DNA of 31,065 nt from a virus, in the IMG/VR virus record IMGVR_UViG_3300008262_004700, positions 1 through 31,065 of that record, one strand, 5' to 3'. Shown here piece after piece: positions 1-31,065 of the stretch (positions are counted from its first letter, which is position 1; every line of letters begins with the position of its first letter). The translations under genes and the position numbers were made by a program. The notes under the pieces were generated by a model that ran no database searches, had not been told where the DNA came from, and saw nothing but the letters and a program-made list of their open reading frames with translations.

Positions 1-1871
1 CCGCTTGGCGTTGAGATTATCCCCCATCCGGTTGTCCACCTTCCCTCAATAGATTGCGTGTCGGAGATTTGATACCCGTGGCTGTTCCCATGGATGCTTC
101 CATCTGCGTGGTAGTACCGAACATGTGGGTGTGACTTGTTTGCCTTCCCCGTCTTTACTCGCCAGCTTACGAAGAACACATCTCCTGCTGTGGTTGCAAC
201 ACGTGAGCCAACAGCCATCTCTGCGTCCGAGTGCGTTGCACCATTGGCGTATATCGAATAGCCGACACCGTAAGGGCCGGATGTTGAAGAGTCAACAGCA
301 AATGTGCCGAGGCTGGTAAGGTCCCACCCTGTACTCAAGCCGTCCTCGAACACGGAATTCGATACGAGGTTATTGATCTCCCTCGAGGAGTAGTGGAGGC
401 GCCTTACGTGATTGCCGTTGATGTCGAAGTAGCCTGGGTCGATCCAGTAAGCGGCACCCTCATTGGCGGCCATCTCCTGGATCGCCTGGAGGAGCGTCCT
501 ACCGCCCCTCTGCTCTGGGAGGTACGTTCCGGTGTCGACAAAGTATGGACTGAATCGATACGACCCATTAGCAATCTCAGAGACGTAGGTGCTCCTATCC
601 AGCGTGCTGTCAAACCGCGCTGGTTCATTGGTTGCGTCAAATATCGTTGCGTATACCCACGACCGGCTAAGCGTGCTCGGGTCCTCGTCCAATCGGTACC
701 TGCGTCCGTCAGAGGTCGTCTTTGCCCTTTCCCCGGTTGTTCCCCCAGCGCTCGCCGTGCTTCCGTCGAAGTAGGTGACCGTACCGTCGTACGTCTCGGC
801 CTCCATCTGAACGCCGTCAAGGTACCAATCGGCTGCAATCGCGTTGGTTGCGTAGAATACCGGAGCGCCATAGACGGCGCTTGCTGGTGAGCTCACTGGA
901 CCGACGTAGACAGTTGACCATGCGCTGGAGGTTGGTATTACTGCAGTGCCAGCGGTGCTGGTGGAGATCAATGAGTTTGCAGCGTTATACCACCTAATGG
1001 CAACGGAAATCTGAGCTGTGGTCGTGCCGGTGACAAGCCTAATCCTGCCCGCCGCGGAGTACGCGGTGGACTGAACAACCACCGACTTGTATGAGCCTGT
1101 TACTGCCGCTCCAGATCCGATAGTCGCTGAGCCAGTGACGAGCAGTGAGTCGGCCCCAGAGAAAAACTGAGCTGAGCTTTGGGCTATCGTTGAGGACTCT
1201 CCGGCCCAGCCAGACGTCCCGTCCTCAAAGCTTGGATTTACGATAATGTTTTTTCGAAGACCGGCCGAGCTCGTGCTGAGGTGTGGGATACCGTTCCAGG
1301 AACCAGCCTCTGGGATCGGGAGTGAGGAATAATTAGTTACGGTGTGCGTAATTGCTGTTGCATTGCTGATTGCGTCATCAGCGTGGGAGTCTGCCGCGTG
1401 ATAGTACTTAGTGATGATGTTCTCGGAAAGCAGTTGAACCGCATCGCCAACCTCGAGCTCTTGAATAATGAATCCAGGCTCACGATAGATCGATACCCTA
1501 GTAACCACTCCGGAGAAGAGCACCGTGTGGTTCTGGACAGCAGCTCCGGCAGACACATCGTGAATCCTTAGCTCTGCGCGGTCCGCAACGTCAAAGTACC
1601 AGTTCGGGCTTGAGACGGCTGTAGTAAGGCTGTCCCTAGATCCGGCAGGGTCGGTAAAGGTTGTGTAGTCAGACGTGTCTATTGGGTCGACGGTAAAGAT
1701 CTTAATCTTCGCTGTGGCGGTGTTTGAGCTTGAAACATTCTCCCAGGAAAGCGACCCATAGTCAACTCTTCCGCTGATGTCAACGAATCCCTCGCTGCCA
1801 TAGGTGGAGTCGAATATCGCCGTGCTTCTGCCTGGGATTTTGAATTCAAGAAATACTCGAATGTCGCTCAT
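1..1871 (-). CDS. Minor tail / baseplate protein with CBM-like repeats, partial (3' end off window)
   Basis: Read on the minus strand from ATG at 1871, the frame stays open to the left edge (about 623 codons, no stop seen), so the gene is incomplete. The ATG overlaps the tape-measure stop as TAATG, which fixes the start and implies translational coupling. The protein begins MSDIRVFLEFKIPGRST. It has two segments of the form N-x-(V)-x-(P)SFEDG-x-GW: NIIVNPSFEDGTSGW near residue 210 and NLVSNSVFEDGLSTGW near residue 510. These are typical starts of CBM4/9-like jelly-roll modules found in phage tail and receptor-binding proteins. The position directly downstream of the tape measure is where siphoviruses encode distal tail, baseplate and minor tail proteins. 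A role in host-surface binding is inference; the tail assignment is firm from synteny. Confidence 0.8.
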   Translation of the reverse strand, partial: MSDIRVFLEFKIPGRSTAIFDSTYGSEGFVDISGRVDYGSLSWENVSSSNTATAKIKIFTVDPIDTSDYTTFTDPAGSRDSLTTAVSSPNWYFDVADRAELRIHDVSAGAAVQNHTVLFSGVVTRVSIYREPGFIIQELEVGDAVQLLSENIITKYYHAADSHADDAISNATAITHTVTNYSSLPIPEAGSWNGIPHLSTSSAGLRKNIIVNPSFEDGTSGWAGESSTIAQSSAQFFSGADSLLVTGSATIGSGAAVTGSYKSVVVQSTAYSAAGRIRLVTGTTTAQISVAIRWYNAANSLISTSTAGTAVIPTSSAWSTVYVGPVSSPASAVYGAPVFYATNAIAADWYLDGVQMEAETYDGTVTYFDGSTASAGGTTGERAKTTSDGRRYRLDEDPSTLSRSWVYATIFDATNEPARFDSTLDRSTYVSEIANGSYRFSPYFVDTGTYLPEQRGGRTLLQAIQEMAANEGAAYWIDPGYFDINGNHVRRLHYSSREINNLVSNSVFEDGLSTGWDLTSLGTFAVDSSTSGPYGVGYSIYANGATHSDAEMAVGSRVATTAGDVFFVSWRVKTGKANKSHPHVRYYHADGSIHGNSHGYQISDTQSIEGRWTTGWGIISTPS

Positions 1872-4800
1872 TATGACCTAACGCCAAATCCTCGCAGCTG
1901 ACTTGCCTGCGCTGCTGAGACCCTATCAGCAAGCGCCCGAATGTCGGCGTCGCTACGTACGACAGGGTTGTTGATTGTCACCGAAGCATTAACTGAAGAT
2001 CCGCCGCCTCCGGCCATGACCCCTACTCCGTTAGGAACAACTATACCACCCGAGCGACCAACGAACAGCGTCTCCGGGCCGTTCTCACCAACTGTATACA
2101 TTCCGCCGGGAAGCACTGGACCGCCTTTTGCAAGACCCTTGGCCTTGAGCATTGCTCCTGCTGACGTGAACAGCGAAAGAGCTTCGGCATCTGACTTAGT
2201 TGTAGGGGCAGCAATCCTCTGCAGAGCGGTTAGCTTATCGAGGAAGTCTGTCTTGAACTTTCCCTTCCATGCGTTCATAGAGGCGGTCTTCTCTGCACTG
2301 GTGTCTCCAGCAAACATGCTTGCAACTGCCCTTTCGTACCGAAGCACGATTGCCCGAATCCATCCGCCTACTTTATTCCTGAACACATTGATCGCATCGC
2401 CAGCAAGTGGCGTACCGGGGTCGGTTCCGCCGCCACCGCCGCCACCACCACCGCCGCCGCCGCCGCCACCGCCGCCACCACCGCCGCCGCCGCCACCACC
2501 GCCGCCTGTCGACCAGCCCGGGATTGCTCCAAACTGAGCGATGATGCGCCTGAGGTCCGCGGCTTCTGCAATGAGCACTGCCTTCGTCCTGGCGAGACCG
2601 GCAGCGAACGTTTCTCCGATCGACATACCAAGCTGCTCATATGGGGCGATAAGACTGCCCCACTCGTCCTGGATACCCTGCAGCACGTCAGCGACACTGG
2701 CCTTGCCATCCTTAAGCTGCTGTACAAGATCAGCAATGCGCTCCTTAAGCTTGTCGACGGCAGCGTCGTATGCAGCCTTCTCCGCGTCCATGATGAGGCG
2801 GTACTTTTCTTCGATCGCCTTAATATCTTCTTTTGTTGAGTCAATGATTGCTTGAGACTGCTCGATGAGCGCATCCTCTTGATTCCTTAGGATGAACTCG
2901 GCCAGGTCTGCCTGGGCCTCAGTGATATCCTTCGATGCCGCTAGAGCGTCAGCGCCAGCCTTGAACGCCTCGAGCTGGGCGAGGTTGATCTTGTCGCGGA
3001 GGTCTCGTTCCTTGTCGGCCTTGTCTCGCGCCTTTCTTCGGGCACGGATCTCATCGATCTTTGCCTGCTCGGCAGCAATGACTTCTTCCTTGGCTGCAAT
3101 TTCAGCATCGCGCTGCTTCTCTATGTCATCGAGGCGTCGCTGATGAAGATCCTTAAGGGCCTCTAGCATTGCCTTTTCGTACTTGGATACAGCGGCAAGG
3201 AATTCGTTGAGCTCCTGCTGCTTGGTCTTTCCGCCACCGCCACCACCGGTCTCGGTCCCGCCTCCAGTCGTAATAAGTGCACCCTCGCCCCATCCTGGTG
3301 GGAACTGGAGCTTTGTCTGTAGGTCGGCGCTCATCTCGATCTTTTGCTGCTCGTCTCCGAACAGCGTTCCGACGACGTCGCTGATTCCCTGTGTACTGAT
3401 CGCGTCACCAGAGATACCCATGGTGCTGTCTGCAGCGGTAATCTCTGGCATGGTCGGTCGCTCAACCTCGACCTTCATGGAGATCTTATCAAGTTTCCCA
3501 ATGTCGTCAAGGAATGGAATGGCGTTGTATGCGTCGATAAGAACGTTGATAATGTCGATTGCAAAATTTGCACCAGTTGCAATAGCATTTGCAATAAACC
3601 CTATGATCCCACCGATAAACCCAAAGATTCCAGCCGCGATATCACCAAGCCTTCCGATAACAAATCCAACAGCGTTGATTGCAAACTGAACCGGTGCCAG
3701 CGAGGCAACAAACCCAATAAATCCAGCAATCACCTTAACAATTGTCATAAAGAGCTGCAGAAGAACTCCAATGAACTGGAAGATTCCTACAATAATTGGG
3801 GTTATTGCCCTTACCACAAAGTCAATGATTGGTGCAACTACGCTGATGATTGCGGTTGCAATCCCAATAATTATTGTTGCAATACCATATACCGCCTCTA
3901 TCAGGAAGTTTATCGTCGGCATTGCAGCGTCGACTATTTGGAGAATTGAAGTAATAATGGTTCCGATTACTGGTGCTATTGCCTGAATTGCTGTAAACAC
4001 CAGGCCAATAATTGCTTGAATGTAAGGAATAATGTTTTGAATGATTCCAATAAACTGAACAACGATTGATTCTATTAGCGGATAAATTGACTGTATGAAT
4101 CCAGCAATCGAACCTATTATTTGAAGAATTACCGGAACTACCTGCCCAACAGCCTGAACAATAACCGGCACGATCGCGTTAATGAAACCAAAAATATTGT
4201 TGATTATCGGCTCAAGCGAAACAACAACGTTTTTAAACACTTCGAGAAGCGAAGTTCCGTTTGCCCTTAATACCTTGTCGATAATCCCAAGTGATGCAAC
4301 AACGATGCTCACCAAGGCAAGTATTGGGTTTCCCATTATCACCGCATGGAGAAGCTTAAACGCCAGGACAAGTCCAAGAACAGCTTGTACTGCCTTGTTC
4401 CCAAGAAGATCTACGGCAATTGGAATCCCCTGCTGGATAGCATCTACTGCTGCGGCTACTATATTTACGAGTGCGTTAAGCGGTGTTCCAGCTGTTACCG
4501 CCGAGTTGTAGATGGCTGCTCCAAATTGCGCAATCCCTTCAATGCCAGCAGGAATAATGTCAAAAATAAATTCCGTGATTGGCGTAATGACGTTATCGCG
4601 TATATCCTCTGCGAATTGCTTGGCCTCTGGCCTGGTTAGCATTGATGCAAAGTTGATTGCAACTTTTTCAAATGCGCTGTACAATGGTACGAATGCGTCT
4701 GCCGTGAGGGATCTTGTCATGTCTGAGATTGTTGTCTTTGCTCCTCGATATGTATTTGCCAAATCGGTCATTGCGCCGTCGAAGCGCTGCTGTAGATACG

Positions 4801-6217
4801 TTAAGATGACCTCTGAAGCAACCTTACCGTCGAGCATTCCCTTTTTAGCTAGATTTTTAATTTCTGTAACGGTTTTACCTGCGTGGTTTGCAAGGATTTG
4901 ATAACCTGCTATACCAGCATTTGATAGCTGAAGCATGTCTTGTGCGTATACCTTACCCGCCGTGCGCATTTGACCCAGGGCGTACGTTACGCGATCAATG
5001 AACTCTCCGCCTCCTCCGATTGCAGCTACCTGCTGTCCAATGGCATTAATAGAAGGAAGAATCTCGTCGGCCTGGAATCCGAACGCGGCCATTCGTCGGC
5101 TTGCCGAAGTAATATCTTCAAGCTTGAATGGCGTGACGTTTGCGTACTCCCGAAGAATTTCTACGTAATCTTCTGCTTCTGCCTTTGCCTTAGCGCGAAG
5201 TGCCGATGTCACCTCTTCTGCTGTGGTAAACGTTCCAGTAAGGCCGCTTGAAAGCGATCCATAAGAATCTGCGATTCTTGAATTCATCATCTCTACCGAC
5301 TCGGCGATATTTCCCCCTGTTGTTTTCATCGCCTCGTCGAACATCAAAACCTGGTCGGCACGGAAGACCGCAGAGAATGCAATTCTTGTGTACTGGAGCT
5401 GGCTGTTAAATCCAATTATTCCGCTGGTCACGTGCTCTACGGCACCTCTTACAAAGTTAATTGCCTGCCCTACTGTGTAGAACTGAACCGCATAATTGAT
5501 GTTTTGTCGCAGCGATGAAAGTAGGCCAGAGTTAGCGTTAAAGGTATTTGATATCGCAGTCCTAACGCGATTAAACGCTGACGACAGGGCGTCGCCGACC
5601 ATTCCTCCAACTGCGCGAAGACCGCTAAAAGTGGCGGATAGGACCTTCACTGAGTTATTTAGCAACCCGCTGGACGCCCTTGCCGCGTTAAACCCTGTGC
5701 TTAGGGCCGCCCCTACACCAGCGCCACCTACCTGAACATTCCCACCAATCCCCGACATCGCAGACTTAGCGGCCTTTGCGGAGTTACCTAGGTTTGCCAG
5801 TCTTTGACTTAGGTCGCTAACGGCATTACTGGAATTGTTGACGGCGTTGGTTTCGTCTCGCATTGCGGCGGAGTTTTGCCGCGTTGCGGTAGTGTTCCGC
5901 GTTGTCGCGGCTGCAAGTTTGGAAATTTTTTCGTCCAGAGAACTGACCGACCCAGCCAACAACTTTACAGAGTTGGCCAGGTCGGACAGAGCCTGTGTGT
6001 TGCTTCTTGTGGCGGAGGCGGACTTGTTTATCGACCCGGTCGCCTTCTCCATAGAAGCGGAGAGAGAGCTACTCGTCTGAGCGACCTCAGAGAGTGTGGA
6101 CTTGATCCCGTTAAAGGCTGTTTTTGCGGAAGCTACAGCACGGGCGGCTCGCTCAAGCTCACTAATGAGCTTTGTTGCGTCTCCCGTAATATTAAACTGT
6201 AGCTGTTCTTCAGCCAT
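1871..6217 (-). CDS. Tail tape measure protein
   Basis: This is the longest gene in the window at 1448 aa and follows the frameshifted tail chaperones, the standard siphovirus position. Tape measure proteins set tail length and pass through the tail tube. The N-terminal ~150 residues are Ser/Ala/Asn-rich and helical. A globular stretch around residues 290-480 resembles the tape-measure N-domain region. Residues ~640-1010 are very hydrophobic, Ile/Val-rich repeats. A charged coiled-coil with runs of EKQRDAEIAAKEE type lies near 1030-1180. Residues 1238-1264 are 27 consecutive glycines encoded by GGN codons. The C-terminus has the common motif GENGPE. The start overlaps the chaperone ORF end by 8 nt. 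The family call is strong; individual domain borders are approximate. Confidence 0.95.
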   Translation of the reverse strand: MAEEQLQFNITGDATKLISELERAARAVASAKTAFNGIKSTLSEVAQTSSSLSASMEKATGSINKSASATRSNTQALSDLANSVKLLAGSVSSLDEKISKLAAATTRNTTATRQNSAAMRDETNAVNNSSNAVSDLSQRLANLGNSAKAAKSAMSGIGGNVQVGGAGVGAALSTGFNAARASSGLLNNSVKVLSATFSGLRAVGGMVGDALSSAFNRVRTAISNTFNANSGLLSSLRQNINYAVQFYTVGQAINFVRGAVEHVTSGIIGFNSQLQYTRIAFSAVFRADQVLMFDEAMKTTGGNIAESVEMMNSRIADSYGSLSSGLTGTFTTAEEVTSALRAKAKAEAEDYVEILREYANVTPFKLEDITSASRRMAAFGFQADEILPSINAIGQQVAAIGGGGEFIDRVTYALGQMRTAGKVYAQDMLQLSNAGIAGYQILANHAGKTVTEIKNLAKKGMLDGKVASEVILTYLQQRFDGAMTDLANTYRGAKTTISDMTRSLTADAFVPLYSAFEKVAINFASMLTRPEAKQFAEDIRDNVITPITEFIFDIIPAGIEGIAQFGAAIYNSAVTAGTPLNALVNIVAAAVDAIQQGIPIAVDLLGNKAVQAVLGLVLAFKLLHAVIMGNPILALVSIVVASLGIIDKVLRANGTSLLEVFKNVVVSLEPIINNIFGFINAIVPVIVQAVGQVVPVILQIIGSIAGFIQSIYPLIESIVVQFIGIIQNIIPYIQAIIGLVFTAIQAIAPVIGTIITSILQIVDAAMPTINFLIEAVYGIATIIIGIATAIISVVAPIIDFVVRAITPIIVGIFQFIGVLLQLFMTIVKVIAGFIGFVASLAPVQFAINAVGFVIGRLGDIAAGIFGFIGGIIGFIANAIATGANFAIDIINVLIDAYNAIPFLDDIGKLDKISMKVEVERPTMPEITAADSTMGISGDAISTQGISDVVGTLFGDEQQKIEMSADLQTKLQFPPGWGEGALITTGGGTETGGGGGGKTKQQELNEFLAAVSKYEKAMLEALKDLHQRRLDDIEKQRDAEIAAKEEVIAAEQAKIDEIRARRKARDKADKERDLRDKINLAQLEAFKAGADALAASKDITEAQADLAEFILRNQEDALIEQSQAIIDSTKEDIKAIEEKYRLIMDAEKAAYDAAVDKLKERIADLVQQLKDGKASVADVLQGIQDEWGSLIAPYEQLGMSIGETFAAGLARTKAVLIAEAADLRRIIAQFGAIPGWSTGGGGGGGGGGGGGGGGGGGGGGGGGGGTDPGTPLAGDAINVFRNKVGGWIRAIVLRYERAVASMFAGDTSAEKTASMNAWKGKFKTDFLDKLTALQRIAAPTTKSDAEALSLFTSAGAMLKAKGLAKGGPVLPGGMYTVGENGPETLFVGRSGGIVVPNGVGVMAGGGGSSVNASVTINNPVVRSDADIRALADRVSAAQASQLRGFGVRS
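2426..2506 (-). repeat. GGN trinucleotide run coding 27 glycines in the tape measure
   Basis: Twenty-seven consecutive GGN codons (mainly GGC, GGT and GGA mixed) encode tape-measure residues 1238-1264. Mixed third bases argue for selection on glycine rather than a pure DNA slippage artefact, although the tract should be length-unstable. A shorter Gly run (GGGGGG after TET) lies near 3230-3260 in the same gene. Confidence 0.9.
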
Positions 6218-6494
6218 CTCCCATTAATCTTTCTTTTGCCTCTTGGGTTCCAAACCTACCCACGAGCTCTTCGAGGGTATTGATCGACCCGGAACTACTG
6301 GAAGATGAGCCTGAAGACTTCCTACTTTTCTTTATATCCTCTTCTCTCTTTTCAGCATACTTGCCGAATGCAGCAACTTGTCTGAGGGTTAAAGTGAAGA
6401 ACTGAGCTGGAGTGTAGCCAAATGATTCGGCGTATGAAGCCATAATCATTGGCCACTCTATATCACTCCACTTTACTCCTCTTGCGCTTTTCCC
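6210..6494 (-). CDS. Tail assembly chaperone, frameshift-extended part (GT-like, T region)
   Basis: This frame has an internal ATG at 6449 (MIMASYAESFGYTPAQFF) but no obvious ribosome site there. It is best read as the -1 frameshift extension of the upstream chaperone. A -1 slip at GGGAAAA (6488-6494) continues after residue 91 as SARGVKWSDIEWPMIMASYA with no stop, giving a 183-aa fusion ending at 6210. This mirrors the lambda G/GT arrangement, in which the long form helps load the tape measure. The C-terminal part is Ser-rich (SSGSSSSSSGS). It overlaps the tape measure start by 8 nt. Confidence 0.85.
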   Translation of the reverse strand, partial: GKSARGVKWSDIEWPMIMASYAESFGYTPAQFFTLTLRQVAAFGKYAEKREEDIKKSRKSSGSSSSSSGSINTLEELVGRFGTQEAKERLMGDG

Positions 6495-6760
6495 TCGCCG
6501 TCACCACGGAGACCTGAGGCTTCAAGGATTGGCTCAATCTCCTTGTTGAGGTTGGAGAGGTCAAAACGCTCTCCGACCTGCTCGAGTGTTAGAGCGCCAT
6601 CTTCCTTCTTGAGGACCAGCCAGAGGACGTACCTAAGGGTGGACACCTTCGAGAAGTTGATGCTATCTAGAGCGCCAAACTTCTCTTCGAGTTCCGCAAG
6701 GTCATTAAGATTAAGCGCCTTGTTTGTGGGGCGAATATCGCCCAAGCTATTTCCTGCCAT
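6473..6760 (-). CDS. Tail assembly chaperone, short form (G-like)
   Basis: A 95-aa acidic protein between the tail-tube genes and the tape measure, the conserved position of the G-type tail assembly chaperone. It starts at ATG 6760 behind AGGAGAAGG. The visible body is helical and charged (NLNDLAELEEKFGALDSINF, then LRYVLWLVLKKEDGALT). Normal termination occurs four codons after a GGGAAAA heptamer that sits correctly as G-GGA-AAA in this frame, so a fraction of ribosomes should shift into the next frame. No sequence match was run; the call rests on synteny, size and the slippery site. Confidence 0.88.
   Translation of the reverse strand: MAGNSLGDIRPTNKALNLNDLAELEEKFGALDSINFSKVSTLRYVLWLVLKKEDGALTLEQVGERFDLSNLNKEIEPILEASGLRGDGEGKAQEE
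6488..6494 (-). promoter_or_regulatory. Programmed -1 ribosomal frameshift site GGGAAAA
   Basis: In the zero frame the codons are GAG GGA AAA GCG, so the heptamer has the X-XXY-YYZ phasing needed for a -1 slip. After slippage the next codon is AGC, and the frame is open into the downstream ORF to its stop at 6210. The zero-frame stop lies four codons later, close enough for a classic tail-chaperone frameshift. Confidence 0.88.
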
Positions 6761-6773
6761 TTCCTTCTCCTAA

Positions 6774-7604
6774 CTAATCTGCCGACACCTGAACGATGGC
6801 GGCGTTACCTGAGTCATAGGACAGGTAAAACTCCAAATCCATGACCGAAATATCTTCGCGGGTGAATGGTAGAGTCAGCTTCGATACGCAGGCCTTGTAG
6901 GCAGCTATCGTCACCGTCTTTGCCGGATCATCCGAACGAAGGTGGCTAAATTCTACATAAAGAAACTGGGTTTGGATATCCGTTGGTACAGAGTGGGTTT
7001 CGACCGCATTCGTGCCCCATGTCCCCGTGTAGCTCGATGTCGACGCGAGCAGGCGGCGGAGGTTTTCCGGGGCCAGCTCGACCCTTCTAGCCATAAGATT
7101 TGCCTTACCGCCGTAGAATGCCTTAGCCATTGGGAAGTTGTTCTGCCCAATGAACTCCTTTTCCTGGTAGTCCATTGCAAACTCGACATCTCCACCAATC
7201 TCCCCAACTGTCTGCATCCCATACCAGGACGCTGGCGTGCCGTCTGTAAGTAATGCGCTCCTCGTGTACGTAGCCGTTGGGTGGCTAACCTCTGCCTGCT
7301 TTGTTGCGTTTCCTGTTGACGTACCAATAAATACAAAGTATTTTGTTGGCGTCGCGCCAGTGCCTGGGGCAGTCCAGTCCACCTGAATATTCTGGCCGAT
7401 GGAAATCGTCACCGACACTTCGGCGCTTGGCGTGCTGACGCCATTTGCATAGTTGTTTGCTGATGCGACCCGTACGTAGTAAGTGCCAGCCGCAAGGCTG
7501 GAACCGGTACCCGTACCCGACGCCGAGACGCCCGTAGGCGGCTGCAGCGTCGAGCCGGGATACCACTTACGCGCGAGTATCGTTCCCGAACCAAGCGTAA
7601 GCAT
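6774..7604 (-). CDS. Tail tube (major tail) protein paralogue 1 with inserted Ig/Fn3-like domain
   Basis: A 276-aa protein that shares a scaffold with the next gene upstream: MLTLGSGTI at the start, then GEIGGDVEF, QEKEFIGQNNF, AKAFYGGK and LPFTREDISVMD. Between residues ~20 and ~120 it carries an extra block that the paralogue lacks. That block is rich in Gly, Thr and Val (LAAGTYYVRVASANN, NIQVDWTAPGTGATPTKYFV), the texture of a fibronectin-III or Ig-like decoration domain. Such domains are common as surface decorations on phage tail tubes. Its position before the chaperones supports a tail-tube role. Which of the two paralogues forms most of the tube cannot be told from sequence. Confidence 0.8.
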   Translation of the reverse strand: MLTLGSGTILARKWYPGSTLQPPTGVSASGTGTGSSLAAGTYYVRVASANNYANGVSTPSAEVSVTISIGQNIQVDWTAPGTGATPTKYFVFIGTSTGNATKQAEVSHPTATYTRSALLTDGTPASWYGMQTVGEIGGDVEFAMDYQEKEFIGQNNFPMAKAFYGGKANLMARRVELAPENLRRLLASTSSYTGTWGTNAVETHSVPTDIQTQFLYVEFSHLRSDDPAKTVTIAAYKACVSKLTLPFTREDISVMDLEFYLSYDSGNAAIVQVSAD

Positions 7605-7614
7605 GTTCTACCTC

Positions 7615-8175
7615 TTAGGAGGCTTCGACGAGAAGAATCGACCGGGTGGTCGTAGTTCCCACTGCCGCAGCCGTGTCAACAATAGCTGAGAAGTCAATAT
7701 CCATCACTGCGATGTCTTCGCGGGTGAATGGGTACGTAAGCTTCATGCTATATGCCTTGAAAAGGTGAATGTTAACGGTCTTCGCCGAATCGTCCGATCG
7801 CGTGTGCGTAAACTTCACATACAGCGGGCGAGGCAGGCTTGCCGATGCACCACTGACAGCTGGGTTATACGTGAACGAGGCCGGATCTGGCGCCGTCAAC
7901 GAGTTCGTGGTGAAGAAGTTCTTGAGGGCAGCAACGTTGACCTCAACTCGGCGGGCGCGAACCTCGACCTTACCGCCATAGAAAGCCTTGGCGATTGCGA
8001 AGTTAGCCTGACCGAAGAACTCCTTCTCCTGGAAATTGATGTCGAACTCAACGTCTCCACCGATCTCACCGATCGTGTAGAGGTTACCTGCCGTGTACGT
8101 GGAGCCCGGGGTCGTAGCATTAGCACCCGTCTGGTATGCCGCAATGCTGATCGTACCGCTACCAAGAGTAAGCAT
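7615..8175 (-). CDS. Tail tube (major tail) protein paralogue 2
   Basis: A 186-aa protein, compact relative of the neighbouring 276-aa protein. It begins MLTLGSGTISIAAYQTG and has IGEIGGDVEFDINFQEKEFF, AIAKAFYGGK and PFTREDIAVMDIDF. It lies between the predicted tail terminator and paralogue 1 in the minus-strand tail operon. A Shine-Dalgarno-like GGAGAGAG precedes the ATG at 8175. The pair is most simply a tandem duplication followed by domain insertion in one copy. The tube assignment is inferred from size, beta-rich composition and gene order. Confidence 0.78.
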   Translation of the reverse strand: MLTLGSGTISIAAYQTGANATTPGSTYTAGNLYTIGEIGGDVEFDINFQEKEFFGQANFAIAKAFYGGKVEVRARRVEVNVAALKNFFTTNSLTAPDPASFTYNPAVSGASASLPRPLYVKFTHTRSDDSAKTVNIHLFKAYSMKLTYPFTREDIAVMDIDFSAIVDTAAAVGTTTTRSILLVEAS

Positions 8176-8191
8176 TATTCTCTCTCCTGTT

Positions 8192-8587
8192 TCAGCTGGT
8201 AATCAGGTTGTACCTGACTATCCTCCTGTATTCTCGGGCTTCCGGGTCGTACTCGTCAGCCTCGAATACTTTATAGCACAAATGAACGATTATATTGGCA
8301 TTAGAAAGTCTCTTGCGATTGACAATGGCATCAACCCTGGCCTGGATAAGATTCAGCTGGGTTACGCCGGTTGCCGAGACGAGCTCTAGGTCAATGACTG
8401 GTCTGTCAACTGGATGTCCAATGTCACTATTGCCACTGAGGATGGCGAAACGGACTGCCGGTGGCTCGGTCGCTCCGTCATGGGTTATCGGGTAAATCTT
8501 CCTATCAGAACTTGACCCGCCCAGAAGCGTCTGGAGGTCGTTGTCTCCAGAGAGCGCAGTGAATAGGACTTCGTACAGGCCAACCAT
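8192..8587 (-). CDS. Tail terminator / tail completion protein (DUF3168-like)
   Basis: A 131-aa protein immediately upstream of the tail-tube genes, where tail terminator or head-tail completion proteins of the DUF3168 type sit. The N-terminus (LYEVLFTALSGDNDLQTLLG) followed by IYP, a PP-A-V strand and alternating beta strands (PVIDLELVSATG) fits that fold. The start at 8587 has no Shine-Dalgarno but has TATCAT exactly 6 nt upstream, so this gene probably opens the tail operon on a leaderless mRNA. The family call is by pattern only. Confidence 0.6.
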   Translation of the reverse strand: MVGLYEVLFTALSGDNDLQTLLGGSSSDRKIYPITHDGATEPPAVRFAILSGNSDIGHPVDRPVIDLELVSATGVTQLNLIQARVDAIVNRKRLSNANIIVHLCYKVFEADEYDPEAREYRRIVRYNLITS

Positions 8588-8593
8588 TGCCTA

Positions 8594-8599
8594 ATGATA
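8594..8599 (-). promoter_or_regulatory. Candidate -10 element (TATCAT) for leaderless tail operon
   Basis: TATCAT then 6 nt (TAGGCA) then the ATG at 8587. The spacing would put the transcription start on or next to the A of the start codon. No clear -35 box is visible. Confidence 0.5.
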
Positions 8600-8652
8600 C
8601 ATTCAGTGCGCGCTGGTGGGCACCGTTGCGTGTTCTGCTCTTTCCCGTCGTG

Positions 8653-8658
8653 TACAAT
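8653..8658 (+). promoter_or_regulatory. Candidate -10 element (TACAAT) for leaderless gene at 8665
   Basis: TACAAT then CAAATC then ATG at 8665. It forms a divergent pair with the minus-strand element at 8594-8599, about 55 bp away. Confidence 0.5.
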
Positions 8659-8664
8659 CAAATC

Positions 8665-8928
8665 ATGCGGAACGAAGAGATCCGAGTCGTTATTAGGCAC
8701 GTCGGCGGCAAGACCCCATATTGGAAGGTTCTTGGTCCCGGCTGGATGGACCTGGCCGCTGACGCTCGCGGCGCCGTAGTGCTGGCGGCAAACAAGCTTG
8801 GTGAGGCCACGAACGACGATTCCTACCGAATGATTATCCTCTGGATGGACATCCCTGAAGGGTTTAGGGAACCGGATATTGAGGATTTCGAGGCTCAGGC
8901 CCCGTTTTCTAGCGACCTGGTCTGCTAG
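8665..8928 (+). CDS. Small hypothetical protein
   Basis: An 87-aa ORF; the start at 8665 (MRNEEIRVVIRHVGG) is chosen over a longer in-frame start because a TACAAT box lies 6 nt upstream and no Shine-Dalgarno precedes either start. The protein is a mixed alpha/beta polypeptide with GPGWMDLAADARGAVVLAAN. No family is recognised. It is transcribed divergently from the tail operon and its 3' end overlaps the convergent ParB-like gene by 20 bp. Confidence 0.6.
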   Translation: MRNEEIRVVIRHVGGKTPYWKVLGPGWMDLAADARGAVVLAANKLGEATNDDSYRMIILWMDIPEGFREPDIEDFEAQAPFSSDLVC

Positions 8929-9433
8929 GCGTAAACTCGAAGCTGCACTGTGGGCAGCGTACAACTCGGTCCTTCTTCTCCGGATCTGCCTCCACCTCGA
9001 GGTCCATCGGCTCGTTTGCTCGCTTAATGATGTCCTCAATGTCGTCGTCGTCGTACCCCAGTGCGGCAACGTTGACCTTTTCGTCCGTGAGGTCTTTAAT
9101 CAAGCTCAGTAGGACGTCGTCGTTGTAGCTTCCAAGGTCCGAAACGCGGTTGTCCGCTAGCATGATCTTCTTTGCCTTGACGTCATCGACATCTACCCAG
9201 ATCACCGGCACCTGTGGCATCTTGAGCCAGGTCGCCGCATGAAGCCTATGGTTCCCGACCAGCACGTGCCTAGTGGACTTCTGGGCAATCAGGGCGCCAA
9301 AGAACCCGTTGGTTCTCATGCTGTTAATAATGGCCCCAATATCGCCTACCCGCGGGTTCTCCGGGTGCGGGTCGATGGAGTCTGTATCGACCATTTCTAT
9401 TGACTCTTGAAGGATCTTAATGTCTTCTGGCAT
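8909..9433 (-). CDS. ParB-like N-terminal domain protein
   Basis: A 174-aa protein with the ParB/Srx N-terminal fold signature. DPHPENPRVGD is at 21-31, VGNHRLHAA at 59-67 (counterpart of the ParB GxHR box) and ADNRVSDLG at 93-101. It ends with CPQCSFEF, a single visible CxxC pair. Canonical ParB proteins bind CTP and parS, but phages carry many short ParB-like proteins with nuclease, ATPase or unknown roles. It lies divergent from the terminase small subunit. TATGAT 6 nt before the ATG suggests a leaderless transcript. It is one of three ParB-domain genes in this window. Confidence 0.85.
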   Translation of the reverse strand: MPEDIKILQESIEMVDTDSIDPHPENPRVGDIGAIINSMRTNGFFGALIAQKSTRHVLVGNHRLHAATWLKMPQVPVIWVDVDDVKAKKIMLADNRVSDLGSYNDDVLLSLIKDLTDEKVNVAALGYDDDDIEDIIKRANEPMDLEVEADPEKKDRVVRCPQCSFEFTPSRPGR

Positions 9434-9439
9434 GCGTGT

Positions 9440-9445
9440 ATCATA
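9440..9445 (-). promoter_or_regulatory. Candidate -10 element (TATGAT) for leaderless ParB-like gene
   Basis: On the minus strand TATGAT is followed by ACACGC and the ATG at 9433. The 57-bp gap to the terminase gene must also hold the plus-strand promoter; TAATAT at 9456-9461 is a possible -10 for it. Confidence 0.5.
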
Positions 9446-9490
9446 ACATATGTGTTAATATCCTGACACTGCTAATAAGGAGGCAGCCAA

Positions 9491-10033
9491 ATGGGTAGAC
9501 CAGGAAGAAAACCAGCGGCCGAGATGGAGGCCCTCAGAGAGAAGATTAAGGCCCTGTATCTCAACGGGGTCCCGTACGCCCAGATAGCCAAGGCTTGCGA
9601 TCTAAGCATCGATAGCATCTATCACCACATGTCCGTCATCAAGAAGGAGTGGGCCGCCGAGAAGCTTGACATCCCGGTCGTTCGCGGTGAGCTCATGGAC
9701 AAAATCCGCCAGATAAGCCGCGATGCTGCGGCCGGTGCTGCCCGCTCCCGTGGCGGCAGCGCTGAAGTTGCTTTCCTCAGACTCCAGATGGAGGCTGTGC
9801 AAACCGTCGCCAAGATGGTTGGCGCTTACGCCCCAGAGAAGACTGAGCTCACCGGCGAGGGTGGCGGTCCAGTCATGATCGCCCAAGAGCACAATATTGA
9901 CTCTCTCGACAGCGAGAAGATCGCTGCTCGGCTCACTGAGTGGGCTGAGAATCTCAGGAATGAGGATGACATCGAGAAGGAAAACCTAGAGTTTACGGAG
10001 AACAAAGTTGTCCTCACCGAACCCACAAAGTAG
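9491..10033 (+). CDS. terS: Terminase small subunit (putative)
   Basis: A 180-aa protein directly upstream of the large terminase and overlapping it by 26 bp. The start has a strong AGGAGG eight bases upstream. Residues ~12-50 form a helix-turn-helix of resolvase/terminase type (LYLNGVPYAQIAKACDLSID, then SIYHHMSVIKKEW). The middle is alanine-rich helical (AAAGAARSRGGSAEVAFLRLQ), consistent with oligomerisation, and the tail is acidic. Small subunits recognise packaging sites on phage DNA and feed the motor. The call comes from position and HTH; small terminases diverge strongly. Confidence 0.8.
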   Translation: MGRPGRKPAAEMEALREKIKALYLNGVPYAQIAKACDLSIDSIYHHMSVIKKEWAAEKLDIPVVRGELMDKIRQISRDAAAGAARSRGGSAEVAFLRLQMEAVQTVAKMVGAYAPEKTELTGEGGGPVMIAQEHNIDSLDSEKIAARLTEWAENLRNEDDIEKENLEFTENKVVLTEPTK

Positions 10034-11459
10034 TCCGCAGGCACAGTACCGAGAGTGGCTTCGTGTCCAGGCGGCCACAAGCGACGCAGCCTTCGCCGAG
10101 TACATGTCCGGCCTCGTCTTCCCAAGGCACCTTGTTGGCATGGAGAAGTTTCTAGATAAGAACGACACAGCCCTGGTGCTGATGCCCCGTGGTCACGCCA
10201 AGACAACAATGTTGATACACAGGGTTGCAAGACTTGTTGGCGAGACTCGCGGCAAGGTGCGGATTGGTGTACTTACGGCGGTACAGAGCGACGGTATTGC
10301 CCGATCCCGCGCAATTAAGACGCTTGTGGAGTCCCCCTACTTTGCAGAGGTGTTCCCGTGGGCGAAGGAGGGCGTCGTTGGGAGGAAATGGACGGACGCA
10401 GTCTGGATCGTCAAGGGTGTGGACCTTGGCAAGGACACGACTTGCTTCGCTGACGGCTTGACATCCGTAAAGCCTGGGCCGCGCCTTGACATCCTTCTCG
10501 CAGACGACATGGTTGGATTGCGAGAGAACTCGACCGCAGGCGCCAGAAAGAAGGCAGAGGAAATCTACTGGCAAGTTGTCGACCCGATGCTTGTCCCTGG
10601 GGCAAAGCGCTGGTACATCGGGACAAGGTGGCATGAAGACGATTTCTACGCAAGGCTACATGCTCGAGGCATACCTACGCTTCGGAGGGCCGCGATAGAG
10701 GACAATAAGCCACTATGGCCTGGATACTTCAGCCTTGCTGACCTCGAGAGGAAGCGGGAGGAGCTCGGAGGCCCGATCTTTTCACTCCAATTCCAGAATG
10801 ACGTGACCCAGATGGGTGGCAACATCTTCCGTCATGACTGGCTCCAGCACGTTGACAAGATTCCTCACGGTTCCCGCAGGATAGGTGTTGACCTTGCCGC
10901 TTCTGCCAGCGAGCGGTCTGACTACACGGCTGCGGTAGAGGTAGTCGAGGATACCTCGGGTAACCTCTATGTAGTTGGTGCCTACCGATCAAGAATCCAG
11001 GAAGGGCACCGGTATTGGCTTACTGGTATCGATAAGGACGGCGGGCTGCTCAACGATGAGACGAGCCCCCGCGTCTCGTGGCCAGCAAGATTGGTTGGCC
11101 TAAAGGGACAGGATATAGACCAAGTGGATGAGCCTCGATTCCTGGAAGCAGTGAACATCGAGTCGGTGCAGTACCAGGCAACCTTTATCCGAGAGCTTCT
11201 CGCTGAGACGAGGCTCCCGGCAAAGGCTGTCCGCCCAGACCGAGACAAGGTAATTCGTGCTCGGGCCCTTGCTGCAAGGTATGAGGCCGGGAAGGTCTTT
11301 CACTTGAAGGGCGGTCCCGGCATAGACGCCCTAGAGAGGGAGATGCTCACGTTCCCAAATAGCACCCACGACGACATGGTTGACGCCCTTGGCTACGCTG
11401 CTGATCTAACTGGATCAACCTTCTACTTCACGTCCGGAAGCAGAGGGCTTTCGCTATAG
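10008..11459 (+). CDS. terL: Terminase large subunit, ATPase and nuclease
   Basis: A 483-aa packaging motor. The ATPase domain shows a Walker A-like MPRGHAKTT at 59-67, Walker B LDILLADDM at 160-168 and a coupling segment WYIGTRWHEDDF near 202-213. The RNase H-like nuclease follows with GVDLAAS at 293-299 and the terminal acidic motif HDDMVDALGYA near 455. The start is TTG at 10008 (GGAG seven bases upstream), overlapping the small subunit; the first in-frame ATG would remove 32 residues. It converges with the next minus-strand gene, overlapping it by 6 bp. Length and motif order are normal for the family. Confidence 0.95.
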   Translation: MSSPNPQSSPQAQYREWLRVQAATSDAAFAEYMSGLVFPRHLVGMEKFLDKNDTALVLMPRGHAKTTMLIHRVARLVGETRGKVRIGVLTAVQSDGIARSRAIKTLVESPYFAEVFPWAKEGVVGRKWTDAVWIVKGVDLGKDTTCFADGLTSVKPGPRLDILLADDMVGLRENSTAGARKKAEEIYWQVVDPMLVPGAKRWYIGTRWHEDDFYARLHARGIPTLRRAAIEDNKPLWPGYFSLADLERKREELGGPIFSLQFQNDVTQMGGNIFRHDWLQHVDKIPHGSRRIGVDLAASASERSDYTAAVEVVEDTSGNLYVVGAYRSRIQEGHRYWLTGIDKDGGLLNDETSPRVSWPARLVGLKGQDIDQVDEPRFLEAVNIESVQYQATFIRELLAETRLPAKAVRPDRDKVIRARALAARYEAGKVFHLKGGPGIDALEREMLTFPNSTHDDMVDALGYAADLTGSTFYFTSGSRGLSL

Positions 11460-11813
11460 CCTTTTAAACAGCTGCCTGCTTATGCACTTTTGGCAGTATT
11501 CGTGGGCATACCCGTCAGCAATGGTTAGAGACTTTGCGTGATCTGTTATGAGCGAGTCTGCCTGTTCATGCTTGCACTTAGTGCAGCGCCATTGAACCTC
11601 TTTCGCAGTTCCCGGCTCAAGCATGTACTGCCAGATGTCACGCGAGGGATCAGGATGCTTGCGGGTGCTGATCTTGTGACCCTCTTCCTGTAGCTCCCTT
11701 AGCCGACGCAGGCCTTCACTTCCGCCAACCTTTTCGTTGGCAAGGTCGCTGCCGTCAACCCATCGGCCGATTCGATCGGTCAAATAGGACAAGACCTCAT
11801 CTTTCCTGGTCAT
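11454..11813 (-). CDS. Hypothetical protein with winged-helix-like N-terminus and zinc ribbon
   Basis: A 119-aa protein. The N-terminus (KDEVLSYLTDRIGRWVDG, then LRRLRELQEEGHKI) looks like a winged helix of the type used in phage regulators. The C-terminus has CTKCKHEQ and, 30 residues on, CQKC, a probable zinc ribbon. It overlaps the HTH gene upstream by one base at 11813 and the terL 3' end. Probably DNA-binding; no named family is claimed. Confidence 0.65.
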   Translation of the reverse strand: MTRKDEVLSYLTDRIGRWVDGSDLANEKVGGSEGLRRLRELQEEGHKISTRKHPDPSRDIWQYMLEPGTAKEVQWRCTKCKHEQADSLITDHAKSLTIADGYAHEYCQKCISRQLFKRL

Positions 11814-12016
11814 CAGCTGCCGTATTGATTTTGCTGCTTCCCGAGGCTCTCGTCTCGGTATCGCTCAATTTCCTCTCGGCTAATAACGTAGTGCCCGCGA
11901 TCGTCCTTCTTTGCCGCCAGGCGTCGGAAGTAGATCTGGTTCTTTAGCGTGCTGTACGAGATTCCGAGAATGTGCGCCGCTTCTCTTAGTGTGTAGAGCT
12001 TGTTAATTTCAGGCAT
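11813..12016 (-). CDS. MerR/excisionase-type helix-turn-helix protein
   Basis: A 67-aa protein almost entirely made of one small HTH domain: YTLREAAHILGISYSTLKNQ is the helix-turn-helix, followed by the wing segment GHYVISREEIERY. This is the layout of HTH_17 / excisionase-like DNA-binding proteins, which serve as phage regulators or recombination directionality factors. No integrase is present in the window, so a regulatory role is as likely as excision. It sits 7 bp downstream of the DUF932 gene. Confidence 0.82.
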   Translation of the reverse strand: MPEINKLYTLREAAHILGISYSTLKNQIYFRRLAAKKDDRGHYVISREEIERYRDESLGKQQNQYGS

Positions 12017-12023
12017 AACTACC

Positions 12024-12998
12024 TCAGGAACTCATGACGGATTCGAGCGAAGCTTTCTTGGCTCGCGCTGCGTACCCGTCGAACAAAATTGACTCAGCCT
12101 TTGCATCGGAGACAGAACTTGTCTTGCCGCCGCGGTAGGCCATCCCATGGTCAATGAACTCGGTAATCGCGTTCCATAGTCCCCACTTCGTCATGCGGAC
12201 AGACTCAATGTTCTGCGACTCAAGCCAATTGCCCATAACTTTCTGGGCGTTAATGGACATCTCTGCTCCACCGCGCTTCTCATCCTCGGTAAGGGGGAAA
12301 ACGCTCTTAACCATCGCCAACCCCTCTGGGATCGTGATTACGGTGTGCGCCATATTGTTTGCCATGACCTTGAAGTCATCCATGTAGGACGTCGTGAGCT
12401 TAAGAATTTCACGAGCCTGATTGATTCTTCCCGCGATGTTTTCGGTGTGGCGAATAGAGAACTTGTCTTTGGCGCCGCGGAACGCAGCGTTAAGGGTGTT
12501 CATGCAGACGACTCGCACCGGCGTGATGCAGGCCTTGAAGGCGTGGATTCCGTCGTGGCCGTTCGAAACAAGAAGGTATGTCTTCACCTTGCTGACGTCT
12601 CCGTCAACGACGAAGTCGTGAGGAAGCTCAATTGATGAGAAGATAATCTCCCCGTTGCGAAGAGATCCTGCTGTCTCAAATCGCCCGCCGACGCCACACA
12701 GGTCCTCAGCGAACTCAAAGATTCGATCGTTCTGTACGACCTTATATCGCTGGCTAACAATTCCCAGCACCTTGTGGTCAGAATCGCGAACGTTTGCCAC
12801 CCTGTCTGGGATATGCGCCCCGATCCCGTCAACAACGATCGGCATCTGGTTTACCTTCCATCCAAGCTTAGCTGCCACAATCATCTGGTCAGCCTTTGCC
12901 AGGTCGGCAAGATTTTCAATTAAACCTGCAGTGGCTCCTGCGTGCCAGGGCAAACCCCGGTTTCCAACGAACGCCATACTTTCTACTTCATGGGCCAT
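12024..12998 (-). CDS. DUF932 / phage-plasmid-like protein (TIGR03299 type)
   Basis: A 324-aa protein matching the phage/plasmid DUF932 family by features I recognise: the N-terminal GLPWH and the segment VLGIVSQRYKVVQNDRIFEF. Others are TYLLVSNGHDGIHAFKACIT, PVRVVCMNTLNAA and the later HTENI plus helical repeat. The family is widespread in phages and plasmids and its biochemical role is not established. The ATG at 12998 has a near-perfect AAGGAGGTG, and a promoter-like TTGCAG-N17-TAGACT lies just upstream, so it probably starts its own transcript with the two small downstream genes. Confidence 0.88.
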   Translation of the reverse strand: MAHEVESMAFVGNRGLPWHAGATAGLIENLADLAKADQMIVAAKLGWKVNQMPIVVDGIGAHIPDRVANVRDSDHKVLGIVSQRYKVVQNDRIFEFAEDLCGVGGRFETAGSLRNGEIIFSSIELPHDFVVDGDVSKVKTYLLVSNGHDGIHAFKACITPVRVVCMNTLNAAFRGAKDKFSIRHTENIAGRINQAREILKLTTSYMDDFKVMANNMAHTVITIPEGLAMVKSVFPLTEDEKRGGAEMSINAQKVMGNWLESQNIESVRMTKWGLWNAITEFIDHGMAYRGGKTSSVSDAKAESILFDGYAARAKKASLESVMSS

Positions 12999-13018
12999 AA
13001 GGCACCTCCTTCGGGTAC

Positions 13019-13047
13019 AGTCTAGCCGAGTCTAGTCGGAACTGCAA
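13019..13047 (-). promoter_or_regulatory. Candidate promoter TTGCAG-N17-TAGACT
   Basis: In the 50-bp gap upstream of the DUF932 gene, the minus strand has TTGCAG (13042-13047), a 17-nt spacer and TAGACT (13019-13024). CTAGACT and GCTAGACT repeat in tandem here. The position and spacing fit a vegetative sigma promoter with a short leader carrying AGGAGGTG. Confidence 0.45.
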
Positions 13048-13048
13048 C

Positions 13049-13273
13049 CTAATCCGAAATCGATGAGTTGTACTTGACTACAACCGCCCTGGAATCTATT
13101 TCTTCCTGAATGATGTCAATGGCGTCGGATACTCCACGGAGGTATGCCGCGCGAACAAGCACGTCGCTTTTGTTCGGCGCCGAGAACATGCCGCTAGCGA
13201 AGCCGCTTTGGAGCACTGCTCTAAGCCGCTCGATCGCCGAGACGGCCGCTTCTTTACCCTTGGCTTTCGACAT
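13049..13273 (-). CDS. Small hypothetical protein
   Basis: A 74-aa ORF starting MSKAKGKEAAVSAIERL; an ATG 48 bp further upstream exists but would run through the membrane gene in another frame. The body is helical (AIERLRAVLQSG, VRAAYLRGVSDAIDIIQEEI). No family is recognised. It overlaps the 3' end of the small membrane-protein gene by 20 bp and is the last gene of the modification-type operon. Confidence 0.55.
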   Translation of the reverse strand: MSKAKGKEAAVSAIERLRAVLQSGFASGMFSAPNKSDVLVRAAYLRGVSDAIDIIQEEIDSRAVVVKYNSSISD

Positions 13274-13403
13274 ACCGAATAGCCGCCTGGGACAGGGAGA
13301 ACAGAAGAAGTCCAGCGCCAATAAACTTATTTAGCTCGAAGACTCCGTAAAGCAAAAGGCCAGCGCCGATAAAGCCGGTAAGGTGTCCTACTGCCTTAAC
13401 CAT
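13254..13403 (-). CDS. Small two-helix membrane protein
   Basis: A 49-aa ORF with two short hydrophobic segments, GHLTGFIGAGLLLYGVF and NKFIGAGLLLFSLSQAAI, separated by ELN. The repeated FIGAGLLL suggests an internal duplication into a hairpin. Its ATG overlaps the stop of the IbrB-like gene as TAATG, the same coupling seen elsewhere in this operon, which supports it as real. A holin-like or membrane-anchor role is possible but unproven. Confidence 0.6.
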   Translation of the reverse strand: MVKAVGHLTGFIGAGLLLYGVFELNKFIGAGLLLFSLSQAAIRYVESQG

Positions 13404-13924
13404 TACTTATCCTCCTCTGGCGCCCACGCCTCGTTGAAGTCATCTCTGGCAAGGCGCTTAATGATGTCTCCTCGGTCAAGCAGCCGCTCGAACTCTTCGT
13501 TGTCCATTCCAAGGCGTCGCATAATCTCGGCCTTTGGAAGCTTCATGTCGTCGGCAAGCTCAGCGACAATGTCGGCCATTCGGACCACGCCGTGGCTACC
13601 GCGTGCGCGATTGTGTCGGATTGTCGCCATACGCTGCGTTGCGGCATCTACATCGATGAACACTACCGGAACGAGGAAGTCTGTCATTTCCCCAACTCGG
13701 GGGTCACCGGAGCATGTCCATCGGTGGAATCCGTCAACAATTTCCCCGCTTCGACGCGCCACAATCGGCTGTGTCCAGCCTGTCTCCATGATGCTGAGCT
13801 TTAGCAGCTCCAGCTCCGGTGGCGCTACGTGATTTGGGTTGTAGTCGTTTGCGCGAAGCGTATTGCGGTCGACCCACTCAACCTTCGCCAGCGGCTGCTT
13901 ATCTCGTCCTATTACCTTTTCCAT
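13403..13924 (-). CDS. IbrB-like ParB-domain protein
   Basis: A 173-aa protein with ParB-like boxes: DYNPN at 27-31, IVDGFHRW at 62-69 and IRHNRARG at 102-109. The central Gly-Phe-His-Arg replaces the usual GEHR. It lies one base downstream of a DUF3440 PP-loop gene. That pairing (DUF3440 plus ParB-like) is the one described for IbrA/IbrB, reported as co-activators of prophage gene expression in Escherichia coli. The C-terminal ~60 residues are helical and acidic. A partner role with the PP-loop enzyme is inferred from adjacency. Confidence 0.82.
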   Translation of the reverse strand: MEKVIGRDKQPLAKVEWVDRNTLRANDYNPNHVAPPELELLKLSIMETGWTQPIVARRSGEIVDGFHRWTCSGDPRVGEMTDFLVPVVFIDVDAATQRMATIRHNRARGSHGVVRMADIVAELADDMKLPKAEIMRRLGMDNEEFERLLDRGDIIKRLARDDFNEAWAPEEDK

Positions 13925-13925
13925 A

Positions 13926-15323
13926 CTATCCCCTCTTTACTCTCCAGGTTGAAAGCTCTCCGCTCTCAGCAAGCATACGATACTCGATCTTGTAGTTCTC
14001 TACCATCGCCTTTTCTCGCTCGGTAGTCTTCGGCGCTGGTGGCTCCTTTCGGTTCTTGAAATCGCCACGCATCGCCACGCTCATAAGGAAGCCCCAACTT
14101 ATGCCGGTGAGTGGGTGTGGGGCATTTGGCAGGATTGGATCGTTGGTCTTGGCGTGGTGCCACCCGATCCACCTTCGAATCCGCTTCGCAATAACCTTCT
14201 GATCTTCCGGCCGGAACTTTTTAATGTAGTGCACCATATATTGCTCCCAGCTCAAGTCAATAGGCTTTGGCGGGATTCCGACGCCCCAGAGTTCGGTGTG
14301 TGCATACATTGCGCCAGTATTCGCACCCGGAACACGGTGCGCCATGCGGTCCCAGACCTCTGGTGCTACCTTCGAGAACATCCAAAGAGAGATCATTGGC
14401 TCCTCGCCGTAAGGGGGGCCAACTCGAACCTTGTTAACGGGGATCTTCGCCATGACCATATGCCGGTACAGCTGGTTGTAGTCCCAGTCAAACTTCCTAA
14501 CTGCGGTCCAGATGTCGTTATTCGTCCAGTCATAAACCGGGTATCCCTTGAAGATCCTTGGCGTGTACTTTTGCGATTTAAGCTTAACTCCGTGCTTGTC
14601 AATTCCGTCGGTAACAATGTAATTTGCCTTAGACCCGGGGCGCTTTGACACAAGCCTCATTCTTCGGATGCTCTCCTGCGCGCGCAGTCCGATAAGCATG
14701 ATCGTCTTCTTTCCAGTCCCAGCAGGGTCGGCCATGATGTCGTTGATGTCCGGGTACATCACACGAAGCTCTGGGTCGGCGTGAGCCCTCTCCATCCATT
14801 CTTTTAGTACTGGCTGTTCGTCAATCCTTGCGTTTGCCTCTGGTGGCATTGGTCGCACCCACTTATCCTGCTCTTCTCGTGCCCACGGGAACCACCACGG
14901 GTTCTCCCTCGAGCATGCGTTTCGGTGCCGAATCGGCAAGCAGTACCAATCAAGCTGAACGCCTGGAAGCTGGGAAACTCTTCGAACGTACTCCTCTGTC
15001 TGGTACGGGATAGCCTCCTCGTCGATAAAGATGACGCGCAGCGGAAGCCTGTTTAGCTCTTTTGCAACCTCATAGGCGACCATCATGGTCGCAGTGCTAT
15101 CTTTTCCGCCGCTGAAGGATACGACTACCTCTTCGAAGTTCGCGAAGATAAACCTCATCCTGTCTAGGGCTGCCTCCCAAACATTCTTTCCAATCCCAAC
15201 ACGACGACGGACGCTGTTAGGCGCGTACTCACGCTGGTCCTTAGTTCCGTGCTTGGCCGAGGCCGCACTCTCCCAGAACGTGTCTGGGTTAATGTCGAAG
15301 TGGCTCTTCTGCTCTTCTGTCAT
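13926..15323 (-). CDS. IbrA-like DUF3440 / PAPS-reductase-family PP-loop protein
   Basis: A 465-aa protein. NVWEAALDRMRFIFANFEEV leads into VVVSFSGGKDSTATM, with the PP-loop SGGKDST at 71-77. These enzymes bind ATP in a HUP fold and either adenylate a substrate or reduce PAPS. Later segments typical of the IbrA/DUF3440 group are EEAIPYQTEEYVRRV, GLRAQESIRRMR, YPVYDWTNNDIW and LYRHMVMAKIPV. The start overlaps the upstream PP-loop gene as ATGA. The substrate is unknown; no ordinary sulfate-assimilation gene is nearby, so a biosynthetic or modification role is preferred. Confidence 0.88.
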   Translation of the reverse strand: MTEEQKSHFDINPDTFWESAASAKHGTKDQREYAPNSVRRRVGIGKNVWEAALDRMRFIFANFEEVVVSFSGGKDSTATMMVAYEVAKELNRLPLRVIFIDEEAIPYQTEEYVRRVSQLPGVQLDWYCLPIRHRNACSRENPWWFPWAREEQDKWVRPMPPEANARIDEQPVLKEWMERAHADPELRVMYPDINDIMADPAGTGKKTIMLIGLRAQESIRRMRLVSKRPGSKANYIVTDGIDKHGVKLKSQKYTPRIFKGYPVYDWTNNDIWTAVRKFDWDYNQLYRHMVMAKIPVNKVRVGPPYGEEPMISLWMFSKVAPEVWDRMAHRVPGANTGAMYAHTELWGVGIPPKPIDLSWEQYMVHYIKKFRPEDQKVIAKRIRRWIGWHHAKTNDPILPNAPHPLTGISWGFLMSVAMRGDFKNRKEPPAPKTTEREKAMVENYKIEYRMLAESGELSTWRVKRG

Positions 15324-16168
15324 GCGCTCATAATCTCATCAAATTCCGGAATGCTCTTAGGGGCAACCCGTTCAATCCAATCCCTAAATTCTACAATGGT
15401 TGGGAAGAGAGTTATATCAGACCTTCCAACCAGGTCAGCCAGGTCAACCCAATTGCTATTTGAGCCGATAATGAATCCGTACTGGCCTTTATAGGTAGGG
15501 GCAAGATTGAGATCAAAGTACTTGATGGCGGCAAGTATCTCCTCGTGCCACCAGTCATAAATTGGGGCAAGGCTCACCGTTCCCCTGCCGCGTGGGGCCT
15601 GCACGCCGCCCAGGTTCTTGTCGTGCTTTCCGCAGTGGTTCTGGTCGTCCATTCGCCTCCCCGTGATGTGCAGCGCCGACCTGTTCTTATAGCACCATTC
15701 CCTCTGGGCTGGCGCGTGAAAGTTTGCAAGTTTTGCCGGAGGGTTCTGCCCCCAAACGCTGTTTTTATTCTTAATGACCCAGGAGTTATCCGGCCCTATC
15801 TCAATTATCTCGATTTTTTCTGGCTTATGGTTGGCGACGTACTCGTGCATCTCCGCAACCTTAGCGCAACGGTATAGCGCGGCAACACCGGCGTCGTAGC
15901 CGACGATCCGAAGGACTCGCTCTGCGACAAGAGCGTCTTTGCCACCGCTCCATCCGACTGTTACCTTCCCTGGATACTTCTGCTTAGCCAGCTCAATTCT
16001 TCGGGTTGCTTCGTCGATCCTGTCTTCGAGCCACGACGTAGGGACGTACTTCTCGATTTCGTCATATGCTCGCCAGATTGTTACGTCGTCCCACTTCTTC
16101 CCGCGGCGTGTATTCGTAGCAATTGTGCCATTGTTGGTGATATCAAGCCCCGGGTACCTGCGCCTCAT
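15320..16168 (-). CDS. PP-loop / PAPS reductase-like enzyme
   Basis: A 282-aa protein with KVTVGWSGGKDALVAERVL; the PP-loop SGGKDA is at 74-79. RCAKVAEMHEYV and an acidic strand follow, as in PAPS-reductase/ATP-sulfurylase-like HUP enzymes. Cys and His residues around REWCYKNRS and NHCGKHD could bind metal or act in sulfur transfer. It is clearly different in length and sequence from the neighbouring IbrA-like protein, so the operon encodes two distinct PP-loop enzymes. Both junctions overlap as ATGA. Confidence 0.82.
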   Translation of the reverse strand: MRRRYPGLDITNNGTIATNTRRGKKWDDVTIWRAYDEIEKYVPTSWLEDRIDEATRRIELAKQKYPGKVTVGWSGGKDALVAERVLRIVGYDAGVAALYRCAKVAEMHEYVANHKPEKIEIIEIGPDNSWVIKNKNSVWGQNPPAKLANFHAPAQREWCYKNRSALHITGRRMDDQNHCGKHDKNLGGVQAPRGRGTVSLAPIYDWWHEEILAAIKYFDLNLAPTYKGQYGFIIGSNSNWVDLADLVGRSDITLFPTIVEFRDWIERVAPKSIPEFDEIMSA

Positions 16169-17514
16169 CGTGCGTACCTCTCGTGTACTGCCTTGACGTG
16201 CTGGTACTCTCGGATTGCGTCGGCCCCCATGTCGGCACCGTTTCCGCTCAATCCTCTTCCTGGATGCGGTATCTCTGGGGTTTGGGCAAGGTGGCAGTTG
16301 ACCCAGACCTCACCTACATCCATCGCCTGCTCGCATACCTTGATGTTTGTCAGATCGGAACCCCATACCGAACCAGAAAGCCCGGGGCCAAACATATTCG
16401 CCATCTCAACAGCCTGTCGAAGATCGGATGCAAGCTGAACTGTCAAGACCGGTCCGAATACTTCGCAGGAAACAACGTCATCCATTGGTGATGGGTTAAT
16501 CACAAGGGCTGGCTTTACCCAATATCCCCAATCTTCCTTACCTGCTTCTTGGGTCGTGGTACCTCGGACTACGTCACCACTGGTCTCGGAGATGAACGCT
16601 TCAATCTTCTCCGCCTGCTCGATGCTGATTGACGGCATGTTTGTTGGCACTGACGAAAATTCCTCGGTGAGCTCCCTGGCCGCCCTTTCGAAGGCGGCTT
16701 TGCCAACAGCGATAACACGTGCTGGCGCTGCGCAGGATTGACCGTTGTTGTAGAGCGCGGCTGCGGCGATGTCTTTTGCCGCTCGCCCTGGCGCGTCCTC
16801 AAAGAAAATTACAGGGCCGTTTCCACCTAGCTCTAGAGATGTCTTTGCTGGAAATGCCTCCCTTGAGATCTCCCTGCCAACTGAGGTTGACCCGGTGAAG
16901 GCGATGCAGTCAAAGTTTGCTGATGTCATTGCCTTGCCAGTATCCTCCCCGCCAAGTACTGTGCACACAACGCCGGATGGAAGGTTCTCCAGGCAGATGT
17001 CTTGCAGGAGTACGGCCGAGTATGGGGTTTGCTCTGCTGGCTTTACTACTGCTGTTGACCCGGAGGCAAGAATCGCGCCAATTCTCCAGGCCCAGATCAC
17101 TGTTGGGTAATTCCAAGGGAGAATGACGCCGACAACTCCAACTGGCTCTCTTGTCACATACGAGAATGTATTTTCCATATAGCCGCCTGGGATTGTGGAC
17201 GTTTGCGTTCGTGCTGCGCCAGCAAAAAAACGGATAGTGTCGATTGCGTGATTTATTTCACTAAGGGCCTGCGACCTTGGCTTTCCGGTGTTCATCGACT
17301 CGAACATGCAGAGCTCATCGATCTTTCGCTCCATGCCGTCAGCTAGCTGGAACATGAACTTCGATCGCTCAGCGTGGGTCAAATTAGCCCAGCTCGGAAG
17401 GGCCGTCCGCGCAGAAGAAAGCGCCTCCATTACCGTCTTTGCGGTGGCAGACTCAAACTTGGCCCTTGACTCCCCGGTCCTGGGGTCAAACGTTAGAATA
17501 TCGAGGCTATCCAT
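16165..17514 (-). CDS. NAD(P)-dependent aldehyde dehydrogenase
   Basis: A 449-aa protein starting MDSLDILTF at 17514, chosen because GGAGG lies six bases upstream and the ATG overlaps the preceding stop. Catalytic features are intact: GVVGVILPWNYP with the oxyanion Asn135, VVKPAEQTP, FTGSTSVG, general base Glu228 in LELGG, and nucleophile Cys261 in NNGQSCAAPAR. The cofactor-end motif EVFGPVL and a terminal SGNGADMG complete it. It is about 40 residues shorter than many ALDHs. ALDHs oxidise aldehydes to carboxylates. This is rarely seen in phages; next to an amidoligase it could supply the acid to be amidated. Confidence 0.92.
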   Translation of the reverse strand: MDSLDILTFDPRTGESRAKFESATAKTVMEALSSARTALPSWANLTHAERSKFMFQLADGMERKIDELCMFESMNTGKPRSQALSEINHAIDTIRFFAGAARTQTSTIPGGYMENTFSYVTREPVGVVGVILPWNYPTVIWAWRIGAILASGSTAVVKPAEQTPYSAVLLQDICLENLPSGVVCTVLGGEDTGKAMTSANFDCIAFTGSTSVGREISREAFPAKTSLELGGNGPVIFFEDAPGRAAKDIAAAALYNNGQSCAAPARVIAVGKAAFERAARELTEEFSSVPTNMPSISIEQAEKIEAFISETSGDVVRGTTTQEAGKEDWGYWVKPALVINPSPMDDVVSCEVFGPVLTVQLASDLRQAVEMANMFGPGLSGSVWGSDLTNIKVCEQAMDVGEVWVNCHLAQTPEIPHPGRGLSGNGADMGADAIREYQHVKAVHERYAR

Positions 17515-18286
17515 TGAGTTCCTCCGGGTCGACGACCTCGCCAACTCCAAGGGATTCGTACATCTTTCGCACGTCAAGATCGTCGTCTATTGCCATGTCT
17601 AGGATGTAGTTGTCCTCGAGAAGCTTGTTGACCCTCCAGCGCTTTGACTCCACATATGCACCGGCAGGAAGGTCGCTCATAAACAGCTCGTCATATTTAA
17701 GGCCAGCCTTCTTTAGGCTTTCCACAGTGCGCTCCCTGGACTCTTCGGCCCTTGCCGTCAGAACAATAACTGACCTACCCTTCCGATTTTCCTGGACCCA
17801 GTCTAGTGTTGACTGAATGGTATTTCCCTCGCTATCGATGAGTGTCTCGTCGATGTCGACAATGATCGCCCTCTTCGAAAGCTTGCCAGGCATTCCTCGC
17901 TTGAGAATCATTCGGAACCAGGTACCTTCGTCTCTCTGGGCGACAATACCTGCATTGACAAATCCAAACTTTTCGTATATATCAGCAGCCCTAGTTATTG
18001 TCTTGACGTCTCGATCCCCGACAAGCTTCAGCCGGTGCTCGACAAGCATCTTCCCGTATCCCTTGCCGCGATAATCCGGCATTGTCCAAAGAGAGCCCAG
18101 CGTGCACGCGCCGCGTGGCGGGATGTCAAGTCGCCCAAATGAGACCAGGTTCTCGTCTACGTACAGGCCCCACCACGTCGTTGACGGCTCTGCTGCCCTT
18201 TCAAATCCGTAGGTCATGTAGTTCGGACCGTAGTTGCGCAGGGCAAATGGGATTCTCCAGTTAATCTCCTTAATCTCTATCGCCAT
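17507..18286 (-). CDS. GNAT acetyltransferase-HAD phosphatase fusion
   Basis: A 259-aa two-domain protein. Residues 1-~130 form a GNAT acyltransferase with SLWTMPDYRGKGYGKMLVEH, where RGKGYG at 73-78 is the acyl-CoA pyrophosphate loop, then AADIYEKFGFV. Residues ~138-259 form a HAD hydrolase: DIDET at 144-148, LTAR at 176-179, a Lys near 215 and the acidic DDD at 234-236. All four HAD motifs are present. The ATG at 18286 follows GGGAGG and overlaps the amidoligase stop; the longer in-frame extension upstream lacks any domain character. The fusion suggests consecutive acylation and dephosphorylation in one pathway. Confidence 0.9.
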   Translation of the reverse strand: MAIEIKEINWRIPFALRNYGPNYMTYGFERAAEPSTTWWGLYVDENLVSFGRLDIPPRGACTLGSLWTMPDYRGKGYGKMLVEHRLKLVGDRDVKTITRAADIYEKFGFVNAGIVAQRDEGTWFRMILKRGMPGKLSKRAIIVDIDETLIDSEGNTIQSTLDWVQENRKGRSVIVLTARAEESRERTVESLKKAGLKYDELFMSDLPAGAYVESKRWRVNKLLEDNYILDMAIDDDLDVRKMYESLGVGEVVDPEELNG

Positions 18287-19167
18287 TTTGCCTCCCTTCC
18301 CCTGAGCGCTACTGCGTGATCTCCCGTTGCATTCAAAAGATAATCTTCTCGATATGCCCTCTCCAGCTTGGCGTCGATGTATAGCTGGTCTGGAAGGTCG
18401 TAGTACTGATCGCTCATAAACTCTAGCGGATGACGCTGCTCGCCAAGTGCCTCTTGGACAAACGCGGCACACCAGTCTATGGCGTCTCGAATCTGATCGG
18501 TGTTTGTCGTGGATGAGAACTGACGGAATTCGATGGTTCCATTCTTCTCGATGCTCGATAGATTGATAAACGATCGGTCCGTTTCATCAAATTCATCCTG
18601 GACAGGTCGGATGATGTCGAAGAACTCGTCGGTTGTCGAGGCTGATAGCGCCCGGCTAACCGTCTCCGGGGAGTAGACGTGGCCACGATACGGAACCGTA
18701 TACTTCCGGAAATACTCCAGGGCAAACTTATAGTCGTCCATTGACTCGTAGTGCTGGGGCTTCGGCTCTGCTAGCTTGAATGTCGACCAGAGGAGCTCGA
18801 CCTGGTACTTGGACACGTAGCTAATTAGCAACTTCATTGCCCCAAGGTCTTCCTTTACCCCGTCGTACCCGATGTGCACGTGCATAGCGGTCTTAAAGTT
18901 TACGGTTGGAGGGCACCCGGCATCGGTAAACAGCTTGATTAGCGAACTCGCAATCTCTACCTGGCGATCGCTGCTGTCACTTGGAACGGTATTAATTTCC
19001 CCGCCTTTACCGCCCCTGTCGCCGAGCTGATCGTTCGATGTTCCGTCGCTATTCACGATCGTATCTTCAAACAGGTTCCACGAGGCAAGGTCACTCGGCA
19101 GCTCTATCGAGCGCGTTGTGTCAGCCCATTCAAGCTCGAGTCCGTATGTGAGCCCTGCCACAGGCAT
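18277..19167 (-). CDS. Putative amidoligase (glutamine-synthetase-like fold)
   Basis: A 296-aa protein with the signature pieces of the amidoligase_2 family: YGLELEW at 8-14 (metal/ATP-binding acidic pair), GGEINTVP at 55-62, MHVHIG at 95-100 and FINLSSIEKNGTIEFRQFSS at 200-219. These enzymes use ATP to join a carboxylate to an amine, making amides or peptide-like conjugates. The ATG overlaps the cupin stop as TAATG. Family members are known from phages, where they have been linked by comparative genomics to peptide or small-molecule tagging. The substrate here is unknown. Confidence 0.85.
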   Translation of the reverse strand: MPVAGLTYGLELEWADTTRSIELPSDLASWNLFEDTIVNSDGTSNDQLGDRGGKGGEINTVPSDSSDRQVEIASSLIKLFTDAGCPPTVNFKTAMHVHIGYDGVKEDLGAMKLLISYVSKYQVELLWSTFKLAEPKPQHYESMDDYKFALEYFRKYTVPYRGHVYSPETVSRALSASTTDEFFDIIRPVQDEFDETDRSFINLSSIEKNGTIEFRQFSSTTNTDQIRDAIDWCAAFVQEALGEQRHPLEFMSDQYYDLPDQLYIDAKLERAYREDYLLNATGDHAVALRGREAKWR

Positions 19168-19613
19168 TATTCGTCCTGCTTCTTCGCCTCGCTGTCATCG
19201 AATATCGGGGCCTCTACGGCATTTCCCTGCCAGTCAGTTGGCTTCATTCGATCAGGGGCGTCCACTGGCTTGTGCGGGCTGCCGATTGCAAGCAAGACGT
19301 GGCCTGCAGCACCTGCACCTACTGCGTGAGGAATCATGCCAGGGATCATATACATATCACCAGGTCGAACGTCAATCTTCTGGCCGTCAAACGAGATGGT
19401 TCCTTCGCCCTCAAGGCACATCAGGAGATGATCGCCCGGATGCGTGTGGATTGGGAAGGAGGCGTTAGACGGAACCCAGAGGATGTCTGCGCCGAGCTTC
19501 CCGTTTGTGGCAATATTCTGCCCGCGTGCGTCTGCGCCAACCACTGGGATGGCGGTATCGGGCTTAGCCAGCGCCAACTCCGCAACGTTGATAATCTTAA
19601 GTAGCTCAGCCAT
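19167..19613 (-). CDS. Cupin-domain protein
   Basis: A 148-aa single-domain cupin. Motif 1 is FPIHTHPGDHLLMCLEGEG with metal ligands His56, His58 and His62 or Glu68. Motif 2 is PGDMYMIPGMIPHAVGAG with His96. Cupins of this size can be isomerases, epimerases, dioxygenases or simple metal-binding sensors. The chosen start (MAELLKIINV) follows AGGAAA and overlaps the ParB-like stop by 8 nt. Placement between ParB and amidoligase genes suggests it works on an intermediate of the same pathway. Confidence 0.88.
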   Translation of the reverse strand: MAELLKIINVAELALAKPDTAIPVVGADARGQNIATNGKLGADILWVPSNASFPIHTHPGDHLLMCLEGEGTISFDGQKIDVRPGDMYMIPGMIPHAVGAGAAGHVLLAIGSPHKPVDAPDRMKPTDWQGNAVEAPIFDDSEAKKQDE

Positions 19614-20298
19614 TTTCCTCGCTCCAATCTTCCACAATCTTTGACAATGCCTCTCCTGGGTATTCCACTCGGAATTTGTCCCTGGCACTATCGATTCCTC
19701 TCATAAGCCTAATCATTTCCGTAACATTAAGCTTTTTAATTGCAACCGGCCTGCCACCGGCGGATTCGTAAGAAAGCCTGACCAGCCTCTCCCCGTCAAG
19801 CTCCGCCCCTTGGACCTGATCCGGTCCGTCGCCAAGAGACGAGATGAAATCATCCAGGAATGAACCAACCTCGTCTGCGAGGATCAGGCTCTCCCTGAGG
19901 ATGGCGTCTACGTCGGAGCTCATGAATCCCGTACCTTCGAGATCATTACCGGTCCGCATGTCGACAAGCAGCCTTGCCAGCGCCTTCGGGTCATACTCCG
20001 CCAGGTCGCTGGTGCGGTTATCCGCAATCAGGTATCCCTGCGCCTCTTTCTCCGACAGGTCGGTGAAGTGGCACGCAATCGTCTCCCACCCGAGGCTCTT
20101 CGCCGCATGCCAGGTGTGATTACCGGCGATGACAAACTTTGTGCCTTTCTGTGCGACGATAGGCTTTTGCTGCCCAAACTTCTTCAGGCTCTCGGCAATC
20201 TTCTCCACGTCGCCGCGCCGCGCGTTTTTTGGGTGCGGGGCTACGTCGAAAAGAGGGATGGCGAGATGGGAAATCCCCTGCGCAATATTTGATTCCAT
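19606..20298 (-). CDS. ParB-like domain protein, first gene of the modification-type operon
   Basis: A 230-aa protein. The ParB-like domain has PHPKNARRGD at 21-30, FVIAGNHTWHAAKSLG around 55-70 and YLIADNRTSDLAEYD near 89-103. The C-terminal ~100 residues (SFLDDFISSLGDG, VAIKKLNVTEMIRLMRG) are of a type I do not recognise. TAACAT six bases before the ATG and no Shine-Dalgarno make this the likely leaderless first gene of a long minus-strand transcript. It resembles the ParB-like protein at 8909 more than the IbrB-like one. Confidence 0.85.
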   Translation of the reverse strand: MESNIAQGISHLAIPLFDVAPHPKNARRGDVEKIAESLKKFGQQKPIVAQKGTKFVIAGNHTWHAAKSLGWETIACHFTDLSEKEAQGYLIADNRTSDLAEYDPKALARLLVDMRTGNDLEGTGFMSSDVDAILRESLILADEVGSFLDDFISSLGDGPDQVQGAELDGERLVRLSYESAGGRPVAIKKLNVTEMIRLMRGIDSARDKFRVEYPGEALSKIVEDWSEENG

Positions 20299-20304
20299 AG
20301 GTAG

Positions 20305-20310
20305 ATGTTA
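20305..20310 (-). promoter_or_regulatory. Candidate -10 element (TAACAT) for the ParB-cupin-amidoligase operon
   Basis: TAACAT then CTACCT then ATG at 20298. An overlapping GATAAC is an alternative -10. No strong -35 is visible. Confidence 0.45.
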
Positions 20311-20326
20311 TCACAGGTTTCTGCTG

Positions 20327-20332
20327 TATACT
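20327..20332 (+). promoter_or_regulatory. Candidate -10 element (TATACT) for leaderless gene at 20339
   Basis: TATACT then ACTGAA then ATG at 20339. It is divergent from the operon promoter only 17 bp away, so the two start points are likely to compete or share control. Confidence 0.5.
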
Positions 20333-20338
20333 ACTGAA

Positions 20339-20548
20339 ATGGCCAAAATCGAGGAAACCTATCCTGAGCCGCCAACAGACTTGGCGTACGCCATTCACCT
20401 TTCTGGCGTTTTAGATATGCCCGGGGTTGATGTTGCGCCCAGCAAGGACGGATCTTCCTTTGTCCTGACTGACGAGCTTGGGGAGGTTTACGCCACGCTT
20501 GACGATATGGAGGCTGGCTGGATAGCCGTCGTAAGGGCTAAGAATTAG
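20339..20548 (+). CDS. Small hypothetical protein
   Basis: A 69-aa acidic protein (MAKIEETYPEPPTDLAYAIH, then TDELGEVYATLDDMEAGW). No family is recognised. A TATACT element six bases upstream supports the ATG. It is one of few plus-strand genes in this half and converges with the next minus gene, overlapping by 11 bp. Divergence from the biosynthetic operon makes it a candidate local regulator, which is speculative. Confidence 0.6.
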   Translation: MAKIEETYPEPPTDLAYAIHLSGVLDMPGVDVAPSKDGSSFVLTDELGEVYATLDDMEAGWIAVVRAKN

Positions 20549-20918
20549 CCTCTGGCGCAGGATTCTCTAATCCGTCTATTGACTCATAATCCGGTGATAA
20601 TACTTCCTGCCGGACGGCTTGGCTCCCTGCCGCTGAGTCGTCCGGCCAGTAGTGCCTGACAAGATCGGACGATCTCCAATAAGATTTGGTCACAGGAACG
20701 ATACCGTCAGGATACTGCTCTCTCAACTTGGCGTATCCAGGCAGGTCTGGCATGTTGCCCCAGAATCCGTCGTGCGCGCGGTGGGAGCACACGTAGAGCT
20801 CATCTTTGGTAACCCACATTGGGCCATGGTCCGGGTAGAAGGGGCAGGTCGCACCCCAGTATCCGCCCTTCCAGGAATGCGGTACGTCGCCAACCCAGCG
20901 GTCTTGGTTATCGCTCAT
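20538..20918 (-). CDS. Hypothetical protein with CHC2-like zinc segment
   Basis: A 126-aa protein. Residues ~20-50 read CPFYPDHGPMWVTKDELYVC-S-H, resembling the primase-type CHC2 zinc finger (CPFHxDxxPS...YxCFxC). Here the last Cys appears replaced by His. No polymerase domain follows; the rest is short and acidic. It may bind DNA as a stand-alone zinc module. TATTGT six bases before the ATG indicates a leaderless start. Confidence 0.6.
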   Translation of the reverse strand: MSDNQDRWVGDVPHSWKGGYWGATCPFYPDHGPMWVTKDELYVCSHRAHDGFWGNMPDLPGYAKLREQYPDGIVPVTKSYWRSSDLVRHYWPDDSAAGSQAVRQEVLSPDYESIDGLENPAPEANS

Positions 20919-20923
20919 GGATG

Positions 20924-20930
20924 TACAATA
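20924..20930. promoter_or_regulatory. Overlapping divergent -10 elements (TACAAT plus, TATTGT minus)
   Basis: TACAAT (20924-20929) is 7 nt before the plus ATG at 20937. On the other strand TATTGT (20925-20930) is 6 nt before the minus ATG at 20918. A single 7-bp segment could therefore serve leaderless transcription in both directions, but not at the same time. Confidence 0.5.
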
Positions 20931-20936
20931 CCACGC

Positions 20937-21242
20937 ATGCCTTCAACATACACCCAAGCTGAAATGGACAGATTCATGGCAATGGTTGAAAAAACAACCA
21001 CCTGCTGGTTCTGGACCGGTGCGACTGACCCGAATGGGTACGGCGCTTTTAAGTGGCGTGGCTGGAAGGTGAGCTCCCACAGGTGGCTCTACAAAAGAGA
21101 GGTTCGTGACATTCCACGCACCACTCAACTTGACCACCTGTGTCAGAACCGTAAATGCGTTAACCCCTCCCACCTTGAGGAGGTGACCGCCGCCGAAAAT
21201 AATCGACGGAAGTCTGAACGCATTAAATCTTATCGGTATTAA
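20937..21242 (+). CDS. HNH endonuclease
   Basis: A 101-aa HNH nuclease: WFWTGATDPNGYGAF at 24-38, then LDHLCQNRKCVNPSHLEEVT at 65-84, followed by ENNRR. The Asp-His pair, Asn-Pro and second His are the ββα-metal core, and the CxxxxC pair is structural. The WTG-GYG lead is common in small phage HNH enzymes, both homing-type and packaging-associated. It is far from the terminase, so a free-standing homing endonuclease is more likely. The start is set by the TACAAT element. Confidence 0.9.
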   Translation: MPSTYTQAEMDRFMAMVEKTTTCWFWTGATDPNGYGAFKWRGWKVSSHRWLYKREVRDIPRTTQLDHLCQNRKCVNPSHLEEVTAAENNRRKSERIKSYRY

Positions 21243-21597
21243 CATTTTCTTTCATAGGGTGGCCCCACTCGCCACGCAGGAGCGCAACAGCAATCAGCGA
21301 GTAGTTGGCGATGTCAAGCAGGGTATCTTCCATTGACTCGCCCTGCCCGTCTGGGAGCTTGTCAAGGATCACCACGCCGTTCTCGATTTTCCCGTTGAGG
21401 AACTTCTTTGCACGGGCGGTCTTGTCGTGAGCAATCCTGCTGATCACCCCATGAAGACCTAGCTGCTCAATGTTTGAGTCACCGTACCGGCGCTGCTTAT
21501 CTACCAGAAGGCTAAATGCCTCCTTGTAAATTTCCTCAAACGCTTCTTCGAACGTCCTAGGACTTGCGATTGATGCTTGCCGCTTGGGAGAAGCCAT
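21223..21597 (-). CDS. DUF1599 / Nmad1-like protein (all-alpha NTP pyrophosphatase relative)
   Basis: A 124-aa helical protein with KQRRYGDSNIEQLG, ISRIAHDKTARAKKFL and EDTLLDIANYSLIAVALL. The order K-RYG, R-x-K and D-x-ANY-I matches the DUF1599/Nmad1 pattern, a group related to all-alpha NTP pyrophosphatases and linked to nucleotide modification in phages. It overlaps the MazG gene by 41 nt, and its convergent neighbour is the HNH gene. The family assignment is from memory of the pattern. Confidence 0.72.
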   Translation of the reverse strand: MASPKRQASIASPRTFEEAFEEIYKEAFSLLVDKQRRYGDSNIEQLGLHGVISRIAHDKTARAKKFLNGKIENGVVILDKLPDGQGESMEDTLLDIANYSLIAVALLRGEWGHPMKENVNTDKI

Positions 21598-22012
21598 CTG
21601 GATACCTCGCCTTCAGTTTTTCGACATTCTTTTGAGCGATCTTGTCCATGTCAAGGCCAAGCGCATTACAGAGCTCAGCGACGTACCAAAGCACATCTCC
21701 GAGTTCCTTTTCAACGTTGTCCGTGTCTAGCGGGTGGCCGTGGCCGACCCACTTTTTGAGGTAGTCAACAAGTTCACCGGATTCACCAGTGAGGCCCATT
21801 GCAGCAATTGCAACCCTTGCCCGACCCTCGTCCATCTCACGCCAGGCTCCGGAAGTTCTCCCGGCATTGTCCTGGTAGGCGGAAAACGTTGTATAGGTGG
21901 TGATTGGCCCGTAGCTCAAATCTCGCCCCACTGGCGAGCTCGAGCCGTGAGGGATTGCAGCGCCAGCCGCAATCGCGTTGCAGGTACAAAACTCATTTGT
22001 GCACTCAGACAT
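21557..22012 (-). CDS. MazG-like nucleotide pyrophosphohydrolase
   Basis: A 151-aa protein. The MazG fold signature is GESGELVDYLKK at 76-87 and VEKELGDVLWYVAELCNALG at 100-119, giving the E-xx-E and E-xx-D metal-binding pairs. These enzymes hydrolyse (d)NTPs to the monophosphate and pyrophosphate. In phages they can remove unwanted dNTPs or lower alarmones. The ATG at 22012 (MSECTNEFCTC) follows AGGAGAAC and overlaps the previous stop. The first ~35 residues are an unusual Cys-containing extension. Confidence 0.9.
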   Translation of the reverse strand: MSECTNEFCTCNAIAAGAAIPHGSSSPVGRDLSYGPITTYTTFSAYQDNAGRTSGAWREMDEGRARVAIAAMGLTGESGELVDYLKKWVGHGHPLDTDNVEKELGDVLWYVAELCNALGLDMDKIAQKNVEKLKARYPDGFSQAASINRKS

Positions 22013-22571
22013 TCCTGTTCTCCTTTTCTGTCTCTGCCATTGTTTTCGCTCCATACCCAAGTGGGATCGGAGACACTGATCGTAGCGGGCAATCGGTAAT
22101 CATGCAAGCACCACCTGGTCCGACGCACATCGTGCACATCGCCTGTACGCAATCCGCGTAAACGGACATCTTGGCACCCGCCTCCCTCGCAGCCTCTGCA
22201 ATGTGCTTGTAGCGCTCGTCCATGGCCCTGTGACGCTTGTCAAGCGTGATGGTTTTGATTAGTCGCCTTGTATTAAGGGCTTCGACCTCGACCTGAATGT
22301 GCTGAGGGATTTCAGGATCAGACTTGCCGAGGCGATCAGCCTTAACTTTTTCAAGGGCATCGAGGACAACCTTGCTCGGCTTCCTCATGCCATATACATA
22401 CGCCCTTGCGGTGGATAGGGAGATCTTTACGCCGTGCTTTGAAAGGTCTTCCACCAGGCTGTCGGCCCACTCAACACGAACTGGGTTCTTGCCGTAGAAC
22501 TGCGCGAGTAGGCGCAGCATCTGGCCCTCGCCGAACGTAGTCTGGGGTCGTACCTGCTTACTCCCCGGCAA
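22005..22571 (-). CDS. Hypothetical protein with C-terminal cysteine cluster
   Basis: A 188-aa ORF from a TTG at 22571; an ATG at 22520 with GAGG upstream is an alternative start. The N-terminus has an HTH-like stretch (VEDLSKHGVKISLSTARAYV, GMRKPSKVVLDALEKV). The C-terminus has C-x4-C-x2-C-x6-C-x4-CPL (QAMCTMCVGPGGACMITDCP), a likely metal site. Such Cys-rich tails ending in CPL occur in small phage proteins. The function is unknown. Confidence 0.65.
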   Translation of the reverse strand: MPGSKQVRPQTTFGEGQMLRLLAQFYGKNPVRVEWADSLVEDLSKHGVKISLSTARAYVYGMRKPSKVVLDALEKVKADRLGKSDPEIPQHIQVEVEALNTRRLIKTITLDKRHRAMDERYKHIAEAAREAGAKMSVYADCVQAMCTMCVGPGGACMITDCPLRSVSPIPLGYGAKTMAETEKENRNV

Positions 22572-22812
22572 CCCTGAGATCCTCGACCATTGCCTTTATC
22601 TTCAGCAACGCTCCGTTAATCGTGTTGGCCTTAGTCTCAAGAAGCACAGTCTCCGCGTCCTCGCCGTCTCCGCGGTCAAGGTCCGCCTGAACAAGCACCT
22701 CTGGCTTACCATAATCATACGAGACCTCAATGGTCAGCACCCCAAGGGACGCCCCACGCTCTCGCGCGATCTCGTGTAGATCAGAAAGGTTTACCGAACA
22801 ATTGCAGCTCAT
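22558..22812 (-). CDS. Small hypothetical protein
   Basis: An 84-aa protein with a good GAGGTGATCAA before the ATG. Its start, MSCNCSVNLSDLHEIAR, then beta strands and an acidic LDRGDGEDAETVLLE are not recognised as a family. The stop overlaps the next gene's TTG start region, consistent with coupling. Confidence 0.6.
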   Translation of the reverse strand: MSCNCSVNLSDLHEIARERGASLGVLTIEVSYDYGKPEVLVQADLDRGDGEDAETVLLETKANTINGALLKIKAMVEDLRVAGE

Positions 22813-22816
22813 TTGA

Positions 22817-23374
22817 TCACCTCACTGGCTCAATAATTACGTCTGCCACTCCCCTTGAGAGAGGCAGCCCGAGTGCAACAAACGCACTCGGTGAAAGGTC
22901 GACGATCTTATCATCACTTTTGTCCTTCACCGTGCCACTATAGCAGCCGCACCAATCGGTCACGGTAACGACTATTGACTTTCCTGTAACAACTGATGTA
23001 ACTATAAACTGTGGGCGGGTACCCTTTGCGGCGAACTTCCTCCACATGGTGACCCCCCAGTTGATCTTCGTGGTGTAGAGCGCCTGGACGAGCGCCCTCA
23101 GGTCAGGGCCAGCGGCTGCGTAAAACTCCACCGGAGCCCCCCACTCAGTCTCCCTGGTGTACCAGGCATTGTTCTTGCTTGCGTCATACCAGCTTGCCTT
23201 GCCTGAGGCAAACAGGTCTGGCTTGAGCTCAGTCTCGTGTTGCCAGTCGTCCCTTTCGCTCAAAGGGATCGCCACCCTCGGCTGTACTGGGTTAGTTACA
23301 TGGTTATAGGCGGAGATACCGGCAACCTCTAGGGCTACCGTCACTGCCACAACGACAGCGTTTTTAATAAACAT
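22817..23374 (-). CDS. RlpA-like double-psi beta-barrel protein, exported
   Basis: A 185-aa protein with an N-terminal hydrophobic segment (AVVVAVTVALEVAGISAY) acting as signal or anchor. SGKASWYDASKNNAWYT and FYAAAGPDLRAL are followed by the barrel core GKSIVVTVTDWCGC and KIVDLSPSAFVALG, ending with VADVIIEPV. This is the order of RlpA/expansin-like domains; TDW corresponds to the catalytic-Asp strand and CGC replaces RGP. Such enzymes act on peptidoglycan or glycan. In a phage it could help lysis or cell entry. The ribosome site AAGGAGG is perfect. Confidence 0.82.
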   Translation of the reverse strand: MFIKNAVVVAVTVALEVAGISAYNHVTNPVQPRVAIPLSERDDWQHETELKPDLFASGKASWYDASKNNAWYTRETEWGAPVEFYAAAGPDLRALVQALYTTKINWGVTMWRKFAAKGTRPQFIVTSVVTGKSIVVTVTDWCGCYSGTVKDKSDDKIVDLSPSAFVALGLPLSRGVADVIIEPVR

Positions 23375-23383
23375 GTTTCCTCC

Positions 23384-23557
23384 TTAGTAGTAGTCCGAGC
23401 AACTTGCAAAATACCCGCACGAGCAAATAAGTTTGCACTTGCTGTCCTCTAGCGTCTCACCGCAGTTTGGACATGTGCGAATTATGGCTTCTGCGTCTTG
23501 GCGTGTCAAGTCCTTATCTTTTGACATGTCCACACCATCTTGTGTATTTTCAGTCAT
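23384..23557 (-). CDS. Zinc-ribbon mini-protein
   Basis: A 57-aa ORF with TCPNCGETLEDSKCKLICSCG, giving CxxC plus further Cys residues for a zinc ribbon. It overlaps the upstream gene's stop by 8 nt and sits directly before the RlpA-like gene's ribosome site. No specific function is known. Its small size and Cys content match several other mini-genes in this window. Confidence 0.6.
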   Translation of the reverse strand: MTENTQDGVDMSKDKDLTRQDAEAIIRTCPNCGETLEDSKCKLICSCGYFASCSDYY

Positions 23558-23957
23558 TTCCGACTTCTAGCCCAAGCGAGATCTGGTTAGGCGCCTTCTT
23601 CCCTCGAACACGGTTGTGCCGGTGTGGAATGCCGATCTCCCTGCCAATCTCACGAAGACGTGCCTGGCGCTTGCGCTGCAGTCGTCGGGAGTTCCATCGC
23701 TCGTAGTGCGCGTTGGTCCGCATCTCTTCAGGTCGGTCCTCCCACTCGCACGCCAAGCACTTTCCGCCTTGAGTCGGCTTGGCCCAGAAGTCGTAGTCCG
23801 CTGGCCATTCGTCCTGGCATTTGATGCAGGTAAAGACAGGCCCGAGCTCTGGGTCGTCTTTTGCGCCAAGCACCTTGTGCGGCCTCACTATTGTGTCGAT
23901 AAGCTCGCTGTCCGGTATAACCCTTGCATCGAACATTGCGTTTGTCATGGTTCCCAT
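23550..23957 (-). CDS. Hypothetical protein with CxxC pairs
   Basis: A 135-aa protein starting MGTMTNAMFDARV just downstream of the tRNA; AAAGGA precedes the ATG. Two CxxC pairs (TCIKCQDEW and KCLACEWE) with spacing of ~24 suggest a zinc-bound domain. A highly basic helix then follows (RLQRKRQARLREIGREIGI). The basic tail suggests nucleic-acid binding. A longer frame upstream runs through the tRNA and is rejected as a start. Confidence 0.65.
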   Translation of the reverse strand: MGTMTNAMFDARVIPDSELIDTIVRPHKVLGAKDDPELGPVFTCIKCQDEWPADYDFWAKPTQGGKCLACEWEDRPEEMRTNAHYERWNSRRLQRKRQARLREIGREIGIPHRHNRVRGKKAPNQISLGLEVGND

Positions 23958-23973
23958 AAAAATCCTTTCTTTT

Positions 23974-24049
23974 TGGTAGGGGAGCCTGGACTCGAACCAG
24001 GAACCGCCGAGATATAAGCTCGGTGCTCTAACCTTTGAGCTACTCCCCC
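23974..24049 (-). tRNA. tRNA-Ile(UAU)
   Basis: A complete cloverleaf on the minus strand. The acceptor arms are GGGGGAG and CTCCCCT (one G:U), and the D stem is GCTC/GAGC. The anticodon stem CCGAG/CTCGG encloses loop CTTATAT, so anticodon TAT (UAU), which reads AUA. The variable loop is five bases, the T-arm CCTGG-TTCGAGT-CCAGG, and the encoded end is ACCA. Bacteria usually read AUA with a lysidine-modified CAU tRNA, so a UAU tRNA is unusual. Its first 10 bases are the 3' end of the upstream CDS, including its TAG stop. Confidence 0.93.
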
Positions 24050-24297
24050 CAGCGTTGTCCGACGGTAATGTTGAACCGTCGCTCAAGTGCCTGGATCGCG
24101 CCGAGGATTCCCTCGCCATCGCCGAAAACTTTCACCCTCTCGCCATGCCCGTACTCCGGGTATCGCATGATGGTGCCGCTAGCGCGCCAGGTGGTCACGC
24201 CATCATACTGGCAGAGGAATCGGATCTCGTCGAGCATAAGCCTGGTCTCTAGCCTCGGTGAGGCGAGTTTATTAATGATTTCATCAACAGTTTCCAT
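24040..24297 (-). CDS. Small hypothetical protein overlapping the tRNA
   Basis: An 85-aa protein (METVDEIINKLASPRLETRL, then EIRFLCQYDGVTTW). No family is recognised. Its last three codons and TAG stop form the first 10 bases of the tRNA, so coding and tRNA acceptor sequence are locked together. Confidence 0.6.
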   Translation of the reverse strand: METVDEIINKLASPRLETRLMLDEIRFLCQYDGVTTWRASGTIMRYPEYGHGERVKVFGDGEGILGAIQALERRFNITVGQRWGE

Positions 24298-24305
24298 AAG
24301 TTCTC

Positions 24306-24533
24306 CTAGCTCAAAATTCTTGTTAGGTTCCTTACCGCTTCTACGGCGCTTCTTCCGAAAGCTGAAAGTCCGTCCGCCTGGGCCACATACTGGCCGTCCG
24401 CCCCCCTGATGGAGAAGCTTCCGACTACGCTTTCGGCCTCCTGCCAGACGCAGTGCAGACAGTTGTCGATGTGCAGGGTCTCCCGCAGCATCTCCAGGCT
24501 ATGCATACACTGATCCGACGTGTCGTGGGTCAC
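24306..24533 (-). CDS. Small hypothetical protein
   Basis: A 75-aa ORF with a GTG start overlapping the previous stop as GTGA. The sequence has two CxxC-like positions (DQCMHSLEM and DNCLHCVWQEAE) and a glycine-rich C-terminal half. No known family is claimed. The GTG start is supported by GGAA upstream and by coupling. Confidence 0.5.
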   Translation of the reverse strand: MTHDTSDQCMHSLEMLRETLHIDNCLHCVWQEAESVVGSFSIRGADGQYVAQADGLSAFGRSAVEAVRNLTRILS

Positions 24534-24868
24534 TTAATGTTCCACTTTCCCCTGGACTGCTCTAGGTCAAGAATTGCTTCCATGAAGCCCTCAGCGTCTT
24601 CGATTTCGCTAAATACCGCAAACTCAATCGCTCCGCGTGACCTCCAGTGCGCAACTATGGCGCCTATTCGCTCGTAGACCCCATCATAAAGGTCCACGAT
24701 CTGGTCGTCAAGTCCGAAAACCTTGTGTGCTTTTAGCGTGTAGAACTCAGCAATAAGATCCCTGTATTCCTCCGGGCACTTGACAATTTTCGCCAGTTTC
24801 CAGTCGCCGTCTTCCTGCAGCACGAAGTCGTCGGGAATTAGACTGATGGTGTACTTAGGCCCCTGCAT
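24530..24868 (-). CDS. Hypothetical protein
   Basis: A 112-aa protein beginning MQGPKYTISLIPDDFVL. It is a soluble acidic alpha/beta chain with no recognised family. Its start overlaps by 14 nt the end of an alternative-frame tail (stop at 24855) of the upstream glycosyltransferase, which suggests that frame was the original gene end. Confidence 0.6.
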   Translation of the reverse strand: MQGPKYTISLIPDDFVLQEDGDWKLAKIVKCPEEYRDLIAEFYTLKAHKVFGLDDQIVDLYDGVYERIGAIVAHWRSRGAIEFAVFSEIEDAEGFMEAILDLEQSRGKWNIK

Positions 24869-24933
24869 CGTCTTTTGCCTTTGCTGCTATATCGGCCAGG
24901 GCCTGGAAGTCGTATCCGTACTGGATGCTCCCC

Positions 24934-25629
24934 TCATGTGAGGTCTTCGCGTCGACCTTGAAAGTAGCCCTCCTTGCGTGAATACCCAAAGAAGTTTTTG
25001 GTTGTAATGGTCTCCTGCTCTTCATTCATCAGGTCAAGGTACTCGTCGACAATAGGCGCCATCTTCTCGAACACCTCTCGTCGAAGGATCATCGCCCCGG
25101 TTCCGACCCGATCGCAAACGACAAAGCCGAGCTCTGAAATTGCTGGGTCGATTTCCTTCGGCTCAGTCCCATGGAACTCAAATGCCGGTCGAGCCAGGAT
25201 CGAAGCAATGCTCTTCGGCTCAATACCGGGAGTGCCTTGGATGATGGAGAGCGCTCGTGCTGGGTCGAACGCCCTTCTGGAGTATGGAAGCGCCGTGAAC
25301 TCCAGCCCAGACAGCACGCAAACCATCACGTCTTGCGCGTTGACCCCAACGTCTGAGTCCAGGAACATGAAGTGCGTAGCGTCGCCCTTCAGAAACTCCA
25401 CAACCGACCGGTTCCGTGCAACAGGAAGGATCGAGATCCCGGGGACAACGCCCCAGGAGAACTTACCGCCGACCCGCTGGGCCTCAACTTGCATCTTTAG
25501 GATTGAGTTGACGTACCCGACGTTAAACGTGCCGGTCAAGGACGGCGTCCACACGGCGAGCTTAAACCTTGCCGCCTGCGGCTTTGGCTGTGGGTTTGAC
25601 TGCTGCTTGAATCGTTTCTTCTTTGACAT
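24934..25629 (-). CDS. GT-A-type glycosyltransferase-like protein, 3' end probably disrupted
   Basis: A 231-aa protein. After a Lys/Gln/Pro-rich head, PSLTGTFNVGYVNSILKM and FMFLDSDVGVNAQDV (DSD at 91-93) mark a GT-A nucleotide-sugar fold, and GTGAMILRREVFEKM follows. Such phage proteins usually continue past the G-x-GYFxGED region. Here the frame ends abruptly as QGRREDLT. In the next frame the DNA encodes DAKTSHEGSIQYGYDF and more, ending at 24855, which resembles the expected family tail. An internal deletion with frameshift (or an assembly error) is likely. The native protein may be inactive or truncated. Confidence 0.68.
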   Translation of the reverse strand: MSKKKRFKQQSNPQPKPQAARFKLAVWTPSLTGTFNVGYVNSILKMQVEAQRVGGKFSWGVVPGISILPVARNRSVVEFLKGDATHFMFLDSDVGVNAQDVMVCVLSGLEFTALPYSRRAFDPARALSIIQGTPGIEPKSIASILARPAFEFHGTEPKEIDPAISELGFVVCDRVGTGAMILRREVFEKMAPIVDEYLDLMNEEQETITTKNFFGYSRKEGYFQGRREDLT

Positions 25630-25830
25630 TTAAATCACCACGTATGCAAGGCTAAAAATAACAAGCAGTGCTGCCGTGATGAACGCAACAAGGTCGCCGG
25701 TCCATACGTTGAAACCAAGCTTCCTGAGCGCCCACGTAGCCACGGCGTCACCAAACAGCACAACTGACCCTACGCCTACGCCAAAGAGAATTGCCTGTGC
25801 GAAAGCGAAAAGAAAATCTCCCGTTATCAT
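25630..25830 (-). CDS. Small two-helix membrane protein
   Basis: A 66-aa protein with two hydrophobic segments, FAFAQAILFGVGVGSVVLFG and LVAFITAALLVIFSLAYVVI, linked by a short basic stretch. The size and topology fit a holin or other small phage membrane protein, but lysis genes are not clear around it. The start overlaps the upstream gene as ATGA. The holin idea is only a possibility. Confidence 0.65.
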   Translation of the reverse strand: MITGDFLFAFAQAILFGVGVGSVVLFGDAVATWALRKLGFNVWTGDLVAFITAALLVIFSLAYVVI

Positions 25831-26063
25831 GGGGACACCACCTTGAGGCTGCGCATCTCGTTGCGCATTGTCTCGTGATTACTGTTGAAGCACTTAAGCC
25901 CGCTTGGTTCGGCTGGATTCCCACATTCGCATGGACGGTTGTTCGCAACGTAGATTGCGAGGATTGGCCGCATGCCTCCTTGTCGCCAAAGCGTGTACCC
26001 GGACTCAAGGGACATATTTTCTACCATGGCGTACTCCTTAGCGTTCTCCATCAATCCCCACAT
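25827..26063 (-). CDS. Small hypothetical protein
   Basis: A 78-aa ORF from the ATG at 26063 (MWGLMENAKEYAMVENMSL), coupled by TGATG to the stop of the membrane-protein gene. A GTG start at 26228 would give 133 aa, but that extension reads antagonistically to the other gene's better frame. It contains RPCECGNPAEP and KCFN, a possible small metal site. Not recognised. Confidence 0.55.
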   Translation of the reverse strand: MWGLMENAKEYAMVENMSLESGYTLWRQGGMRPILAIYVANNRPCECGNPAEPSGLKCFNSNHETMRNEMRSLKVVSP

Positions 26064-26212
26064 CACTTCGCCCTGATAATGGCCTGCGCCACCACGAAAG
26101 TAATACAAACCACCGTCAAGATAAACAGGCTCGGGGCCATCTCCCCCAGGCTCAATCTTGGCCGCGTAGCGGAACGTACTTTCTTCTTCGGTCGAAATTT
26201 CTTCCCTGCCAT
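26063..26212 (-). CDS. Small single-pass membrane protein with basic N-terminus
   Basis: A 49-aa ORF: MAGKKFRPKKKVRSATRPR, then SLFILTVVCITFVVAQAII as one transmembrane helix. AAGGAG lies seven bases before the ATG, the best ribosome site in the stretch. The layout (basic head, TM, short tail) is typical of small phage inner-membrane proteins. It shares DNA with the competing GTG-start frame noted for the next gene. It was found by reading, not by length. Confidence 0.62.
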   Translation of the reverse strand: MAGKKFRPKKKVRSATRPRLSLGEMAPSLFILTVVCITFVVAQAIIRAK

Positions 26213-26228
26213 CTTTATTCTCCTTCAC

Positions 26229-26702
26229 TTAAAAAGGAAGCCCATCGCCATGGACGTCCATCTCCTTATGGCCACAGCACGTGTTGGTGTATGGTCGCTC
26301 ACCCCAGTTTCCGTGATTTCGTCGCATGAGGTCTTCCCCCCGCTTCCTGCATAGGGCGCATTGGCAAGCAACGCACTTGGGGTCATTGTACACCTGACCG
26401 TACTCGTAGTCGCTTATATCAATAAGTTTCTGGATTGCCATCACGCCGGTCGAGAAGATGGCAGCACGCTCTTCCCACTCGAGCGTCTTATTATTCAAGC
26501 CGACGCTAAGCGCAAGGGAGGCGTCTGATAGGTCGCTCATCTTTCGCTTGAAGATGTCCTGAATGAAGTAAGAGTGGCCAGTTGCGCTGGAAAGCTGCTC
26601 CCAGACGTCTCGCCTTCCCTCGTGCTCGCAGCAGTTTCCCTCGGAGCAGCCGACGCATGCACACAGCTGGCAGTCTTCCGGTTTGGTCTCTTTCTTTGCC
26701 AT
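26229..26702 (-). CDS. Cysteine-rich hypothetical protein
   Basis: A 157-aa protein starting MAKKETKPEDCQLCACVGC; AGGACAGG precedes the ATG. Cys clusters occur at the N-terminus (CQLCACVGCSEGNCCEH) and C-terminus (CVACQCALCRKRG and NTCCGH), with a helical middle. It probably binds several zinc ions or an Fe-S centre. No named family is recognised. Confidence 0.65.
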   Translation of the reverse strand: MAKKETKPEDCQLCACVGCSEGNCCEHEGRRDVWEQLSSATGHSYFIQDIFKRKMSDLSDASLALSVGLNNKTLEWEERAAIFSTGVMAIQKLIDISDYEYGQVYNDPKCVACQCALCRKRGEDLMRRNHGNWGERPYTNTCCGHKEMDVHGDGLPF

Positions 26703-26748
26703 ACCCTGTCCTTTCCGGCGCAGTTTCACGCCAATCTAGCCACCGTAT

Positions 26749-26766
26749 CAGGTCTTAATCGACCTG
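26749..26766 (-). terminator. Stem-loop directly after glycosyltransferase stop
   Basis: CAGGTC-TTAATC-GACCTG forms a 6-bp stem and 6-nt loop immediately after the stop at 26767. There is no U-run, so it may be a weak terminator, an attenuator or an RNA-stability element rather than a classical terminator. Confidence 0.3.
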
Positions 26767-27402
26767 TCAAATGTCTACCAAGATATGGGTGTAGCCTTCC
26801 TGCTTTGTTACAGACTGCAGGGTATAGCTCATCGTCGTCAGGCCGTTTCTTAGGACCGCCTCTTTGGAGCCAAGTGCCTTGAAGTGGATATCGATGTTCT
26901 CCTTCGGCGGGTTATTGCCGTATGGGCGTTCGTGGTCCAGGCTAAGGAACCGCTGGTCATTTCGCCTGAAGACATCGATACCGGCAAGGTGTACTCGGTC
27001 GAGCAGCGCATCGTCCTCCAGACCCCACCCGTAGTAGTTTGCTGGGAACCCATTGCACTCTGCGAAGGAGCCCCGGTCGAACATCGTCACCCCGCCGAAG
27101 TATTGGAGGTAGGGCATCTTGTACTCGAACTGGCTTGCAGCCGTTGCGAGATGCGTGGCGCCGTTTTGCGGGGAGTAATCGACGTCCTCAGGAATCATGT
27201 CGACATCGTGAAATATGATATGTGAGTGTGAGGAAAAGATGAATCCGATGTTGCAGAGCGCTCCTCGGTTGAACGCCTTGTCGTTCCCCTGTTCGACTAT
27301 GAGGAGCTCCACGCCTGGAATTGCCTTGATGATCGCCGGAACGAACTGCTCAAGGTGGGCAGCCCGATCGCGGTACGGAACGACTACGGAAATATCATTC
27401 AT
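26767..27402 (-). CDS. Galactosyltransferase-like (GT7-type) glycosyltransferase
   Basis: A 211-aa GT-A enzyme. Key positions: MNDISVVVPYRDRAAHLEQF at the start, FHDVDM at 65-70 (DVD metal site), YFGGVTMFDRGSFAECNGF at 101-119 and GWGLEDDALLDR at 125-136. This is the beta-1,4-galactosyltransferase (GT7) pattern of GGV, NGF, and GWG-EDD. It may add a sugar to phage DNA, a virion protein or a host surface; the substrate is unknown. Its ATG overlaps the upstream stop as ATGA. Confidence 0.85.
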   Translation of the reverse strand: MNDISVVVPYRDRAAHLEQFVPAIIKAIPGVELLIVEQGNDKAFNRGALCNIGFIFSSHSHIIFHDVDMIPEDVDYSPQNGATHLATAASQFEYKMPYLQYFGGVTMFDRGSFAECNGFPANYYGWGLEDDALLDRVHLAGIDVFRRNDQRFLSLDHERPYGNNPPKENIDIHFKALGSKEAVLRNGLTTMSYTLQSVTKQEGYTHILVDI

Positions 27403-27539
27403 TGATCTCGGGCCTCATCAATGTCGATGCGGACGAAGATGTCCTTGATACAGCGTTTGCAGACCAGGAAGAGAGAACGGTATTCGTCCTCCTGCTCGTA
27501 GACCTGGGTGAGCTCGTTGCAGTAGTTGCACATGCCCAT
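27399..27539 (-). CDS. Zinc-ribbon mini-protein
   Basis: A 46-aa ORF from the ATG at 27539 (MGMCNYCNELTQVY). The CNYC and CKRC pairs with ~21 residues between form a minimal zinc ribbon. Frame and overlap (ATGA with the glycosyltransferase) support it; the ribosome site is weak, and a longer frame upstream is unlikely. Confidence 0.5.
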   Translation of the reverse strand: MGMCNYCNELTQVYEQEDEYRSLFLVCKRCIKDIFVRIDIDEARDQ

Positions 27540-27555
27540 GACCGGGTCGTTGCCC

Positions 27556-27795
27556 TCAGTCTTTGCTGCCGACAATGTTGACCTCGGCGCCCTCGACCAT
27601 GTGTCGGACAGCCTCAATGATCTGCTCATCGGTCATCGTGTGCTTCTCGTGCCCATCAGGAGGCAGAGCGGTTACCGACCCCTCAGATCCCAATATCAGT
27701 CGAAATCCTAACGTGAACTTCTGGCTCTCGGTAGTGAAGCTCTCCTCAGTAAGTCTCTCGTCAAGCTTCTCGTCGAGCGGTCTTAGGTCTTCCAC
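27556..27795 (-). CDS. Small hypothetical protein
   Basis: A 79-aa ORF with GTG start, AGGAGG seven bases upstream, overlapping the end of the 246-aa gene by 35 nt. The sequence (DEKLDERLTEESFTTESQKF, then MTDEQIIEAVRHMVEGAEV) is acidic and partly helical. Not recognised. Confidence 0.55.
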   Translation of the reverse strand: MEDLRPLDEKLDERLTEESFTTESQKFTLGFRLILGSEGSVTALPPDGHEKHTMTDEQIIEAVRHMVEGAEVNIVGSKD

Positions 27796-28501
27796 GGTGT
27801 ACCTCCTTTGCTATCGCCTTCACCGGATCAGGGTTGATCGGGCGTAGGAACTTCTTTTCAGCTTTCGCATCCTGCTCATCATAGCTCCAACTGTCCTCAT
27901 CGCCAAGCTTCCAGCGCCCCGCCTCAGCGGAGAACTCCTTGGTACTTACCTTGAAATCGGGCATCTTCGGGGTCTTGAACACCAGGGCCTCATCCTCCCA
28001 GAGAACTCGGTTGTTTGGCTGGGCTGAGTACTGCCCGTTGTCCAGGCGGATGAAGTTGTACGACTTATGCTCGGCTGGTAGTCGCGCCCAATTGGCGTCG
28101 ATCTCGTTTGGGTCAGAGTGGACCATGTCTACCGTGAAGAGGTAGTGTCCGTGGTGCCAGCCACCATCCTGTGTCCGGAACTTGCAGCGCATGTTCTTAA
28201 GGACTGCTTTCTCAATAACTGCCACCTGGGTTGAGTTGGCGTCCCAGAGTTGCAGGTCTCCAAGGGAAAGGTCAGGCTTCGGGGTCTCTGGTCGAGAGAC
28301 GAATGCGCTGATCGGAAGCTTGTCATAGAGCGCCCCGTACTCAGGGAGGAACGCCTCAATGTAGAGGGCACGATGGCGGATCGCCTTCACGGATACCCAG
28401 TAGGCAGGGGTGAACTCGCCGTGTCCGTCTTGCAGGTCACGCAGGTACTCCTTGCGGACGTAGCAGGAGATTGGTGGGATATTGGCTATTGGTTGAGGCA
28501 T
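27761..28501 (-). CDS. Hypothetical protein
   Basis: A 246-aa protein with a clear AAGGAG site. It begins MPQPIANIPPISCYVRKEYL. The sequence is hydrophilic, aromatic-rich and mostly beta/mixed, with GGWHHGHYLFTVDMVHSD and a basic tail. No family recognised. A TGG-TAGAAT extended -10 about 50 nt upstream may make it the promoter-proximal gene of the right-hand minus operon (28501 to ~21223). Confidence 0.7.
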   Translation of the reverse strand: MPQPIANIPPISCYVRKEYLRDLQDGHGEFTPAYWVSVKAIRHRALYIEAFLPEYGALYDKLPISAFVSRPETPKPDLSLGDLQLWDANSTQVAVIEKAVLKNMRCKFRTQDGGWHHGHYLFTVDMVHSDPNEIDANWARLPAEHKSYNFIRLDNGQYSAQPNNRVLWEDEALVFKTPKMPDFKVSTKEFSAEAGRWKLGDEDSWSYDEQDAKAEKKFLRPINPDPVKAIAKEVHRGRPKTARREA

Positions 28502-28549
28502 TTGTCTCCTTAGCCGCCGGTTCCCACATGGTCCCCGGACGGCTTGGCT

Positions 28550-28555
28550 ATTCTA
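28550..28555 (-). promoter_or_regulatory. Candidate extended -10 (TGG-TAGAAT)
   Basis: On the minus strand TGGTAGAAT has the TGN extension typical of -35-independent promoters. It gives a leader of about 40 nt before the gene at 28501, containing its Shine-Dalgarno. Confidence 0.4.
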
Positions 28556-28618
28556 CCAGGTCAATATGGCACTGCACATCATTGTCCGGCCAGAGAGCCT
28601 CAGGCTCGGCCCGAAAAC

Positions 28619-28665
28619 GCCGTGAGGCGGTTGAGCCGTGAGGTGAGGGTCTCGGTGCCGTGAGG
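28619..28665. repeat. Three direct repeats GCCGTGAGG
   Basis: GCCGTGAGG occurs at 28619-28627, 28635-28643 and 28657-28665, in the gap between the 28501 and 28682 genes. A nearby palindrome GAGCCT-C-AGGCTC lies at about 28595. This could be a multi-site operator upstream of the promoter at 28550. Confidence 0.55.
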
Positions 28666-28681
28666 CAGGCCCCAAAAGGGC

Positions 28682-29041
28682 TCAAAACTCCCTAAGGAAC
28701 TCATCATCCTTTTCGGCAAAGGAGAGATAGACTGGCATCCCTGGACCCATATACGCACCTTCTACGTTAAACGAGATGTACTCGTCTGCCTCCCCATGGT
28801 GATCGCACTCAGTAAGGCACTCATCTTCCGTACACTCATCCATCGCTTCTGTCGCTAGACGCTCAACCATGGCATTACGGTCGTATACGGCAACGAACAC
28901 CTGACCGTCCTTTGAGAAGTGTGACCCGTGCCCAAGGAACTCTGTCTCCCACCCAATTGCGTAGGTGACTTCAGGAAGGAAGCCCAAATGCTCGTATTCC
29001 TGCCAGTATTCTTTCTTGGACTCACGCTTAGCTTTTGCCAT
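28682..29041 (-). CDS. Hypothetical acidic protein
   Basis: A 119-aa protein: Lys-rich head (MAKAKRESKKEYWQEY), then acidic with a DECTEDECLTECDHHGEAD segment that could bind a metal. GGGAGA lies close to the ATG. A TACACT element at 29090-29095 (minus) could start its transcript. Not recognised. Confidence 0.6.
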   Translation of the reverse strand: MAKAKRESKKEYWQEYEHLGFLPEVTYAIGWETEFLGHGSHFSKDGQVFVAVYDRNAMVERLATEAMDECTEDECLTECDHHGEADEYISFNVEGAYMGPGMPVYLSFAEKDDEFLREF

Positions 29042-29088
29042 AACATCTCCCTGTGCACCCTAATTTATTTTGCCAGGTGCGACTGATG

Positions 29089-29282
29089 GAGTGTAAACCC
29101 ACATGTGTGGCGCACTGGTGGTCGATCTGGAGCACGGATTTGAACCGGGACCAGCACGGATGGAGCAGGGACCCTAGATGATACTTTTGTTTGGGGGCAG
29201 GGACCCATGGAAAACGCACCCCACCCGGGCCCCAATCTAAAATTTTTTACAACACACACCGGGGCCCCTATGGTTTACACTC
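29089..29282. promoter_or_regulatory. Inverted GGTTTACACTC elements flanking a 170-bp intergenic block
   Basis: GGTTTACACTC occurs on the minus strand at 29089-29099 and on the plus strand at 29272-29282. Each contains TACACT, the second exactly 7 nt from the ATG at 29289. They read as divergent outward promoters with a shared 11-bp core. The block between contains GC-rich repeats (two GGGTCCCTGC copies) and a T-arm-like segment; no gene is supported there. Confidence 0.45.
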
Positions 29283-29288
29283 TCCCCC

Positions 29289-29474
29289 ATGTCATCGTCA
29301 AAGAAAAAGACAGCAGTCAATGGTGCCGTACACCGTGAAGGGCCAATGAAGAAGCCCTGTGGTAAGTGCGGTGGTTCGATGCTCCCTAAGGAAGCTCAGA
29401 CTGTCCTAGAGATCGTGATGCTCACCGGCAAGTCCAAGAAGGCGTTTGCCACCTACCACAAGAAGTGCGTCTAG
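29289..29474 (+). CDS. Small CxxC protein, leaderless
   Basis: A 61-aa basic protein: MSSSKKKTAVNGAVHREGP, then PCGKCGGSMLPKEAQTV and a lysine-rich tail ending HKKCV. CxxC plus a distal Cys suggests a small zinc fold. TACACT sits 7 nt before the ATG, with no Shine-Dalgarno. An oligo-T stretch follows the stop. Confidence 0.6.
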   Translation: MSSSKKKTAVNGAVHREGPMKKPCGKCGGSMLPKEAQTVLEIVMLTGKSKKAFATYHKKCV

Positions 29475-29852
29475 GGGAAAATTTTTTTCTTTTCGTGCTC
29501 ATAACACAGAGAACACCGCATGTTGTATCACGACCTTGGACTATGGCGTTATACTCGTTTCACTCACTGAAAGAACTAACAGCCACCTACTAATCATATT
29601 TATTGCCGATGGGTATTTGGCTAGCGTATTTAGAGTCGGATTGGCTACCTACTCTCCAGTTCGAATTTAGAACGTCATATCGTGAAGTAGCCAGTATCGA
29701 ATGAGTAGTCACTCTACTGTTCACTCTATCCTTCCGGACACTTTGGACTTTAGGAGTAGCTAACTGATCTCTTCATATAGTATCAATTAGATCTTATCCG
29801 CACTCCCAATACACAGACCTAATGAATAACTCCACGGGCGCTTGTCAACAGC

Positions 29853-29975
29853 CCAATGTATTCGCCAGCCCTATTTATGTGCCAGCCCTATTTATACTCC
29901 CCCGGGGTATTCGCCAGCCTAATTACGTTAGGGCCAATGTATTCGCCAGCGCTATTTATTTTCCAGGCTAATTAT
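29853..29975 (+). repeat. Imperfect direct-repeat array (GTATTCGCCAGC core)
   Basis: Two near-identical 26-bp units begin at 29853 and 29934, exactly 81 bp apart. Both contain CCAATGTATTCGCCAGC followed by CTATTTAT with one base difference between. Partial copies lie at 29881-29895 and 29907-29925, and a diverged copy near 29963. Iteron-like spacing and AT-rich context suggest protein binding. Confidence 0.7.
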
Positions 29976-30034
29976 GTATGTGCCAAAAACAATTAGTTTC
30001 CGGGCGGTGATGCCACTTCGACGTAGATGGGGCT

Positions 30035-30075
30035 AGGAGCCACGGAGAGCGACGTTTTTTACCCGGGTGGCTCCT
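30035..30075. other. Inverted repeat AGGAGCCAC / GTGGCTCCT
   Basis: A perfect 9-bp inverted repeat (30035-30043 with 30067-30075) encloses about 23 bases that include a T6 run. The neighbouring CACTTCGA copies suggest a regulatory site rather than a simple terminator. Confidence 0.5.
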
Positions 30076-30170
30076 GGTGCCACTTCGAGTCTTTTCGCAG
30101 CTCCTGGCTCGGTTCCGGGCCGCACTTCGAATGTTAAGGAATTGTTAAGGAATCTTAATCTCCGGGGGGA

Positions 30171-30197
30171 TTGACGCCCTGGCCCTGGTGCTATACT
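30171..30197 (+). promoter_or_regulatory. Candidate promoter TTGACG-N15-TATACT with extended -10
   Basis: TTGACG at 30171-30176 and TATACT at 30192-30197; the spacer is short at 15 nt, but TGC directly precedes TATACT, giving an extended -10. Transcription would enter the structured stretch at 30204 onwards. Confidence 0.55.
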
Positions 30198-30203
30198 CTC
30201 TCC

Positions 30204-30395
30204 TCACGGAGTAGCTGAACAGGCACGTGCCACTCCGTCGGCGATACATGGATCGTATAGCGGCCGTAACGGCGAGAGATCATGAGAGCGATGGCGACTA
30301 GGGCCCGATCTGTAAACGGGGAAGTCGTAGACAAGGCAGTACACCTTGTCGGTGGATCAACCCCCGGGTGGCGACGGCTGCCTGGGGGAACCCAC
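30204..30395 (+). ncRNA. Candidate structured non-coding RNA or leader
   Basis: Downstream of a promoter and upstream of a second one, this ~190-nt stretch has no credible ORF but several perfect stems: ACGGAGT (30206-30212) with ACTCCGT (30232-30238), GCCG-TAA-CGGC near 30263, and GACAAGG (30330-30336) with CCTTGTC (30344-30350) around a 7-nt loop. A C-rich to G-rich pairing (CCCCCGGG...CTGGGGG) follows near 30361-30388. No known RNA family is recognised. Confidence 0.4.
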
Positions 30396-30424
30396 TTGAC
30401 GGCCCACTCACCAGGTCTTACAAT
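30396..30424 (+). promoter_or_regulatory. Strong candidate promoter TTGACG-N17-TACAAT
   Basis: TTGACG at 30396-30401, 17-nt spacer, TACAAT at 30419-30424: the closest match to a vegetative promoter in the window. It should drive the plus-strand gene run from 30463, with a leader of about 30 nt containing AGAGAGG. Confidence 0.65.
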
Positions 30425-30462
30425 GGTGGGGTCACCAGATGGTGGCGGAAAGAGAGGACAAG

Positions 30463-30711
30463 ATGGCAAACCTACTTGAGGTCCCTATCGGCGACCCCCA
30501 AGAGTCATACACCTGCTCGCAGTGCGAGGACGGTGACGGCGAATGGTACGCAGACAACAATGGCTCAGGGGAGCTTCTCTGGTACTGCGGATCGTGTGAT
30601 GACCGACGCGCCGAGAAGTACGGCTGCGCGCGAATCATTAAAGAGGGATGCGGTTGCTTCCCCGGGCCAGAGGACTGCGCGTGCGGTTGCGTCGGAACGG
30701 GTAGGCTCTAA
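30463..30711 (+). CDS. Cysteine-rich zinc-ribbon protein
   Basis: An 82-aa protein from the ATG at 30463 (MANLLEVPIGDPQESYTCSQ), preferred over an ATG 24 bp upstream because GAGG lies five bases before it. CSQC, CGSC and a C-terminal CGCFPGPEDCACGC cluster indicate two metal sites. The next gene overlaps as TAATG. Function unknown. Confidence 0.65.
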   Translation: MANLLEVPIGDPQESYTCSQCEDGDGEWYADNNGSGELLWYCGSCDDRRAEKYGCARIIKEGCGCFPGPEDCACGCVGTGRL

Positions 30712-30881
30712 TGGCCAACCCTGAAGACAGCGATTACGTTTCGTGCCAGAATTGTGGCGACGAGTGGAGCGAAACCCTGGATACCAGCGGTCAGTGGCTC
30801 TGCGAGTCATGCTTCAACGTGTGGAAGTGCGGGTGCGAAACCTGCCTCAAGGAGGGCAAGCATGAGCTACTGGTACCTTAA
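30711..30881 (+). CDS. Zinc-ribbon mini-protein
   Basis: A 56-aa protein: CQNCGDEWSE, CESC and CGCETC, a compact double zinc ribbon similar in style to its upstream neighbour. Start overlaps that gene's stop (TAATG), and its own 3' end overlaps the next gene's start by 20 bp. Confidence 0.65.
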   Translation: MANPEDSDYVSCQNCGDEWSETLDTSGQWLCESCFNVWKCGCETCLKEGKHELLVP

Positions 30882-31065
30882 GCGACACCGCGGTCACGTC
30901 GTTACCCTAGGGATGTATGGGCCGATGTTCGGCAACAGCGTCATGGCGGCGGCGAAGTCCCGTGAGGAAATCCTCAACCTGGCAGTTGAATGCGAGGACT
31001 GCTCCGAAACGCTCATTGATTTTGATATCAAGGGCGACATGACGCTGGAGAAGGCTGAAGCCGAA
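30862..31065 (+). CDS. Hypothetical protein, partial (3' end off window)
   Basis: Starts MSYWYLKRHRGHVVTLGMYG behind GGAGGGCAAGC and stays open for 68 codons to the right edge. It includes ECEDCSETLIDFDI. Too little is visible to name a family. Confidence 0.6.
   Translation, partial: MSYWYLKRHRGHVVTLGMYGPMFGNSVMAAAKSREEILNLAVECEDCSETLIDFDIKGDMTLEKAEAE

Follow-up and report, generated by a model that had tools for sequence, protein, structure and literature searches.

A conserved PP-loop/ParB gene system, joined in a lake phage to an amidoligase, a GNAT-HAD fusion and an aldehyde dehydrogenase, as a candidate for nucleotide or DNA modification

What would a phage make or regulate with an operon in which two PP-loop ATPases and two ParB-like proteins are joined to a cupin, an amidoligase, a GNAT-HAD fusion and an aldehyde dehydrogenase (ALDH)? 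This gene set lies in a partial genome fragment of a lake phage (IMG/VR record IMGVR_UViG_3300008262_004700), which was analysed over its whole 31 kb and is called the window here. Indeed, the minus strand at 13254-20298 carries all genes named in the original prediction. Reading from 20298 to 13254, eight co-directional, overlapping genes are found in the order ParB1, cupin, amidoligase, GNAT-HAD, ALDH, PP1, PP2 (IbrA-like) and ParB2 (IbrB-like), followed by a one-helix membrane ORF; neighbours overlap or nearly abut (intergenic gaps of about -10 to +1 bases). Two other IMG/VR assemblies have the identical operon gene order, and we therefore rejected a chimeric assembly. Since the order repeats in these assemblies and dN/dS is low, the arrangement goes beyond chance; the strong purifying selection shared by all eight genes (dN/dS 0.000-0.033, dS 0.47-0.71) also bears out the proposal that they form one unit. 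Upstream of ParB1, where a leaderless promoter had been proposed, a promoter scan revealed no sigma-70-like site above chance level. Megablast of the window against phages gave no match, and single-protein viral scans with GNAT-HAD, PP1 and PP2 returned the same two close contigs only.

The operon is headed by ParB1 (19606..20298; all genes described here are on the minus strand), a protein of the ParB/sulfiredoxin fold (phrog_723, 5.5e-42; dN/dS 0.006), and the sister phages L089-L092 have a ParB of 51% identity at the equivalent position. Its Pfam ParB_N score (1.8e-5), as well as that of ParB2 (4.7e-5), is slightly below the curated cut-off. The cupin (19167..19613; Cupin_2, 6.3e-13) has no amino-acid changes relative to L003 and is 40-49% identical to cupins adjoining PP2-ParB2 in L181, L183 and L244. 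The amidoligase (18277..19167) is a predicted glutamine-synthetase-like carboxylate-amine ligase, and belongs to Amidoligase_2 by its family score (9.3e-8; 32.7 bits compared with a curated cut-off of 22), by the invariant ligase residues of the family that it retains and by its glutamine-synthetase-like fold. The best PDB matches of its structure model (pLDDT 85.7) in Foldseek were glutamine synthetase, glutamate-cysteine ligase, YbdK, PafA and Dop, at a modest TM of 0.3-0.44. GNAT-HAD (17507..18286) is a predicted fusion of an N-terminal acyltransferase (Acetyltransf_1, 1.3e-11, residues 6-109) with a C-terminal HAD phosphatase (Acid_phosphat_B, 4.1e-8, residues 165-236); it also matches the PNK-type phrog_415 (2.1e-15, residues 137-251), and its DIDET and DDD motifs are visible (dN/dS 0.030). 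The ALDH (16165..17514; Aldedh, 2.7e-108; dN/dS 0.027) has its catalytic cysteine in GQSC and is nearest by profile to the aminobutyraldehyde/aminoaldehyde subfamilies, its best NCBIfam match, the aminobutyraldehyde dehydrogenase PRK13473, being below the cut-off of that model. Tblastn with this protein in phages found mostly phage-named records bearing bacterial metabolic genes.

PP1 (15320..16168) is a short, PAPS-reductase-like PP-loop ATPase with a conserved SGGKD loop. Its match in Pfam is weak (0.025), and the profile of its family matches the structures of PAPS reductase (4e-4), TtuA (1e-3) and GMP synthase (5e-3). PP2 (13926..15323) combines PAPS_reduct (PF01507, 2e-13) with DUF3440 (PF11922, 1.5e-10), matches phrog_2302 (3.8e-77) and is 28.5% identical to the annotated IbrA of Escherichia phage PhiR5_2; its structure model (pLDDT 46.7) was too poor for interpretation. 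ParB2 (13403..13924), likewise of the ParB/sulfiredoxin fold (phrog_2159, 2.6e-61), shows no amino-acid change relative to L003 and is 58% identical to the L244 copy. The membrane ORF (13254..13403) codes for 49 residues and matches the phrog_502 membrane protein (3.8e-5).

PP2 and ParB2 are like the IbrA/IbrB pairs of phages and prophages in families, order and adjacency: a protein with PAPS_reduct and DUF3440 is followed, after a 1-base gap, by a ParB-like gene. The original prediction of such a pair within a set larger than the one described is thus supported, the window adding a second PP-loop enzyme, a second ParB, the cupin, the amidoligase, GNAT-HAD and the ALDH. Relatives of PP1 were found in 41 Clostridia genomes and at least 188 IMG/VR viral stretches, but among 50,697 phage records in a single, uncultured one; a search against plasmids gave no match. 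PP1, PP2 and ParB2 stand together in 118 of the 124 other loci examined (41/41 in Clostridia genomes, 77/83 in viral stretches), and a second ParB lies beside this core in 41/41 and 75/83 loci, respectively. A PIG-L deacetylase, a glutamine amidotransferase (GATase), a transporter and a cupin are conserved around the PP2-ParB2 pair as well as the second PP-loop enzyme and the second ParB. Two companions of the core are mutually exclusive, since a transporter accompanies it in 40/41 Clostridia and 65/83 viral loci and a cupin in 9/83 viral loci, never both. The transporter of the Clostridia loci is a sodium:solute symporter, and cultured Clostridia with this symporter-class module include Acetatifactor muris DSM 23669 (L053), Blautia sp. 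An249 (L054), Flavonifractor sp. An100 (L078) and Roseburia sp. 1XD42-69 (L047). The class to which the window probably belongs has the cupin and usually also a class II GATase (Pfam GATase_6), which adjoins PP1 in 14 loci, L200 and L211 among them. Of the cupin-class set the window has the ParB, cupin, PP1, PP2 and ParB2, and lacks the class II GATase. Its PP2 groups with the cupin-class systems in the tree (support 100/100), and the closest counterparts of its cupin and ParB2 also belong to this class. In 32/41 Clostridia and 54/83 viral loci the distance from ParB2 to a terminase gene is at most 3 kb, and the terminase often follows the module directly downstream. Isolated phages likewise combine cupins with IbrA-IbrB: Mycobacterium phage Gaia has the cupin as a fusion with the ParB, Pseudoalteromonas phage XCL1123 as a separate protein. 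The cupin of the Gaia fusion is of the ectoine-synthase type, and the usual substrate of ectoine synthase is an acetylated diamino acid. We conclude that the conserved unit is PP1-PP2-two ParBs together with either a cupin with GATase or a transporter. No description of the extended PP-loop/ParB module was found in the literature searched, and the core of paired PP-loop enzymes and paired ParB-like proteins with a cupin, which recurs in far more than a hundred uncultured phages and Clostridia prophages, is apparently a gene system without prior description.

Among the genes originally expected to co-occur, PP1-PP2-ParB2, usually with a second ParB, are therefore conserved together, but the amidoligase, GNAT-HAD and ALDH accompany the PP-loop core in the window's lineage only. 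Among 80 TerL relatives, these three genes and the cupin were again confined to this lineage, and GNAT-HAD and ALDH had no relatives in other PP-loop/ParB systems. Sister phages carry SAM-synthetase-like, methyltransferase-like and 2OG-oxygenase genes at the same place. All other amidoligase relatives found (20/20) lie in thymine-hypermodification clusters; these contain 5hmU-kinase-type genes and, where the contig extends far enough, also ADDT and genes of the thymidylate-synthase type or TET. The count is possibly biased, as the scan patterns came from an alignment including a hypermodification member. Tblastn with the window amidoligase alone likewise found only a hypermodification member. 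No PAPS_reduct match was present in 18 amidoligase records, and a PF12224 search of cupin-class records, in which the control was silent, carries no weight on absence. The window amidoligase is on a very long tree branch, and its role may therefore have changed.

The window shares the amidoligase family with 5-hmdU thymidine hypermodification clusters, and in both a phosphatase-fold gene adjoins the amidoligase (LMWPc in the clusters, HAD in the window). However, the genes defining these clusters are missing: the 31 kb fragment and its relatives L003 and L009 gave no matches to ADDT, 5hmU kinase, thymidylate synthase or TET, the window has no FAD oxidoreductase of the hypermodification-cluster kind, and ADDT or thymidylate synthase was found in 0/16 long TerL relatives (37-91 kb), where the ADDT control was silent in reference genomes. 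We thus rejected a classical 5hmU hypermodification cluster for the 31 kb analysed. For the hypermodified base that had been suggested as a product, the family context of the amidoligase stands in favour, and the lack of 5hmU installation genes in the 31 kb and of ADDT and thymidylate synthase in the 16 relatives stands against.

Other known systems share single features with the operon. Dnd phosphorothioation also has a PP-loop enzyme (DndC) and a ParB-superfamily protein (DndB), and such proteins are partners of DNA-modifying enzymes in both Dnd (DndB with DndC) and Dpd (DpdB) (PMC10853773, PMC12839542). PP2, however, matches the DndC profile only weakly (27.5 bits compared with a curated cut-off of 290.4) and does not class as Dnd, and no DndA, DndD or DndE was seen among the window proteins scanned. 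The amidoligase/GATase/ATP-grasp sets of LUZ24-like phages (UFV-P2) similarly combine a phage amidoligase with amide-bond enzymes (PMC3890496), but the window operon has no ATP-grasp gene, no PP-loop pair is described in those sets, and tblastn with the window amidoligase detected no amidoligase of the LUZ24-like type. A sulfur-assimilation auxiliary gene or assimilatory PAPS reductase (CysH) was rejected, since neither PP1 nor PP2 contains the ECG string of the C-terminal ECGLH motif, and so was the QueC/7-deazaguanine pathway, as there was no PF06508 match and the PP1 profile search retrieved no QueC structure. A known anti-phage defence system was rejected too, because PADLOC 2.0 gave only weak partial matches to MTase_II (ParB part), DndC and BrxP.

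We tentatively favour, at somewhat below an even chance, the reading that the operon is a PP-loop/ParB system for a nucleotide or DNA modification that contains an amide, and that tailoring by the ALDH, amidoligase and GNAT-HAD has been added to this system in the window. It is favoured because the core is conserved, with two exclusive companion classes and a GATase beside PP1; because the window's PP2 groups with the cupin class, in which its cupin and ParB2 are also matched best, and cupins recur with IbrA-IbrB; because of the hypermodification clusters around the amidoligase kin, the terminase proximity and the purifying selection; and because ParB-superfamily proteins are partners of DNA-modifying enzymes in Dnd and Dpd. 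It is weakened by the missing hypermodification genes, the long branch of the amidoligase, the 18 amidoligase records lacking PAPS_reduct and the annotation of IbrAB as a co-activator of prophage genes.

The data show which genes are there and in what order, that they are under selection, to which families they belong, that the core is conserved and that the amidoligase family occurs in a hypermodification context; from this we infer the reactions, their order, target and product as follows. PP1 and PP2 would use ATP to activate carbonyl, carboxyl or phosphate groups, and nitrogen or an amine would be introduced, in other loci from glutamine via the class II GATase adjoining PP1. The cupin could reshape the side chain, and the ParB-fold ATPases may power the step that loads the modified nucleotide or nucleobase, or control it. 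In the window's lineage the side chain would be extended: the ALDH would oxidise an amino-aldehyde, which yields a carboxylate; with ATP, the amidoligase would link carboxylate and amine; GNAT would acylate an amine and HAD would take off a phosphate. The end point is most likely phage DNA or its nucleotide precursors. A wider claim is possible but more doubtful, namely that two PP-loop and two ParB-fold ATPases form a new widespread phage DNA/nucleotide modification system, whose substrate is imported in the symporter class or locally synthesised in the cupin/GATase class. In the window variant, ALDH, amidoligase and GNAT-HAD would then make an amide side chain for attachment. To our knowledge, the chemistry of an amide side chain made in this way has not yet been described for DNA.

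The operon might instead produce a soluble small molecule derived from an amino acid or nucleotide, e.g. an ectoine-like or N-acyl amide, with which the phage changes its host or overcomes a defence and which involves no DNA modification. Aminobutyraldehyde dehydrogenases as the best ALDH matches, the ectoine-synthase-type cupin in Gaia, a symporter suited to metabolite import in the Clostridia class and the SAM-synthetase-like, methyltransferase-like and 2OG-oxygenase genes of the sister phages would all fit. We nevertheless regard this as unlikely, as the amidoligase kin sit in DNA-modification clusters, two ParB-fold proteins and a terminase-adjacent place are unusual for plain metabolite synthesis, and the operon has no exporter. 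It is quite improbable that PP2 and ParB2 are mainly IbrA/IbrB regulators of prophage or host expression with the remaining genes as accessories: the families of the pair agree with this, but regulation alone leaves unexplained why another PP-loop enzyme and another ParB, a GATase, a PIG-L deacetylase, a transporter and a cupin are conserved around the pair. We know of no molecular mechanism of IbrAB activation, so that the regulatory and chemical readings may overlap.

The variable terminase-side locus could also hold the amidoligase, GNAT-HAD, ALDH and cupin as independent cargo sharing one transcription unit. Their restriction to the window's lineage among the TerL relatives, the other enzymes occupying the place in sister phages and the lack of relatives of GNAT-HAD and ALDH in other systems speak for cargo; the gene overlaps, the identical order in three assemblies, the dN/dS of at most 0.033 for each gene and a cupin common to related systems make it still less probable than mere regulation. 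The lowest probability is given to modification of a host or virion protein or peptide, with the amidoligase and GNAT as peptide-modifying enzymes and PP1 as a Cap9-like conjugating enzyme. PafA, which is a protein ligase, and Dop are indeed among the best structural matches of the amidoligase, and a role in protein modification has been reported for QueC-fold PP-loop enzymes (PMC13329287), yet no ubiquitin-like or peptide-tag gene was seen in the operon and the PP1 profile matched PAPS reductase, TtuA and GMP synthase without QueC.

Phage 'PAPS reductase' and 'ParB' genes are usually filed under sulfur metabolism or partition (e.g. PMC11318856, PMC10434257). Here, such genes belong to a conserved enzyme system of several genes that follow a defined order. 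If this system indeed modifies DNA or nucleotides, it would add a chemistry to phage-host conflict. The unexplained IbrA/IbrB pair also gains a testable biochemical role. Since culturable lysogens exist, the module is open to direct testing.

The predicted operon was confirmed as a gene set on the minus strand (20298 to 13254) comprising, in order, ParB1, a cupin, an amidoligase, a fusion of acyltransferase and phosphatase (GNAT-HAD), an aldehyde dehydrogenase (ALDH), the PP-loop ATPases PP1 and PP2, ParB2 and a 49-residue membrane ORF, with neighbouring genes touching or overlapping. Two further assemblies (3300008448_014076 and 3300002835_000958) carry the identical gene set in the same order, and comparison of the window with the latter gave dS values of 0.47-0.71 and dN/dS values of 0.000-0.033 for the eight operon genes. 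Catalytic motifs are visible in ALDH (GQSC) and HAD (DIDET and DDD), and both PP-loop proteins show the SGGKD motif. All eight genes are retained and functional.

The 31,065-base IMG/VR virus record also contains tail tape measure and terminase genes, with the terminase genes (9491-11459) on the plus strand and the tail and operon genes on the minus strand. Elsewhere, a MazG pyrophosphohydrolase gene (21557-22060) overlaps an ORF (21223-21597) that weakly matches DUF1599 (nucleotide modification associated domain 1; E 0.025) and is conserved in 46 of 80 relatives by terminase (TerL). A family-7 glycosyltransferase-like gene (26767-27402; PF02709, 3.8e-21), a second protein conserved among the TerL relatives (24934-25629) and a tRNA-Ile with anticodon TAT (23974-24049) are also present.

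Searches for PP1 relatives yielded 41 loci in Clostridia genomes and 188 stretches of viral data, 80 of which were kept. PP1, PP2 and ParB2 occur together in all 41 genome loci and in 77 of 83 viral loci; the remaining six are contig ends (L174, L180, L208) or have PP1 with a glutamine amidotransferase (GATase) only (L173, L185, L210). All 41 genome loci and 75 of the 83 viral ones also have a second ParB. This core falls into two classes. In the symporter class, the order is a sodium:solute symporter (SSF) or other permease, PP1, ParB, PP2 and ParB2, and TerS and TerL often come next. The PF00474 symporter or a second permease type lies directly upstream of PP1, beside the terminase genes, in Clostridia prophages and viral contigs (L040-L080, L173-L249), and such a fixed position is unusual for a phage-borne transporter. 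In the cupin class, the order is ParB, cupin, PP1, class II GATase, PP2 and ParB2 (L174, L199, L200, L204, L211, L234); the arrangement is less regular in L198 and L244, a PIG-L deacetylase lies between PP1 and PP2 in the variant L183, and the GATase-like ORF was called on the opposite strand in L198 and L234. Among the loci compared, a transporter and a cupin were never found together.

The PP2 tree placed the window protein with the cupin class (support 100/100), and the closest counterparts of its PP2, ParB2 and cupin come from L244, L183 and L181. The combination of cupin and IbrA-IbrB recurs in isolated phages, fused in Mycobacterium phage Gaia and as separate genes in Pseudoalteromonas phage XCL1123. 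In Microbacterium phage Leaf (L167, 139-5194), a PP2 relative annotated as adenylyltransferase is the last gene of an operon that also encodes two glycosyltransferases, an acetyltransferase and a methyltransferase.

The original prediction, that the whole operon works together, possibly to make a hypermodified base, a conjugated nucleotide, or a small molecule or peptide tag acting on the host, was supported in part: co-occurrence holds for the PP-loop/ParB/cupin core and not for the amidoligase, GNAT-HAD and ALDH, which accompany the core only in the window lineage. Among the 80 TerL relatives kept, only two known close contigs besides the window carry these three genes, the close contig L088 being too short to judge. 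In the sister phages that come next (L089-L092), ParB1, PP2 and ParB2 are retained at the matching place with other enzymes around them; in L092 (11873-18995), the sole case examined in detail, these are a MazG-like protein, a 2OG-Fe(II) oxygenase and two ORFs that, from reading of their sequence, appear methyltransferase-like and SAM-synthetase-like, respectively.

The window amidoligase matches Amidoligase_2 above the cut-off, retains the family-invariant residues and lies on a very long branch. Its model (pLDDT 85.7) best matched glutamine-synthetase-type ligases in the PDB, with modest TM-scores of 0.3-0.44. All 20 other loci with an amidoligase relative (L010, L021-L039), found with scan patterns derived with one hypermodification member, are hypermodification clusters. 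A 5hmdU-kinase-type gene is present in 20/20 and ADDT in 19/20, the exception (L028) being a 4.3-kb fragment that ends short of it; a thymidylate-synthase-like or TET gene likewise occurs in every locus but L028. An LMWPc phosphatase-fold gene is near the amidoligase in most of the 20, usually adjoining it within the ADDT/5hmdU-kinase thymine-hypermodification clusters of L021-L039, where the amidoligase likely performs an amide-forming tailoring step. In three clusters with a TET/JBP oxygenase (L022, L031, L033), a ParB gene lies directly upstream of TET or ADDT. Lee and colleagues reportedly described thymidine hypermodifications as assembled on 5hmdU from amino acids before being reshaped by enzymes including acetyltransferases. 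The setting of its amidoligase relatives is what ties the operon most strongly to DNA chemistry. This link is limited by the make-up of the scan patterns, by the long branch of the window copy and by missing genes: hypermodification installation genes were not found in the 31-kb window, nor were ADDT and thymidylate synthase in 16 long relatives of its phage.

IbrA/IbrB and phage hypermodification are already known, and pairs of prophage PAPS reductases have been listed without explanation, such as the two in C. clostridioforme prophage 14 (ORFs 40 and 42, with one ORF between; PMC11318856). In the literature searched, which covered few subscription papers, no account of the six-gene module turned up, and the only PP1 found among 50,697 phage records came from an uncultured faecal one.

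PP-loop ATPases adenylate a group that is then attacked by a nucleophile. A class II GATase adjoins PP1 in 14 loci, which suggests that PP1 uses glutamine-derived ammonia. Most of the variable enzymes, among them GATase, PIG-L de-N-acetylase, amidoligase and GNAT, work on amines or amides, and in Dnd and Dpd, ParB-superfamily proteins partner modification enzymes (PMC10853773, PMC12839542). On these grounds we propose an amide-forming modification system, each reaction of which we infer, that would act on nucleotides or DNA and whose substrate would be supplied by the symporter in one class and by local synthesis in the other.

Follow-up and report, generated by a model that had tools for sequence, protein, structure and literature searches.

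Organization of the operon

For over twenty years, IbrA and IbrB have been labelled as regulators of virulence, as PAPS reductases or as partition proteins, without a mechanism. A phage locus in which this pair closes a biosynthetic operon raises the question of what chemistry the two proteins perform. The sequence analysed here (the window, meaning the whole 31 kb stretch of 31,065 nucleotides) is an IMG/VR record of a virus of bacteria. Eight genes lie on its minus strand from 20298 to 13403 in the order ParBx, cupin, amidoligase, GNAT-HAD, aldehyde dehydrogenase (ALDH), PP2, IbrA and IbrB, with IbrA and IbrB terminal. Their junctions are overlaps of 1 to 10 bases or one-base spacings, so that the run is gapless. 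The following features were assigned.

19606 to 20298, minus strand: ParBx, ParB/Srx-like protein, first gene of the operon (phrog_723, 5.5e-42; ParB_N, 1.8e-5)
19167 to 19613, minus strand: mono-cupin, Cupin_2 (PF07883, 8e-13); its ATG at 19613 overlaps the ParBx stop
18277 to 19167, minus strand: amidoligase, ATP-dependent COOH-NH2 ligase family (PF12224, 9e-8)
17507 to 18286, minus strand: GNAT acyltransferase fused to a HAD phosphatase (PF00583, 2e-11; PF03767, 7e-8; phrog_415, 4e-15); likely start 18286
16165 to 17514, minus strand: ALDH (PF00171, 2e-108); likely start 17514
15320 to 16168, minus strand: PP2, second PP-loop ATP-pyrophosphatase, 282 aa (phrog_2302/424, 2e-8 and 7e-8), with GWSGGKDA ... 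GRRMDDQN
13926 to 15323, minus strand: IbrA, PP-loop ATP-pyrophosphatase with DUF3440, 465 aa (PF01507, 2e-13; PF11922, 1.5e-10; above cut-off)
13403 to 13924, minus strand: IbrB, single-domain ParB/sulfiredoxin-fold protein, 173 aa (phrog_2159 ParB-like, 2.6e-61; ParB_N, 4.7e-5, below the Pfam cut-off)
8909 to 9433, minus strand: further ParB/Srx-like protein beside the terminase, outside the operon, membership uncertain (phrog_620, 1e-37)

The gene starts were placed at 20298 for ParBx, 19613 for the cupin, 19167 for the amidoligase, 18286 for GNAT-HAD, 17514 for ALDH, 16168 for PP2, 15323 for IbrA and 13924 for IbrB, and the more 5' starts given by the ORF finder are probably wrong. The NCBIfam model nearest to the ALDH was aminobutyraldehyde dehydrogenase, with a score under the model cut-off. 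A preliminary description of this DNA had singled out positions 13403-15323; it placed both genes correctly, but this range holds just the last two of the eight operon genes.

Single-protein scans of IMG/VR with PP2, IbrA and ALDH returned two near relatives only, one near-identical contig and one more distant sister contig, and wider relatives came from alignment scans. Against the sister contig, dS was 0.50 to 0.71 and dN 0 to 0.024, giving dN/dS of about 0.03 or less in all seven scorable operon genes (ALDH was left out owing to alignment gaps). IbrA showed two nonsynonymous differences (dS 0.557, dN 0.0018), IbrB no amino-acid change (dS 0.498, dN 0), and the cupin likewise none. Because dN is low relative to dS in this comparison of sequences, the cassette is very probably functional and under strong purifying selection.

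Some other features of the window were recorded. A DUF932/TIGR03299 phage-plasmid protein (212 bits) is encoded close downstream of IbrB at 12024-12998. A beta-4-galactosyltransferase-type enzyme (PF02709, 3.8e-21) is encoded at 26767-27402, and an unannotated phrog_1574 protein at 24934-25629 resembles a glycosyltransferase in appearance; in Microbacterium phage Dewdrop (locus L014), too, glycosyltransferase genes come before IbrA. The product of 27761-28501 matched phrog_3704 (5.9e-89), whose ferredoxin label is doubtful, with zero Pfam matches, and a 1448-aa tape-measure-like ORF contains a long glycine run at about 2400-2540.

Identity and conservation of IbrA and IbrB

The preliminary description had read the DUF3440 PP-loop protein and the adjacent ParB-domain protein as the IbrA/IbrB pairing, and the matches to PF01507 plus PF11922 and to phrog_2159, together with the adjacency of the genes, bear this out. 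E. coli IbrA/IbrB, from the ECOR-9 genetic island, and YbdN/YbdM of strain K-12 are likewise adjacent DUF3440 PP-loop and single-domain ParB genes. The K-12 proteins are 25% (IbrA) and 40% (IbrB) identical to those of the window over most of their length, and they share the same invariant motifs.

In a collection of 50,697 phage records, IbrA-like proteins were found in 215 and IbrB-like proteins in 224, with nearly identical organism tallies. The pairing is not a matter of chance, since both the counts and the tallies agree so closely. An independent IMG/VR scan with an IbrB profile found IbrA in 74 of the 80 best IbrB loci, and most of the others were cut by a contig end. The choice of the best 80 in each such scan favours close relatives, and cluster counts are given where computed. 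With these loci, the roughly 215 phage records and E. coli ybdN-ybdM, the clustering expected of the two genes was found well outside the window.

Alignment of 30 IbrA relatives gave 20 invariant residues, which include five of the six SGGKDS positions, DxE, W147, R157, GxRxxE...R, PxxDW, Y286 and R300. Among 25 IbrB relatives, 24 residues were invariant, including N26, N29-P30-N31, G49, P53, DGxHR and NRAxGxH. The loss of PP-loop or ParB pocket residues that the preliminary description had envisaged was not seen, as SGGKDS and DGFHR/NRA(R/K)GxH vary little or not at all among 20-30 diverged relatives. The DGFHR pocket of IbrB belongs to the DGxHR kind known from DndB and GmrS (PMC4619093). 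Folds of this DGxHR/ParB-Srx type bind ATP, GTP or CTP, and which of them is not predictable from sequence (PMC12704722).

A ParABS partition reading of IbrB was rejected, with a TIGR00180 score of 17.8 bits against a cut-off of 58.45; no ParA was noticed among the annotated neighbour genes of the window operon. A match of IbrB to 8vd6 was disregarded, the target being a designed helical repeat.

Several variants of the locus were observed. Two or three tandem IbrA copies occur with a single IbrB, together with a cupin, PP2 and a glutamine amidotransferase, in L277 and L173/L280. L080 carries at 3353-3883 an apparent chimera of the N-terminal half of IbrB and C-terminal IbrA sequence, as from an internal deletion, and its PP2 lies 4 kb off among structural genes. 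An SNF2 or DEAD-type helicase gene adjoins IbrAB in L012, L013, L016, L017, L018, L024 and L025. In E. coli K-12, ybdN-ybdM lies between the methionine transaminase gene ybdL and citR, with the sulfenic-acid reductase gene dsbG beyond.

PP2, a recurrent partner of the pair

PP2 gave zero Pfam matches. Its AF2 model (pLDDT 73) had CysD as the best fold match (Z 16.1), and the sequence profile alone placed PAPS reductase first, weakly (2e-4). Alignment scans of 84,980 bacterial and archaeal species genomes and of IMG/VR, plus one phage record, yielded 89 PP2 loci. The order PP2-ParBx-IbrA-IbrB was found in 86 of them (16 clusters at 70% identity), a number that includes one locus cut before IbrB and one with fragmented frames; of the other three, one is rearranged, one carries a deletion and one meets a contig end. 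The loci lie mostly in prophages of Lachnospiraceae and other Clostridia. PP2 occupies other positions in phages found via IbrB or cupins, often as ParBx-bicupin-PP2-IbrA-IbrB, and in most relatives ParBx is encoded ahead of the supply genes, of PP2 or of IbrA. The window order of ParBx, supply genes, PP2, IbrA and IbrB agrees with this arrangement. PP2 had been described earlier as a second, unrelated-looking PP-loop enzyme that extends the pair; the PP-loop fold was confirmed, but the 86 ordered loci make it a recurrent partner and not an odd addition.

Small-molecule genes beside IbrA and IbrB

The earlier term "phage biosynthetic operon" proved right and general, since small-molecule genes adjoin IbrAB in many unrelated phages. 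A sodium-solute symporter gene (PF00474, 1.9e-23) overlaps or abuts the PP2 start, directly upstream, in 69 of 88 PP2 loci; the similarity of its product to PanF and PutP is far under cut-off. Eight further PP2 loci have at this place a second membrane-protein family with a weak profile relation to the symporter, and one has an ABC permease with an NMT1-type binding protein. Among the 80 best IbrB loci, 46 encode a bicupin (230-278 residues), usually between ParBx and IbrA. In the reverse test, IbrA or IbrB was present in 79 of the 80 best bicupin loci, and the remaining one ends at a contig edge. An ectoine-synthase (EctC) cupin stands between IbrA and IbrB in Pseudoalteromonas phage XCL1123 and is fused to IbrB in mycobacteriophages Nebkiss and Gaia. 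In the 50,697 phage records, EctC occurs five times, four of them at IbrAB, and the symporter has one strong match, in a record that carries IbrAB; the bicupin was found in none. A glutamine amidotransferase gene lies between PP2 and IbrA in L142, L172, L277 and L280. The linkage of a small-molecule module to IbrAB is well supported by these counts. Open-access PMC papers contained no report that we could find of IbrAB with a cupin, ectoine synthase or transporter.

The metabolic genes of the window could in principle have landed by accident next to an ordinary IbrAB pair. The amidoligase and GNAT-HAD genes were observed within an IbrAB operon in the phage group of the window only, and a search of the phage collection with the amidoligase gave a single relative. 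Phage Simon, which encodes an amidoligase relative, showed no IbrA or IbrB match within the surrounding 16.7 kb. We nevertheless consider such an accident improbable, given the low dN/dS of all seven scorable genes and the recurrence of the cupin and ALDH with IbrAB in other phages. The window cupin is 53-58% identical to cupins of the IbrAB loci L130 and L173, and IbrA or IbrB is present in 18 of 21 loci of window-related cupins, several with ALDH (with some near-identical contigs among them). The ALDH is 41-42% identical to those of the IbrAB loci L281 and L283.

Phage clusters of amidoligase, gamma-glutamyl cyclotransferase and glutamine amidotransferase were reportedly described by Iyer, Aravind and colleagues in 2009. 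The window shares with them an amidoligase in a phage operon, whereas here this enzyme is tied to IbrAB, cupin and ALDH. L186 (4373-11259) has an amidoligase-GGACT-GATase set, with the amidoligase just after IbrB, and between its bicupin and IbrA lies a gene whose product couples an AMP-binding enzyme with a methyltransferase domain.

The window differs from E. coli K-12, where the pair is alone, by the addition of PP2, ParBx and the biosynthetic cassette in one operon. No supply genes were found at the chromosomal ybdN-ybdM locus, and therefore the core has to be capable of working with a metabolite of the host.

Adenylation or sulphur chemistry

PAPS reductase, DndC and Fe-S thiolases rely on catalytic cysteines, while ATP sulfurylase and FAD synthase (FMN adenylyltransferase) transfer AMP from ATP. 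No invariant cysteine was found in 30 IbrA or 26 PP2 sequences, which argues against all three of the former; the commonest cysteine column is filled in 19 of 30 IbrA and 22 of 26 PP2 sequences, with Ile in the window PP2. Against PDB profiles, IbrA matched CysD (ATP sulfurylase) best, with ATP sulfurylase and FAD synthase ranking above CysH. The structure prediction of IbrA was poor (mean pLDDT 58), and its best fold match, FAD synthase, is for this reason taken as supportive only. The SGGKD motif and the PP-loop fold are present in both PP2 and IbrA, in the latter on a low-confidence model. Judged from sequence and models, IbrA and PP2 resemble adenylating enzymes such as ATP sulfurylase and FAD synthase more closely than PAPS reductase or DndC. 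The comparison with these last two enzymes, proposed in the preliminary description, thus turned out against both. CysD and FAD synthase have the PP-loop fold in common with IbrA and PP2, but IbrA has the extra DUF3440 domain and no CysN partner.

The common annotation would make the pair a sulphur-assimilation auxiliary module, a PAPS reductase with a ParB-like regulator. It draws on the PF01507 match of IbrA and on databases that annotate IbrA as PAPS reductase, and a phage gene with PF01507 has been read as a sulphur-assimilation gene in a published phage paper (PMC10434257). To this reading we assign the lowest probability of all, as SGGKDS is intact in IbrA where the aligned CysH chain has SSSFGIQ, cysteines and profile ranking both point elsewhere, and nothing evident connects the supply genes with sulphate. 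As a candidate, PAPS reductase (CysH) was dropped for IbrA, in which neither a degenerate PP-loop nor an invariant C-terminal catalytic Cys was found.

The pairing of PP-loop and ParB/Srx proteins also recalls DndC with DndB, and DndC profiles gave weak, local matches (8.7e-8). Phosphorothioation or thiolation, with sulphur entering DNA, is nevertheless very improbable, because no cysteine that could serve an Fe-S cluster or a persulphide is invariant and the supply genes belong to carbon and nitrogen metabolism. DndC was rejected as an assignment for IbrA and PP2 on motif and cysteine evidence, and the annotated genes of the operon and its neighbourhood included no dndA, dndD or dndE.

Proposed mechanism and target

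We consider it an even chance that IbrA and IbrB form the enzymatic core of a phage module for joining a small metabolite to a macromolecule, most probably the bases of phage DNA. From the observed gene content, order, co-occurrence, motif conservation, selection, PP2 fold class and lack of invariant cysteines, we infer both this target and the following chemical steps. A supply gene would provide the metabolite, either by import (sodium-solute symporter) or by synthesis, with the bicupin, the ectoine-synthase cupin or, in the window, cupin, ALDH, amidoligase and GNAT-HAD. IbrA, and PP2 where present, would then spend ATP, release pyrophosphate and adenylate the target or the metabolite. The AMP would be displaced by the amine of the metabolite, or by ammonia where a glutamine amidotransferase is present. 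The most apt precedent is TilS (tRNA-lysidine synthase), a PP-loop enzyme that adenylates cytosine and attaches lysine. Presentation of the target, with binding of NTP, DNA or both, would fall to IbrB and ParBx, by analogy with the role supposed for DndB and DpdB in other DNA-modification systems.

A DNA target is favoured by two ParB/Srx proteins per locus, by the terminase after IbrB in many relatives and by the presence of ParBc proteins alongside cytosine hypermodification genes of phages (PMC12783734). In 53 of 88 PP2 loci, the next gene after IbrB, at a median distance of 93 bases, belongs to a terminase small-subunit family, and terminases come after it in many IbrB loci as well. Counting against this reading are the window terminase, which lies on the opposite strand about 2 kb past the last gene of the operon, the K-12 pair without supply genes and the weak IbrA model. 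We found no report of a modified nucleoside in any IbrAB phage in the open-access literature.

The genes for import and synthesis might just as well be there for a free metabolite, for a protein target or for the fitness of the lysogen, and the comparative evidence on them also fits a small-molecule biosynthetic or ligase module whose free or protein-bound product acts as a regulator, an anti-defence compound or a benefit to the lysogen, with no modification of DNA. As cited in two papers (PMC6008420, PMC4541368), E. coli IbrAB reportedly activates prophage eib genes; a diffusible product could explain this reported activation, and prophage carriage and symporters suit lysogen metabolism. DNA modification could likewise cause the eib effect, however, and the two ParB/Srx proteins per locus and the place upstream of the terminase point to DNA. 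To a product that is not attached to DNA we give a smaller, still appreciable, probability.

Attachment to DNA would have parallels in known systems. DndB-DndC phosphorothioation and DpdA-DpdB deazaguanine modification also have a ParB/Srx-fold protein beside a nucleic-acid-modifying enzyme. IbrAB differs from both in lacking the invariant Cys and in having metabolite supply genes, with no DndA/D/E or TGT-like protein seen. In CmoX/CmoY carboxymethylcytosine hypermodification, an amine is joined to the base via adenylation with ParBc nearby, and the AMP-forming ligase acts after a Cx-SAM-dependent step (PMC12783734). IbrAB, in contrast, has PP-loop enzymes, and no Cx-SAM-type methyltransferase was seen in the window operon.

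Significance

Somewhat more tentatively, and at less than even chances, IbrAB may stand for a widespread and so far undescribed kind of phage hypermodification, whose PP-loop adenylating enzymes join differing metabolites to DNA; the nature of the side chain would depend on an exchangeable supply position. Clostridial prophages of the gut would fill this position with a phage-encoded symporter for import, marine phages with a dedicated bicupin, mycobacteriophages with an ectoine synthase fused to IbrB, and the phage of the window with the cupin-ALDH-amidoligase-GNAT-HAD pathway. Now that unrelated phages are seen to couple it with importers and enzymes of biosynthesis, the orphan pair becomes a testable chemical pathway, and E. 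coli K-12 itself is predicted to have the core chemistry in ybdN-ybdM. If the DNA target is true, this would amount to a new way of hypermodifying phage DNA, bearing on restriction escape and new nucleoside chemistry, and it could explain the reported effect of IbrAB on prophage gene expression.
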